A stretch of 64,000 nt of DNA. Source: an uncultured Methylophilaceae bacterium (lineage in GTDB: Bacteria; Pseudomonadota; Gammaproteobacteria; Burkholderiales; Methylophilaceae). The notes beneath the pieces were generated by a model. That model was not told the DNA's origin and did not search any database. It saw nothing but the letters and a program-made list of their open reading frames with translations. The DNA lies in assembly GCA_905182075.1 (NCBI GenBank), contig CAJIZS010000001.1, positions 496,001 to 560,000 on the forward strand. The letters run 5' to 3'. The number at the start of each line of letters is the position of its first letter. The stretch's first letter is position 1. A program made the position numbers and the translations under genes. Of this stretch, positions 1 to 64,000 are shown in pieces.

Positions 1-1084
1 TTAGGAAAAATGGACGGTTTAGATAGGAATAAAAAAGAAATTACACTAGAGCCTTTTTTAGATAGCGATGGATCTGAAATTATTCCAAGAAGAATCTTTA
101 AGTACGATACTTTAATTCTATCGATTGGCAGCACTATTAATGACTTTTCTGTCAATGGAGCCGCTGAATTTTCTATTGCACTTGACAACCAAAATCAAGC
201 AGAACGTTTTCATAGCAAGCTTCATAAAGCAATTCTTAAAGCTCAAACTCAATCAAAGCCACTTATGGAGGGTCAATTAGAAGTAGTTATTGTTGGGGCT
301 GGGGCTACTGGTGTTGAGTTATCTGCAGAGCTCCACAAGGCTACTAGAGAGATGGCTGCTTATGGCCTCGATAATATAAACCCAGATCGTGATATAAAAA
401 TTCATTTAATTGAAGCAAGCCCAGAAATGCCACACTCACATAGAAAGAATTAGTCATTCTGTTAGATTAGAACTTGAAAAATTAAATATTAATTTACACT
501 TAGGCGAGAAAGTAACCGAAGTTACTAATTTAGGTATAACAACGCATAGTGGTAAAAGTATATTGTCTTCATTAGTTGTTTGGGCGGCCGGTATAAAAGC
601 GCCTAATTTTTTGAAAAATATTGCTGGGCTAGAAACAAATTATATTAATCATCAACATCAATATATGAGTTTAAGACAACTAAAGATAAAAATATTTTCG
701 CTTTTGGAGATTGTGCTGAATGTTTAGTAAAGCCAGGCTCAATTGAATTTGTACCTCCAAGAGCTCAAGCAGCCCACCAGCAAGCATCTCTATTGTTAAA
801 AAGTATGAAGAGAGTTGTTTCTGGGAAAGAAAATTTTTTACCTGTTTATGTTTACAAGGATTATGGTTCTTTAGTTAACTTAGGAAAATATTCAACTGTT
901 GGCAATCTAATGGGTTCACTTTTAGGTGGGACTATGTTTATTGAAGGTCTACTTACTTTATTTAATGTATTTAATGCTTTACCAGATGCATTTAACTGCT
1001 TTGCATGGTTTTTCTAGCGTCGCTTTTAGATTGCTTGCTAAGATTATTAGCCGCCAAACTGAAGCCAGGGTGAAGCTTCATTAG
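1..1084 (+). CDS. ndh: NADH dehydrogenase, type II (NDH-2), 5' end missing
   Basis: Single-subunit, non-pumping NADH:quinone oxidoreductase that passes electrons from NADH through FAD to quinone at the inner membrane. The window opens inside the gene. The second Rossmann motif VVIVGAGATGVELSAEL is near base 285, the FAD-binding stretch FGDCAE with PPRAQAAHQQ near 705-780, and the family-typical tail (MHLTALHGF, ending RTEARVKLH-like) runs to the stop at 1082-1084. Three frame changes, near 430, 680 and 960, must be repaired to read it through; the flanks match the family on both sides of each, so they look like base-calling indels. It meets the 3' end of lplT convergently with no spacer. Identity is secure. 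Confidence 0.85.
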
Positions 1085-2293
1085 TTAACGATTGTGCTTA
1101 GAATAAAATAATGTGGCAACAGTCATACTAAGTACTACGAAAAATCCAAAAATGAATACGATACTATTAATAGGTAAATCTAGATATTCCATATAAGTAT
1201 ATGCGACACTAAGTAAGAGTATTCCAATATTTTCGCTAAAGTTTTGAGCTGCTATTGAATGACCTGCACCAATTAATGCATGCCCTCTGTGCTGAAGAAG
1301 AGCGTTCAATGGAACAATCAAAAGTCCACTAAAAATTCCAATTAATAGCAATACCAATATAGCGGTTTTAACTTGATCTATGAATACGAGAGAGCAAACG
1401 AGAGCCCCCATAAAAATTCCAACCGGAAGAATATAAATTGAATCCTTCATCCTTATATATCTTGCGGCAATAACAGCACCAACAGCTACACCAACAGCTA
1501 CCATTGCAGAAAGTTTAGTTGCTTGTTCTAATCCAAAGTTGAGTGCCATGCCCGCCCAAGCAAGAACTACTAATCTTAATGTTGCCCCTGCTCCCCAAAA
1601 TAATGTAGTAATGGCTAGAGAGAGCTGTCCTAATGGATCATTAAATAATTTAGCGAAAGAGTTAGTGAAGTCTTTTATTAAAAAAATTGGATTTTTACGC
1701 TTAATACTGTGGCTAATAGGAAGTTCTGGAATAAAGCGATTAAAGATTGCAGCTAGAAGGTATAAGGAGCTAACTAAAAGGATGGCGACATCAAATCCAT
1801 TAAGCACCCCAATACTTTTTAAGTCTAGAAGCTCTCCCCCTACTATCGCACCTAAAATAATAGCTGCAACTGTTAAGCCCTCAACCCAACCATTCGCTGC
1901 AACCAAATAATTTTCAGGTAAGAGTTCCGTCAGAATCCCATATTTAGCAGGGGAATAGGTGGCCGCACCAACACCAACTATTGCATAGGCATATAGTGGA
2001 GGTAGGCCAAACAACATTGCTAAGCAGCCAATTAATTTCAATCCATTAGATAGAAACATGACCTGTCCTTTAGGTCTTGAATCTGCATACGCACCAACAA
2101 AAGGGGCAAGAATAATGTAGCCTATTACAAAAACTGAAAGCAATAGAGGTTGATGCCATTCGGGTGCCTCTAAGGTAGCAAGTAAACCAATAGCAACAAA
2201 AAAAAGAGCATTATCGGCTAAAGCTGAAAGAAATTGTGCCGAAAGGAAGCAATTAAATCCCTCTTTATTTTTTTTAAAGTGTTTCTGCTGCAT
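1085..2293 (-). CDS. lplT: Lysophospholipid transporter LplT (MFS family)
   Basis: Major facilitator superfamily protein of 402 residues with about twelve hydrophobic segments, close to the length of E. coli LplT (397). It flips lysophospholipids across the inner membrane for re-acylation. Diagnostic LplT stretches are FLSAxxDNALxF near residue 22, APFVGAYADS near 62, VGVGAATYSPAKYGIL near 108, FWGAGATLRLV near 233 and PLNALLQHRG near 330. This is one of the few long genes here with no frame break. The acyltransferase/ligase Aas often found with LplT is not visible nearby. The 5' side abuts unrelated gene fragments, so its native promoter may be missing from this sequence. Confidence 0.88.
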   Translation of the reverse strand: MQQKHFKKNKEGFNCFLSAQFLSALADNALFFVAIGLLATLEAPEWHQPLLLSVFVIGYIILAPFVGAYADSRPKGQVMFLSNGLKLIGCLAMLFGLPPLYAYAIVGVGAATYSPAKYGILTELLPENYLVAANGWVEGLTVAAIILGAIVGGELLDLKSIGVLNGFDVAILLVSSLYLLAAIFNRFIPELPISHSIKRKNPIFLIKDFTNSFAKLFNDPLGQLSLAITTLFWGAGATLRLVVLAWAGMALNFGLEQATKLSAMVAVGVAVGAVIAARYIRMKDSIYILPVGIFMGALVCSLVFIDQVKTAILVLLLIGIFSGLLIVPLNALLQHRGHALIGAGHSIAAQNFSENIGILLLSVAYTYMEYLDLPINSIVFIFGFFVVLSMTVATLFYSKHNR

Positions 2294-2294
2294 A

Positions 2295-2508
2295 ATCTGC
2301 TAACCTCGATCTTTCACCTCTCATTGGTGTACTTGCACCATTTATGCTTCCAGCCTTTAAAGTTCAATTATCAATTCTTTGTATATTAATTGTTTTAGCA
2401 TTAACTTGGAATATTCAAGGTGGTGAAATGGGCTATAACTCTTTTGGAAATATTCTTTTTTATGGCCTTGGAATGTATATATGGCTTATATCAAGTCAAA
2501 AGGGGTGA
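2295..2508 (+). pseudogene. Fragment of a branched-chain amino acid/urea ABC transporter permease (LivM-like)
   Basis: An open stretch with ATG at 2344 and stop at 2506-2508 encodes a hydrophobic run followed by WNIQGGEMGYNSFGNILFYG, which is the start of LivM/UrtC-type permeases (usual form WNxxGGQMGYNSxGNxFFFG). Only about 55-70 residues of a protein of some 300-400 residues are present, and no other part of the transporter is nearby. It directly follows the lplT start in divergent orientation and stops before an RluA-like fragment. It is either a gene remnant or, more likely given the rest of the window, a piece of another genome joined in during assembly. Confidence 0.6.
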
Positions 2509-2591
2509 CTCCTAGAGGCTTCTGGATATCGGGTCACGCCCAGTGAGGACTGACTCTTATTGTGCCTTTGCTGCTGTTCAACAGGTCACCA

Positions 2592-2694
2592 TCTATTTAT
2601 GTAGACAAAGATATTGTCGTGGTGGATAAACCCAGTGGCCTATTATCTGTCCCTGGTAAAAACCCACTCAATAAAGAAACTGTTGCTCTAGTCA
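2592..2694 (+). pseudogene. Fragment of an RluA-family pseudouridine synthase
   Basis: About 34 codons read IYVDKDIVVVDKPSGLLSVPG followed by a few more residues, the signature N-terminal segment of RluA-type rRNA/tRNA pseudouridine synthases (the conserved V-x-K-P-x-G-L-x-x-x-P-G block that precedes the catalytic HRLD motif). The catalytic domain is absent: after the codons for ETVAL the sequence turns into the antisense strand of a PhoH gene. Bases 2509-2591 hold nothing recognisable. Fragment and junction, not a functional gene. Confidence 0.6.
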
Positions 2695-3607
2695 TTATAA
2701 TTTCAGAATATAGTTTTGTATCTAATGTTTGAACAAGCCCCGCAGCAAGAGCTAACAGAGTTTTACCTGTCCCAGCTTGCCCAAGTAGAGTTACAAAATC
2801 AATATCAGGATCCATTAATAGGTTTAAGTGCAAAATTTTGCTCTTTATTTTTTGCTTTGATACCCCAAATATTAAATTTAGGCAAAGTGTAATCTTGAAC
2901 GATTTGAAGTGTAGCGGAGTTCCCATTAATTATTTTAACTATTGCATAAAATGGCTTATCAAAATCATAAAATACAAATTCATTAAGTATAAAATTTCTA
3001 CATAGTGGGCCAGTTACCTTATAAAATAACTTCTCTTTTTCCTGCCATGACTCCATATTCTTACTATGTTTTTCCCAGAAATCTTCTTCAAGCTTAGTAA
3101 TACCCGAATGGAGTAACTCTGCATCGGTCATGACCTTATCATTAAAATAATCTTGAGCAGAAATACCTAGGGCACGCGCTTTAATTCTTATATTAAAATC
3201 TTTTGAGACTAAAATTACTTCACGATTAAATTTTTTCTTAATACTTTCTACAACACTTAAAATTTGATTATCTGCTTTACCTTGAGAAAGTATTGGTAGG
3301 TCAAATTCAATCGGATTGGTTTGAAGGAAAAGGTTACCTGAGTTATATTTATCCTGATTAGTTTTTAGTGGGCATCCGTTTTTGAGATCTCCAGTAAAAG
3401 AACCAATAATTTCCTCGAGGTAACGATGGGTTTGCCTAGCATTTCTAGCAACCTCAGAGCTTCCTTTTTTATTATTATCCAATTCATATAATTCACCATC
3501 GGAAGATAAATATCATGCTCTTCAAATCTAAAAAGACAGGATGGATCGTGAAGTAGAACATTTGTGTCTAGAACAAAAATCTTATTTTTATTTAATTTTT
3601 TAACCAT
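2690..3607 (-). CDS. PIN-domain/PhoH-like ATPase, C-terminus missing
   Basis: The N-terminal PIN nuclease-like domain opens with KIFVLDTNVLLHDPSCLFRFEEH (acidic D of VLDTN at about residue 14) and continues through ILVSKDFNIRIKARALG. A PhoH-type P-loop ATPase follows with Walker A GQAGTGKT. Proteins of this class (YlaK/PhoH2 type) are about 460-480 residues and are linked to RNA processing. Two frame changes are needed: near 3490, where one missing G turns MVELYELDNN into another frame, and near 2810. Coding ends just after MTRATV, where about 150 residues including Walker B should follow; instead an RluA fragment on the other strand begins. Truncation at a chimeric junction is the likely cause. 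Confidence 0.75.
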
Positions 3608-3611
3608 ATGT

Positions 3612-4073
3612 TTACAAATTAAAAGTTTTCAAAATTTCATTTACGTGGCCAGGGACTTTGACTCCGCGCCATTCGTGAGACAAAATTCCTTTAGAATTGA
3701 TAATAAAAGTACTTCGCTCAATTCCTTTGTAGCTTTTACCGTACATACTTTTCTCTTTTATAACGTCAAACTGATTACATACCTCTTCATCTGAATCACT
3801 TAATAGCTCAAACGGAAAGCTATATTTTTTTTTGAAATTTTCGTGTGATTTAATAGAGTCTCTTGAAATACCAAATATATAAATATTATTACTATTAAAT
3901 TTATTTATGTTTTCCTTAAAATCTATTCCTTCATTAGTGCACCCGGGTGTTGAGTCTTTTGGGTAAAAGTATAAAACTACCTCCTTGCCAATGTAATCAG
4001 ATAATTTAAATTGTAAATTATTGGTACCAGGTAATTCAAAATTAGAAACATGTTTATTTATATCAATCATCAT
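3612..4073 (-). CDS. bcp: Peroxiredoxin, Bcp/PrxQ family
   Basis: Intact thiol peroxidase of 153 residues (E. coli Bcp 156) that reduces hydrogen and alkyl peroxides in the cytoplasm, using thioredoxin as donor. The peroxidatic cysteine is Cys45 in KDSTPGCTNE, with the catalytic Thr and Pro in place; RSTFIINSKG and WRGVKVPGH near the C-terminus are also typical. The second cysteine usually found five residues after the first (GCTxExCxF) is absent: the sequence reads GCTNEGIDF, so this would act as a one-Cys enzyme or use another thiol partner. It lies 4 bp after the start of the PhoH gene, on the same strand. Confidence 0.9.
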   Translation of the reverse strand: MMIDINKHVSNFELPGTNNLQFKLSDYIGKEVVLYFYPKDSTPGCTNEGIDFKENINKFNSNNIYIFGISRDSIKSHENFKKKYSFPFELLSDSDEEVCNQFDVIKEKSMYGKSYKGIERSTFIINSKGILSHEWRGVKVPGHVNEILKTFNL

Positions 4074-4092
4074 ATGTTGCCTTTAAGGAGAG

Positions 4093-4605
4093 TTATTTAA
4101 GTGTGAACGTTATTGGTACAACTACAGTAAAAATTTTAGATGCCAATGTTTTGGGAGGGACTGGAAATGGCATTGCTCTTTTTGTCATATTTAATGCTTC
4201 TTTATCTAAAATTTTATGACCACTACTTTTTTTAACTTTTGAACTAATAACTGTGCCATTTTTATTAAACTTTAACTCGATTATAACCGAACCTTGCCAA
4301 TTTCTATTCAAAGCCATCCGCGGGTATTTTTGTTGTTTTTTTATTGCTATAGTTATTTTTGCACTATATTCATCTATGCTATTTTTAATCACTCTAACTT
4401 TATTGCTGTTAGATTGTACATTTTTGTTATCGATTATTTCTGGAGCAACTTGTTTGGCAATTGGTTCAGGAATTGGTTCAGGAATTGGTTTAGGAATTGG
4501 TTTAGGAATTGGTTCAGGAATTGGTTTAGGAATTGGTTTAGGAATTGGTTTTTTCTTAGGACTAATAATTTCTGGTTTTTTTTCTTCAAGAAAAATGACC
4601 TCCAT
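4093..4605 (-). CDS. tonB: TonB-like energy transducer, N-terminal anchor missing
   Basis: TonB couples the proton gradient to outer-membrane receptors. Visible parts are EVIFLEEKKPE, then a proline-rich spacer built of Lys-Pro-Ile-Pro and Glu-Pro-Ile-Pro units (about residues 17-51), then a TonB C-terminal domain (about 80-170) with YPRMALNRNWQGSVIIELKF and a DKEALNMTKRAMPFP block. The membrane helix that should precede the spacer is absent: an in-frame stop lies immediately upstream of the only ATG, and the upstream DNA codes for something else on the other strand. The neighbours give no ExbB/ExbD, so the receptor system served is unknown. Confidence 0.75.
   Translation of the reverse strand: MEVIFLEEKKPEIISPKKKPIPKPIPKPIPEPIPKPIPKPIPEPIPEPIAKQVAPEIIDNKNVQSNSNKVRVIKNSIDEYSAKITIAIKKQQKYPRMALNRNWQGSVIIELKFNKNGTVISSKVKKSSGHKILDKEALNMTKRAMPFPVPPKTLASKIFTVVVPITFTLK
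4459..4548. repeat. 12-bp tandem repeat inside tonB
   Basis: About seven to eight tandem copies of a 12-bp unit, GGTTYAGGAATT on the plus strand (Y = C or T), encode the X-Pro-Ile-Pro spacer of TonB on the minus strand. Copies differ almost only at the T/C position, which changes Lys-Pro to Glu-Pro. Such low-complexity arrays expand and contract readily, so spacer length may vary among strains and may also be mis-sized in this assembly. Confidence 0.8.
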
Positions 4606-4742
4606 CTATCGGCACACTTCCTCAAACGCAAATTGTTGGGGAAAATAAAATTTTATTAAGTGCGACTTATTCTTTGAATGTCTCAGATAAAGAAAAAGCT
4701 TCTAAATTATTTGTAAAGCGTGTTCAAAAAATGATTAAATAA
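4602..4742 (+). pseudogene. C-terminal fragment of an unidentified gene
   Basis: A 46-codon open stretch on the plus strand, beginning PSIGTLPQTQIVGENKIL and ending VKRVQKMIK before TAA at 4740-4742, has protein-like composition but no start codon at its head. It begins exactly where the minus-strand TonB reading frame loses its N-terminus. I do not recognise the family. It is probably the tail of a gene brought next to tonB by a chimeric junction near 4600. Bases 4743-4815 are very AT-rich with no gene. Confidence 0.4.
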
Positions 4743-4815
4743 TTTTAAAAAAGAAATAAATTATATCCTATAAAACTAAATAATATTTAATCAAATCAAT
4801 ATTATATCAACCCAG

Positions 4816-6076
4816 TTATAGTGGAACAATAACTTCATCTCCTTTTTTAATTGACCCAGATTCAAGGTCTAAAACTATAAAACAATTTGCTTCTGTCATT
4901 GAACTCAGAATGGCGGATCCTTGAGAAGAAGTTGGCTTTACTGACAAACCATCTTTACCTCTACTAAGAACACCCCTTTGAAATTCAAGTCTCCCTGGTT
5001 TTTTATTAATATTCACACTACACTTCACTTTAATGGTGGGAGGAGGTAGGTAATTTAATTCACCTTTCAGGATACTTAAGAGCAGGCTGAACTAATTGAT
5101 AAAATGTTACCATTGCTGCAACAGGATTTCCTGGCAGACCAAAAAATGATGCTGTATTTATTTTTCCATAAGCCATTGGCCTTCCTGGTTTAATCGATAG
5201 CTTCCAAAATAATACATTACCAAGCTCTGCTAGAACTTCTTTCATATAATCAGCTTGTCCCACAGAAACTCCGCCACTAGTAATAATGGCATCGGCAGTT
5301 TTAGCAGATTTTATTAATGTTTTCTTAATAAGCTCCTTATTGTCTGGAATTATCCCTAAATCTATACAGTTAATCCCTAACCGTTGAAGCATTGCACTAA
5401 TTGTATGATGATTACTATCGTATACTTGTCCTGACTTAATGGCAGTCCCCAACCTTACAACCTCGTCACCAGTTGAAAAGAAAGCAACTTTTATTTCTTT
5501 ATAGACTTTAACTTTCTCAATACCTACTGACGCGATCAATCCTATCTCCGCAGGTCTTAAGTAAGTACCTTTTTTTAATGCAACATTTCCTTTTTGGATG
5601 TCTTCCCCGACCCTACGGATATTTGCACCAGTTTTTGGTAACTCATTGAGGGTAATATTATTTCCAGACAAGGTGGTAAGCTCAATTGGAATAACAGAAT
5701 CTGCCCCTTCAGGAATTTTCCCTCCCGTCATAATTTTAATAGCCTCACCATTTTTAAGACTAGATTTTGAGATATTACCAGCGAGTACAGTGCTAGTAAT
5801 TTTAAATATTTTACTATTATCTTTTGGGTTTTGAGATAAAGGCAAAACCATCCATTGCTGAATTATCATAATTTGGGACATTAATAGGAGATACTAAATT
5901 ATCAGCAAGCACACGATTCAAGGAATCTATTAGCTTAATAGATTCAGTAGCTTTAATTGGGTGTATGAAAGAATGGATTAGTTTTTTTGCTGACTCAATT
6001 TTCATCGCATTAGGGTCGTATTCGGCAAGACAGCCAGGCTCATTAGATAAGTCTTTTAGTGTAATTTTTTTCGTCA
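4816..6076 (-). CDS. moeA: Molybdopterin molybdenumtransferase MoeA
   Basis: Inserts molybdate into adenylylated molybdopterin, the last step of Mo-MPT synthesis. Start chosen at MTKKITLKDL (ATG ending at 6076), 5 bp after the mobB stop. Family motifs: NYDNSAMDGFA, IMTGGKIPEGADSVIP, FFSTGDEVV, YDSNHHTISAML, ITSGGVSVGQADY and FGLPGNPVAAMVTF, in the expected order. Two frame changes are needed, near 5830-5880 and 5030-5060; the repaired length is about 419 residues, normal for MoeA. The C-terminal domain IV-like segment (4816-5028) carries RGVLSRG. It forms a minus-strand group with mobB, mobA and moaA and serves the formate dehydrogenase encoded divergently. Confidence 0.9.
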
Positions 6077-6081
6077 TCGGT

Positions 6082-6651
6082 TTAGATATGACCCTCAAAA
6101 GTGTCCATAGAGTCGCAAGGGGTATCAACCCCATAACTATTTCTGTATTGGACTATAAAGTCTACTATTGAAGGTATGTCATTTAAATCAAAGGATGGGA
6201 TTTTTACATCTAACAAAAGATCAGAAACGATAGCTATAATATGCGAATCTTTCTTATATAGAATTTCATTAGAAATTTCTTTTCTATGCACTTCAATCTT
6301 TGGGAAACTCATATTTTTTAATCCTTCGATTAAAATAATATCAGTATCAGAACTAATTTGAGTAATAGCTTGATCTATATTGAATTTATCTTTCGGACTT
6401 TCTGTAATAAGTGCAGATCGATGATTATTAAAAATTAAAGTTTGAGATGCCCCAGCTTCCCTAATACGAAAACTATCTTTCCCGGGAGTATCAATATCGA
6501 ACTTGTGATGAGCATGCTTTATTACGGAAACGATTAAACCTTTACTTATTAATTGAGGAATGAGCTTCTCAATTAAAGTGGTTTTTCCGCTTCCACTATT
6601 TGCAGCACAAATCCCTAATACGCAAGTAGATTTAATTATTTTCTTTTTCAA
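6082..6651 (-). CDS. mobB: Molybdopterin-guanine dinucleotide biosynthesis adaptor MobB
   Basis: GTP-binding partner of MobA that enhances bis-MGD formation. Intact at 189 residues. The P-loop AANSGSGKTTLIEKL lies at residues 16-30, followed by VIKHAHHKFDIDTPGKDSFR, the typical MobB switch segment with its His-rich patch, and IILIEGLKNMSFPKIEV near 105. It overlaps the end of mobA by 20 bp and is followed after 5 bp by moeA, so the group is probably one transcript. The GTP-binding residues are all present. Confidence 0.88.
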   Translation of the reverse strand: MKKKIIKSTCVLGICAANSGSGKTTLIEKLIPQLISKGLIVSVIKHAHHKFDIDTPGKDSFRIREAGASQTLIFNNHRSALITESPKDKFNIDQAITQISSDTDIILIEGLKNMSFPKIEVHRKEISNEILYKKDSHIIAIVSDLLLDVKIPSFDLNDIPSIVDFIVQYRNSYGVDTPCDSMDTFEGHI

Positions 6652-7153
6652 TTTTTGCTAACTCACTGAGGTTGTTAATATTTATGAAATCCTGACTACC
6701 TGAATTATATACTTTATAATTATTTTCTTTAATCCACAATTCCATTTTTCTCCCTCCTGCATTAATAAAATCTTCTATATTTCCCAAAAGAGAGCGATGA
6801 CACAGCATAAATACAGGCTCTAGATGATCATAAAGGCTAGGTAGTATTATAGTTGGACCCTCATCTTTAATACATAAGCTTAATCTTTTCACTAAGCTTA
6901 TGGGTAGGAACGGGCAGTCATTAGGGCAAAATTGCACCCAATTTTTTTTTGCCTGAAATAATCCTGCTTGAATTCCTGCAAGTGGTCCAATTTTATTTAA
7001 AATGCGGTCATGGAATTGAATATTTTTCGGAAATTGATTGATGGGCTGATTTGTATTAATTGAAATATGACAAACTTGCCCCTTCAACCGGTCATAAACA
7101 TGTTCAATTAAGTACTTACCATTTAGCTTGATAAGAGATTTATTGGTGCCCAT
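6632..7153 (-). CDS. mobA: Molybdenum cofactor guanylyltransferase MobA, N-terminus uncertain
   Basis: Transfers GMP from GTP to Mo-molybdopterin. Clear MobA features: RMGTNKSLIKLNGKYLIEHV, DRILNKIGPLAGIQAGL, FCPNDCPFLP and EPVFMLCHRSLL. The conserved nucleotide loop that should precede RMG (ILAGGxSxRMG) is not visible. Upstream DNA can be read, with one frame change in an A7 run near 7160, as VAIIT followed by KKRMG, lacking the double glycine. The true start therefore lies upstream of 7153, perhaps a TTG near 7190, and the loop is either mis-sequenced or degenerate. Orientation and overlap with mobB support the same operon. Confidence 0.8.
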   Translation of the reverse strand: MGTNKSLIKLNGKYLIEHVYDRLKGQVCHISINTNQPINQFPKNIQFHDRILNKIGPLAGIQAGLFQAKKNWVQFCPNDCPFLPISLVKRLSLCIKDEGPTIILPSLYDHLEPVFMLCHRSLLGNIEDFINAGGRKMELWIKENNYKVYNSGSQDFININNLSELAKIEKENN

Positions 7154-7200
7154 TCTTTTTTTATTATGGTAATTATTGCCACTTCAATTTTAGTGTTCAA

Positions 7201-8191
7201 TTAACCGCCTGTATGAGACATAAACCTAACTACTGCAGGCTTTTTATTCTTTAAGTCAAATGTGTGTGCTTTCGGTTTAATCTTCATGCTATTTATAATT
7301 GCCGCTATAAGAGGCTTGTCATTGTTTGGGTGATTACGAATTAATGGCATCAATTCAATTTTTTCTTCATGCCCTAAGCATAAAAATAACTCCCCTTTAC
7401 AGCTTATCCTTACTCTATTGCAGTCCCCACAAAAATTATGTGAATGAGGTGAAATTAATCCAATTTTAGTATCGGTATTTTTAATTTGTAAATAATTTGC
7501 TGGACCCCCAGAAGTGTATGGTGTTTTTGTTATATCAAACTTATTATTAAGTCTTGTTAATATAATATCATTACTGATACTGGTAATCTTTCTATTAAGA
7601 TATTGCCCCTAATGGCATTTCTTCAATGAATGAAATATCCATATCGTTATCGACCGCATAGCGCGCTAAATCGAGGAATTCGTTTTCATTTATATTTTTC
7701 ATTAAAACAGTATTAATTTTAATTTTTTCAAACTTAAGCTTTATAGCTGAATTTATTCCCTCTAAAACATCTTCTAGACTTCCGGTCCGAGTCATAACTT
7801 TGAAGGTATTTGGATTAATGCTATCAAGACTTACATTTATTCTTTTTACTCCAGCTTCTTTTAACATTTGAGATTTTTTCTTTAGTTGGCTGCCATTGGT
7901 TGTGAGTGTTAATTCATCAAGGCCGACAATTTTACCTAAATTCCTAAATAACCAATCAATATTTTTTCGAACGAGTGGCTCTCCACCCGTAACCCTAACC
8001 TTGGTGACCCCAAGTTGTGTAAAAACGTTAACAATTCTTGCTATCTCCTCAAGAGTAAGCATTTCTTTTTTTGGTAAGAAATTCATTTCTTCCGACATAC
8101 AATACAGGCACCTAAAATCGCACCTATCTGTTACAGATATTCTTATGTAATCTATTCGTCGATTGAACTGATCTATTAATGTAGTTGTCAT
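7201..8191 (-). CDS. moaA: GTP 3',8-cyclase MoaA
   Basis: Radical SAM enzyme that, with MoaC, converts GTP to cyclic pyranopterin monophosphate, the first step of molybdopterin synthesis. N-terminal [4Fe-4S]/SAM motif CDFRCLYCM at residues 24-32, VRVTGGEPLVR near 66, LTTNGSQL near 96, and a C-terminal cluster segment HNFCGDCNRVRISCKG near 7385-7430. The protein ends SHTGG, the conserved double-glycine tail of MoaA, at 7201. One frame change near 7595 (after EEMPLGAIS) is needed; repaired length is about 329 residues, as expected. It is first of the minus-strand cofactor group and divergent from fdsG across 167 bp. Confidence 0.92.
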
Positions 8192-8358
8192 AAGTATTGA
8201 TGCTTACTAAAGCCCTAATAAATGCTTATGTTATGAGTAAAAAATTTTTATGGATCTATAATTTTAATCTTATTTAAACTTTTTTTAAGATCTTGCGTAA
8301 GTTCATTACAGTATAAGTGGCTGGATAGCAAAACATATAGCAATTGAATTATTAAAAA

Positions 8359-8825
8359 ATGATATCAGAACAAGAAAAAAAGAGAATTGAGTATCACATC
8401 AATCTGTTCCTGGATTATCCTGGAGCATTGTTGCCGTTGATGCATGCCATACAAGATGATATTGGCTATATACCTGAGGATTCTTATTTATTAATTTCTA
8501 AAGCTTACAATCTATCAGTTGCAGAGGTTCATGGTTTTGTATCTTTCTATCATCATTTTAGAACACATCCATCTGGTAAGCATGTTCTTCAAGTATGTAG
8601 AGCTGAGTCTTTTTGCAATGGGTTCAGAAAAATTAGAAAAATACCATGAAGTCACTTGGAATTGATTTTCATGAAACAACTAAAGATAATTTGTTTACGT
8701 TAGAGCCTGTTTATTGCCTTGGAAATTGTGCTTGCTCTCCAGCAGTTATGATTGATGAAGAAGTTTTGGGGCGAGTAACTCCTGAAAAAATTGATCAATT
8801 AATACTTAATTCTGGAATAAAGTAA
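8359..8825 (+). CDS. fdsG: NAD-dependent formate dehydrogenase, gamma subunit FdsG
   Basis: NuoE-like [2Fe-2S] subunit of the cytoplasmic molybdenum formate dehydrogenase. [13 protein letters not shown] and [24 protein letters not shown] match the NuoE/FdsG thioredoxin-like fold; cluster cysteines are VCRAESC-like near 8600 and [10 protein letters not shown] near 8715. One frame change near 8610-8625 (after CRAES) separates the halves. Repaired length is about 155 residues. The stop overlaps the fdsB start as TAATG at 8823-8827, implying translational coupling. First gene of fdsGBA-fdhD-fdsD. Confidence 0.9.
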
Positions 8826-10367
8826 TGACCTATAAAATTTATATACCAAGAGATTCAAGTGCAATATCTTTAGGAGCAAACGATGTCTTCAATGAAATCC
8901 TAAAAGAATCAAAAGAAAGAAATCTTGATGTCTCTATTATTAGGAATGGATCTAGAGGTATTTTTTGGCTTGAGCCGATGATTGAGGTTGAAACCCCTAA
9001 AGGAAGAGTTGCTTATGGGCCAATTTCTTTATTAGATGTAGCAGGCTTATTCGACCAAGAATTTTATTTAGGAAAAAAACACAGTCTTTTTCTTGGACTC
9101 ACAGAGGAAATAAGTTGGTTAAAGAATCAAGAGCGTCTTACTTATGCCCGTGTAGGAATAACTGATCCTGTAGATATAGACGATTATGAAAAGCATGACG
9201 GCTTTAAAGGGCTTAAAAAATCTATATCGCTTAGTCAGGAAGAGATTGTTAAGGAAGTAACTGAATCAGGTTTGCGGGGTAGAGGAGGAGCAGCTTTTCC
9301 GACAGGAATAAAATGGAAAACTGTTATGGATACACCTTCGACAAAAAAATATATAGTTTGTAATGCTGACGAAGGTGACTCAGGTGCTTTTTCTGATCGA
9401 ATGATTATGGAAAATGATCCCTTTGTTTTAATAGAGGGGATGATATTGCGGAGCATTGGCTGTTGGGGCTGATCAAGGCTATATATACTTGAGATCTGAA
9501 TACCCTAATGCACAATTAATTCTTAATGAAGCAATTGAAATAGCTAACCAAAAAGGTTATCTAGGATCAAATATATTGGGTTCAAAATTCTCCTTCACTT
9601 TAGAGGTTACCCGAGCAGCGGGCGCATATATTTGTGGTGAAGAAACTTCATTGCTAGAAAGTTTAGAAGGTAAAAGAGGTCTTGTCAGATACAAACCACC
9701 TTTACCAGCTATCGAGGGTTTATATGGAAAGCCCACCGTTGTTAATAATGTTATTTCATTAGCTACAATTCCGATTATTATGGATAAGGGGGCAAAATAT
9801 TATGCTGATTTTGGAATGGGAAGGTCTAAAGGAACGTTGCCTATTCAATTAGCTGGTAACCTTAAGCAAACAGGACTTATAGAAAAAGCATTTGGGATTA
9901 CTTTAAGAGAGCTGTTGTATGATTTTGGTGGAGGCTCGGCATCGGGACGCCCAATTAAAGCAGTTCAAGTAGGGGGGCCGTTAGGTGCTTTTCTACCGGA
10001 AGAACAATTTGATACACCACTCGATTATGAGAAATTTTCTGAAATTAATGCCGTCGTCGGTCATGGAGGTATTGTTGCTTTTGATGAAACGATTGATATG
10101 TCAAAATTAGCAAGGTACTCATTTGAATTCTGTGCAATAGAATCCTGTGGTAAGTGCACACCTTGTAGAATAGGCTCAACTAGAGGAATGGAGGTTATTG
10201 ATAAAATTAAAGGTGGAATTGATCAAGAAAAAAATGTGAACACTCTTAGGGACTTATCGGAAACTATGGTTCACGGCTCATTATGTGCTATGGGAGGGAT
10301 GACACCTTTTCCAGTTATGAGTGCTTTAAATTTTTTCCCAAAGGATTTTGGGCTTGATAAGAAATAG
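8825..10367 (+). CDS. fdsB: NAD-dependent formate dehydrogenase, beta (diaphorase) subunit FdsB
   Basis: NuoF-like subunit carrying FMN, the NAD-binding site and a [4Fe-4S] cluster; it hands electrons from formate to NAD+. A thioredoxin-like N-terminal region leads to the glycine-rich nucleotide motif SGLRGRGGAAFPTGIKW, then CNADEGDSGAF (FMN site), GAGAYICGEETSLLESLEG-like sequence and the cluster binding ESCGKCTPCRIG. One frame change near 9455 splits it; both sides are perfect NuoF sequence. Repaired length about 513 residues. The reading frame starts within the fdsG stop. A 45-bp gap precedes fdsA. Confidence 0.93.
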
Positions 10368-10412
10368 ACTTAAGCATAAAATTGAATAAAATAAATAAAT
10401 TAAAATAAAGTA

Positions 10413-13264
10413 TTGCATATGGATGACACTAAAGATTTCGGTACACCAAAAAAACTATCTAAAAAATTAGTTAGTTTAACTATTGACGGTTTAAATATAA
10501 CTGTACCAGAAGGGACGTCTCTTATGCGAGCAGCATCAGAAGCGGGGGTTAGTGTTCCTAAATTGTGCGCCACAGATAGTTTGGATCCTTTTGGTTCTTG
10601 TCGTCTATGTTTGGTTGAGATTGAAGGCAGGAGAGGTTATCCAGCATCTTGTACAACTCCAGTTGCTGAAGGTATAAAAGTTTCAACTCAGACAAAAAAA
10701 TTAGCTGAGCTTAGAAAAGGTGTTATGGAGTTATATATTTCCGACCATCCCCTTGATTGTTTAACTTGTGCTACTAATGGAGATTGTGAGCTTCAGGATA
10801 TGGCAGGTGCGGTAGGACTAAGAGATGTTAGATATGGTTACGAAGGAGAAAATCACCTTGAGTCTGAAAAAGATACCTCTAATCCATATTTTACTTTTGA
10901 TCCATCAAAATGTATTGTCTGTTCTAGGTGTGTAAGAGCATGTGAAGAAACTCAAGGTACATTTGCTTTAACAATAGATGGAAGAGGCTTTGAATCAAAG
11001 GTTTCAGCTGGAAATAAAGATTTTATAGATTCTGAATGTGTTTCATGTGGCGCATGTGTTCAGGCTTGTCCTACAGCCACTTTAATTGAAAAAAGCATCG
11101 AAGAGCATGGCACGCCAGATAGAAAAGTAAAAACCACTTGTGCATATTGTGGTGTAGGTTGCTCTTTTAATGCAGAGATGCAAGGAGATAAGGTCGTCAG
11201 AATGACGCCTAATAAAGATGGTGGAGCCAATCATGGGCACTCTTGTGTTAAGGGAAGGTTTGCATGGGGATATACAACACACAAGGACAGAATTACCACT
11301 CCAATGATCAGGAAAAGTATCAAAGACCCTTGGGAAAAAGTTTCTTGGGAAAAAGCTATAAATTATGCTGCTTCAGAGATAAAAAGAATTCAAAAAAAAT
11401 ATGGTTTTAATTCTGTAGGTGCTATTTCTTCTTCAAGGTGTACGAATGAAGAAGTTTATTTAATGCAAAAGATTGTTAGGGCAGCTTTCGGTAATACAAT
11501 AATATGATACATGTGCCCGGGTTTGCCATTCACCAACTGGTTATGGACTTAAACAAACTATTGGCGAATCAGCAGGAACACAAAATTTTGATTCAGTGAT
11601 GCAGTCAGATGTGATTATGATTATTGGTGCAAATCCAACTGATGGTCATCCGGTATTCGCGTCTCAGATGAAAAGAAGACTAAGAGAGGGCGCTAAATTA
11701 ATTATTATTGATCCAAGAGAAATTGATTTAGTTGGCAATACACCTCATATTAAAGCTGATTATCATCTAAAACTCAGACCAAGCACCAATGTTGCGACAA
11801 TTAACTCAATTGCACACGTGATTGTCGAAGAAGGTTTGACTAGATGAAGAATTTATTAAAGAAAGGTGTGAGTCTGAAGCATTCGGTTACTGGAGAAATT
11901 TCATTTCTGAGGAGAGAAATTCTCCTGAAGCCCTAGAGTCTGAAACAGGAGTTCCATCTGAATTAGTTAGGAATGCAGCAAGACTATTTTCTCAAAAAGG
12001 TAACAGTGCAATTTATTATGGGTTGGGAGTGACTGAGCATAGCCAAGGTACTACTATGGTTATGGGTATAGCCAATCTAGTTATGGCAACTGGAAATATA
12101 GGTAGGGAAGGTGTTGGTGTTAATCCACTAAGAGGACAAAATAATGTCCAAGGTTCTTGCGATATGGGCAATATGCCTCATGAATTTCCAGGGTATAGGC
12201 ACGTATCTGATTTAGCAACTCGAACTATGTTTGAAGAAGCTTGGGGTACGAAGTTGAATGCCGAGCCTGGAAGAAGAATACCAAATATGCTAGATGATGC
12301 TATTGGTGGTAGATTTAAATCAGTTTATTGTGAAGGCGAAGATATCGCCCAATCTGATCCTAATACCCAACATGTTACTCATGCATTAGAATCAATGGAA
12401 TGCGTTATTGTTCAAGATTTATTCTTAAATGAAACTGCAATGTTTGCGCATGTATTTTTACCAGGTTCTTCATTTTTAGAGAAAAATGGAACATTTACTA
12501 ACGCAGAAAGAAGAATTTCTAGGGTTAGAAAAGTTATGTCACCAAAGAATGGGTATGAAGACTGGGAGATAACTCAAATGCTAGCAAATGCCTTAGGTTA
12601 TAAAATGAACTACAAGCATGCTAGTGAGATTATGGACGAAATTGCAGAATTAACGCCAACTTTTGAAGGTGTTAGTTTTGATAAGATTGATGAATTAGGA
12701 AGTATTCAGTGGCCATGCAATGATGAAAGTCCAGATGGAACTCCAACCATGCATGTTGACGAATTTGTAATAGGTAAAGGTAAGTTCTTTATAACAGAGT
12801 ACATCCCAACTACTGAAAAAGTAAATGGTAAATTCCCATTAATAATGACAACAGGTAGAATTTTAGCCCACTACAATGTTGGAGCTCAGACAAGAAGAAC
12901 AAAGAATAATGCATGGCATGATGAAGATTTAATTGAAATTCATCCTCATGATGCAGAGGATAGAGGTGTAAATGAGGGTGACTGGGTAGGTATTGAAAGT
13001 AGAGCAGGCGACACAGTATTACGGGCGAAGGTTACAAAAAGAGTGCAGCCAGGCGTTGTTTACACTACATTTCATCACCCTGTTTCGGGTGCAAACGTCA
13101 TTACAACTGATAATTCTGACTGGGCTACAAATTGCCCTGAGTTTAAGGTTACAGCTGTTCAGGTAAGTAAGGTTTCACAACCATCTGATTGGCAAGCAAA
13201 ATACCAAAAATTTAGTAAAAAGCAAATAGATTTTGTTAATACTAATGAGGTAAAAGTTGATTAA
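10413..13264 (+). CDS. fdsA: NAD-dependent formate dehydrogenase, catalytic alpha subunit FdsA
   Basis: Molybdenum bis-MGD subunit that oxidises formate to CO2. In order: a [2Fe-2S] domain ([15 protein letters not shown]), a NuoG-type His/Cys cluster ([17 protein letters not shown]), two ferredoxin clusters ([13 protein letters not shown] and [12 protein letters not shown]), the FdhF-type cluster [10 protein letters not shown], and the molybdopterin oxidoreductase domain. The molybdenum-ligand Cys lies in [10 protein letters not shown] near 11505-11530, just after a frame change at about 11505. A further change near 11845 is needed. C-terminal dinucleotide-binding part includes [17 protein letters not shown]. 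Length about 950 residues, normal for FdsA. The conserved Cys, not Sec, is encoded. Confidence 0.94.
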
Positions 13265-13269
13265 GTACA

Positions 13270-14091
13270 GTGACCTCCTTCAAACTCATTCAATCAAATA
13301 AACCTACTCAAAGTATCCAAGTCCTTAAGAGCGCTGATTTAAATAATGAGGTTAACGAAGACTTGGCCGAAGAGACTCCTGTAGCACTTATTTATAATGG
13401 TATCTCTCATGTTGTAATGATGGCTTCACCAGTAGATTTAAAAGATTTTGCGCTGGGGTTTTCTATTACTGAATCCATTGTTAGCAATAAGTCTGATATA
13501 TATTCAATGGAAGAAAATATTAAGAGTAATGGCATAGAGTTAAATATTGAAATATCCAGCGAATGCTTTGCAAAGTTAAAAGAGGTTCGAAGGAATTTAA
13601 CAGGAAGAACCGGTTGCGGACTTTGCGGGGCTGAGTCTTTGAATCAGGTAGTAAATATTCCAAAATTAAAAGATTTTATTCATAAAGTGTACCATGTCAA
13701 AGTTGCTCATTGAAAAACTTTTCAGAACAACAAAAAATACAAAAAGAAACTGGAGCCACTCATGCCTGTGGATTATTTGATTCTGAAGGCAATTTATATT
13801 GCCTTAAAAGAGGATGTAGGGAGACATAATGCTCTAGATAAGTTAATTGGAGCAATACTAAGGGAATCACTTAAAGTAAGTTTAAAAAACTTTTTTGTTC
13901 TTACTTCAAGTAGAGCAAGCTATGAAATGGTTCAAAAATTAATTAGTATAGATTTAAAGCTCTTAGTTGCAATTTCTGCTCCAACAGCCCTAGCAGTAAG
14001 GCTAGCAGACCAATATAATGTAACGTTAATTGCTTTTGCAAGGAATAAAAGATTCAATATTTATAGCCATAAAAACAATATATCGGAGTAA
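13270..14091 (+). CDS. fdhD: Formate dehydrogenase sulfurtransferase FdhD
   Basis: Transfers sulfur to the molybdenum cofactor before insertion into formate dehydrogenase. GTG start at 13270, 5 bp after the fdsA stop. [20 protein letters not shown] and [13 protein letters not shown] are the conserved N-terminal block; the sulfur-carrying CxxC is CGLCG near 13616-13630; [14 protein letters not shown] and [15 protein letters not shown]-like sequence follow. Two compensating frame changes, between about 13690 and 13800, leave a false TGA at 13711 between halves that lie in the same frame. Length about 273 residues. Placement inside the fds operon is typical. Confidence 0.9.
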
Positions 14092-14101
14092 AATTCAAGA
14101 T

Positions 14102-14326
14102 ATGGAAATCAACACATTAATTTCAATGGCAAACCAGATCGGGAGTTTTTTTAAAAGCTTTCCAGACAAAGAGCAGGCGTCTAAAGATATTGTTTTCCAT
14201 ATAAACAGATTTTGGACTCTTGAAATGAGAAAAGAGATAAAAGATAATGTAAGCAAAGGAAACGTAGGAAGCGACTCATTAGATGATATGGTTTTTGATG
14301 CCATCTCTAAATACCTAAAGGTTTGA
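14102..14326 (+). CDS. fdsD: Formate dehydrogenase delta subunit FdsD
   Basis: Small subunit of 74 residues needed for FdsA maturation or stability. MEINTLISMANQIGSFF at the N-terminus and FHINRFWTLEMRKEI are typical of FdsD. Start chosen at ATG 14102, which gives the family length and a start just after the fdhD stop; an upstream in-frame ATG would overlap fdhD by 60 bp. Intact. It ends the operon and overlaps the 3' end of the convergent glycosyltransferase by 12 bp. Confidence 0.88.
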   Translation: MEINTLISMANQIGSFFKSFPDKEQASKDIVFHINRFWTLEMRKEIKDNVSKGNVGSDSLDDMVFDAISKYLKV

Positions 14327-15935
14327 TCTGTCTTTATCTAAGTCTTTAATCATAAGTACAAAATAGCTTTTATCTCTTTCAATTCTCTTGCCAGACCAAA
14401 CTTGTTTCCAGCTTTGAAACTCACTCGGCATTTTACCTGCAGAGTTAAGTGATAGCATAATCATCCTACATGAAGTATCCCTATCATTAGAATCTATTCC
14501 TTTAATACCAGTGTAATAATGCAATAAATTTATGTGATTTTCAGAGAAATTATATGTATGGAGGCAACTTGAGTTCTGAGCTAAATGTTTTTTTGCATCA
14601 AGAAACACGCCGCTATAACTTTTTCTATTATCTAGAAATGGGCTACACAACATTATTGCATTTACCCAAACCATGGTTATACCAAGGGCCCAATTCGAAA
14701 CTGAGGAGCGATTAGTAATCGTTAAATTAAACACTGAAATTGCCCATAGCAATGTGATAATTAGCGCAACAAAAAAACTTATGATATTTAACTCTCCCAA
14801 ATAATTTCCAGAAAGATAAAAGATACGATCGTAGAGTCTGCCTGGAAATCCAGTCATCATCGTGAACCAGCCGAGCCAAATTAACATACCAATAAATCCA
14901 AAAATTAAGATTCCAAACCAGTTTAATGCGCTAGCATAGCTTCTCTTTAGAAGATCAATTCCTCCAACACCAATAATAGAAAAGGGAATAAGTATTGGCA
15001 TAAGGTTTATTTGATCTAATTTATTATCAAGGCAGATTGTAATGAAAATGGAGATAGAAAAAATTATAGGTAAGTGCAGTCTCTTTTCTAGCTTTATTTT
15101 TTTGTAATTAGTATGTAGAGCAACTATAACTAATGGAAGTGCGGGCCAGGAAAACCATAAAATATTTTTTAAGTAATAGAAAAATTCTGGCCCCTGTGAA
15201 GAAGAGCTAACTTACGATTAATCCATAGAAAAAAAAGCTCTGGGTTGTATTGAAAGAGAACAAAAACCCAAGGACCGATAATTATTGATGTAATAACGGC
15301 TGAGATTAAAGAAAAAATATAATACTGAGATTATCAATAATCTTAAGGATAATTATTACGTACATAACAGTTAATGGTATAGTTCCATTCGATAAAAAAA
15401 TAATAGACGCCCCAAATCCTAGGACCATACTGGCTCGAAATGGTCTCCTGTTATACAAAGCAAAGCCATACATACTTAAAGCAAAACCTAAGAGACTGGC
15501 AATTTCTGGCCTTATGGTATGAATATTAAAAATCAGACCAATTGACGCTATGAATATTAACCCAGCTTGCCTCCCAAAACCTGGCCCCCATAATTCCCTG
15601 GTAGACATTCCAATCACGAACAAGGTCAAGCTTAGCCAAAGTGCATTCGATAAGCGCGCTGCGTCATGAACAGAGAGTATTGTAGAGAGAAATTTACCCA
15701 TTGCTGCAGCTATGTATGGGTAAAGCGGAGGATTGTTAATTGATGTTTGGCTAGCGGCAAGTGGAGCAATGATAGTATTATTCTGAATAATATCCATGAT
15801 CATACTAATGGTTTGAGATTCAGCCGGTATCCATGGAGCATGCCCAATTAGTCCTGTGAATATCCAAATAGCAGAGAGAGTTAAAAATAAGTGTAACTTT
15901 GTCTTTTCCCCCAACTTTTTTCCTGGGGTTGACAT
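14315..15935 (-). CDS. Polytopic glycosyltransferase, ArnT/PMT (GT39/GT83) family
   Basis: Integral membrane glycosyltransferase using a lipid-linked sugar donor. Start proposed at MSTPGKKLGEK (15935), because a terminator lies just upstream. After a first membrane helix, HAPWIPAESQTISMI and the INNPPLYPYIAAAMGKF segment match the acidic first periplasmic loop region of the ArnT/PMT family. Some ten hydrophobic segments follow, then a soluble C-terminal part with MIMLSLNSAGKMPSE. At least two frame changes are needed between 15000 and 15310. Repaired length about 540 residues. The sugar and acceptor (lipid A or protein) cannot be told from sequence; no other LPS genes are adjacent. Confidence 0.7.
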
Positions 15936-15987
15936 ATTTCCTTGCCAATCATGTTCTAGATTAAAACTCAAACACTTTCTACCTAAA

Positions 15988-16010
15988 TAAAAAAAGGCAG
16001 CTAGGCTGCC
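15988..16010 (-). terminator. Rho-independent terminator of rpmE
   Basis: A perfect 6-bp GC-rich stem (GGCAGC at 15996-16001 and GCTGCC at 16005-16010, loop TAG) is followed on the minus strand by a run of eight T. It lies 29 bp after the rpmE stop in the direction of transcription and upstream of the glycosyltransferase start, so it separates the two minus-strand genes. Confidence 0.85.
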
Positions 16011-16038
16011 CACGGAACATATCACTAATTAAATAATA

Positions 16039-16239
16039 TTACATTCCATATTTTTGTTTAAACTTCTCTACTCTTCCAGCTGTATCAAGAATCTTTTGTT
16101 TTCCTGTATAAAACGGGTGGCATTGAGAGCAGACTTCAATACTCATATCTTTTCCAATAGTAGACTGAGTCTTAAATTTATTCCCACAACTGCACGTTAC
16201 GTTTATTTCAGGGTAATTTGGGTGAATATCTTTTTTCAT
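16039..16239 (-). CDS. rpmE: 50S ribosomal protein L31 (zinc-binding type)
   Basis: Intact ribosomal protein of 66 residues. [12 protein letters not shown] is the standard L31 opening. Cys16, Cys18, Cys37 and Cys40 form the zinc site of the C+ type, so it is the zinc-dependent form rather than the zinc-free paralogue induced under zinc starvation. It follows rho on the same strand, an order common in Betaproteobacteria, and has its own terminator downstream. Confidence 0.95.
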
Positions 16240-16311
16240 AATTTAGTAACTATTTTATTTTAATTCCGTCATTTTATAGAAAATTTTATAAAAAACAATG
16301 CTTAATTGAAA

Positions 16312-17570
16312 TTAACCGCCCCGCATACTATCAAAAAAATTCGCATTATTTTTTGTTGACCTAACTTTATCAAGGAGAAACTCCATGGCTTCCAAGTCAT
16401 CCATTGGATAAAGCAATTTTCTTAGTACCCAAATTTTTTGTAGAACATCAGGTGCAATAAGGAGCTCTTCTCTTCGTGTACCTGATTTATTTACATTAAT
16501 TGCAGGGTAAATTCTTTTTTCTGCCATCCTTCTGTCCAAATGTATTTCTAGATTTCCTGTTCCCTTGAATTCCTCGTAAATAACGTCATCCATTCGAGAT
16601 CCGGTTTCAACTAATGCTGTTGCAAGAATAGTAAGGGAGCCACCTTCTTCAATATTTCTTGCCGCACCAAAAAATCTTTTTGGTTTTTGAAGTGCGTTAG
16701 CATCTACACCACCAGTTAAAACTTTCCCAGAAGAAGGTATAACTGTGTTGTAAGCTCTGGCAAGTCTGGTAATAGAATCTAGAAGAATAACCACATCTTT
16801 TTTATGCTCAATTAATCTTTTAGCTTTTTCAATAACCATTTCGGCAACTTGAACATGTCTGGTTGCTGGCTCATCAAATGTTGAAGCTAATAACTTCTCC
16901 TTTAACGGACCTAGACATTTCTGTAACTTCTTCTGGTCTTTCATCAATTAAAAGAACTATAAGCTCTACTTCTGGGTGATTTGCAGTAATAGCATGAGCA
17001 ATATTTTGCATCATTACTGTTTTACCACTTTTTGGGCTTACAACCAGGCCTCTTTGCCCCTTACCTATTGGAGAAACCATATCAATAACTCTACTAGTAT
17101 TATTTTCCTCAACAGTTGAATCTCTTTCAAGAGTAAGCGGTTCTGTTGGATGAATGTTGAATATCGCTCGAAGAGAATTTTATTTTTTGTATTTGGATAT
17201 TCATCATTGTTAACTTTATCAACTTTAACTAATGCAAAATAACGCTCACTATCTTTTGGTGTTCTTATTTCTCCGGCAATTGTATCGCCGGTATGTAAAC
17301 CAAATAATCTAACTTGAGATTGAGAAACATAAATATCATCAGGCCCTGCTAGATAAATTCGCTTCTGGAGACCTTAAAAACCCAAAACCATCTTGTAGTA
17401 CTTCTAGTTCAATACAAATATAATTTTTACCATTTTTTGCTTTATTTTTTAAAATAGCAAAAATTAAATCTTGTTTACGGTTACGAGCTAAACCATTTTC
17501 GAGCTTCATCTGAATTTGCTAGTTCAACTAGTTCGGTAACTGGGAGATGTTTTAGGTCGGCTAAATGCAT
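16312..17570 (-). CDS. rho: Transcription termination factor Rho
   Basis: Hexameric RNA-dependent ATPase/helicase that ends transcription at Rho-dependent sites. Start at [18 protein letters not shown] (ATG ending 17570). The N-terminal RNA-binding domain shows [15 protein letters not shown]; Walker A is visible as [17 protein letters not shown] near 17000; [12 protein letters not shown] gives the Walker B region; and the arginine-finger and Q/R-loop portion with [27 protein letters not shown] is intact in 16312-16947. Four or five frame changes are required. Repaired length about 419 residues, exactly that of Rho. Because Rho is essential in this group, the breaks are almost certainly sequence errors. 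The start lies 7 bp from the trxA stop. Confidence 0.93.
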
Positions 17571-17576
17571 ATTTTT

Positions 17577-17898
17577 TTAAATTGTACTATCAATAAAAGC
17601 GATTAATTGTGATTTAGATAATGCTCCAACTTTAGTATCCTGGATACTTCCATCTTTAAAAATCGTTAGTGTTGGAATACCTTTAACATGATACTTTATG
17701 GGTGTTTTAGGATTTTCATCAATGTTAAGTTTTGCTATTTTTAGTTTACCTTCATATTCAGTTGCAAGAGATTCAAGTACTGGAGCAATCATTTTACATG
17801 GACCGCACCATTCAGCCCAATAGTCTACTAGTACCGGTTTAGTTGATTGAAGTACTTTTTCTTCAAATTGATCATCTGTAATTTTTCCACTGTTATCA
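17577..17898 (-). CDS. trxA: Thioredoxin 1
   Basis: General cytoplasmic disulfide reductase of about 107 residues. The active site is WAEWCGPCK, followed by MIAPVLES and the cis-proline segment VKGIPTLTIFKDG. The C-terminal three-quarters is open from 17792; restoring one base near 17890 after the ATG at 17898 gives an N-terminus reading MDNSGKITDDQFEEK. Immediately upstream of rho on the same strand, the usual trxA-rho arrangement. It is a likely reductant for Bcp and other thiol enzymes here. Confidence 0.9.
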
Positions 17899-17970
17899 TA
17901 TTTTTAATTTATTTTTTTTGAATATAAATTGGTAAGGTATAAAGGGCTAATGTTGCTTCTTAATTAAGTT

Positions 17971-18582
17971 TTACTCTTTAGTATCATCTTCTTTTGATGA
18001 TTTTTTAAAACTTTTTATTTCAATTAAAGAAACTACTTTTTTTGCCCCCTTTGAATTTTGTGCAATATTGATAGCTTGCTCCGCTTCTTGCTGAGATAGG
18101 AGCCCCATTAAATAAACCACTCTGTTTTCTGTGTAAACTTTTACAAGTAGCGCTGATAATAAACCTTCTTTTTCTTTGGCAAATATCCTTGTAATAACAT
18201 TTGTAGTAATAACAGCATCATTTAAAACAGCTTTGTATGAAAGTTCTTTTCCGACGGTCATTCTGTTGAATACTTGCTCTACATTTTCAATATTTTTGAT
18301 TGTTTGAATAATTTTCTCTATTAATTCTTTGCAAATGGGTTAAATTACTACTAAAACTTTTTTGTTAAAGCTTACAAGGTCTACTCTAAAGTCCCCCACT
18401 ATTTCTTGAACTTCAACATTTGCAGCCAGTTCTATTCTTTGGTCTATAAATTGACCCTCAACACCCCTTCTATCTGAACTTATAGTTGGAGCTGTTATAA
18501 TTAATGGCGCACATGCTGTTTGTAAAAAGCCCAAAAGCAGAAACAAAGAAAATATAGTTTTTGTGTATTTTGTCATCAGCAT
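17971..18582 (-). CDS. BON-domain outer-membrane lipoprotein (DolP/YraP-like)
   Basis: Predicted lipoprotein: signal peptide with lipobox LLGFLQTAC and lipidated Cys24 (Cys22 if the second Met starts), followed by APLIITAP. Two BON domains follow, the first around VEGQFIDQRIELAANVEVQ and the second around NDAVITTNVITRIF to VYLMGLLSQQEAEQAINIA, the latter a hallmark phrase of this family. An in-frame TAA near 18340 interrupts the end of the first BON domain; two nearby indels could produce it. The short lysine-rich tail ends at 17971. DolP-type proteins support outer-membrane integrity and BAM function; that role here is inferred from homology. Confidence 0.78.
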
Positions 18583-18630
18583 TGATTATATAACCATAAT
18601 AATTATTTTTAAAAACTTTTTTATTAGAAA

Positions 18631-19452
18631 ATGATATCAGCTCTCTATTTAGTTGCAACACCAATCGGTAATCTTGATGATATAACCATTAGGGCTATTG
18701 AAATTTTAAAAAATGTAGATTTTTCAGAATTATGACATCTCGTCATACTGCTGGATTACTAGCTCATTATGGGATTAAAAAAAAATTAAGCTCTCTTCAT
18801 CAGCATAATGAAAAATCAAAATCTAATTTATCAAAAATTAAGAAACTAAACATTAGTAGAAGTAAAGCCTGTTTTAGGATCCGACCGCAAGTTAGGGGAG
18901 GAAAACGCGGCTTTAGATGAAAAAATAAAAGTTATTCCCATTCCCGGTCCTTCATCAATTATTACTGCCTTTTCCGTTTCTGGGATTCAGTCAACACACT
19001 TTCAATTTCATGGTTTTTTACCTAATACTGATAATAAGTGCAAGAAAGTTTTACATGAAACGAGTACAAAGGATTGCCCAACTATTTTTTTAGTCTCTCC
19101 TCACAAGATCGTAAAAACTCTAGAGATGCTTGAAGAAATTTATGGTGGGTCTCATGAGGTATTTATTGCGAGAGAATTAACTAAAATATTTGAAACCTTG
19201 TATAAAGATACGCTTTCAGATATTTTAATTAAATTTAAATCTAATGCAAACAACCAAAAAGGAGAGTTTGTTTTAGTTATTGAGCCAAAGCATAATTTGA
19301 ACGATAGCGAAGAAGATTTAATTATAAAAGAAGCCCTGACGATAATGATGAAGCAATTACCCTTAAAGCAATCCGTCGAACTTACAACTGCTATTTTTAA
19401 AAAACACAAAAATGAGGTCTATAATCTAGCCTTGGAGCTTAAAAATGACTGA
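18631..19452 (+). CDS. rsmI: 16S rRNA (cytidine1402-2'-O)-methyltransferase RsmI
   Basis: SAM-dependent tetrapyrrole-methylase-fold enzyme acting on 16S r[21 protein letters not shown] at the N-terminus and [48 protein letters not shown] and ELTKIFET further on are diagnostic. A frame change lies near 18730 (loss of the AEDT part of AEDTRHT), and the region 18840-18925, which should encode the SDAGTPxISDPG motif, is badly distorted, with fragments such as GSDRKLGEE. Repaired length about 274-280 residues. It overlaps pyrC by 8 bp. Family identity is certain even though the central motif is unreadable. Confidence 0.85.
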
Positions 19453-20465
19453 AGAATTGATTATCACTAAGCCTGATGATATGCATCTTCACCTTCGGGA
19501 AGGTGAAACACTTAAACATGTCGTTATGCACACAGCAAAACAGTTTGCGAGAGCGATTGTAATGCCAAATTTAGAAAACCCTGTAACAACAGTTACTATG
19601 GCTAATAGGTATTGTCAGGAGATAAAAAAACATATTGGCGATTCTTTGTTTAACCCGTTAATGACCCTATATTTTACTCCAGATATAAATCCGATAGTTC
19701 CACCAATTAATAATGATAATATTATCGGTATCAAAGAGGCCACTGGTGACTTGCAACGCGCGGATGAATACAGGAGCTGAAGCCGTAGAAACAGCTCTTA
19801 AAATGATGGAAGAATTTGACATCCCCTTATTAATTCATGGTGAAGTAAGTGATCCAAAGGTTGATATTTTTGATAGAGAAAAAGTTTTTATTGATAAATA
19901 TTTGATTAATTTTCACAAATATTTTCCTAGTCTTCGAATAATATTTGAGCATATTTCCACCAAAGAGGCCGCCCAATTTGTTTTAGAGAGTGGGCCAACA
20001 ATTGCCGCAACAATTACCCCTCAACACTTATTGCTCAATAGAAATGATTTATTTTCTGGCGGTATTCGCCCCCATCATTATTGCTTGCCAGTTTTAAAAA
20101 GGTCGGCCCACCAAACTGCTATTGTTGATGCAGCTCTGTCAGGTAGCCCCAAATTTTTCCTAGGAACTGATAGCGCTCCTCACCCCAAGAACCAAAAAGA
20201 AAGTTCTTGTGGCTGTGCTGGAATTTATTCTGCCTTATCTGCGATTGAGCTTTATGCTGAAGTTTTTTACAAAAATAATGCAATTAATTTACTTGAAAAT
20301 TTTAGTAGTAAATATGGCGCTTCATTTTACAATCTTCCAATAAATTCTTCAAAAATAAAGTTAGTAAAAAAACCATTGCATATCCCGGAGAGTATTCAAA
20401 TAGGCAAAGATCAAATAATTCCTTTGTTTGCAGGTAAGACTATTAATTGGCACTTATCTTCATAA
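19445..20465 (+). CDS. pyrC: Dihydroorotase (class II)
   Basis: Zinc enzyme closing the pyrimidine ring in UMP synthesis. The metal-binding DMHLHLREG is at residues 12-20; the bridging carbamylated lysine should be the K of IIGIK near base 19735; the next metal histidines lie in LLIHGEVSD and FEHISTKEA; the catalytic Asp is in FLGTDSAPHPKNQKES. One frame change near 19760 distorts the LYPAGATTN-like segment. Repaired length about 340 residues, normal for E. coli-type PyrC. Overlaps rsmI and precedes the RNase P RNA gene. Confidence 0.92.
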
Positions 20466-20491
20466 GTTAAAAGATGATAAAATAACAAGTT

Positions 20492-20775
20492 AAGTTGACT
20501 AGGCAGTCGCTGTATTTAGTTAACAGAGGAAAGTCCGGGCTCCATAGAGCAGAGTGATGGCTAACAGCCATACGCCGTGAGGCGAGGAATAGGGCCACAG
20601 AGACGAGCGTATTTAGTTACGGTGAAACGCGGTAACCTCCACTCGGAGCAAGGCCAAATAGGGTAGCATTGACACTGCTCATGTTGCTACCGGGTAGGCC
20701 GCTTGAGTATGAGAGCAATTATATGCCTAGATGAATGACTGTCCAAGACAGAACCCGGCTTAACGGTCAACTTAA
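20492..20775 (+). ncRNA. rnpB: RNase P RNA, bacterial type A
   Basis: Catalytic RNA that removes 5' leaders from tRNA precursors. Conserved elements in order: GAGGAAAGTCCGGGCTCC (CR-I, near 20525), a P-helix hairpin TGATGGCTAACAGCCAT, GGTGAAACGCGGTAACCTCC, GGGTAGGCCGCTTGAG with CCTAGATGAATGACTGTC, and AGACAGAACCCGGCTTA near the 3' end. The outer helix P1 pairs AAGTTGAC at the 5' end with GTCAACTT at 20766-20773. The 280-base length is short for type A but includes all core regions. It sits between pyrC and the dcw cluster and is followed by a strong terminator. Confidence 0.95.
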
Positions 20776-20813
20776 ACTAATATCTAACTAATTGATGAAT
20801 AAAGAAAAAAACT

Positions 20814-20842
20814 AAAAAGTGCTTGCAAAGCACTTTTTTTTT
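20814..20842 (+). terminator. Rho-independent terminator of rnpB
   Basis: Ten-base perfect stem, AAAAGTGCTT at 20815-20824 and AAGCACTTTT at 20828-20837 with loop GCA, continued by T residues to 20842. Located about 40 bp after the RNase P RNA and before the MraZ operator, so it isolates the dcw cluster from rnpB transcription. Confidence 0.88.
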
Positions 20843-20860
20843 AAATATAGTGTACCTGTA

Positions 20861-20885
20861 AGGGAAAAAGTGGTTATTTGTGGGA
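20861..20885 (+). promoter_or_regulatory. MraZ operator: three 10-bp-spaced boxes before mraZ
   Basis: The sequence holds AGGGA at 20861, TGGTT at 20871 and TGGGA at 20881, each starting exactly 10 bp after the last. In Gammaproteobacteria MraZ represses its own operon by binding direct TGGG(A/G) repeats separated by 5 bp, so this is very probably the binding site for the MraZ encoded 59 bp downstream. The middle box is degenerate. The dcw promoter must overlap or adjoin it. Confidence 0.75.
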
Positions 20886-20943
20886 AATTATTAAACGAGA
20901 CTAAGGGCGTTCAGTAATTTCCCATTTTTTTTAGGTGCATATT

Positions 20944-21380
20944 ATGTTTAAAGGAGCAACGCTTCTAAATATTGATGGTAAGAATAGGTTAGCAATTCCA
21001 ACGAAATATCGTGAGGAGTTATTAACTGGTTCTTTAGTATTAACTGCTCATCCTCATGGGTGTCTTCTTCTCTACCCTATTGCTGCATGGAGACCCATTC
21101 AAGAAAAAGTAATGCAACTCTCTAGTTTCGATAAAAAATCAAGTGGATTGCAGAGGCTATTAGTTGGTTATGCAGAGGACTTATCTTCTGACAGCGCCGG
21201 GAGATTATTAATTCGCAGCCCATTACTGTGCTACGCATCAATTAAAAAAACCTGTACTGGTTTTGGATGATGGGTTACTTTGAATTATGGAGCGAAGAAG
21301 CCTGGATAAAACAAATAAAACAAATAAAAATAAATGATAAGGGAGAATTGCCCGGGGAGTTAGGAGGCTTTTCCTTATGA
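20944..21380 (+). CDS. mraZ: Transcriptional regulator MraZ
   Basis: AbrB-fold DNA-binding protein that represses the division and cell-wall cluster. Starts [19 protein letters not shown], with the two SpoVT/AbrB-like repeats; the second is marked by DSAGRLLI. A frame change near 21225 shifts the last third, after which [15 protein letters not shown] and the end at 21380 are recovered. About 145 residues. Its stop overlaps the rsmH start (TTATGA). It lies downstream of a matching three-box operator. Confidence 0.92.
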
Positions 21381-22315
21381 CAAATAATTCACATATACCT
21401 GTGTTACTAAAGGAAGCTATTGAGGGTTTGAATATTAAGCCAAATGGAGTTTATTTAGATTGCACGTACGGAAGAGGAGGGCACTCTCGTGAAATATTAA
21501 ATCTCCTCGGCCTAAAGGGGCGCTTAATTGCGATGGATAAGGATCTTGACGCAATAAAAGAAGCTAAAAAAATTAAAGATAAAAGGGATCTTAAAAACTT
21601 TATTCATTTACAGATATTGAACTCGTATTAGAAAAAAAAAAAATTAAACAACTGGATGGAATTTTAATGGATTTAGGAATCTCTTCACCACAGATTGATG
21701 AGCCAGAAAGAGGGTTTTCGATTCGTTTTGATGCCTTATTAGATATGAGGATGAATCAACAAGAATTACAGCGGCAGATATTGTAAATAATTATGAGCCA
21801 AAAGATTTGGTACGTGCAATTAAGTTACCTTTAGAGTAAATAATACATAAACAATAATTGTTAAAAATATTATTAAGCATAGAGAAGAGGTAGGACCCAT
21901 TTTAAGAACAATGGAGTTTGCAGAATTAGTTAGAGCCTCAATTCCAAAAAAAGAAATAGGCCCCAAGAACCCAGCAACAAAAACATTCCAGGCATTAAGA
22001 ATAATGGTTAACAGAGAAATTGATGAGGTTGAAGAAACATTACCATTAGCTTTTAAGCACCTGAAGCTTAATGGCAGACTTGTTGTTATTAGCTTTCATT
22101 CCCTTGAAGATAGAGCGGTAAAAAATTATGCAAAATTTAAACTTAAAACAGATATTGTTCCCAAATACATTCCAATAAAAGCTTCTGAAATAAAGGAGTC
22201 ACCATTAAAAATTATCGGAAAGCTTGTAATACCATCCAAGGGTGAGTCACAAAAAAATCCAAGATCAAGAAGTGCAAAATTAAGAATACTTGAAAAAGTT
22301 TTAGAGCTAGCATGA
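21377..22315 (+). CDS. rsmH: 16S rRNA (cytosine1402-N4)-methyltransferase RsmH
   Basis: SAM methyltransferase modifying the same 16S nucleotide as RsmI, whose gene lies 2 kb upstream. [27 protein letters not shown] (SAM motif), [16 protein letters not shown] with [19 protein letters not shown] and [13 protein letters not shown] are all typical. Three or more frame changes fall between 21600 and 21900, where the RIARAI region is scrambled. Repaired length about 312 residues. ATGA overlap with ftsL at 22312. Confidence 0.9.
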
Positions 22316-22569
22316 AGCTAAATCTCATATTGTTTTGTACCTTGATTATTTTTGCTTTAGCAAAAGTAAACGCACACCATCAATACCGTCAAAGCTATTT
22401 ATTATTAGAGCAAGAGAAAAGGTTAACAGTAGAATTAAAGGATGAAAAAACTAAGCTACAAATTGAGGAATCAAGTAAATCTGGAAATGCTCGAATAAAA
22501 CAGGTTTCAAAAAACCAGTTAGGAATGAAGCTACCAAATAAATTTCAGAAAAGAGTGATTAGCAGATGA
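22312..22569 (+). CDS. ftsL: Cell division protein FtsL
   Basis: Small bitopic division protein of 85 residues bridging FtsB/FtsQ and FtsI/FtsW. A single hydrophobic segment (residues 3-20) is followed by HHQYRQSYLLLEQEKRL, the familiar FtsL motif at the start of the periplasmic coiled coil. Intact. Both ends overlap its neighbours as ATGA, as expected in the dcw cluster. Sequence conservation is naturally low, so identity leans on position plus the YRQ motif. Confidence 0.85.
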   Translation: MKLNLILFCTLIIFALAKVNAHHQYRQSYLLLEQEKRLTVELKDEKTKLQIEESSKSGNARIKQVSKNQLGMKLPNKFQKRVISR

Positions 22570-24310
22570 AGCATGGAATGAAAAATAGATATGAATTTTT
22601 TGAGTTATCAAAAATAAGAAGACGCTTAGTTTTAGTGGTAATCCTTTCCATTTTCGTTGCATTATTTAGTAGAGCTTTTTATGTCCAGGTAATTAAGAAA
22701 GATTACTATCAGTTTGAAGGGTTTAAAAGTAGTAATAAAAAAATAGACTTACCGGCATACAGAGGGAAAATATATGACCGACAAGGTAAGGTTTTAGCAG
22801 CAAGTGCTCCAGTAAATTCTATTACAGTTTACCTTCCAGTGTTAAACGAAGAAAGGGCTAAAAAAGGAAAAAACAAGAAAATACTTAAAGTAAAATTGTT
22901 GAAGTTAGCTAAATTATTAAAAGCTTCAGCAGATTTAGATAAAAAGCTAAAAAGAAAGAAGCGTGGCGAGATTGTTTTGAAAAGACAGCTTGACCCTAAA
23001 ACAGGATCAAAAGTAATGGCTTTGAATATAAAGGGCGTAACGTCAAAAAAAACATACAAAAGGTATTACCCTAATGATATTTTTTCAGCCCACGCAGTAG
23101 GTTTGGCAACTGCAGATGGAGTTGGTAAAGAAGGTATTGAGAAATTCATGAATACAAAGTTAGCAGGTAAAGGTGGATCAAAAAAAGTTATTTGGGACAG
23201 CAAGGAAAGAACTGTAGGCGGTTTAGGTGAGGTTGTTGTTCCAGTAGACGGCAAAGATATTCATTTAACTATCGACAGTCGGCTCCAGGAAAAAATGTAT
23301 GGCTCCCTAAAAAAAGCGGTAGATAAGCATGAGGCAAAATCTGGATCAGCAATTTTGATTGACTCTAGAACTGGCGAGGTAATTGCTATGTCAAATTTTC
23401 CTTCTTATGACCCAAATAATTTAACAAAAAATCAAAAAGTTTACCAAAAAATAAAGCTTTAATTGATGTCTATGAGCCAGGTTCAACTTTAAAGCCTATA
23501 AGTATTTCATTGGCATTGGAAAAAAACCTTATTAACGAAAAAATGAAATTTGACACTAAAGATGGTAAGCGAAGAATAGGTGGAAGGACGATAACCGACC
23601 ATCATCCACATGGTGTTATGACTGTTGCCCAAATAGTACAAAAATCATCTAATGTTGGAACTACGATGATTTTTGACAATATAAAGCCCTCTGATTTGTG
23701 GGATATTTATCATAATTTTGGTTTTGGCTCAAAGACGGGGATTGAGTTTCCTGGTGAAAGAAAAGGAGTTCATAAAAGTTATGAGTCTTGGAAAGAGATT
23801 GATTTTTATACGAGGACCTATGGCTATGGAATAAACGGGAGTTTAGCTCAAATAGTAAGAGCATATACTCCTTTTGCAAATGAAGGGGAGCTTATGCCAT
23901 TAACCATGATAAAGAGTGCTGAACCAGTTATTGGTAAAAAAGTATTATCAAAGATGACTAGTAACACAATGCTTAAGATTTTAGAGGGTGTTATCTCAAT
24001 TGATGGAACAGCTCATCAGGCAATAATTCCAGGGTATCGTGTTGCAGGAAAAACCGGAACAGCAAGAGGTTATGATGGGGGTTATGATGGAACACATATG
24101 GCTTCTTTTGTCGGTATTGCACCAGCATCAGATCCAAAGTTTATCATGGCGGTAATGATTCACGCTCCAACGAAAGGAGGAATCTATGGCGGAGTTATGG
24201 CAGCTCCAGTTTTTAAAGAGGTGGTGACTGAAGCTCTTAAGTTATATTCAATACCTCAGGATGGTCTAACTTCACTCCATAATGGGATTATTGCAAATAA
24301 AGCCTTATGA
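22566..24310 (+). CDS. ftsI: Division-specific peptidoglycan transpeptidase FtsI (PBP3)
   Basis: Class B penicillin-binding protein that cross-links septal peptidoglycan. One N-terminal membrane helix (about residues 18-40), pedestal domain with AYRGKIYDRQGKVLA, then the transpeptidase domain: active-site STLK in YEPGSTLKP near 23475-23500, KSSNVG (SxN motif) near 23645, and AGKTGTA (KTG motif) near 24045. One frame change near 23455 lies just before the active site. Repaired length about 581 residues. ATGA overlaps with ftsL and with murE. Confidence 0.95.
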
Positions 24311-25742
24311 GCAACAAATTAAAATATTTTTTCAATGAGTACGATAGCTTAACAACGAGCAGTATCAAGTTTGAAAAAAATTCTATCTTTGTAGCCTACC
24401 CTGGGGAAAATAACGATGGTAGGGATTTCATTCCTCAGGCAATCCAAAACGGGGCTAGTGCAATTTTATATGACTCAATAGATTATGAATGGAATAATGA
24501 GTGGAAGATACCACATTTAGCCCTTAAGAATCTTCGACAAAACTTATCAATAATAGCCAGTGACTTCTATAATGATCCATCTAAAAAAATCGATGTAATA
24601 GGAGTAACAGGGACAAATGGTAAAACGTCTTGTTCGTATTGGCTAACAAATTGCCTGAATATACTTAAAAGTAAATCAGGGTTTGTTGGGACAATGGGTT
24701 ATGGAAATTTATCTAAATTAACTCCCTTATCAAATACAACACCAAGTGCAATACATTGTCAGCAAATAATTAGCGAGTTAAATTCTAGTGAATTTAAAAA
24801 CATAGTTATGGAAATTTCTTCACATGGGATTGAGCAGGGTAGAGTTTCGGCTATTAATTTTAGTATAAAGTTATTCACCAATCTTACGAGAGATCATTTA
24901 GATTATCACGAAACTTTTGCTGCCTACCGAGACACTAAAAAACAATCTTTTTGATTTCCTTCCCAAATCAGCATTTGCATTGGTGAATTTGGATGATAAG
25001 AGACGGTGCCTTTATGGTTCAAAACACCATCGGCTCATAAAAAATCATATGCCCTAGAGAATGATGCAAACCTGAGAGCAGTTAATATTAAGTATCTCAG
25101 AGATTCAACTGAATTTGACCTCTTATATAATAATAAACAAACAAAAATTAGTATGCGCTCCATGGCTTGGAAAAATAATACGATATCTCATGTAGCATAT
25201 TGCTTTTAGATTTCATGTGTACTCAAGCTGAAAGGATTAGGAGTGAATTGAAGAATGTTGAAGGAAGATTTTATGTTTTTCAATCAGAGAATAACATAAC
25301 AGTAGTAATTGATTATGCCCACACACCAGATGCATTGTTTAATGTTTTAAGTACTATAAATATAATAAGGACACGAAATGAAAATTTAATAACTGTGGTT
25401 GGATGTGGAGGAAATCGTGATCAAGATAAACGACCTGTAATGGGAGAAAAAGCAGTTCTACTGAGTGATAAAGTGATTTTCACTTCTGACAATCCCCGAG
25501 ATGAAGACCCAGCAATTATAATAGAAGATATTAGTAGGCACTTAGAAATTGAATACGTAAATATTGAAGATAGAGACGAAGCAATCAAGTGCGCAATAAG
25601 CCAAGCAAAAAGTAATGATTTTATTTTAATTGCAGGGAAAGGCCATGAAGAATATCAAGAGATTATGGGTCAAAAAATAAAATTTTCAGATAAAAAAGTT
25701 GCTCAAAAATATTTATCTAAAGTCCTAGGGGGAAGAAATTAA
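24307..25742 (+). CDS. murE: UDP-MurNAc-tripeptide synthetase MurE
   Basis: ATP-dependent ligase adding the third amino acid to UDP-MurNAc-L-Ala-D-Glu. ATP-binding GVTGTNGKTS near 24600, EISSHGIEQGR near 24810, FTNLTRDHLDYH, DYAHTPDAL and GCGGNRDQDKRP are present. The DNPRDEDP motif near 25490 is that of enzymes specific for meso-diaminopimelate, as expected for a Gram-negative. Frame changes near 24950, 25000 and 25195; around 25150-25200 the stretch before ERIRSELKNVEGR appears shortened. Repaired length about 478 residues. The next 240 bp hold foreign-looking sequence instead of the start of murF. Confidence 0.92.
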
Positions 25743-25928
<186 letters not shown>

Positions 25929-25984
25929 ATGGTTTGAAAATGACATTAATAATTTTTCTGAAGATGAGAAGTCTTTAAATTCGA

Positions 25985-27041
25985 GGTTAAATTTCAACCA
26001 AAAGTTATTGCAATAACTGGTAGCAATGGAAAAACTACAACAAAAGAAATAATTGTTAGTATTTTAAAAAATTATTGTGATGAAGAGCAAATATTATTTA
26101 CTAAAGGTAATTTCAATAATGATATTGGCCTACCTTTAACGATGTTGGACTTAAATAAATCTCACAAGTATGTTGTTTTAGAGTTAGGCATGAATCATGC
26201 TGGAGAAATTGCTGATCTCTCAAAAATTGCACAACCTCATGTAGCAGTAATCACTAATATTGGCGAAGCTCATATTGAAAACTTTAAGTCAAAATATAAT
26301 ATTGCTGAAGCTAAAAAAGAAATTTTAAGTCATTCAAATAAACTTGAATTTGCAGTACTTCCTAGTGACGATTATTATTTTACATTTTTAAACGAAGGGG
26401 GAAGCAACCTTAATAAAGTAACATTCGGTTCTTTAGAGGAATCAACAATAAGCTATAAAGCTTCAGAAGACCGTAAAATTAAAATTGTTACCCCTAAAGA
26501 AAGTTTTAATGTAAAGATTAACCTATTAGGTACCCACAATTTACAGAACGTACTTGCTGCGTGTGCTTGTTGTTACGCCTTGGATATACCTGTTCATGCT
26601 ATAAAGAGTGGCATCGAAAAAATTAAACCTTTTCCTGGAAGACTTGAAACTATAAGTGCTGTAAAAGGAGCAACTATAATTGATGATAGTTACAACGCTA
26701 ATCCAAGCTCAATGAAAGAAGCTATTGATGTTTTGCTGTTAATGAAGGGAACTAGGGTATTAGTTATTGGTGATATGGCAGAACTTGGGAGGTTCTACAA
26801 ATGCTGTCCTTCATTTTTTAGCCATAGCAAGAGCAGCCAAAATAGATTTTACTTTAGCTATTGGGAGACATACAAAATTAACTATGCAACAATTAGGTAA
26901 AAAAGAATTTTGGTTTGATTCAAAAGATGCTCTAGTAAGTAAATTATTAAAGGTAATGGATATTATTTAACGGTATTGGTTAAAGGCTCTCGTTTTATGA
27001 AAATGGAAGATATTGTAAATAAATTAAAGGTGGAGAAATAA
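25985..27041 (+). CDS. murF: UDP-MurNAc-pentapeptide synthetase MurF, N-terminal domain missing
   Basis: Ligase adding D-Ala-D-Ala to the tripeptide precursor. From KFQPKVIAITGSNGKTTTKE onward the ATP-binding and C-terminal domains are present: TKGNFNNDIGLPLT, LELGMNHAGEI, ITNIGEAHIENF, NLLGTHNLQNVLAA, IIDDSYNANPSSMKEA and VIGDMAELG. Frame changes near 26790 and 26970. About 95 N-terminal residues are missing and replaced by an MnmA fragment. It ends at 27041, 3 bp before mraY. The native gene must be complete, since MurF is indispensable. Confidence 0.88.
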
Positions 27042-27044
27042 TAC

Positions 27045-28134
27045 ATGTTATTTGAATTATTTAAATGGCTTTCAGTAGATTTTACTGCACTTAATGTTTT
27101 TAATTATTTGTCTTTGAGGGCGGTATTGGCAGTAATTACATCTTTATTAATTTCATTTACGTTTGGAAATTGGTATATCAAGAAGTTAGGGGAAAAAAGT
27201 TTTGGTCAATATGTTAGAAAAGATGGCCCCACCACTCATTTAAATAAGATGGGTACGCCTACAATGGGAGGTGGTTTGATATTAATTTCTATATTGGTTT
27301 CAACTTTACTTTGGGCGGACCTTACCAATGAATATATTTGGGTTCTGCTAGTAGTATCTGCTGGCTTTGGAGGCATAGGATAATTCTCATTGTAGACAGC
27401 AATGTAGTGAATGACGTCTTTGTCTTAAGAAGGAATATTTTAACTATTCTTTTTTTGCGCTCGCGGGTAGTTTAGGCTATTTATTTGTTTTTAAATTAGA
27501 TACTCTGATGATTCCTAATCTAATATCCTTTAAAGCAAATGGAGTCTATTTAGGTATTATTTACTTCCCGTTTGCAATGATCGTTATTGTAGGAGCAGCT
27601 AATGCTGTTAATTTAACTGATGGCTTAGATGGGCTGGCAATTGTTCCTGTAATGATTGCAGCTAGTTCTTTAGCTATTATTGCTTATTTAGCTGGTAATA
27701 TAAATTTTCTGCTTACTTAGGTATTCCTTATATAGTGGCGCAGGCGAGGTAACAATATTTTGTGCTGGGTTAATCGGAGCAGGTTTAGGGTTCTTATGGT
27801 TTAACGCTTATCCTGCTGAAGTATTTATGGGTGACCTGGGTCACTTTCAATAGGAGCAGCTATCGGGACCTTAGCGGTTATTGTTAGACAGGAGATTAGT
27901 TTTATTTATTATGGCAGGAATTTTTGTTGTTGAAGACAGTATCCGTTGTTTTACAGGTAGGTTATTTTAGATACACTAAGAACAGGTTTGGAAAGGCGAC
28001 GTATTTTTTTAATGGCTCCTCTTCATCATCATTACGAAAAAAAGGGTTGGAAGGAAACGCAAGTTGTTGTCAGATTTTGGATTATCACAATGATGCTTGT
28101 TCTTATTGGTCTTGCAAGCCTTAAAATTCGTTAA
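27045..28134 (+). CDS. mraY: Phospho-MurNAc-pentapeptide transferase MraY
   Basis: Ten-helix membrane enzyme transferring phospho-MurNAc-pentapeptide to undecaprenyl phosphate to make lipid [18 protein letters not shown] is the cytoplasmic loop signature; [14 protein letters not shown] carries catalytic aspartates; [13 protein letters not shown] with its histidine motif lies near the end. Frame changes near 27380, 27720, 27840, 27930 and 28010; the DDYLK segment near 27385-27430 is garbled. Repaired length about 362 residues, as in E. coli (360). The stop overlaps the murD start as TAATG. Confidence 0.92.
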
Positions 28135-29544
28135 TGGAAATAAAAACCATCTGATTGCATTATTGATGATCAAATTTCAAATGTACTAATAGTTGGGCTT
28201 GGGAAATCTGGTTTATCAAGCGCAAAATATTTAACAAAGTACAAGAATTGTTCTGGCGACTCAATTAAGGTTAGTATCTACGATAAATTTAAATCTACCG
28301 AAGAGCAAAAAAAAATATTATATGGCTTAGGGGTAGAAAATTTTTATACAGGAGAGATGAATCTTAATTTTTATGAGGAAAAAACTCATATTTTATTAAG
28401 CCCTGGTGTTGATCCAAGAGAGATAGAAATGTGCCTCAATCAATGTAAGTTAATAAATGATATCTTTTAGTATCTCAAGATGCAAATTGAGTTTGCACTC
28501 AAATTCATACTAACGCTACCCTTATTGGGATAACTGGAACAAATGGAAAAACGACTACTTGCTCTCTAGTTGAGCATCTATTCATAAAAGCAGGTTATAG
28601 GACAAAATTAGCTGGCAATATTGGCCAATCTCCCCTTGATTTAATAGACAAGGCTAGTGAGCTTGATATTGTTATTCTTGAATTATCAAGCTTTCAATTA
28701 TGGCCCTTTAAAACAGAAGGATTCGCCAACAAACTAGATGTTGGGATTTTTTTAAATTTTTCTGAAGATCATTTGGATATACATAGTAATTTACTTGATT
28801 ATTTTCAATCAAAACTAGCTATATTACATTCAAGTAAGAGAACAATCGTGAGTCGAAGTTTAGATAAAATTCCTACCAATTTTAATGATGTGTCTTTTGG
28901 TAAGGCCCTAGCAAAAAAACCATCGAGATTGAATTACAAAATAGATACAATCAATAAAAAGAAATTTATTATTGATGACAAGGGCTTTAAGGTTTCGATT
29001 GATTGCCTTAATCTACCTGGTGAGCACAATCAATTAAATGTAATGGCAGCAATTGCATCATTTAGATGTTTAGAAAATTCTTTTGATAAGTTTGAGGGCG
29101 CGTTATCGAGTTTTAATGGCATTCCTCATCGCTTAGAGTGGATTAAAAATATTTACGGAATAGATTTTTATAATGATTCAAAGGCGACCAATGTCGGTGC
29201 CGCCTGCGGGATTAGAAAGTTTTAGTAATAAAAATATATTTTTAATTGCGGGGGGAGATAGTAAAAATCAGTCCCTATCTCCATTGAAAAAGTATTTTGA
29301 AAAAAACACTATAAGTTTATTGCTAATCGGCCGTGATGCCTAAATTATTATTTCCGTGTTAATGCTATTAGTTTATTAAAAATTACAACCGCCGAAGAAG
29401 TACCAACAACTGCTAAGCCAAGCATTTAAACAGGCAGAAAAAGGAGATATTATTTTACTATCGCCCGCATGTGCAAGTTATGATATGTATCAAAATTACA
29501 TTGAGCGAGGTGATGACTTCAAGCATTTAGTTGAAGAATTATAA
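28134..29544 (+). CDS. murD: UDP-MurNAc-L-alanine:D-glutamate ligase MurD
   Basis: Adds D-glutamate to UDP-MurNAc-L-Ala. ATG 28134 overlaps the mraY stop; restoring one base in an A/C run near 28150 gives MEIKPSDCII continuing to [14 protein letters not shown]. The ATP site [12 protein letters not shown] is near 28510, LELSSFQLW near 28680, [10 protein letters not shown] near 28755, PHRLEWI and YNDSKATN near 29130-29190, and [13 protein letters not shown] near the end. Frame changes near 28150, 28470, 29210 and around 29340-29400. About 469 residues when repaired. Confidence 0.92.
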
Positions 29545-29556
29545 CTTATAAATATA

Positions 29557-30725
29557 ATGAAAATTTTTACTGCACAAACAAATTATAACCTTCCTACTTG
29601 TGACTATAACCTTATATGGGCAACATTAGCTCTGCTGGGTATTGGTCTGGTAATGGTCTATTCATCCTCTATAGCATTAGCTGCCGCAAGCTCTGCTCTT
29701 GATCACCAGAGCCATTATTATCTTTTAAGGCAAGCAGTTTTTATGCTAATAGGTTTTTTTTCTGGCTATATTTGTTTTTTAATTCCTGTATATTTCTGGC
29801 AGAAAATTGCGCCTACTTTATTTATAATAGGAGTAATTTTATTAATAATAGTTCTTATACCAGGAATTGGCAAAGAGGCCGGCGGTAGTCAGAGATGGAT
29901 ACCTTTGGGGATAATTAACTTTCAACCATCAGAGTTAGTTAAATTATTTACAGTAATGTATGTTTCAGATTATGTTTTGAGAAAATCAAAACAAATAAGA
30001 ACTATTATTAAGGGTTTCTTACCGATTCTTGCTGTAATTGTTTTAACTGCTTACCTGTTACTGCAGCAACCAGATTTTGGTGCGTCAGCTGTTATTGTAG
30101 GGACAGCATTAGGCATTCTTTTTTTAGGCGGCTTAACTTACAAGATATTCATAAGCTTGATATTTTTAGCACCCCCAATCATTTACTATTTAATAACAAG
30201 TGCTGCGTATCGACTTGTTAGGTTGCAAGTATTTTTAGACCCTTATGCTGATAGATATCATAGTGGTTGGCAGCTTACTAATTCACTTCAAGCTTTAGGG
30301 AGAGGAGAAATATTCGGTTCAGGTTTAGGCGCAAGTATTGCCAAGCTACATTATTTACCGGAACCTCATACCGATCATATAGTGGCTGTAATTGGAGAAG
30401 AGTTTGGCTTATTTGGCGTTACTATTATTAATAATTTTATTCGCATTTCTAGTTGTTAGGATGTTTGGAATTGCTAAAGAATCTATCCAGAATAAGAAGC
30501 CATTTTCTGCATTAATGGCACAAGGTATAGGTTTATGGTTTGGGATACAAGGGATAATAAATATGGGAGTCAGCTATTGGGTTTATTCCCCCTAAAGGAA
30601 TAACATTACCATTCGTATCCTATGGTGGAACCGGAATGTTAGTGAATATGGTAGCAATTGCAATTATATTAAGAATTGACCATGACAATAGAAAAAATAT
30701 GAGAGGGCAGTCCTATAAAATCTAA
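29557..30725 (+). CDS. ftsW: Septal peptidoglycan polymerase FtsW (SEDS family)
   Basis: SEDS glycosyltransferase that polymerises septal lipid II together with FtsI. LGIGLVMVYSSSIALA in the first helix, KEAGGSQRWIPLGIINFQPSE with the catalytic-loop region near 29870-29935, LLQQPDFGASAVI, and HTDHIVAVIGEEFGLFG near 30370 are the SEDS landmarks; PFVSYGGTGMLVNM lies near the end. Frame changes near 30420 and 30590. Repaired length about 389 residues. Next to murD and murG as usual. Confidence 0.94.
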
Positions 30726-30732
30726 AAATATA

Positions 30733-31764
30733 ATGATTGCAGCAGCTGGTACTGGAGGACATATATACCCGGGCTTAGCAGTTGCCGATGTATTTGAAAA
30801 AAATGGGTTTAACGTTTTTTGGCTAGGGACTTCTTATGGAATGGAAAATAATTTACTTGATTTAAAAAAGATAAAGTTATTTCACTTATCAATAGAAGGT
30901 ATAAGAGGAAAAGGCTTGCTAACATGGTTTAAGTTGCCACTTATTCTTTTGCACTCATTTTTTCAGGCCTTAAATGCGATCAGAAAAACTAAACCCATGG
31001 CGGTAATTTTAATGGGTGGTTACATTTCTATGCCTGTGGCACTAGCTGCAAAAACCCTAAAAATAAAAGTAATTATTCATGAGCAAAATGCTATCCCAGG
31101 CTTTACAAATAGGGCTTTATCTAAGATAGCAACTAAGGTCTTTTGTGCTTTTCCAGGTAGCTTAAACAACGCAACTGTGATTGGAAACCCAATAAGGACT
31201 GAAATAAATAATGTCCTTAAGCCAAATAAAAGATTTATTAACCGAAAAGGTCCTCTCAGAATATTGGTAATAGGGGGAAGTCTAGGGGCCACTTTTTTTA
31301 ATAATAACCTACCTAATTTATTTAAATTAATAAGTAAGGTAAAAAAAATATCTGTTACCCATCAGTCTGGAGTAAAGAATTACAAGTCATTGATTAAAAA
31401 TTATGGAAAAGTTAATTTCCCTTTGAAAGTTGTAAAATTTGTTTACGATATAGAAGAAAAATATGAGTGGGCTGACTTAGTCATCGCAAGGTCAGGCGCG
31501 TTAACAGTATCAGAGTTATCTCAAGCAGGAATTGCAAGCATATTAGTCCCATATCCATTTGCAGTAGATAATCATCAGTATTTAAATGCAAAAATATTGG
31601 AAGAAAGAGGTGCTACGATTATTGTTAATCAATCAGAGGGGGTAGATAAAATATTTAAAGTTCTAAAATTTTTTGATAGAAAAAAATGTAAAAAAATGGC
31701 GCTTAATGCTCAACATAAATTAGACACTGCACAATCGGTAAGTTTTTAAATTTTGCCAACTAAT
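30733..31764 (+). CDS. murG: UDP-GlcNAc:lipid I N-acetylglucosaminyltransferase MurG
   Basis: Peripheral membrane GT28 enzyme forming lipid II. MIAAAGTGGHIYPGLAVAD is the G-loop, MGGYISMPVALAA and HEQNAIPGFTNR follow, and the C-domain shows ILVIGGSLGA, HQSG, SGALTVSELSQAG and PYPFAVDNHQ. Open from 30733 to 31749; the last few residues seem to be in another frame, ending near 31764. Codons just before the ATG (KSKNI-like) suggest the true start may be a few codons upstream, with an ATA where ATG is expected. About 343 residues. Confidence 0.93.
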
Positions 31765-31770
31765 TAATAA

Positions 31771-33115
31771 ATGAAAAATAAAATAAAAAAAATACATTTT
31801 TACGGCGCAGGTTGTGGTACTAAACCACCAAAAGTAGGATTTTTAGTTACAGGCTCTGATATAACAGACTCAAATTCAGTAAAGCATTTAAAGAAAATTG
31901 GAATTAAGATATTTAATAATAATATAGTTTCAAATATTAAAGGAACAGATGTGTTGGTTGTTTCAGGGGCAATATCTAAACAAAATATTGAATTTAAGTC
32001 TGCATTAGATAATAAAATTCCCATTATACCAAGAGCAGAAATGCTGTCTGAATTAATGCGATTTAAGAGAGGTATTGCAGTAGCAGGCACACATGGTAAA
32101 ACTACAACAACTAGTCTAATAGCGTCAATTCTGTCAGAAGGGAATCTTGACCCAACATACGTTATTGGAGGGAGATTAAACTCGATGGATATGAACGCAA
32201 AACTTGGTACCGGAGAGCTAATGGTTGTAGAGGCGGACGAGTCTGACGCATCATTCCTTCATTTAAACCCAGTAAATACTGTCGTTACAAATATTGATAA
32301 AGATCATTTAGATGCATACCAAGGGAGCTTTGATAGATTAAAAGAAGTATACGTAGACTTCATTCACCAAGTTCCTTTTTATGAGAATATTTTCCTCTGC
32401 ATTGATGATATTCATCTAAATAATATTATCCCATTGATATCAAGGCCAATAGTTTCATATGGGTTATCAGATGAAGCTCAAATACAAGCAGTAAATTTGA
32501 AAGCAAATAAAAGACAGTCATCGTTTGATGTTATTGATAAAAAATATAAGAAATGTACTTTTAGTGTCACCCTGAAATTTTCCAGGTAAGCATTTTGTAC
32601 AAAATGCTTTAGCTTCAATAGCAGTAGGACTTGAGTACGAAGTTAAAATTCCAGCTATTAAAAAAGCACTAAAAGGTTTTCAAGGGAGCTTGATTACCAC
32701 CAGAATTTAACTGTAAACACTTATCTTATTCCACTCTTTGATGATTATGGTCATCATCCAACTGAAATTAAAGCTGTACTTGAAGCAACATTATTAGCTT
32801 TTCCGGGCAAGCAATTAAACTTAGTTTTTCAGCCCCATCGGTTTTCAAGGACGAGGGATTGCTGGGAAGATTTTATAAAGATCTTGCAAGTACCAGATAG
32901 AACATTTTTATTAGATATTTATTCAGCCGGGGAGAATCCAATTAGATAATATTTCAACCAGAACTATTATTGAAAAATTAAATAATAAAAAAACTTTTTA
33001 TATTAGCAAAAGAAAACATGGGAAATTAATTTTTTCTAAAATTGATGATGGGTCAATCTTGATTATTATGGGAGCAGGAAATATTAGTCAACTAGCCAGA
33101 GATTTTACTTCGTAA
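31771..33115 (+). CDS. murC: UDP-MurNAc:L-alanine ligase MurC
   Basis: First amino-acid ligase of the pathway. ATP site [17 protein letters not shown] near 32075, [12 protein letters not shown] near 32230, [22 protein letters not shown] near 32740 and FQPHRFSRT near 32830. The N-terminal HFIGIGGxGMSG loop is compressed to HFYGAGCG, so about ten residues are lost near 31800-31830. Frame changes near 32580, 32690 and 32945. It ends at 33115, 1 bp before murB. Repaired length about 450 residues; the family average is near 460. Confidence 0.93.
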
Positions 33116-33116
33116 G

Positions 33117-33987
33117 ATGTTCAAAAATAAAATCTACCAAAACGTTTCATTGAAGAAGTTTAACAGCTGGAAAGCAGGCGGAAATGCAGAAAACTTTTTA
33201 ATTTGTTCAAACGCAAAAAAATTGTCTGAATTAATTAAATCGAAAAAAATTATAACTCCGCTTACTTTTATAGGGCTTGGTTCAAACCTATTGATTAGAG
33301 ATGGTGGGGTTAAGGGAACAATAATTGAGACATTTGGGGGTTTAAATGACCTTCGTGTTGAGAGAAATCTGATATATGCAGAAGCTGGTGTGACTTGCTC
33401 TAAATTATCAAAATTTGCCGCACAAGATGGGCTTGCAAATTCAGCTTTTCTATCTGGAATCCCAGGCACAATTGGAGGAGCTTTAGCAATGAATGCCGGA
33501 TGTTATGGTTCGGAAACTTGGGATTACGTTCATAAGGTACTTGTGATTACCTCTAATGGAGAAATTGTAACCAAATATAAAGATAGTTTTAAAGTTGGCT
33601 ATAGAAAAGTAACTGGCAGAGAAAACGAAAATTTTTTAGCAGCATGGTTTAAATTCCCCCAAGGAAACGTCCATTAATTGGCTGTGAAATTAAAAAACTA
33701 TTGTTGCATCGAAAAAATACACAGCCTTTAAATTGGCCAACAGCTGGCTCAACCTTTAGGAATCCTAAAGACCATTTTGCAGCAAAGCTAATTGAGGATT
33801 GTGGTTTGAAGGGCTAAAAAAAGGCATGGCTCAAGTTTCTGAAAAGCACGCGAACTTTATTGTAAATTTAGGAGGTGCTTCTGCCTCAGATATCGAATAC
33901 TTAATAGATTATATTCATAAAACTGTTATGCAAGAGATGAATATTGACTTACAAACTGAGGTTAAGATTATTGGAGATAACTTTTAA
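33117..33987 (+). CDS. murB: UDP-N-acetylenolpyruvoylglucosamine reductase MurB
   Basis: FAD enzyme reducing enolpyruvyl-UDP-GlcNAc to UDP-MurNAc. KFNSWKAGGNAENFL, FIGLGSNLLIRDGGVKG (FAD site), FLSGIPGTIGGALAMNAGCYG, and near the end AGSTFRNPKDHFAAKLIEDCGLKG with NFIVNLGGASASDI. These match the short type I/II pattern without a large insertion. Frame changes near 33670 and 33805. About 289 residues when repaired. The stop overlaps the ddl start at 33987. Confidence 0.93.
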
Positions 33988-34890
33988 TGTCGTCAGAATT
34001 TAAAAAAGTCGCTGTTTTATTAGGAGGAACCTCTAATGAAAGAGAAATATCTTTGATTTCAGGACAATATGTATTTGACTCGCTTATTTCATTAGGTCTA
34101 GATGCTGTTAAATTAGATCTCAGAAAAGATAATGTAGGTAGCATTAAAGAAATAAATCCTGATCGTGTTTTTATAGTACTTCATGGAAAAGATGGTGAAG
34201 ATGGTTCAATTCAGGAGTTCTCTGGAAAATATTAAATTCCTTATACTGGAAATGGAGTGAAGCATCAAAATTATGTATGGATAAATTCCGATCTAAATGT
34301 CAGTGGAGAGACTTTAATGTCAAAACACCCTCTTTTACAATAATCAAAAATATTGATGATTACGAGCTTGCGGTGCAGAAATGTAAGTTACCCTTTATTA
34401 TTAAACCTTCAAATTCTGGGTCTAGTATTGGTGTTGCTATAATTGAAAACAAGCAACATTTTATTAAAGCATTTAATGAGGCATTTGCTATTGATTCAAC
34501 TGTAGCAACACTTCACAGGAAGTCAAACATACATTACCGATAATTGATAATCAAGTATTTCCTGTTATTGAAATTAAGTCTAAAAATAAACTCTATGACT
34601 ATGAAGCGAAGTATGTTCGTAACGATACTCAATTTATTTGCCCCGTGGATCTGAGTAAAGATACTTTGGAGAAAATAAATGTTTTAGGGATGGAGGCATT
34701 TAAAATGTTAGGTTGTAATGGTTGGGGAAGAGTAGACTTTATAATTGACCAAGAATCAAATATCTTCTTTATTGAGGTAAACACAATTCCAGGAATGACT
34801 AGTCACAGTCTTGTTCCATTATCTGCAAGACAGGCGGGAATAGAATTTGATGATTTGGTTTTAAAGATGCTTAAGAGTGCTTATGTTTAA
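33987..34890 (+). CDS. ddlB: D-alanine-D-alanine ligase
   Basis: ATP-grasp enzyme making the D-Ala-D-Ala dipeptide used by MurF. VAVLLGGTSNEREISLISG at the N-terminus, HGKDGEDGSIQE, LPFIIKPSNSGSSIGV (ATP lid), LGCNGWGRVDFI and FIEVNTIPGMTSHSL near the C-terminus. Frame changes near 34235-34275 and 34540. About 300 residues when repaired. The ftsQ start lies inside its last codons. Confidence 0.93.
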
Positions 34891-35601
34891 TTCATTGCAT
34901 TCACTAGATAACTATTTTTATCTACAGAGTATTTCATAATTTTTTGTTTTTATTTAATTCACATACAACTAGAAAGAGCAGACTTACCAATCAAAGAAAT
35001 AGTCATAGTTAATAGTTATAAGTATATTGATAAAGAACAGGTAAATTTAATTGCAGATAGATACTTACAGGGTAACTATTTTAAGGTTGATCTCGATAAG
35101 ATTAGGTCTGCTTTTAAAAAGCTACCATGGGTAAGAGATGTAAGTCTCAGGAGAAAATGGCCTGATAAAATTGTAGTTTCTATTGAGGAGCATCAAGTAA
35201 TTGCGAGATGGAATCGCGTGGGGCTTGTCAATATAGAGGGTGAAATATTTCATGCAGCTTCAGAAGAGAATCTACCCCTATTTCTCGGATCCGACAGCCA
35301 TGTAAAAGAAATAACATTAAAATATAAAGAAATAAGAAAAATATTAGAAAAAGAAATGATGTATGTAAGTATAATTAGGTTATCCGAAAGACTTTCATGG
35401 GAAATTACTACAACTGATCGTTTGAAAATTAATTTAGGTAAAGTTGATATTCTTAATAAATTAAATCAGTTTACTGGTAATTTTAAATACGTCATTGATG
35501 AATTAAAAAGTACAATAGAGTATGTGGACTTGAGGTACAGAGATGGTTTTTCAGTGAGAAAAACTAACTCCAAGAGAAATAAAAAAAAACTAAACATTTA
35601 G
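34883..35601 (+). CDS. ftsQ: Cell division protein FtsQ
   Basis: Bitopic inner-membrane division protein recruiting FtsL/FtsB. ATG 34883 overlaps the ddl stop. An N-terminal hydrophobic stretch (FFVFI region, broken by a frame change near 34940) is followed by a POTRA domain: LPIKEIVIVNSYKYI, GNYFKVDLDKIRSAFKKLPWVRDVSLRRKWPDKI and VSIEEHQVIARW, the classic FtsQ pattern. The rest is the beta domain ending in a lysine-rich tail. Repaired length about 239 residues. Confidence 0.9.
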
Positions 35602-35618
35602 ATAAAAATTTATGATTA

Positions 35619-36858
35619 GTGTATTCAGACCAAGGAGTAGTAGCCATTTTAGATGTTGGTACATCAAAAATAGTTTGTATGATTTTGCAGTTTGATCCAT
35701 CGGTACAGTAGAGATTGTATCTATGGGATCCTATCCTTCCAGCGGTTTAAAAAAAGGTGTGGTTGTAAATATTGATGCTACTACTGATGCTATTCAAAAA
35801 TCTATAGACCAAGCTCAAACTTCATTTGATGGAAAAATTAAAAATGTATTTGTAGGAATTGCTGGAAGTCATATTCGCAGTCTTAATTCTCATGGAATAG
35901 CGAAAAGTTAAAGATACTGAGGTATCCAGAATGAGATATTGATAGGGTTCTAGAAGCTGCTAGCGTGCAATTACCTCCCTCGGATCAGGAAGTGCTTCAT
36001 CTGTTATCGATCAGGAATATATGACTTGATGAACAACATGAAATTAAAGAGCCCTTAGGAATGAATGGGGTTCGACTTGAGGTAAAAGTCCATATAGTCA
36101 TCTAGGAGCTGTTGCAGCTGCATCGTAATATTGTTAAATGTGCATAAAGCGATGTGGTTTAGATGTTGTTCAAATAATATTGCAGACCAATTAGCGTCTG
36201 CCAAAGCTGTACTAACTGAAGATGAAGGGGAGTTAGGAGTATGTTTAGTTGATATTGGTGGCGGAACAACCGATATAGCTGTTATAAAAAACGGTTCAAT
36301 AAGGCATACTGCGGTTTTACCAATTGCAGGGGATCAGATTACAAATGATATTGCTGTTGCCTTTGGAACACCAATTCAGTCAGCAGAAGAAATAAAAAAA
36401 AACCATGGGATGGCAATCGCAAGTATGGCATCCATAAATGAGATGATTGAAATTCCTGTTGTTTCAGGAAGAGACCCAAAAAAAATTACGACCCAGGCCT
36501 TGGCTCAGGTTATAGAGCCGAGGATAACTGAACTCTTTGGACAGATTAAAGCGGAATTAGTTAGAAGTAAAGCTGCGAATGAAATATCATCGGGTATCGT
36601 AATTACAGGTGGCTCATCTCTTTTAGACGGACTAGATATAAGCTTGGAAAAGAAGTTTTCGATATGCCAGTTAGAACTGGTACACCAAGAGGAATTGACT
36701 GGGATACTTGAAGTTGTAGAAAACCAAGATATGCAACCGCTGTTGGTTTGTTAAAAATGGCAAAAGAAGATTTAAAAAATACAGACGGCGCATTTGATGG
36801 AAACTCAATAAGTAATATACTTAAAAGAATGAAGCATTGGTTTCAAGGAAACTTCTAA
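35619..36858 (+). CDS. ftsA: Cell division protein FtsA
   Basis: Actin-fold membrane tether for FtsZ. VVAILDVGTSKIVCMI is the phosphate-1 motif; MGSYPSSGLKKGVVVNID, FVGIAGSHIRSLNSHG, VCLVDIGGGTTDIAVIKNGS (phosphate 2) and GIVITGGSSLLDGL (adenosine motif) follow. The C-terminal membrane amphipathic helix is plausible in ILKRMKHWFQGNF. Four or more frame changes, near 35690, 35910, 36020-36160 and 36660. The start may be the GTG at 35619 or the ATG at 35612 with an indel; I prefer GTG because it is in frame. About 413 residues. Confidence 0.92.
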
Positions 36859-36876
36859 TATGTTAAAAGGTGAATT

Positions 36877-38029
36877 ATGTCAGTATTCGAAGTAATAGAA
36901 AAAAGTCAAAAAGCAGTCATTAAAGTCATTGGTGTTGGCGGTTGTGGCGGAAATGCAGTTGATCACATGATTGAGAAAAATGTCATGGGTGTCGATTTTA
37001 TATGCGCAAATACTGACCTCCAAGCACTAAAGAAAAGCCAAGCAAATACAATTGTTCAAATCGGTGAAGAACTTACTAAAGGCCTAGGAGCAGGATCAAG
37101 ACCAGATACAGGAAAGCAAGCCGCAATTGATGACGAAGAAAAAATTATTGAAGCAATTTCTGGAGCTGATATGCTATTTATTGCTGCAGGTATGGGTGGG
37201 GGGACTGGAACAGGAGCTACTCCAGTTATTGCACAAATTGCAAAAAAATTAGGTATTTTAACGGTTGCTATTGTAACCAAACCCTTTGACTTTGAAGGCC
37301 GAAGAACTCAAATTGCAAAAGAAGGAATCAGCGAATTAGTAAATTATGTTGATTCGTTGATAGTGATTCCAAATGAAAAGTTGATGGGAGTTTTGGGTGA
37401 GGACGTTAATTTTGTAGATGCTTTTGGGGCTGCCAATAATGTTTTAAATAGTGCAGTGGATTAGTCCAAAATTCTTATCGTCTTTCTTAATTAATGTAGA
37501 TTTTGCAGATGTAAAAACTGTTATGAGCGAAATGGGGATGGCTGTTATTGGCTCAGGTTTTGCTGAGGGACCTGAAAGAGCATCAATTGCATGGAAAGAG
37601 GCGGTAGCCTGCCCTTTACTTGAAGATGTAAACCTAAATAATGCTAAAGGAATTCTTGTAAATATTTCAGCAAGCAGTGACTTTAAAATGAGAGAGCATT
37701 TTGAGGTTATGGAAAATATAAAAAAATATGCTGCTGGTAATGCAACCATTATAGTTGGATGTGTTATTGACGATACTATGACAAATAGCTTAAGGGTGAC
37801 AATGGTTGCAACTGGATTGTCTCAAAATAACCATACTATTCAGGATGATGTAATTACCTCCTTCAGTCCCTCAGAAAGTATTGTAGATGATGGGGCTGAT
37901 GATGAGGCCGCGAGTGAAAAGGAATTGAATGTATTTTCACCCAATGAAGAGAGCGATGAAACAAATGCTTTCGATTCAAATAGTGATGATAAGTACGATA
38001 TTCCAACTTTTTTAAGAAATAATAAATGA
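36877..38029 (+). CDS. ftsZ: Cell division GTPase FtsZ
   Basis: Tubulin homologue forming the Z ring. [51 protein letters not shown] (tubulin signature), [22 protein letters not shown] and the acidic linker. The C-terminal peptide [11 protein letters not shown] is the conserved FtsA/ZipA-binding tail. A break near 37455 scrambles the segment that should read as the end of helix H7 before LINVDFAD; restoring it needs more than one base. About 384 residues. Overlaps lpxC by ATGA. Confidence 0.95.
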
Positions 38030-38974
38030 TTTTTCAAAGAACAATTAAAAATGAAGTGAGAGCTACAGGGGTGGGTTTGCATTCTGGAGAAAAAGTGAAT
38101 CTTACATTAAAGCCAGCTAAGGAAGATCATGGAATTGTCTTTAAAAGAGTTGATCAACGAAATAATACACAAATAAGAGTTGAGCCGAATGCGGTAATTG
38201 AAACCAAGCTTTGCTCAACCATTGGCAATAAGGAGTTTAAAATTGCTACCGTGGAGCATTTAATGTCCGCACTTTCAGCATCTGGAATCGATAATATAAT
38301 AATAGAGTTGTCTGGTTCTGAAATTCCAATAATGGATGGAAGTTCAAGCCCGTTTGTTTTTTTAATTCAATCTGCCGGTCTAGTCGAGCAAGAAGAACTA
38401 AAGAAGTTTATTAAAGTAAGAAAACTATTGAGGCAAGGCAAGAAGATAAATTTGCAATTTTTGAGCCCCACAAAGGGTTTGTAATAGATTTTACAATAGA
38501 TTTCCCGCACCCAGTTTTTAAAACTGAAGATAGTCATGTAAGCATTGATTTTTTTAAAAGTTCATATATAGAAGATATTAGTAGAGCCAGAACATTTGGA
38601 TTTATGCAAGAGGTAGAATACCTTCGTTCAAATGGTTTGGCACGAGGTGGTTCTTTAGATAATGCAATTGTCCTAGATGAGTATAAAATAATAAATAAAG
38701 ATGGTTTAAGGTATAAAGATGAATTTGTAAGACACAAAATACTTGATGCGATGGGCGATTTGTTTATGCTAGGTAAGCCATTATTAGGAAAATATAATAA
38801 GAACTAAGCTTCTGATAATAAATCAAATTGTTAAAAAAAATAATTGAGAGTAAAAATTCATGGACAAATTCTGAATTTGTATTTGAGCCCAAAGAAGATA
38901 CATCAAAATTAGCAAAAGATTATATGTTGGTTAAGAATGAATTTAGCAATCAAGAATTAGATGTAGCCTCATGA
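38026..38974 (+). CDS. lpxC: UDP-3-O-acyl-N-acetylglucosamine deacetylase LpxC
   Basis: Zinc amidase committing precursors to lipid [22 protein letters not shown] at the N-terminus, [16 protein letters not shown] with zinc His, [43 protein letters not shown], and [17 protein letters not shown] with the second zinc site HKILD. Frame changes near 38475 and 38805. Repaired length about 315 residues. Last member of the dcw cluster; its stop overlaps the following small membrane gene as ATGA. Confidence 0.94.
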
Positions 38975-39159
38975 TTTCGCCAATTTTAAAACTTGCTATT
39001 ATTTTAATATTTATTACCACTATCACACTCGCCTTATTTTTTGTTTTTACAAGAAACAAAAAATATTTAATATTAATAAAAAAAATTATTAATTATTCAA
39101 TGTACGTAGGAATAGTTATTATAATTGCCTTCTTCTTACTTAGAATGATAAGAATTTAG
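38971..39159 (+). CDS. Small two-helix membrane protein, unknown function
   Basis: Intact reading frame of 62 residues. Two hydrophobic segments, about residues 4-25 and 42-60, are separated by a short lysine-rich loop (TRNKKYLILIKK), predicting a hairpin with both ends on the periplasmic side or both in the cytoplasm. ATG overlaps the lpxC stop, and the next gene starts 4 bp after its stop, so it is co-transcribed. I do not recognise the family. Translational coupling and lack of frame damage support a real gene. Confidence 0.6.
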   Translation: MISPILKLAIILIFITTITLALFFVFTRNKKYLILIKKIINYSMYVGIVIIIAFFLLRMIRI

Positions 39160-39163
39160 TAAA

Positions 39164-40036
39164 ATGAAAGTCATTTCAATATTTGGAGGCACTGGTTTTA
39201 TTGGCTCTGAGTTAATTGATTATTTACCGAAAAAAAAAATTGAAATAAGAGTTTTTACACATAGTAAAAATAAAGTAAGCTCTCTCACTGGTTCGCACAA
39301 CGTAAAATTTTTTTACTACAAAAAACCAAAAGACGTTCAATCAAAAATATCAGGATCAGATGTAATTATCAATTTAGTTGGCATACTTCATGAATCTAGA
39401 ACTCATAAATTTGATGATTTTACTGATTATGCCACTAAGGAAAGAGGTGTTGCATTAAAAGAGAAAGTAAAGCAATGGACTGGCATACCTGTATCGCAAA
39501 GTGGAGATGTTGGAAGACCAGCAGTTTTACAACAAGAAACCATAGTTGAAAAATATTATAATGATGGTGAATGGACAATTTTAAGGCCGTCGGTAGTATT
39601 CGGGAACAAAGATAGTTTTATAAACCTATTTGAAAAAATGGTGAAATACCTTCCTTTAATATTTTTAATTTCCCCGAAGGCAAAATTTCAGCCTATATAT
39701 GTAAAAGATCTTGTTCATATAATTGAGAGAACACTTTATGATAAAAATTCTTATAATAAAAAATTAAATTTAGGTGGACCTAATGTTTTATCATTTATTG
39801 AAATTCTTCATCTTATTAAGAGTAGTCAGGACAAAAAAAATATTTTAGTTCCATTAAATAAATCATTATCTTATTTATTTGTTAGAATTTTAGAGTTATT
39901 ACCATTTAAAATAATTACGAGGGATAATTTGAAATCAATGGAAGTAGATAATACCTCGCCTATTAATGATTCATATCTCCATATAAATTCATTGCTATCC
40001 TTAGAAGCATACTTAAGTAAAACGAAAAAATTATAA
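39164..40036 (+). CDS. NAD(P)-binding SDR-type protein, complex I NDUFA9-like
   Basis: Extended short-chain dehydrogenase fold. The NAD(P)-binding motif [14 protein letters not shown] is at residues 4-17, then [10 protein letters not shown] at about 66-75, [11 protein letters not shown] at 137-147 and [12 protein letters not shown] near 175-190. This pattern fits the NDUFA9-like family of proteobacterial nucleotide-sugar-epimerase relatives. The frame is open throughout (290 residues), but residues about 87-125 are not from this family: they replace the expected region around the Tyr/Lys site with UmuC-like and Mrp-like sequence. The native gene probably lacks that block. Followed 1 bp later by cca. 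Confidence 0.72.
39422..39538 (+). other. In-frame chimeric block (UmuC-like then Mrp-like) inside the NDUFA9-like gene
   Basis: Residues 91-111 of the host frame, ending [17 protein letters not shown], match the palm region of UmuC/Y-family polymerases (usual form LKxxVxxWTGIPVSVGIAPTK). Residues 112-124, [13 protein letters not shown], match the C-terminal [18 protein letters not shown] motif of Mrp/ApbC ATPases. Both pieces stop abruptly and the host family resumes at [11 protein letters not shown]. Two unrelated fragments in one 117-bp block argue for mis-correction of a noisy read rather than gene transfer. Confidence 0.55.
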
Positions 40037-40037
40037 T

Positions 40038-41221
40038 ATGAAAATCTATTTAGTTGGCGGTGCTGTTAGAGATAAGATATTAGGAATACCAGTTAAAGAT
40101 AGAGATTATTTGGTTGTTGGCAGCACCCCAGAAGAAATGGTTGAATTAGGCTATAAGCCTATAGGTAAGAATTTTCCTGTATTTCTACATCCTAAAACTA
40201 ATGAAGAGTATGCGCTTGCAAGAACAGAGAAAAAAATTGGTAAGGGTTACCATGGCTTTGAGTTTTATACGTCACCAAACGTAACGCTTGAAGAAGATTT
40301 GATGAGAAGAGATATTACAATAAATGCAATAGCTGAAGATGAAGATGGAAATATTTATGATCCTTATAACGGCATTAAAGACATAGAAAATAAAGTTATT
40401 AGAAAAGTTTCTTCATCTTTCAAAGAAGGTTACTATTAATTTATAACAAGTCTATAAGATTTTTTGCTAGATTTGAAGATTTTATAATTCATAAAGATAC
40501 AGAAGAACTAATGAAAAAAATTGTTGGTAGTGGTGAAATTAGTTCTTTATCGAGTGAGCGAATAAAAACTGAAATATTAAAAGGGTTAAATGAAAAGCAT
40601 GCAGATAAAATGTTTTTATCATTTTCAAGCAGTGGTGTTCTTAAATCTATTTTTCCAGACTTTGTGGAAAATCAATGTGACATCTTTCTTTTACTTAATG
40701 AGTTAAAAAATACCTCTAAACCAATTTCCGTTGAATCAAAGTTATTGATGATTTTTGCCCTCCCATTTTTCTACGATGTAGAAAAATCAGATAGGGTTAA
40801 TTATTTAGAATATTTTAAATTATCAAATAATGCAAAGACTGTTTTTAAGGGTATTGAATACGAAGCTAGGAATCTTGAAAATTTTTTATCATTTTCAGTA
40901 GAGGATAAATTAGATTCTTTATACAGACTTGATTTCTTTAGACGCCCAAATATTACATTAGATATTTTGGAAATGATAATGCTTTTAATTACAACCGTTT
41001 TTAAACCAACCCCATCAAGTCAGCCACTTATGAATATTGAGTGGCAAGAAAATAAAAAAATGGTACATAATAAAATTGAATTAGTAAAAAATACTATTGT
41101 TAAATTCACTCAAGAATATACTAAGTTAAAATCTAAAATCGACCCCTTGAAAACCCCTAATGAAATTAAAGAGCTAATTTACAAAGAAAGACTTTCTATC
41201 CTTAGAAAAGTTAGCTCTTGA
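40038..41221 (+). CDS. cca: CCA-adding tRNA nucleotidyltransferase
   Basis: Adds or repairs the 3' CCA of t[31 protein letters not shown] contains the G-G-A-V-R-D nucleotidyltransferase motif with catalytic DxD (DRD), then [35 protein letters not shown], and [10 protein letters not shown]. One frame change near 40430 hits the DPVRIYR region; [11 protein letters not shown] resumes in frame. The rest is the helical body and arm, C-terminal to 41221. No HD phosphohydrolase motif is obvious. Repaired length about 394 residues. Convergent overlap of 11 bp with the HAD gene. Confidence 0.9.
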
Positions 41222-41822
41222 TCAGGTCAATCAGTTTAGATATTTTTTTATCAATGTATGCATGATTACTTGCTTCGTTGGTTAACCATATTGTTGATAT
41301 TCCATGTTGACTAGCAGTTTTAAGATTTTCCTTTATGTCATCCACAAAAAATGCTTCCTTTACTTTATATTTATTTAGAAATAATTTCATTGATTCATTA
41401 CTTGGCTTTGGTAAAAAATTTGAATTTGAAAAAATATTTCCATCGAAGTGGGAATTAATGTTACATTCTTCAAGTATTTTTATTGCATAATTTTTTGGAG
41501 CATTTGTATACAATATTTTCCTACCCTTTATTGATGACAGCACCTTAACTAAATTAGGCATTGGTACAACAAGTTTTTCAATATTTTCCAGGCAATGTGT
41601 TTTTTCCAGAAAATCTATCGGATTTATATTATGGTGTTTAATTAACCCCTTTAAAGTTGCCCCATATAATTCCCAATATTTTTTTCTTAATTCGCAGGAG
41701 TTTTTTATACTTATTTTTAAATGAGTACTTATGTATTCATTCATTTTTTTATTGATTAAAGGGAATATTTTAGCTTGAGCATCATGTAGCGTGTTATCAA
41801 GATCAAATATCCAATATTTTAA
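41211..41822 (-). CDS. HAD hydrolase, pyrimidine 5'-nucleotidase-like
   Basis: HAD-superfamily phosphatase of about 203 residues. The nucleophile motif is YWIFDLDNTLHDA, continuing in frame into the N-terminal cap (ELRKKYWELYGATLKGLI); motif II is ILYTNAPKNYA, motif III/IV includes PKPSNESMK and FFVDDIKENLKTA. This matches the YjjG/SDT1-like group that dephosphorylates pyrimidine nucleotides. No ATG lies before the nucleophile motif (a stop is six codons upstream), so the start codon is lost or non-standard. It follows argB by a few bases on the same strand. Confidence 0.78.
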   Translation of the reverse strand, partial: LKYWIFDLDNTLHDAQAKIFPLINKKMNEYISTHLKISIKNSCELRKKYWELYGATLKGLIKHHNINPIDFLEKTHCLENIEKLVVPMPNLVKVLSSIKGRKILYTNAPKNYAIKILEECNINSHFDGNIFSNSNFLPKPSNESMKLFLNKYKVKEAFFVDDIKENLKTASQHGISTIWLTNEASNHAYIDKKISKLIDLIKS

Positions 41823-41823
41823 A

Positions 41824-42698
41824 TTATTTTACTTTGATTAGTGTGCCGACACCCTCATCTGTTAGGATTTCTAGTAGTAAAGCATGCTCAACTCTTCCAT
41901 CAACAATATGAACACTACTTACACTATTGTGTGCAGCATATAGCGCAGAATTAATTTTTGGTAACATTCCGCCTGCTATCGAACCATTTTTAATAAGTTT
42001 TTCAATTTCTTTAAAAAAAAACTATATCTGAGTTTTTTTTCATTATCTAAATCTAGTTTCTTATTTGTGAGTAGAATTAGTTTTTCTGCTTTAATAGCCG
42101 CAGCTAACTTACCTGCAACAACATCAGCATTTACATTGTATTTTTTTTTGTCTCTTTCCCCAACTCCAATTGATGAGATTACTGGAATGAGTTCATTTTT
42201 AATGCAGTTTTTTACAAACACTGGATTAATACTTTTTATTTCTCCAACCTGACCTAGGTCAATAATTTTCTTTGGTTTTGAGTCATCATAGACTAACAAT
42301 TTTTTTACTTTTATAAGATCATTGGGGTACTTTTTATTGATACTCTCTGCTTTCCCGCCATTAGCCTTAATTAAACCCACAATTTCATTATTTATTTCAT
42401 TCAATACTTTGTCGACTACGCTCATAGTCTCTGAATCTGTAACCCTCATTCCACCCTTAAAATTTCTTTTCTTTCCCAGTTTCTTTAGGCTCATATCAAT
42501 TTGTGGCCCACCACCATGAACGATAACAGGGTGCATGCCAACCAATTTTAATAAAACAACATCTTTTGCAAATGATTGCTTAAGTTGGCTATCAATCATA
42601 GCGTTCCCACCATATTTAATTACTATTGTTTTACCAAAGAATTTTTTAATATACGGTAATGATTCACTTATTATTTTTGCTTTTGCATTAGGTGTCAT
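41824..42698 (-). CDS. argB: Acetylglutamate kinase ArgB
   Basis: Phosphorylates N-acetylglutamate, second step of arginine synthesis. [73 protein letters not shown]-like and, after a frame change near 42010, [18 protein letters not shown] and [23 protein letters not shown]. The arginine-sensing N-terminal helix is present in [11 protein letters not shown], so feedback inhibition is likely. A stretch around [10 protein letters not shown] may hide a small indel where LTDxxGxxD is expected. About 291 residues. Confidence 0.92.
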
Positions 42699-42711
42699 TT
42701 ATTTTATTATT

Positions 42712-43998
42712 TTATAGGTTTTTAGTTAAAAATTTAGAATTTCGTTGAATATCATAGATTTTATTTCTACCATTAGGCATAAATTTTTTATCAGATTGAT
42801 TGAAGCCCTTTTCAATAAACCAATGTTCCGATTGAGTTGTAAGGGCAAAAATTGATTTAATACCCAGTGTTTTATTTTTTTCTCACAAAATTTTAATAAT
42901 TTTTCACCATAGCCCAACCTTTGATAATTAGGATGAATTACGAAGCAAGCAATTTCTATCATTTGATTGTATTCATATAATGCTGCAGTCCCAATAATAT
43001 TATGATCATGCTCAATGACATAAAATGAATTAATGTCATCACGAATGTGTCCCGCTATTCTTTTAATTAAAACTCCTTGTTCACTTAAGGGCTCTATAAG
43101 GTTAAGAATATGAGTGATATCTGAAAATCTAGCTTGCCTAATATCCTCAAGTGGATACTCAGTTAGTATAGTTCCCGCACCTTTATCTGTATAAATTTCC
43201 TGAATTATTGAACCATCAATATGTCGATTTATTAGATGTACTTTTTCTATTTTATTTTTGATAGCAAACAGACTACTTTTTAGTATATTAAAGTCAGTAT
43301 ATGAAATGTGAGGGGCTTGGTAAGGCTTGTAGGTATGTTTTATGTTCAATTAATTTTTCTGCTTTATTAGTAGTTAATTCTGGGATTAATTTGCCTTCAA
43401 TATTTAGTATTCCATTTGTGCTTACATAATAGATTAATTTTTCTGCTTTGATTGATTGAGCTATAAAAGCAGCTGTCTGCTCGTAAGGTAAATTAAATAC
43501 CTCCCCTATTGGCGAAAACCCCAGGGGAGAAATAATAACGATTTCTCGATTTATTAATTTATCAGTGATAGCTTTGCCATTTACTTTTCTTATTTGCCCA
43601 GTAAATTCCATATCCACCCCATCAATTACTCCGATTGGTTTGGCTGTTATAAAATTTCCACTTGATAAGGTTATGTCACTTTCAGGCATTGGTGAGTCTG
43701 ATGGCCTTGATGAAAGCATAGCTTCTATTTCTGTTCTTACCTTGCCATTTATTTCCATTATTTGATCTAATTCTTTTCTGCCAGTAACCCTATGATTTCT
43801 AATCAATTTAGAGCTTCTATTTCCTTTTTTTATTTTTTGTTCAATCTGCGGTCTAATTCCATGTACTAAGACTATATTAATATTAAGCGAGTGTAATAAA
43901 TTAATATCATATGCAATTGATTGGAATTGATTATCATCTACTACTTCGGCATGTAAATTCTTGCCACATAATTTTATTGAATTGATTGATAAATACAT
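42712..43998 (-). CDS. argA: N-acetylglutamate synthase ArgA (kinase-like plus GNAT domain)
   Basis: First enzyme of arginine synthesis, ArgA type. An amino-acid-kinase domain (INIVLVHGIRPQIEQKI, NHRVTGRKELDQIM, GVIDGVDMEFTGQIRKVN, IISPLGFSPIGEVFNL) is fused to a C-terminal acetyltransferase domain (DIRQARFSDITHILNLI, FYVIEHDHNIIGTAALY, IHPNYQRLGYGEKLL with the acetyl-CoA loop). Frame changes near 43320 and 42890; the tail is then read to a stop at 42712. About 428 residues. ATG 43998 has an in-frame stop shortly upstream, yet the usual N-terminal extension is short, and the gene overlaps the HTH gene by 25 bp. Confidence 0.9.
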
Positions 43999-44252
43999 GA
44001 GAAAAAATTTTTAATAAATGGATTTATGGAGTCTTGATTGTTACTAGACGAAGAGTCTGAAAAAAAAGCTTGAGGGGAGGTGTTTAGTTCATCAGCTAAT
44101 CTCTGAAGTAACTTTGCATTAATGTTCAGCTCACCTCTTTCTATTCTTGATAAGCTGCTAGCAGCTAGACCTAGCTTCTTGCCTAATGTTTTTAGTGTTA
44201 ATTTGTGCTTTTTACGCAAATTTTTTATGTTTATTGATACATTATTTAGCAT
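43974..44252 (-). CDS. Cupin-less XRE-family HTH regulator
   Basis: Protein of 92 residues with an XRE/Cro-type helix-turn-helix: INIKNLRKKHKLTLKTLGKKL, then LAASSLSRIERGELNI and LLQRLADELNTSPQAFF. After the HTH only a short serine/asparagine linker and a basic hydrophobic tail remain. No ligand domain follows. Its last 25 bp overlap the argA start in another frame. Given the indel density, a fusion of this HTH to another domain by a lost frame cannot be excluded, but ArgA itself does not normally carry an HTH. Target unknown; control of the arg genes is a guess from position. Confidence 0.7.
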   Translation of the reverse strand: MLNNVSINIKNLRKKHKLTLKTLGKKLGLAASSLSRIERGELNINAKLLQRLADELNTSPQAFFSDSSSSNNQDSINPFIKNFFSCIYQSIQ

Positions 44253-44305
44253 AAATTGTGATATATAATATTAATTACTCAATATTTTATACTAAAAATT
44301 GCTAT

Positions 44306-45042
44306 TTATGCAAAATCTCCATATTTATATTGCAGAATTGATAAGATACTTAGGGGAGCTGTTTCTGTCCTTAGAATTCTAGGGCCTAAATTGATTGCTT
44401 CAAAATTTAAGCTATTTGCTAATTGTATTTCCTTTTTGTCAAAACCACCTTCAGGTCCAATAAGTACGTATACCTTATTAGGCTCTTTTGTAGGAAAAAT
44501 ATTTGCGTTGATCCTTGCACTTGGTGCGAGAATTAATCTTAAGGCATTATCTTCAAAGCTTGTATTGTTTAAGTAGTCCATAAATTTTTTAGGTTGATGG
44601 ATTTGAGGAACTTCAGTTCTGTAGCATTGTTCACACGCTGAAATTGATACTTGTTTCCAGTGAGCCAATTTTTTTATAATTCTATCTTGGCTAATTTTTA
44701 TTATGCTTCTTTCACTAAAGATTGGTTGTATTTCATAAGCACCGAGCTCAGTGGCTTTTTGAATAATCCAGTCCATTTTCTCATTTGTTGAAAGTGACTG
44801 AATTAATGTTATTTTTGGGGCGACTCACGATTTTTTTTTGCACTTGTTAGGATGGTAATTTCAATTTCTTTTTTATTTATTTCAGTAACCCTGCCTTTGT
44901 AATCATAGCCGTCACCATTAAATAGAACAACGTCATCATTTAATCTTACTCTCAATACTTTCAAAGCATGGTGTCCTGAGAAATCATCTAAAATGACAGC
45001 TTGGTTTATAGACAAAGGTTTTGAGTGGTAGAATCTATTCAT
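44306..45042 (-). CDS. rsmE: 16S rRNA (uracil1498-N3)-methyltransferase RsmE
   Basis: SPOUT-class methyltransferase. N-terminal PUA-like part MNRFYHSKPL, HHALKVLRVRLNDDVVLFNGDG; C-terminal part KMDWIIQKATELGAYEIQPIFSERS, ACEQCYRTEVPQI, VLIGPEGGFDKKEI (SAM knot) and LGPRILRTETAPLSIL. One frame change near 44805. Repaired length about 245 residues. Upstream on the minus strand it is divergent from the redoxin gene with about 30 bp between. Confidence 0.93.
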
Positions 45043-45074
45043 AATTTAAATATCATACAGAATGGAGAATTAAT

Positions 45075-45628
45075 TTGGTTAGCTTAAATACACCTTTGTG
45101 TGAATTTAATTGGCTCGCTCCTGATTTTAATTTAGTGGACACAGACTATAAAATCATTAAATAAACTAAAAGGCCCAAATGGCACTATGGTAATGTTTAT
45201 ATGCAATCATTGCCCTTACGTAATTCACATTAATGAAGCTTTAGTGGCGCTAGCAGACGAGCTGAAAACAAAAGGAATTAGAGTGGTAGCAATTTCTAGT
45301 AATGACGCTGAAAAGTACCCACAAGATGGGCCTAGAGCTATGGAACTAAATGCTCGAAAAATGAGGTATTCATTTCCGTATCTATATGATAGAACACAAG
45401 AAATTGCCAAAGCATATAATGCTGCTTGCACTCCTGACTTCTATTTATTTAACTCCGATTTAAAGCTAACATACAGAGGTCAACTTTGACTCTACCGGAA
45501 GAGGTGAGGTACCTAAAGACAACAATAGAGACCTATTTGAAGCAATGAAAATTATAGCTAAGACAGGAAATGGACCAAAAGAGCAATTCTCTAGTATAGG
45601 TTGCTCGATTAAGTGGAAAAGCAATTAA
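45075..45628 (+). CDS. Thioredoxin-fold redoxin (AhpC/TSA superfamily, CxxC type)
   Basis: Cytoplasmic redoxin with CNHCPYV active site in TMVMFICNHCPYVIHINEA. APDFNLVDTDYK begins the fold; VVAISSNDAEKYPQDGP, SFPYLYDRTQEIAKAYNAACTPDFYLF (with the cis-Pro) and GRGEVPKDNNRDL are typical of this conserved, poorly studied family. TTG at 45075 is the likely start since no ATG is in frame; an indel could hide one. Frame changes near 45155 and 45485. About 184 residues. Physiological partner unknown. Confidence 0.8.
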
Positions 45629-45751
45629 CTTAAGTTTCAGTGAAGACTTCTTGATTGAAACGCCACTTAAGGGGATAATTCACTATTAATTTTTTAATTA
45701 CATTAATTTGAGTGTCTATTAATCGAGCAGGTATTAATACAGGGAGATAAC

Positions 45752-47715
45752 ATGGCAACAAGACAAGATTTAGCAAATGCAATCCGAGCACTATCAATGG
45801 ATGCAGTTCAAAAAGCAAAGTCAGGACATCCAGGCGCACCTATGGGCATGGCTGAGATTGGTGAGGTTCTTTGGAATAAATATTTAAACCATAATCCTAT
45901 TAACCCTGATTGGGCTAATCGTGACCGTTTTATTTTATCCAACGGACATGGCTCCATTTTATCATTTCACGTGCTTCAGAAACAAAATGTGTTAAGGGTT
46001 TTTGACAATATACTGGCTTATCCATTTTCATCGCCATCATTGAAACTGGAGCATGGGTATGGTCTGGTGTAGAAACTACTACAGCGTCTATATCTTCCTT
46101 CATCTCTGTTAAAAGAGTTCTATGCAATCAATTTAATCGCCGAGGCACATATTGTTGATCACCACACCTACACTTTTCTAGGTGACGGCTGTTTGATGGA
46201 AGGTGTTTCTCATGAGGCTTGTGCCTTAGCGGGAACTGTGGTCTATGGCAAGTTAATTGCTCTTTGGGATGATAATGGTATTTCTATTGATGGTGCATAT
46301 TGAGGGATGGTATACAGATGATACTGCCGACTCGCTTTGAGTCATATGGATGGCACGCTATTAGAGATGTGGATGGACATGATCCAGAAGCCATTGATAA
46401 GGCAATCCAAGAGGCAAAAAAAGTAACCGACAAACCAACGCTTATTTGTTGTAAAACAATTATTGGTAAAGGCTCACCAAATAAAGCCGGTACTCACGGC
46501 TGTCACGGTGCCGCTTTGGGTGATGATGAAGTTGCATTAGTCCGAAAAGAAATAGGTTGGGAACATGCCCCCTTTGTAATACCACAAGATGTGTACGATG
46601 GTTGGAATCAAAAAGATAAAGGCGATGCCCGTGAACAAGAATGGAACGCTAAGTTTGATGCCTATGCTAAAGAATTCCCAGAACTTGCTGCTGAATTTAA
46701 GAGAAGAATGAGTGGAGACCTTCCAGCTGATTGGAAGAAAATTTCTGAAAACCTTATTAATGATGCTAATACAAAGCAGAAAAAGTGGCAACTAGAAAAG
46801 CATCACAAAATGCATTACTGCTTTGTCAATGTTCTTCCTGAATTTGTTGGAGGCTCTGCTGACTTAACTGGATCAAATTTAACTAGTTGCCCAAGTTTGA
46901 GCATGTCGAGTGGAAAACCCTACGGGTAATTATATTTCTTATGGAGTTAGAGAGTTTGGTATGTCAGCAATTATGAATGGAATGGTTCTTCATGGCGGCA
47001 TTAAGCCCTATTGGAGGCTACCTTTCATATATTTACTGACTATATGCGTAATGGTATGAGAATGGGTGCGCTTATGAAGCAAAGAGTTATTTATGTTATA
47101 CCCATGATTCTATTGGTCAAGGTGAAGATGGGCCTACACATCAACCTATTGAAACAACTTCTAGCTTAAGATTTATTCCTAGAATGGAAGTGTGGAGACC
47201 TTGTGATACAACAGAAGTTACAACAGCTTGGGTTGCAGCAGTTGAAAATACAGAAAATCCTACAAGTTTAGTTTTAAGTCGACAGGGTACTGGATTTACA
47301 GAAAGGACTTCTACTCAAGTTAACAACATCCGCAAGGGTGGGTATGTTTTATCAGAAGCAGAAAATGAAAAGGTAGATGTAATATTAATTGCTACAGGCT
47401 CAGAGGTTGATTTGGCTATAAATTCAAAAGAAGCATTAGGGGAAATAGGAATTAATGCCCGAGTTGTTTCTATGCCTTGTACCCAAGCTTATGATCGTCA
47501 AGAAACTAAATATAAAGATAGTGTTCTTAACTCCAGGTATTAAAAGAGTTTCAATTGAAGCTGGCGTTACAGACTATTGGAAGAAATATGTTGGGCTCGA
47601 TGGCGCTTGTGTCGGTATTGATACTTATGGTGAATCAGCACCTGGCGGAGATTTATTTAAACATTTCGGTTTTACTGTTGAGAATGTAGTTTCCACTGTA
47701 AAATCAATTGTTTAG
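45752..47715 (+). CDS. tkt: Transketolase
   Basis: Thiamine diphosphate enzyme of the pentose phosphate and ribulose monophosphate cycles. A good RBS (GGGAGA) precedes [25 protein letters not shown] and [10 protein letters not shown] open the gene; the stretch that should follow is replaced by an antisense foreign fragment (45957-46118). TKT resumes at [25 protein letters not shown] (ThDP binding), [46 protein letters not shown] and [17 protein letters not shown]. Further frame changes occur near 46145, 46290, 46790, 46925, 47030 and 47530. About 654 residues; roughly 660 expected. Confidence 0.92.
45957..46118 (-). pseudogene. Antisense fragment of a Gfo/Idh/MocA oxidoreductase inside tkt
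   Basis: On the minus strand 54 codons read [40 protein letters not shown], an exact match to the NAD-binding domain of Gfo/Idh/MocA oxidoreductases, the variety with [25 protein letters not shown] common in Bacteroidetes and Planctomycetes. It replaces about 80 codons of transketolase between NGHGS and the [10 protein letters not shown] block. Neither end has start or stop signals of its own. Not a real gene at this place. Confidence 0.75.
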
Positions 47716-47749
47716 AATTACTTAATAAAGCCTTATTAACTTAAAGGTA

Positions 47750-47766
47750 AGTCCTTTTTAAGGACT
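47750..47766. promoter_or_regulatory. Perfect stem-loop in tkt-gap spacer
   Basis: AGTCCTT (47750-47756) and AAGGACT (47760-47766) form a 7-bp stem with a TTT loop. It follows the tkt stop by about 35 bp and precedes a larger palindrome. It has no T-run, so it is more likely an RNA-stability or processing element than a terminator. Confidence 0.45.
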
Positions 47767-47797
47767 AATGAGTAATCTTAAAGTATTATAATAACTT

Positions 47798-47832
47798 AAT
47801 TAAGGCATCTTTAAAGATGCCTTAATTTCTTG
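47798..47832 (+). terminator. Terminator-like 30-bp palindrome between tkt and gap
   Basis: AATTAAGGCATCTTT and AAAGATGCCTTAATT (47798-47827) are exact reverse complements with no loop; a T-rich stretch follows. It probably folds as a stem with a TTTAAA loop and ends tkt transcription, leaving gap just 17 bp downstream to start from its own promoter or from read-through. The gap RBS (GAGGAAG) begins right after it. Confidence 0.65.
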
Positions 47833-47844
47833 CGAGGAAGCTTA

Positions 47845-48861
47845 ATGACTATAAATGTTGCTATATCTGGATTTGGAAGAATTGGTAGGTTAGTTTTAAG
47901 GGCAATATATGAATCTAAAAGAACTGATATTAAGGTTGTAGCTATTAATTGTAGCCGTGGGGATATTGAAAGTCATGCACACCTTATAAAGTTTGATACT
48001 GCTCACGGTCGATTTGAAGGAAAGGTTGAGACTACAGATAATAATTTTATAATCAACGGCGATAAAATTAAATACCTTAATACTAGAAACCCCAAAGATT
48101 TAGACCTGGAGAGATCAAGAGGTTGATGTTGTTTTCGAGTGTACAGGAGCTTTTAGAGGAAAAACCTCAAATTATTTTCATATAGAGCAGGGCGCTAAAA
48201 AAGTTTTAATTTCGGCACCAGGCGAAAAAGATGTTGATGCAACTATTGTTTATGGAGTGAATGACAGTATTTTAAAGCTTCAGATGAGGTTATTTCAAAT
48301 GCTTCGTGCACAACTAATGGCCTTGCCCCTTTAGTAAAAGTTATAAACGATAGTGTTGGAATAAAGTCAGGGCTAATCAATACAATTCATTCTTATACGA
48401 ATGATCAAGCTCTATTAGATAATATGCATAGCGATATTCGTCGAGCGAGAGCTGCTGGCGCCTCAATGATACCTACAAAAACTGGGGCTGCCTCTTCGAT
48501 TGGCTTAATCATTCCTGAATTACAAGGAAAGCTTGATGGAGTAGCTATTAGGGTCCCAACTACAAATGTGTCTTTAGTAGATTTAACATTAATCCTCAAA
48601 GAAAAACATCAAGAGAAGAGATAAATAAGCTAATGAAAGCCGCTGCTGAAGGACCTCTAGAAGGTATCTTAGTTTATAATGAAGAGCCTCTTGTTTCAGT
48701 TGATTTTAATCATACATCTGCTTCATGTTTCTTCGACTCCACCTTAACAAATTCATTTATAGGATGTTCAATACCACAAGAATTTGGTTGGTATGATAAT
48801 GAATGGGGATTTAGTTGTCGTATGCTTAGATACTGCTGTCGCAATGATGAATGCTAAATAA
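47845..48861 (+). CDS. gap: Glyceraldehyde-3-phosphate dehydrogenase
   Basis: Converts glyceraldehyde-3-phosphate to 1,3-bisphosphoglycerate. Start at [20 protein letters not shown], placed behind the GAGGAAG RBS. NAD domain shows [17 protein letters not shown] is typical; the catalytic Cys is in [19 protein letters not shown] near 48300; [29 protein letters not shown] and the end [23 protein letters not shown]. Frame changes near 48115, 48285, 48620, 48770 and 48825. Repaired length 338 residues. The Ser/Arg after INC in the NAD loop hints at NAD use with some erythrose-4-phosphate dehydrogenase-like character; I keep Gap. Confidence 0.9.
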
Positions 48862-48866
48862 CATAA

Positions 48867-50064
48867 ATGAATATGAATCAACTTGAAGATTTTAATCTTA
48901 AAGATAAAAGAGTTCTTATTCGGTCTGATCTAAATGTACCAATAAAGTCAGGAATTATAGCTCGAAAAAAAGAATTCAAGCATCTTTACCTACTATCTAA
49001 ATATTCGCTCTCAATGCAGGCGCAAAAGTTATGGTCACCTCTCACCTTAGGGCGACCAAAGAAGGTCACTTTACTGAAGAGATTCCCTAGAAGCCTATAG
49101 CAAATACTTAAGTAAATCACTTAAACAAGGAAGTACGTTTAATAAAGACTGGACAATTAGAGAATTTAATGTCGAAGTCCGGGAGGTCGTTGTTCTAGAG
49201 AATTGTCGTTTTAATGTATGGAGAACAGATAATAATGCAGAACTTAGCAAAAAAATATGCAGATCTAGCAGATATTTTTGTAATGGATGCTTTTGGAACT
49301 GCCCACAGAAAGCAAGCATCTACCTATGGCGTAGCTGAATTTTGCTCGAGTGCTGTGCTGCAGGTCTTTTTTGCAAGTGAACTTGAAGCACTTAAATAAG
49401 GATTGAAAGATCCCAAAATCACCTATGGTTGCTATTGTGGGTGGCAGTAAGGTTTCTACAAAGCTCTCAATTTTAGATAGCTTGGCAGATAAGGTTGACC
49501 AATTAATTTTGGGTGGAGGGATTGCCAATACATTCATTAAAGCTCAAGGATTTGAATTGGGAATATCACTTGTGAAGATGATTTCTTGCCATCAGCAGAA
49601 AAAGATTATTAAAAAACTTGAATCACGTGGAGCTTCCTTCCATTAGTGCGATGTCATCTGTGGTAAAGATTCTACAGAAGATGAGCCAGCAATATTAAAG
49701 ATATAACTGAGTTAGCCAACAGATGACATGATTTTTGATTTAGGCCCTAAATTCTATGCACGGTATTACTGAAATAATTAAGTCAGCTAAAACTATACTT
49801 TGGAATGGGCCTATAGGCGTATTTGAGTTTAAGCAGTTTTCAAAGGGAACAGAATTACTTGCGATGCGATTGCAAAGTCTGATGCTTTTTCATTAGCGGG
49901 AGGTGGAGATACTATTGCTGCAATTGAAAAATTTAAAGTCGAAAAAAATATTTCATATGTTCAACTGCGGAGGGGCTTTTTTAGAGTTTGTTGAAGGAAA
50001 AAAATTACCTGCAATTGAAATTTTAGAAAAAAAAGCTAAATCTGAATGGTTTAACTCACACTGA
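48867..50064 (+). CDS. pgk: Phosphoglycerate kinase
   Basis: Transfers phosphate from 1,3-bisphosphoglycerate to [19 protein letters not shown] opens the substrate domain; VTSHLGRP and VVLENCRFN follow after frame shifts; [68 protein letters not shown] and [12 protein letters not shown] are perfect PGK phrases. At least eight frame changes between 48970 and 50000 make it the most damaged gene of the window. Repaired length about 399 residues. Directly behind gap, as in most Betaproteobacteria. Confidence 0.92.
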
Positions 50065-50940
50065 ACTTGATAGTCTTCTATTTTGCATCAAGGTAAGGTT
50101 AGGGATATTTATGAGATTGATGCAGAGAGAATGTTAATTGTCACCACAGATCGATTATCTGCTTTTGATGTCATTATGAATGAACCGATTCCTGAAAAAG
50201 GGCAGGTTTTAACAGCATGGCAAATTTCTGGTTTAATAAGATTTGAATCCATTATTCCAAATCACTTGACTCATGATGAGGTCCGTCATCCTTTGTTAAG
50301 TAAGATGAGGCATTCAGTTGTTATTAAGAATCGAGCTGTTGTGGTAAAGAAATTAACACCCATTCCAGTTGAGGCTAATTGTTCGCGGGTATGTCGCTGG
50401 GAAGTGGCTGGAAAGAGTACCAGAGGGATCAATCTATTTGTCGGATTGCATCTCCCTGGTTGAAAGCAGGCTGAAAAATTGCCGAACCCAATATTTACTC
50501 CTTCAAGCAAAGCTGATGTTGGGAGTCATGATGAAAATATTTCAGTGGAGCAACTGTAAGGATTTAATAGGACAGGATCTTAACAGATCAAATTTCAAGT
50601 GAGATAAGTCTTGAGATTTATATAAGCAAGCTTATGAAATTTGCATTACAAAAAGGGATCATTATTGCGGATACTAAGTTTGAGTTTGGTACTTGATGGG
50701 GAGTGGTAAATTATTTATCATGGATGAGATTTTAACTCCAGATTCTTCTAGATTTTGGTTAAAGGATTCATATCAGTTAGGGGTAGTCTCCTTAAGTTAT
50801 GACAAACAATTTATTAGAGATTGGTTAGTCTAACTCTGACTGGGATAAAGATTCGCCACCACCAGAACTACCTAGACAATGAAAATTATTGAAAAAACAA
50901 GATTTAGAAAAGTATCAACGAGGTACTATTCATAAATAAA
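50065..50940 (+). CDS. purC: Phosphoribosylaminoimidazole-succinocarboxamide synthase (SAICAR synthetase)
   Basis: Purine pathway ligase joining CAIR and aspartate. [30 protein letters not shown] is the canonical start; [35 protein letters not shown], the VRGYVAG segment, [16 protein letters not shown] and TKFEFGT lie in shifting frames; [23 protein letters not shown] is next. About seven frame changes. The N-terminal dozen residues and the start codon are not visible between the pgk stop and HQGK. End approximate. Genes often found between pgk and purC in this lineage (pyk, fba) are absent here. Confidence 0.85.
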
Positions 50941-50979
50941 GGAGTATAATGCATCACTGAGATAAGTATTTTTTGGGCA

Positions 50980-51641
50980 ATGATTTTAATTCTTGTTAAA
51001 GGTCTTTTTTCAAGGCTTAGCGGAGACAAAGCCTGATTTTAAAAAATATCTCTTATAAAGCTAATAGCCTTTTATCACTAAAAAAAGACTGTCAAGGTTA
51101 AAAGAGTAGAAGTTTTTTTATGCTTATCAAATAAAACGTATTAAAAAACACTTTAGTAGAAGAAAAGAAAAAATTATCTGAGTTAATTAACTTTATAATA
51201 GAGATTTATCAATTTGGCTATAGCAATTAAGAGCTGCAAGAAACGGTCAATAATTTTCCTGACAGTTTGATTTTAGCGCAAGCCAGTTTAGAGTCAGCTT
51301 GGGGGACATCAAGGTTTGCAGTTAAAGGAAATAATTTTTTTGGGCAACATTGTTTTTCAAAGGGTTGTGGAATTAGTGCCCGCGGAGATAAAAAAGTAGA
51401 GGTAGCTAAATTTGCTTCTGTGTTTAAAAGTATTCAATCCTATTACCGTAACTTAAATTCTGGTGAAGCATATAAGAAATTAAGAAAGCTTCGTTCTGAA
51501 GAATTGTCGAAGCTTAAGAAAATGGATTCCCTTAAATTAACTGAAGGTTTATCTGATTACTCCACACTGGGTAATGGAGATTACGCAAAAAGACTCAATC
51601 AAGTAATTACGTTTAATAAGCTTCAACAATATGATAATTAA
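50980..51641 (+). CDS. Bax-like glucosaminidase (peptidoglycan hydrolase), N-terminus damaged
   Basis: Glucosaminidase-domain protein of the Bax group. The intact C-terminal 124 residues read ILAQASLESAWGTSRFAVKGNNFFG, GCGISARGDKK, SVFKSIQSYYRNLNSGEAYKKLR and YSTLGNGDYAKRLNQVI; the Glu of LESAWG is the expected catalytic acid. Upstream, a hydrophobic start (MILILVKGL) and pieces such as ELINFI and FGYSN can be followed through about five frame changes. The start is approximate. Probably exported and acting on cell-wall glycan. Confidence 0.7.
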
Positions 51642-51644
51642 ACT

Positions 51645-51934
51645 ATGCTAAAAAAACTTGCAAAACTAAATGCATTACAGCTCATCCTTTTAGCTTTTCT
51701 TATTACAGGACTTATTAATATCTCAATTGCTTACTTTGAAATTTCTGGTCTTTCAAATGTAAGGTCGGAACAGACAGATATTTTTTTCCCATCATCAAAA
51801 GTCATCGGTACAGTGTGGATGTTATTAATTGCAGGTTTATCTTATAGCTTTTCTAAACGCAATCATTTGTTGTCAGTTTGATACCAATATGGGTTGTCTT
51901 TGTTACTTTCTTAATGTTTCGAATTTACTCTTAA
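51645..51934 (+). CDS. Small membrane protein, weakly TspO/MBR-like
   Basis: Begins 3 bp after the Bax-like gene. Three hydrophobic segments: about residues 10-32, 55-72 and, after a frame change near 51870, a segment with PIWVVFVTFLMF. The phrase FFPSSKVIGTVWMLLIAGLSYSF loosely resembles the FxPPxWVFGxVWxxLY motif of TspO/MBR proteins, but it is half the usual length and the tryptophans are not all present. About 96 residues when repaired. Function unknown. Confidence 0.45.
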
Positions 51935-52012
51935 AAACTCACCTATTACAAAAGAACTGACTTAAAAGTTAATGCTGGACGTCCTTTAATTTTTTCATTT
52001 AATCATTTACAT

Positions 52013-52043
52013 GAAAAAAAAGCCTACCCAAAGGGCAGGCTTT
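52013..52043 (-). terminator. Rho-independent terminator of hppA
   Basis: AAAGCCTACCC (52019-52029) and GGGCAGGCTTT (52033-52043) pair with one mismatch and an AAA loop. On the minus strand the stem is followed by a run of T, and it lies 16 bp after the hppA stop, so it ends minus-strand transcription. It may also serve the converging plus-strand gene. Confidence 0.85.
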
Positions 52044-52058
52044 AAATTTAAATAAATA

Positions 52059-54087
52059 TTACAGTATCGGAACGATTAGTAAAGCGACGATATTGATAAT
52101 TTTAATCAATGGGTTAATCGCTGGACCTGCTGTATCTTTAAATGGATCGCCTACAGTATCACCAGTCACTGAGGCTTTATGTGCTTCAGATCCTTTACCA
52201 CCATGATTTCCATCTTCGATATGTTTTTTAGCATTATCCCATGCACCACCACCGGTACACATTGAGATTGCAACAAATAACCCAGTAATAATTGTTCCCA
52301 TTAATAAACCACCAAGTGCCTGAGGACCTAAGAACACACCAACTAAAACAGGAGCAGCTACCGGTAGAATTGAAGGTAACACCATTTCTTTAATCGCTGA
52401 AGCTGTTAATAAATCAACTGCCTTAGCATAATCAGGCTTTCCTTTGCCAGTCATAATACCTTTTATTGTTTTGAACTGACGCCTTACTTCTTCAACAACT
52501 GAGGCTGCAGCACGTCCAACCGCTTCCATTGCCATCGCAGCGAATAAGAATGGTATTAACCCTCCAATAAAGAGACCAATAATGACCATCGGTTGACTCA
52601 AGTCAAAGCTTATAGAGTGACCATATTCAGTTAATTTATGAGTGTAATCAGCAAATAAGACTAATGCTCCTAAACCAGCTGAACCAATTGCATAGCCTTT
52701 GTTACAGCTTTAGTTGTATTACCAACTGCATCTAATGCATCTGTAGTTTTTCGAACCTTTTGCGGTAAACCAGCCATTTCTGCAATACCACCGGCATTAT
52801 CTGTAACTGGACCATAAGCATCAAGCGCAACAATAATACCAGCCATGCTTAGCATGGATGTAGCCGCAATTGCTATACCGTAGAATCCTGCTTCACAAGA
52901 TGTTATTGATTTTGTAGAAATAGCAACAACAGGTAATGCTGTTGATTTTGGAGATTTGACTGCGGTTGTTTGGTTGCATGGCCTGTCTCAGACGCTTTAG
53001 CAATATGTTGAACTGGTTTATATTTTATATCGAAAATAATTAAATATGATCATTCATCATATAGGGCAAAATAATTCTATTTTAAATAAATTTATTGCAG
53101 AAATTAGAGACGTTGCTATTCAAAAAGATTCACTTCGATTTAGAAGAAATATAGAACGTATAGGTGAAGTTCTGCTATTGCAAGACCTCTATAGAGCGCA
53201 GGCATAACATTTGTCATTTTAGAGTTAGCTTTAACAAAGAAACATCCAATAATTGACGCTACAATTGAAACAGCACCAAGCATTAGTGGATAAAGTATCC
53301 CTGTTCTAGAATCTGCAACTATAAGAGCACCTAATACCATTGTTGCAATTATAGTAACCGCATAAGTTTCGAAAAGATCTGCTGCCATACCAGCGCAATC
53401 ACCAACATTATCGCCAACATTATCAGCAATCACTGCAGGATTTCTTGGATCGTCTTCAGGAATACCTGCTTCAACTTTACCTACTAAGTCAGCACCTACG
53501 TCAGCACCTTTTGTAAAAATTCCACCACCCAGTCTCGCAAAAATCGAAATAAGTGAAGAACCAAATGCTAGGCCAATAAGAGGGTTTAGAGCCTTAGTAG
53601 TTGTTAAGGACTCACCACCAAGAAAAGAATAAAAACCAGCAACCCCTAAAAGACCTAAACCTACCACAAGCATACCTGTAATAGCTCCACCTTTAAAAGC
53701 AACATCAAATGCTTGGGGCAACCCTTTTGTTGCTGCTTGAGCAGTTCTTACATTTGCACGAACTGAAACATTCATACCAATAAAACCACATAAGCCAGAT
53801 AATAAGGCTCCGATTACAAACCCAATAGCAGTATTGCAGTCAATAAAATAGTAAATAAGGATAGCAAAGATAACCCCAACCAAACCGATTGTTTTATATT
53901 GTCTTGCTAGGTAAGCTGATGCACCGTTTTGAATTGCCCCAGCGATTTCTTTCATTTTAGCGTTACCAGCTGGTAAGCTTACGATCCACTTTGACATTAT
54001 TGCGGCATAGAGTACGGCAAGAATTGCTGCTCCAATAGCTATATTGATTATTGATATATTAATTGCTGATACAGCGGGAAGACTTCA
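52059..54087 (-). CDS. hppA: Membrane-bound proton-pumping pyrophosphatase, K+-independent type
   Basis: Couples pyrophosphate hydrolysis to proton export with about 16 helices. Catalytic motifs: [20 protein letters not shown] and [19 protein letters not shown] near 53400-53530; C-terminal [31 protein letters not shown] near 52700 carries the lysine that marks K+-independent enzymes. One A missing in an AAA run at about 52695 breaks the following GYAIGSAG. Between 52945 and 53171 about 45 residues are replaced by a foreign uracil phosphoribosyltransferase fragment. Start probably ATG 54087 with a nearby indel. About 670 residues. Confidence 0.93.
53046..53171 (+). pseudogene. N-terminal fragment of uracil phosphoribosyltransferase inside hppA
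   Basis: ATG 53046 opens [36 protein letters not shown] and RIGEV, the start of Upp in the form seen in Flavobacteria and other Bacteroidetes (EIRDxxIQKDSMRFRRNxERIGE), unlike the proteobacterial N-terminus. It lies antisense to hppA and stands exactly where the helix pair between YRGLAIA and [17 protein letters not shown] should be. No catalytic part is present. Chimeric insertion. Confidence 0.7.
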
Positions 54088-54099
54088 TACTCAAGTCTT

Positions 54100-54139
54100 A
54101 TTAATTTTTTAAGTCTTATATAAGACTTAAAAAATTAAT
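54100..54139. repeat. Perfect 40-bp palindrome upstream of hppA
   Basis: ATTAATTTTTTAAGTCTTAT followed at once by its exact reverse complement gives 20-bp arms with no spacer, in the 141-bp gap between hppA and the exporter gene. An extra direct copy of AAGTCTTA lies at 54093-54100. As RNA from the exporter gene it could fold as a hairpin terminator; as DNA it could be an operator. AT-rich perfect palindromes may also arise as fold-back artefacts. Confidence 0.7.
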
Positions 54140-54228
54140 GCGTAATTATCACACCTTTTAATCCATATCACAATCCAATAAGTCTAATAATAATATTATT
54201 AATGTAATTGATTCGCTATAAATTATAT

Positions 54229-55017
54229 TTAATTTAACAGCATAGAAATACCAATGACAGCTAATAACAAAGAAAACAGTTTATTTATAAGTTGCTCGGG
54301 TATTTTTAAAAGAAAATCTGCTGAAAGTTTTACAAAGATCAAGCTGGGTATGGTGAGAAAAAATATAGCAGGTAAATAGATAAATCCTAATGTTGGCTCA
54401 ATATTTGTGACTAGGTCTGAGGGACTTATAAAAATAGTTATAGATGCACCTAATCCAATAAAGAAGCCTAAAGCACTCGATGTTCCTATAGCTATTTTTG
54501 AGGGTATATGTTTTTTAATTAAGTAGGGAAAAAATAAAGTAGCGCCCCCATTTCCAATTAACCCTGAAATTATGGAAAAACAAAAGCCGATAAAATTGGT
54601 GGTTAATTTGATGGAAAAATAGACGTATTTGTATTGGGCTCATGGTTATATATTTTATAAGCTATGAAAAAAGTATAAATAATAAATAGGTTCTTAAGAA
54701 GGGTACCGGGAATGAATTTAATATACTACCAACTAATAATGAGCCTAAAAATAGTCCAATAAAATTCTTAATGATGTTGATTCAATTAATGTTTTTATTT
54801 TTATTATGAGCGAAGATTGCCATAGCACCAGTTATAACCATAGATGCCAAAGAGGTAGTTATTCCAACAAGATTGCTTCGTTTGGAGGAGCATTAGAAAA
54901 ATAAATAAGTGAGTATGAGACTACTGGAACAATTACTAGCCCTCCTCCAAGACCAAATAGACCGGCAGCTATTCCTATAAAAATTCCAGAAAAAATAAAT
55001 ACTATAATTTCAGTCAT
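54229..55017 (-). CDS. Sulfite exporter TauE/SafE family protein
   Basis: Inner-membrane transporter family (DUF81) with about eight helices. MTEIIVFIFSGIFIGIAAGLFGLGGG begins the first repeat (G-x-G-G-G motif) and ISGLIGNGGATLFFPYLIKK the second; LLLAVIGISMLLN ends the protein. Five or so frame changes between 54600 and 54870. The start was set at MTEII because the upstream DciA-like gene overlaps it by 5 bp. Substrate (sulfite, sulfoacetate or other anion) is not evident. Minus strand, ahead of hppA. Confidence 0.8.
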
Positions 55018-55416
55018 ACTCAGTTTTAAATAAATCTTTTGCAAGTCTTTGGATCACGCATACTGCATTTGGCCTTCCATTAGCAATATATTTACTTAGA
55101 CTGAGGCTGGAATTTTTAAAACAGCCTTCTTTCTTTGATGCTTTGGTATAGCAACTTTAACTTTTATTTTTTTTATTATATGGCTTTCATTAACTAATTG
55201 CTTTAATAGGTCAGCCTCATACATCTTAAGTACATGAGGGTAATTTGATAATTCACAAGGATAAATATTAGTATGAGTTTAAAAGATTTATTAACTATAA
55301 TTTTTTTACTTTCTATACTCAATCGATTGATATTACTTTATCAATGTAACTTTTGGATTCCTTTCATTAAGTTCAGAAAAAAAATACACTTTCAAGAACT
55401 TTTTTATGGGTTCCAT
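55013..55416 (-). CDS. DUF721/DciA-like protein
   Basis: Low-conservation gene in the position where Betaproteobacteria carry the DUF721 gene, next to the M23 peptidase and secA but on the opposite strand. MEPIKKFLKVYFFSELNE can be the N-terminal helix; CELSNYPHVLKMYEADLLKQL resembles the CxxxAWATxLRxxxPxLL block of the KH-like DUF721 domain, and VKVAIPKHQRKKAVLKIP the closing strand. Several frame changes. DciA proteins load the replicative helicase DnaB; that role is inferred only from family. Stop overlaps the exporter start. Confidence 0.5.
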
Positions 55417-55459
55417 ACTATAATGCTACATTATTTTATAAAAACTAAAGCATATTTAA

Positions 55460-56345
55460 ATGAAAATAATTTTTATCGGTAAAAATTCTTCAAAGCCAAA
55501 AAGTATAAGCCTTGGTTTTTTCATACTTTTCTTAGTTATTTTAATAACTCTTAACTTTCTCTTAATAGGAAAGTATGTAAGCATTGAAAAATATGATAAT
55601 GATACTGAGGCACAATATATTCAGCTTGGTTTAACTCAAAAGAACCTACCAGATAATATTGATTTGTTTGTAAGTCAGATTGGAGAACTAAATACAAGGA
55701 TACTTCAAATTGATGCTCAGACTGAACGACTTCAAGATGTAATGAAAAAGCAAATTATTGGTAAAGAGAAGTTACCAAAACTTTTAAAAAAGAAAGGTGA
55801 AGGGTAGTTTGGGGAGGCCATTCATCCTGGACAATGATGATATTCAAAGTTCCTATAAGCATCTTGAGAAACTATTTATTGAAATTGAAAATAGAGAAAT
55901 TATGTATAATAAAATGGAAGCTATGTTGCTAAGGCAATCTGTTTTAAAGGAGACACTCCCTTCAATTTACCCAGTTAACGTTCCTTACAGATCTTCTAGT
56001 TACGGTTGGAGACAAGATCCATTCCGAGGAGTTAGAGCTTTTCATTCTGGCCTGGATTTCAGTGCAGCTCATGGCGAGCCAATTATTGCTACTGCAGGTG
56101 GGATTGTAGTTGAAGCTTCTCACGGAAGAAATTATGGGAAATTCATAACTATAAAGCATGGGGATGGGTTAGAAACAAGGTATGCTCACGCATCAAAATT
56201 ATTTGTTAAAAAAGGTGATTTAGTTAATAAAAAAGATATTATCGCTCTTGTAGGAAATACAGGGCGCTCAACTGGACCACATTTACATTATGAAATCCGT
56301 TTAAAGGGCAGACCTCTTGATCCGACCAATTACATTAGGAAGTAA
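55460..56345 (+). CDS. M23 family murein DD-endopeptidase-like protein
   Basis: One N-terminal membrane helix (residues 17-38), a coiled-coil stalk (LNTRILQIDAQTERLQDV), then a LytM/M23 peptidase domain: SSYGWRQDPFRG, FHSGLDFSAAHGEPI with zinc His and Asp, DGLETRYAHASKLFV and TGPHLHYEIRLKG with HxH. All metal ligands are present, so it may be active rather than an EnvC-like activator. One frame change near 55800. About 294 residues. The gene pair M23 peptidase-secA is conserved in Betaproteobacteria. Confidence 0.88.
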
Positions 56346-56358
56346 ATAAGAAGCCAAT

Positions 56359-59034
56359 ATGTTAAAAAAAATATTTAATAGTATATTTGGAACTAGAAAC
56401 GACCGTTTACTTAAAGAGTATTCGAGTAAAGTGTTACTTATAAATAGACTTGAGCCAGAAATTCATAAGCTTAAAGATAGTGATTTTAAGAAAAAAACAA
56501 ATGAATTTAAAAATAAAATTAAAGAAGGTGTAAAACTTGATGATTTGATTAAAGAACTCTATTCGCACGCGAGAAAAGAGTACATTGGGTCATGGTCATT
56601 TTGATGTTCAGTTAATGGGTGGAATTGCCCTTAATGATGGAAAAATATCAGAAATGAGGACGGGTGAAGGGAAAACACTTGTCGCAACACTCTCTGTTTA
56701 TTTAAATGCACTAACTGGAAAAGGGGTTCATGTTGTAACGGTAAATGATTACCTTGCTAGACGCGATGCTGCATGGATGGCTCCAATATTTGAATTTCAC
56801 GGTCTTACTATTGACTGTATTGACCATTATAGTCTCCTAACTCTGAAGAAAGAAGAAAAGCTTATAATGCAGATATTACATACGGAACTAATAATGAATT
56901 TGGATTTGACTATCTTAGAGATAACATGGCTCATTCTCTAAAGATTTAGTTCAAAGATAAACATGCATATTCTATTGTTGATGAAGTTGATTCAATATTA
57001 ATTGATGAAGCAAGAACACCATTAGATAATTTCAGGTCAGCTGTAAGAGATATATGAATTTATATCAAAAAATTAATAAAATTATACCCTCGCTTACCAG
57101 ACAAGAAAAAGAAGATACCGAAGGTGACTTCTGGATAGATGAAAAAGGAAACCAAGTTATTTTTCTGAGAAAGGGCATGAAAATGCTGAAAAAATTCTTA
57201 TTAAGTCGGGATCTTAGACAAAAATTCAAATCTTTATGATGCGGAGAACATTAGTTTGTTACACCACATCAATTCTTCACTAAGAGCACACTATTTATTT
57301 ATTAAAGATAAAGATTATGTTGTCAAAGATGGTGATATACATTATTACTTGATGAATTTACAGGAAGAATGATGGATGGACGCAGGCTAGGAGTGATGGT
57401 TTACATCAAGCTGTTGAAGCAAAAGAGCACGTTACAATACAAAAAGAAAATCAAACTCTCGCTGGTATTACTTTTCAAAATTATTTTAGAATGTTCACAA
57501 AGCTTTCAGGTATGACTGGAACTGCAGATACCGAGGCGTTTGAATTCAATTCAATTTATGGGCTTGAGACCATCATTATTCCGCCTCATCGCCCTACAAT
57601 CCGAATTGATAAAATGGATAAGATTTATCGTACTTCTAATGAAAGATATAAAGCAGTTGCTGATGATATTAGAGATTGCTTTAAAAGAGGTCAGCCTGTT
57701 CTAGTTGGCACTACCTCTATTGAAAACTCTGAGCTAGTTTCAAAGCTTCTCAATAAGGAAAAGCTCCACCATCAGGTTCTAAATGCAAAGCAGCATGAAA
57801 AAGAAGCGCATATTATTACTCAAGCAGGAAATGCTGGAATAGTAACCATTGCTACAAATATGGCAGGGCGCGGAACAGATATTGTATTAGGAGGAAATAT
57901 ACAGCCTGAAATAAATGCTATCAAAGCTACTTACAAGTATTAGTAATGACCAAAAAAGAAAAAGATTGATCAACTTCAGCTAAATGGAAAGATAGTCATC
58001 AAAAAGTATTAGACGCGGGTGGCTTACATATTATTGGAACAGAGCGACATGAGTCAAGAAGAATAGATAATCAGTTAAGGGGAAGATCTGGTAGACAAGG
58101 TGACCCAGGATCTAGCGCATTTTATTTATCGTTAGAAGATAATTTAATGAGAATTTTTGCTTCAGATAGAGTAGCGACAATCATGGAAAAATAAGTTTAG
58201 CCGAAGGGGAGGCAATTGAGCATAAGTGGGTTAATAGGTCTATCGAAGGCGCTCAAAGAAAGGTAGAAGCTAGAAATTTTGATACAAGGAAGCAGCTCTT
58301 AGAGTTTGATGATGTCCCTAGTAATCAACGAAAAGTTATTTATGAGCAGCGCAACGATATTCTTGATAGTCCAGATGTAAAAGAGACAGTCAATCGAATT
58401 AGGGAAGACGTGATTCTTGAAACCGTTTATAGCTTTATGCCACCCGATAGTGTCGAAGAACAATGGGATGTTATAGCTTTAGAAAAAAAATTGCTTGCAG
58501 ACTATGCCATAAAAATTAGCGTAAAAAGCTGGTTGAAAAAAGAACCAGATATTGCAATAGAAGGGATAGCAAATAGAGTTAAGGAAATGGCCAACCAGAG
58601 CTACCTTACTAAAGAAAAGTTAGCTGGATCTGAAGCACTTCATCACTTTGAACAGATCGTATCCGTTCTAGTACTGAGCATCATTGGAGGTGCTCTTTTG
58701 TGCTTCATTAGACCAGATTAAGGCTAGGAATAGGCTTGAGCGTGCTTATGGCCAAAAAGACCCTAAGCAAGAATTTAAAAAAGAGGCGTTTGGGTTGTTT
58801 GAAAAGCTACTTGATACTATTAAGTATGAAACGACGAGAGTACTTATGTTGGTTCAGATAAAAGATGAAAGCGAGGCATCAAGTATAGATGAGAAAAATA
58901 ATCAAAGAATTATGAATGCTGAGGTTCAAGAAAAAAGTTCAGAGAAGACTCAAATTAAAAAAGTAGGACGAAATGAACTATGCCCATGTGGCAGTCAAAA
59001 AAAATACAAACATTGTCATGGTGCCATTAAGTAA
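56359..59034 (+). CDS. secA: Protein translocase ATPase SecA
   Basis: Motor of the Sec pathway. [10 protein letters not shown]-like N-terminus, [32 protein letters not shown] (Walker A) near 56655, [106 protein letters not shown], and the zinc tail [16 protein letters not shown] (Cys, Cys, Cys, His ligands) used for SecB and lipid contact. Around ten frame changes between 56580 and 58720. Repaired length about 891 residues. TAATG overlap with the DUF1289 gene. Confidence 0.95.
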
Positions 59035-59213
59035 TGAGTAATCAAGTAAATATATCATCTCCATGTATCGGCGTTTGTCAGTATAACGAAGAGGATTTTT
59101 GTAGGGGGTGTTTTAGAACATTCTCTGAGATAACGGAATGGGCTAACATGAGCGAAGATGAGCGATTAAGCATTATGAAAGCTCTTGATGAAAGAGCTCA
59201 AAGTATTTTTTAG
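59034..59213 (+). CDS. DUF1289 small cysteine-rich protein
   Basis: Intact protein of 59 residues: SSPCIGVCQYNEEDFCRGCFRTFSEITEW carries the four-cysteine pattern C-x3-C-x8-C-x2-C of the DUF1289 family, then EWANMSEDERLSIM. Probably binds a metal ion or cluster; the biological role is unknown. ATG overlaps the secA stop (TAATG). Its 3' end overlaps the convergent nth by 4 bp. Confidence 0.85.
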   Translation: MSNQVNISSPCIGVCQYNEEDFCRGCFRTFSEITEWANMSEDERLSIMKALDERAQSIF

Positions 59214-59655
59214 AGTCCAGCAGTCTTGCCCTTGTATTCACAAAGCTTTTTAATTACACAGTTAAAGCAGTCTGGGTTTGATGCTTTGCATATGTATCTT
59301 CCATGTAGTATTAATAAATGATGAGCATCAATTAAGTACTTTTTAGGAATCAACTTTGTTAGTTTTTTTTCTACAGCTACTTTTAAAAAATTGAGCTCAC
59401 CTGCACTAATCTAAAAATATGTGTATCAACTGCAATTACTGGTCTCATAAAAATAGTATTTAATATTACATTTGCTGTTTTTCTTCCAACTCCCGGAAGC
59501 TTTTCAAGATTTTCTCTATTAGTTTGGAACTTCTCCATTATATTTCTCATCTAGTATTCTACTAGTAGCATTAATATTTTTTGCTTTATTTTTGTATAGA
59601 CCGATGCTATTTATGAGTACTTCGATTTTCGAAACTGGGAGCTTATTAATTATTT
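59210..59655 (-). CDS. nth: Endonuclease III, N-terminus missing
   Basis: Base-excision repair glycosylase/AP lyase. [35 protein letters not shown] (helix-hairpin-helix with catalytic Lys) and [10 protein letters not shown] (catalytic Asp) precede the [4Fe-4S] motif C-x6-C-x2-C-x5-C in the [17 protein letters not shown] stretch. Three frame changes near 59410-59550. About 60 N-terminal residues, including the first helix bundle and the SAQTTD-like motif, are absent because a foreign fragment on the other strand begins near 59655. Confidence 0.85.
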
Positions 59656-59788
59656 CTTCACCGATCCAAAAGGGAAACAGGTAAAAGTGGAATATAGTTT
59701 TGGTTATATTAAAGACAGTAATGGAGGTCTTAAAATAAATTTACATCACTCCTCGTTTCCATACAATGATGATGAACACTTTGATTAA
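59654..59788 (+). pseudogene. C-terminal fragment of a SnoaL/DUF4440 (CaMKII-association-like) protein
   Basis: About 44 codons ending TAA at 59786-59788 read KVEYSFGYIKDSNGGLKI, NLHHSSFPY, resembling the RYTFxYxKxxxGWKIxHHHSSxMP end of NTF2-like DUF4440 proteins. No beginning is present, and it abuts truncated nth in antisense. Family match is moderate. Bases 59789-59890 show no gene. Confidence 0.45.
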
Positions 59789-59890
59789 AATAGTATTTCT
59801 TTTTTCAGTATTCATTTAATTTTTTCGAATCAAGAAATAAAGTTAAAGTTATTATAGTTCTTTTAATCGCACAATAGAGTCAGTTACTGA

Positions 59891-60676
59891 CTATTTTTCC
59901 ACAAAAGCATGCTCAATAACATAATCTCCTGGCTCACCAATTCGAGGAGAAACTTTAAAGTCCAATGAATCCAAAAGTAATTGGGTGTCTTTAAGCATTT
60001 CTGGGCCACCACATATCATTGCTCTATCGTACTTTGGATTTATAGGAGGTAAGTTAATGTCAGTAAACAATTTTCCCGAGCTCATTAAATCAGTTAACCT
60101 ACCTTCATTTTTATAAGGCTCCCGTGTAACGGTAGGATAATAAATTAACTTCTTTTTAATTTCCTCGCCAAAAAATTCATTATTTGGCAATTCATTTTCA
60201 ATAAAATCAGCATAAGCTAAATCATTTATTTTTCTTACCCCATGAATTAGGATTATTTTTTCAAAGCGATCGTAAACCTCAATATCTTGGATTAAACTCA
60301 TAAATGGAGCTAGACCGGTTCCAGTTGAAAGTAAATAAAGATTTTTCCCGGGTTTAAGATCATGGATAATTAGAGTTCCAGTAGGCTTTCTGCTAACTAA
60401 AATATCATCTCCTACTTTAATGTGTTGTAATCTTGAAGTTAATGGACCATCCTGAACTTTAATACTTAAAAACTCTAGGTGCTCATCATAATTTGGACTG
60501 GCGACACTATAGGCTCTTGCAAGTGGTCTTCCATCAACTTCTAAGCCTATCATTACAAATTGACCATTTTCAAAACGTAATCCATCCTGACGGGTTGTTT
60601 TAAAGCTAAATAAAGTATCGTTCCAATGATGGACACTTAATATCTTTTCTGTTGAATATTTACTATTACTACTCAT
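59891..60676 (-). CDS. fpr: Ferredoxin-NADP+ reductase
   Basis: Intact FAD enzyme of 261 residues moving electrons between NADPH and ferredoxin or flavodoxin. FAD site RPLARAYSVASPNYD (R-x-Y-S motif) near residues 49-63, VSRKPTGTL, NLYLLSTGTGLAPFMSLI (NADP domain start), ILIHGVR, RAMICGGPEMLKDT and C-terminal YVIEHAFVEK typical of the bacterial Fpr subclass that ends in a non-aromatic residue extension. Same strand as etfAB and 24 bp from the etfA stop, suggesting joint transcription. Confidence 0.92.
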   Translation of the reverse strand: MSSNSKYSTEKILSVHHWNDTLFSFKTTRQDGLRFENGQFVMIGLEVDGRPLARAYSVASPNYDEHLEFLSIKVQDGPLTSRLQHIKVGDDILVSRKPTGTLIIHDLKPGKNLYLLSTGTGLAPFMSLIQDIEVYDRFEKIILIHGVRKINDLAYADFIENELPNNEFFGEEIKKKLIYYPTVTREPYKNEGRLTDLMSSGKLFTDINLPPINPKYDRAMICGGPEMLKDTQLLLDSLDFKVSPRIGEPGDYVIEHAFVEK

Positions 60677-60700
60677 TTTTTTTCTCTTTCTTTAATTTTA

Positions 60701-61634
60701 TTAATTTGATATTAGTTTAGTAAGCTCTGGGACAGCTTCAAATAAATCAGCAACCAAGCCATAATCTGCAAACTGAAAAATAATTGCATCTGGGTCGTTG
60801 TTAATAGCTACAACTATTGGAACGTTTGCAGCTTTAGCATGCTGATTTGCTCCTGAAATCCCTATGGCAATATATAGTTCTGGTGCAACTACAACACCAG
60901 TTTGACCAACTTGCCAATCATTTGGAGCATAACCAGAGTCAACAGCAGCGCGAGAAGCTCCAACAGCCGCATTTAATTTATCTGCAAGTGTCTCAATAAT
61001 TGCAAAACTTTCTTCTGACCCAACCCCACGTCCACCTGAAACAACAATCTCAGCAGATGTTAACTCTGGTCTATCTGATGTTTGGACTTTATCTTCTACC
61101 CATTCAGATAAATTTAGAGGAGGTGGTGCTTCATTTATTATAATTTCTGCATTACCACCTTCAGTTTCAGTAGCTTGGAAGTTACTGATATGAATTGTAA
61201 GTATTTGAATTACATTAATAGTATTATTACATTCTTTGCATTAACAGGAGCTGTAGTTCAAAGTATTTTTATTTTCAATTTTTAGAACATCAGAAATCAT
61301 GCCAACATCCATTATTGCAGCTACTCTCGGAAGGAAATTTCGGCTGAACCATGTATGAGCCGCTAGAATAACATGATATTCCTTTCCAATATTTGAAACA
61401 ATATTAGCGGCATCTTCTGCGAGTAAATGTTCTAAATGCAAAGCATCTACTCGTATAATATTATTTAAACATTTAATGTTTGAAGCTGTTTTTGCAACTT
61501 TTTCTGTGTTTTTACCCATAACTAACAGATCAATTTCCCCTTTCCAGGATTGAGCTGCAGTTATTGTTTTATAAATTGAATCATTTAATTCAATTTCGTT
61601 GTGTTCAGCTAGCACTAAAATTTTTAAATTAGTA
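60701..61634 (-). CDS. etfA: Electron transfer flavoprotein alpha subunit
   Basis: FAD-carrying half of ETF. LKILVLAEHNEIEL begins the N-terminal domain, with VILAAHTWFSRNFLPRVAA in the middle; the C-terminal FAD domain holds ELTSAEIVVSGGRGVGS, GASRAAVDSGYAPNDWQVGQTG and YIAIGISGANQH with ADLFEAVPEL at the end. A frame change near 61245 and no visible ATG at the head: the first residues overlap the etfB tail region and a start codon has probably been lost. About 310 residues. It pairs with the etfB gene immediately upstream. Confidence 0.92.
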
Positions 61635-61635
61635 G

Positions 61636-62387
61636 TTATAGTTTTATTCCTTCTTTATCATTAAGTTTCTTTAATAAATCACTAATACTATTACCTTAAT
61701 ACCTTCCTTGCGTGCAGGTGGTAATGATACCTTTAGCAACTTTAACCGCGGTGATGAATCGACAGAAAAATCCGTTGCCTTTATTGTTTCTATAGCTTTT
61801 TTTCTTGCCATCATAAGATTTGGTAATTTTACAAAGCGAGGTTCATTTAATCTCAGGTCTGCTGTTAAAACAGCAGGTAGATTCATCTCCAGTATATTAG
61901 TGCCCCCATCAATTTCGCGAGAGACTTGGGCTTTACCATCAGCAATGGTAATTTCCGAGGCAAAAGTTGCCTGAGGCATGTCGGTTAAAGCAGCAAACAT
62001 TTGTCCGGTTTGACCGGCATCACTATCAAGGGCCAGCTTACCCAATAAAATTAAGTCTGGTTTTTCACGTTCGACTGCAGCTTTTAGTAATTTTGCAACA
62101 CCAAGTGGCTGAAGGGACTCTAGAGTTTCTATTAATATGGCACGATCTGCTCCCATAGCAAGACCATGTCTAAGTACATCTTGGTTTTTTGGTCCCCCAA
62201 GAGAAATAACAACCACTTCAGAGGCGATATTTTTTTCTTTAAGCCGCAAAGCCTCCTCTAAAGCATTCTCATCAAATGGATTAATGCCCATCTTAATGCC
62301 TTCTATATCTACATCGGAGCCATCACTTTTGGGCCTTACTTTTATGTTGTAATCTTGAACTCTTTTGATTGCAACTAATATTTTCAT
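61636..62387 (-). CDS. etfB: Electron transfer flavoprotein beta subunit
   Basis: AMP-binding half of ETF. MKILVAIKRVQDYNIKVRP, INPFDENALEEALRLKEK (family signature), LGGPKNQDVLRHGLAMGADRAI, DLILLGKLALDSDAGQTGQ and VSREIDGGTNILEMNLPAVLTADLRLNEPR are conserved. One frame change near 61680 affects only the last dozen residues. About 250 residues. Divergent from the LysR gene, with a 112-bp shared control region. Confidence 0.94.
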
Positions 62388-62459
62388 TTTGACTTTCCTG
62401 TTTAATTGAAAAGATTATACAGTGTGGATTTACAATTAAATATTGATTATTTCAATGAT

Positions 62460-62478
62460 ATATCTGTAAAATAGATAT
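62460..62478. promoter_or_regulatory. Candidate LysR-type operator between etfB and the LysR gene
   Basis: ATATCT, seven bases, AGATAT form a perfect inverted repeat that includes the T-N11-A core of LysR-type binding sites. It lies 22 bp before the LysR start and about 73 bp before etfB, where a regulator that controls itself and the divergent operon would bind. Inferred from position and symmetry. Confidence 0.5.
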
Positions 62479-62499
62479 GATATTAATAAAATTCATATT

Positions 62500-63420
62500 A
62501 TGAAATATACATTAAGGCAACTGGAAATATTTGTGGCTGTAAGTAGAGCTGAAAGTGTCTCACGTGCAGCAGAGTTTTTATGTCTATCACAATCTGCGAC
62601 TAGTACTTCTCTTGGAGAGTTTGAAAGACAATTTGGTGTGCAACTTTTTGATAGGATAGGTAAGTCATTAAGCATAAATAAAGCAGGAAAAAATTTGTTA
62701 CCAAATGCAGTAGAATTATTAGATCGCGCAAAAGAAATTGAATCTAAGCTATTAGGACTTGCAGGTTGTGGCGAAATGCATATTGGGGCTACATTGACAA
62801 TTGGTAATTATCTTGCCAACCTTCTCGTTGCTAATTATCTTAAAGAATATCCCGAAAGTAATATAAGCCTTCAAGTTCATAATACGAAGACAATTGTTCA
62901 GCAGGTAGCTAATCATGAACTTGATCTTGGAATGATTGAAGGAGATTGTAATCACTCAGACTTACATGTTGAACCATGGGTTGCAGATGAACTTGCTATT
63001 TTTTGTGCCCCCAAACACCCACTTGCAAAGAAAAAAATTGTTCATTTAGATGAATTATTAAAAGAAGCATGGATACTTCGCGAAAAGGGATCAGGTACTA
63101 GGGAGACTTTTGATAGAGCTTTTAAAGATAAAAATCTAAATATTAGATTAGAATTAGAGCATACTGAAGCTATTAAGCGAGCAGTAGAATCTGGTTTGGG
63201 CATTGGCTGTATTTCCCGTCTTGCTCTTAAGGACGCATTTAGACGTGGCAGTTTGGTACCATTAGATGTTCCTAGTATAAAATTAAATCGATTCTTTTAT
63301 TTCTTATGGCCGAAAAAAAAATACCAAACTTCTGGTATGAAACAATTTCTTGCACTTTGTAAGGAAATGACAAAAGGGCTCGAACGAAGTGACCAAGTTA
63401 ATTTACCATTAATACCTTGA
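62500..63420 (+). CDS. LysR-type transcriptional regulator
   Basis: Intact protein of 306 residues. N-terminal winged HTH with LEIFVAVSRAESVSRAAEFL and LSQSATSTSLGEFERQFGVQLFDRIGKSLSI; the C-terminal effector domain shows IGATLTIGNYLANLL and GMIEGDCNH, with GLGIGCISRLALKDA near the end. It sits head to head with etfB and directly before the ETF-ubiquinone oxidoreductase gene, so it probably controls ETF electron transfer genes. The effector is unknown. The family includes CysB/CbbR-like branches, but no closer assignment is possible by eye. Confidence 0.88.
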   Translation: MKYTLRQLEIFVAVSRAESVSRAAEFLCLSQSATSTSLGEFERQFGVQLFDRIGKSLSINKAGKNLLPNAVELLDRAKEIESKLLGLAGCGEMHIGATLTIGNYLANLLVANYLKEYPESNISLQVHNTKTIVQQVANHELDLGMIEGDCNHSDLHVEPWVADELAIFCAPKHPLAKKKIVHLDELLKEAWILREKGSGTRETFDRAFKDKNLNIRLELEHTEAIKRAVESGLGIGCISRLALKDAFRRGSLVPLDVPSIKLNRFFYFLWPKKKYQTSGMKQFLALCKEMTKGLERSDQVNLPLIP

Positions 63421-64000
63421 TGAAAATGAATAAACAACGCGAGATAATGAATTACGATATTTTAATTGTTGGCGGCGGTCCGGCAGGACTCTCTGCGGCA
63501 ATTAAAGCAAAACAATTAGCTCATAAATCAGGCAAAGAAATAAGTGTTTGTTTGATTGAGAAAGGTGCTGAAGTTGGTTCCCATATCTTATCAGGAGCAG
63601 TTATTGACCCAATTGCCTTAAATGAATTAATTCCAAATTGGAAAGAGAAGAATGCGCCCCTAAAAACAAAAGTAACTGAAGATGTATTTAGTTTATTGAG
63701 TAAAGAAAAAAGCTGGAACATACCGCATTGGCTAGTCCCGCCCCTAATGAGTAACAAAGAAAATTATATTGTTAGTTTAGGTGATTTATGTAATTGGCTC
63801 GGCGCACAAGCTGAGGACTTAGGCGTAGAAATATATTCAGGGTTTACAGGACAAGAAGCTTTATTTAACGATAAAGAAGAACTTATCGGTATAGCAACTG
63901 GAGATATGGGAAGGGACTCAGATTTCAAAGAGACAGTAAATTTTGCAGAAGGTATTGAGATTCACGCTCAGTTTACTTTGATTGCAGAGGGAGCAAGAGG
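63420..64000 (+). CDS. etfD: Electron transfer flavoprotein-ubiquinone oxidoreductase, 3' end outside window
   Basis: Inner-membrane iron-sulfur flavoprotein taking electrons from reduced ETF to ubiquinone. YDILIVGGGPAGLSAAIKAKQL is the FAD motif; CLIEKGAEVGSHILSGAVIDPIALNELIP and NYIVSLGDLCNWLGAQAEDLGVEIYSGF are diagnostic of ETF-QO. ATG 63420 overlaps the LysR stop (TGATG); Met codons at 63426 and 63447 are alternative starts. The last third, including the [4Fe-4S] ferredoxin domain, lies beyond the window. No frame break is seen in the part present. Confidence 0.92.
   Translation, partial: MKMNKQREIMNYDILIVGGGPAGLSAAIKAKQLAHKSGKEISVCLIEKGAEVGSHILSGAVIDPIALNELIPNWKEKNAPLKTKVTEDVFSLLSKEKSWNIPHWLVPPLMSNKENYIVSLGDLCNWLGAQAEDLGVEIYSGFTGQEALFNDKEELIGIATGDMGRDSDFKETVNFAEGIEIHAQFTLIAEGAR

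Follow-up and report, generated by a model that had tools for sequence, protein, structure and literature searches.

The transketolase gene (tkt) in the window, by which we mean the whole 64,000-nt stretch of DNA that was analyzed, is interrupted by a 159-bp antisense block of flavobacterial sequence that has replaced part of the gene. We consider it very probable that this block is an artifact of building a noisy genome sequence and not a real feature, with read misplacement in long-read correction, consensus or polishing as the most likely source. The locus is made up as follows.

Positions 45752 to 45961, plus strand: 5' part of transketolase (tkt), 79 to 88% identical in DNA to 11 of the 12 relatives in the genus and matching positions 2 to 73 of Pfam Transketolase_N.
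Positions 45963 to 46121, minus strand: foreign patch, a Gfo/Idh/MocA glycoside 3-dehydrogenase-like fragment (94% DNA identity to L010; NF058561, E value of 2.8e-19; 0 of 20 genomes).
Positions 46126 to 47715, plus strand: remaining part of transketolase, with several frame breaks.

Transketolase orthology ends at about 45961 and restarts between 46112 and 46151, according to the relative compared. Of the 12 genus relatives, 11 align with tkt to the left and right of the block but not within positions 45962 to 46111; the twelfth (G002, 60% completeness) gave no tkt match whatsoever. The displaced stretch measures about 190 bp, or 64 codons, and corresponds to about 1322 to 1514 of L004, in which transketolase is a single 662-codon ORF. 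This is fewer than the roughly 80 codons proposed in an initial annotation of this DNA. The tkt orthologue of G006 has the full set of its Pfam domains, and the flanks of the block are collinear with G006 across most of the window. Both borders of the patch are blurred by short shared letters (ATTTTA on the left and GTTCT..GC on the right); its ends are ambiguous, with outer limits of 45956 and 46130. When the transketolases of the relatives were aligned by tblastn, they were carried through the block in one frame, in which a stop ends at 46072. The patch interrupts the only canonical transketolase found in the genome, and the gene is further damaged by several frame breaks.

Pfam analysis of the minus-strand frame from 46127 to 45930 (65 aa) revealed a match to GFO_IDH_MocA (PF01408) with an E value of 1.1e-9 over profile positions 56 to 107 of 120. 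The patch also matched the NCBIfam family BT_2158_fam (NF058561, glycoside 3-dehydrogenase) over profile positions 86 to 142 of 487. Matches of this strength lie far outside chance expectation and agree with the initial annotation, in which a reversed piece of about 160 bp had been assigned to Gfo/Idh/MocA. A search of the species-genome collection with the patch confirmed 87 stretches as relatives, the best 80 of which were kept. Among these best 80 of 87, contigs L010 and L011, both from flavobacterial MAGs, ranked first. The best relatives in the same set are Flavobacteriaceae and other Bacteroidetes, and planctomycete loci reach 61% at most, so that of the "bacteroidetal or planctomycetal" affinity first suggested, the former stands and the latter does not. 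Protein identity was 95% to L010 (query residues 2 to 57, 56 residues) and 93% to L011, and DNA identity was 165/176 (94%) and 154/167 (92%), respectively, with both alignments starting from 45956. Targeted searches of the L010 and L011 genomes returned the same places again as the best matches. From the MAG titles, we take the source bacteria of both contigs to be marine.

The counterpart in L010 (Flavobacteria bacterium MS024-2A FRAM18_bin161) is a 446-codon Gfo/Idh/MocA glycoside 3-dehydrogenase-like ORF (NF058561), of which the patch represents only a small part of about 56 residues. Unlike that gene, the patch contains no start or stop codon, as had been noted before, and it lies antisense inside another gene. 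It belongs to the family by profile, but the complete N-terminal NAD-binding and C-terminal domains of a functional gene are missing. None of the 20 other genomes searched, comprising 12 from the genus and 8 from the order, contains the patch, and phage records contained no match. In a search of viral contigs for a viral carrier, six stretches fit the pattern and none was confirmed as a relative, which is in line with the earlier remark that the piece has no mobile-element border. Judged by its sequence affinities, the patch is of flavobacterial origin and foreign to the host, and the initial annotation had rightly placed it outside the betaproteobacteria. We considered a horizontally acquired gene or mobile element and rejected it on the size of the fragment (159 bp), its absence from the 20 relatives, and the lack of a phage match or a confirmed viral relative.

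The condition of the window as a whole also was assessed. Alignment to the proteins of three relatives gave 51 frame switches over 49.0 kb for the first relative, 45 over 46.8 kb for the second and 51 over 49.5 kb for the third, whereas nine comparisons between relatives yielded 0 or 1 each in 34 to 75 kb; that is, about 1 frame break per kb in the window versus 0 to 0.01 between relatives. The genome comprises 1.107 Mb in two contigs, yet its completeness is 47%; that of the single-contig genus relatives (n = 4, 1.3 to 1.4 Mb) is 99%. Measured against G006 proteins, the window has three internal gaps that span 25 residues or more, a count that leaves out the tkt block (through which tblastn aligned) and the MnmA patch described below; G004, G001 and G008 had none each. 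Window and genome alike resemble a long-read assembly that received too little correction, and it is from this resemblance that we infer the platform. The initial annotation had hinted that the join needed read support, and the many frame breaks, together with other foreign patches in the window, bear this caution out. The candidates for such patches are the following.

Positions 25743 to 25925, plus strand: second foreign patch, a piece of MnmA covering the beginning of a Mur ligase gene (Pfam tRNA_Me_trans, E value of 1.8e-16).
Positions 2589 to 2699, listed on the plus strand and antisense to phoH: RluA-like pseudouridine synthase piece at the margin of the phoH segment that does not align (NCBIfam PRK10158, E value of 4.1e-6).
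Positions 2326 to 2505, listed on the plus strand and antisense inside phoH: UrtC/LivM-like permease piece (urea or branched-chain amino acid ABC; NCBIfam UrtC, E value of 0.0029, and LivM, E value of 0.038).
Positions 35616 to 35708, plus strand: ftsA start (FtsA by Pfam), reading GVVAILDVGTSKIVCMILQFDPS and differing from the ftsA start of relatives.
Positions 55020 to 55148, plus strand: intergenic piece between two collinear genes, with no Pfam or NCBIfam match.

The MnmA fragment lies where roughly the N-terminal 100 residues of the Mur ligase, presumably murF, would be encoded. In a DNA comparison covering the phyla of the flavobacterium and the host, it matched 32 of 296 genomes of the former (best, 82%; the L010 genome, G021, is not among the 32) and 2 of 298 other genomes of the latter (best, 70%). 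The host genome has its own mnmA elsewhere, with 26 of 52 residues identical to the patch. By these sequence matches, the MnmA fragment is a second strong foreign piece, far closer to the phylum of the flavobacterium than to that of the host.

In phoH, PhoH residues 325 to 409 (about 85 residues; window positions 2387 to 2633) fail to align to relatives. The RluA-like piece had no Pfam match, and a similar typed piece gave a weak match to PseudoU_synth_2 (E value of 0.29); it is probably a further patch. The neighboring UrtC/LivM-like piece, whose sole Pfam match is unrelated (E value of 0.079), is a possible but weak candidate. The same applies to the ftsA start, which may resemble alphaproteobacterial FtsA and for which Pfam, NCBIfam and the structure library gave no match. 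The intergenic piece likewise is a possible, weak candidate. Of 298 other genomes from the phylum of the host, 26 have similar frames, the best match being 64% over 28 aa with a frame of 423 codons; the peptide of the piece is, by our reading, permease-like, and the structure library offered no support. A plasmid search with two candidate patches other than the tkt insert returned no match.

Further inspection of the tkt patch revealed a resemblance to the sequence that it displaced.

Positions 46066 to 46084, plus strand: candidate misplacement anchor inside the patch, resembling the displaced transketolase GVETTTG codons.

The antisense of the flavobacterial piece holds GGTGTAGAAACTACTACAG, which is near the transketolase GVETTTG codons (for example, GGTGTTGAAACAACAACTG in L004). 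Counted after the conserved NGHGS codons, the patch and the GVETTTG stretches are within 6 to 7 bp of register. Local alignment scores were compared with those of 792 control segments of 200 bp, taken from relatives on both strands; because the tkt regions are among these controls, the counts are biased upward. The score of the window insert was reached by 1 to 9 of the 792 controls for 7 of the 10 relative sequences (which count G006 twice, as L007 and L094) and by 131, 221 and 221 controls for the remaining 3. In the same test, 0 to 16 of the 792 controls reached the score of L010 and 1 to 153 reached that of L011. Because the insert resembles the displaced GVETTTG stretch near register, misplacement of a foreign read in correction or polishing is suggested. 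It is likely but unproven that chance similarity anchored a misplaced flavobacterial read; we grade it so because the similarity, which is uneven among relatives, was spotted after the fact.

We propose that the host tkt, as reconstructed, received a short stretch from a flavobacterium that presumably lived in the same sample. The sequence placed in reverse would have been a read from the flavobacterium or a contig path derived from such a read, at a step that may have been long-read correction, consensus or polishing, and the placement would have been guided by the chance resemblance of its antisense strand to the transketolase codons at the site. A patch of about short-read length, reversed by a corrector or polisher, would fit best, and it would be without any role in a cell. 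Both pervasive errors and further foreign pieces, at least one of them strong, occur in the same contig, as this account expects. Counted against it are that the patch falls about 30 bp short of the stretch displaced, that three of the additional patches are weak candidates, that the anchoring similarity is uneven and post hoc, and that a second Transketolase_N-like frame (see below) could ease the loss of tkt.

Frameshifts, chimeric contigs, clipping events and uncovered regions are named as metagenome assembly errors in the nanoMDBG paper (PMC13087279). The frame breaks and foreign pieces of the window liken it to such error-rich or chimeric long-read contigs; however, the passages considered here deal with whole-contig contamination, clipping and uncovered regions, whereas the tkt patch is a replacement of less than 200 bp. 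Our literature search found no report of this exact pattern, a foreign replacement of less than 200 bp inside a gene.

A physical chimera, in which host DNA and a flavobacterial fragment became linked in one molecule at the library preparation or amplification stage and the joint then passed into a contig of thin coverage, is unlikely. The frame breaks do point to a weak consensus, and short letters are shared at both borders, but simple ligation adds or joins DNA, whereas here a similar length was displaced and the flanks are collinear. The window has one or more other patches, differing in sequence, which also argues against this explanation.

A real event in the cell, with short illegitimate recombination bringing flavobacterial DNA into tkt, is very improbable. 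Both borders do lie within one contig, and the ambiguous matches ATTTTA (left) and GTTCT..GC (right) resemble microhomology. Against this, the only canonical tkt found is broken, the patch is shared by none of the 20 relatives searched, and no viral relative was confirmed. Besides the tkt pieces, Transketolase_N matches were found at C1:821234-821872 (93 bits) and C1:816813-817118 (17.8 bits). The first sits in a 256-codon frame (L108, 1435 to 2205) outside the window, which we take to be perhaps a separate N-terminal transketolase subunit; the second is in a 298-codon frame, presumably a dehydrogenase E1 component by its reading. A second intact transketolase was sought, and neither frame is a full canonical one. 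The argument that tkt is indispensable is nonetheless weakened because the 256-codon frame is present, and the host might survive without tkt. The breakage throughout the window, with its frame breaks and other patches, is the stronger argument against a biological event.

That this small-genome host truly took up short gene scraps from unrelated neighbors by similarity-guided replacement, so that alleles of transketolase, Mur ligase and phoH are broken in the sequenced population, is scarcely credible. Contamination at binning, with a flavobacterial contig binned with the host, would account for the foreign origin of the patch but is just as implausible and already contradicted, as a 159-bp piece flanked on both sides by sequence collinear with G006 is no separate contig.

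With misplacement of a read as the preferred reading, the block is of low biological interest and is useful as a caution about this genome. This genome, and perhaps others built alike, has foreign patches of less than 200 bp inside housekeeping genes. As a consequence, completeness tools register lost genes, and homology searches could yield false transfers or false gene fusions.

Other irregularities were observed in the window. About 40 to 60 residues of a Glycos_transf_4 gene at 27380 to 27505, which we assume to be mraY, fail to align to relatives, and another gap relative to relatives lies at 21765 to 21857. In comparisons with the proteins from the fetched stretches of relatives, a MobB-like frame at 6085 to 6657 (minus strand) was largely unaligned, and a frame at 51231 to 51638 without alignment encodes a Glucosaminidase (Bax-like) product.
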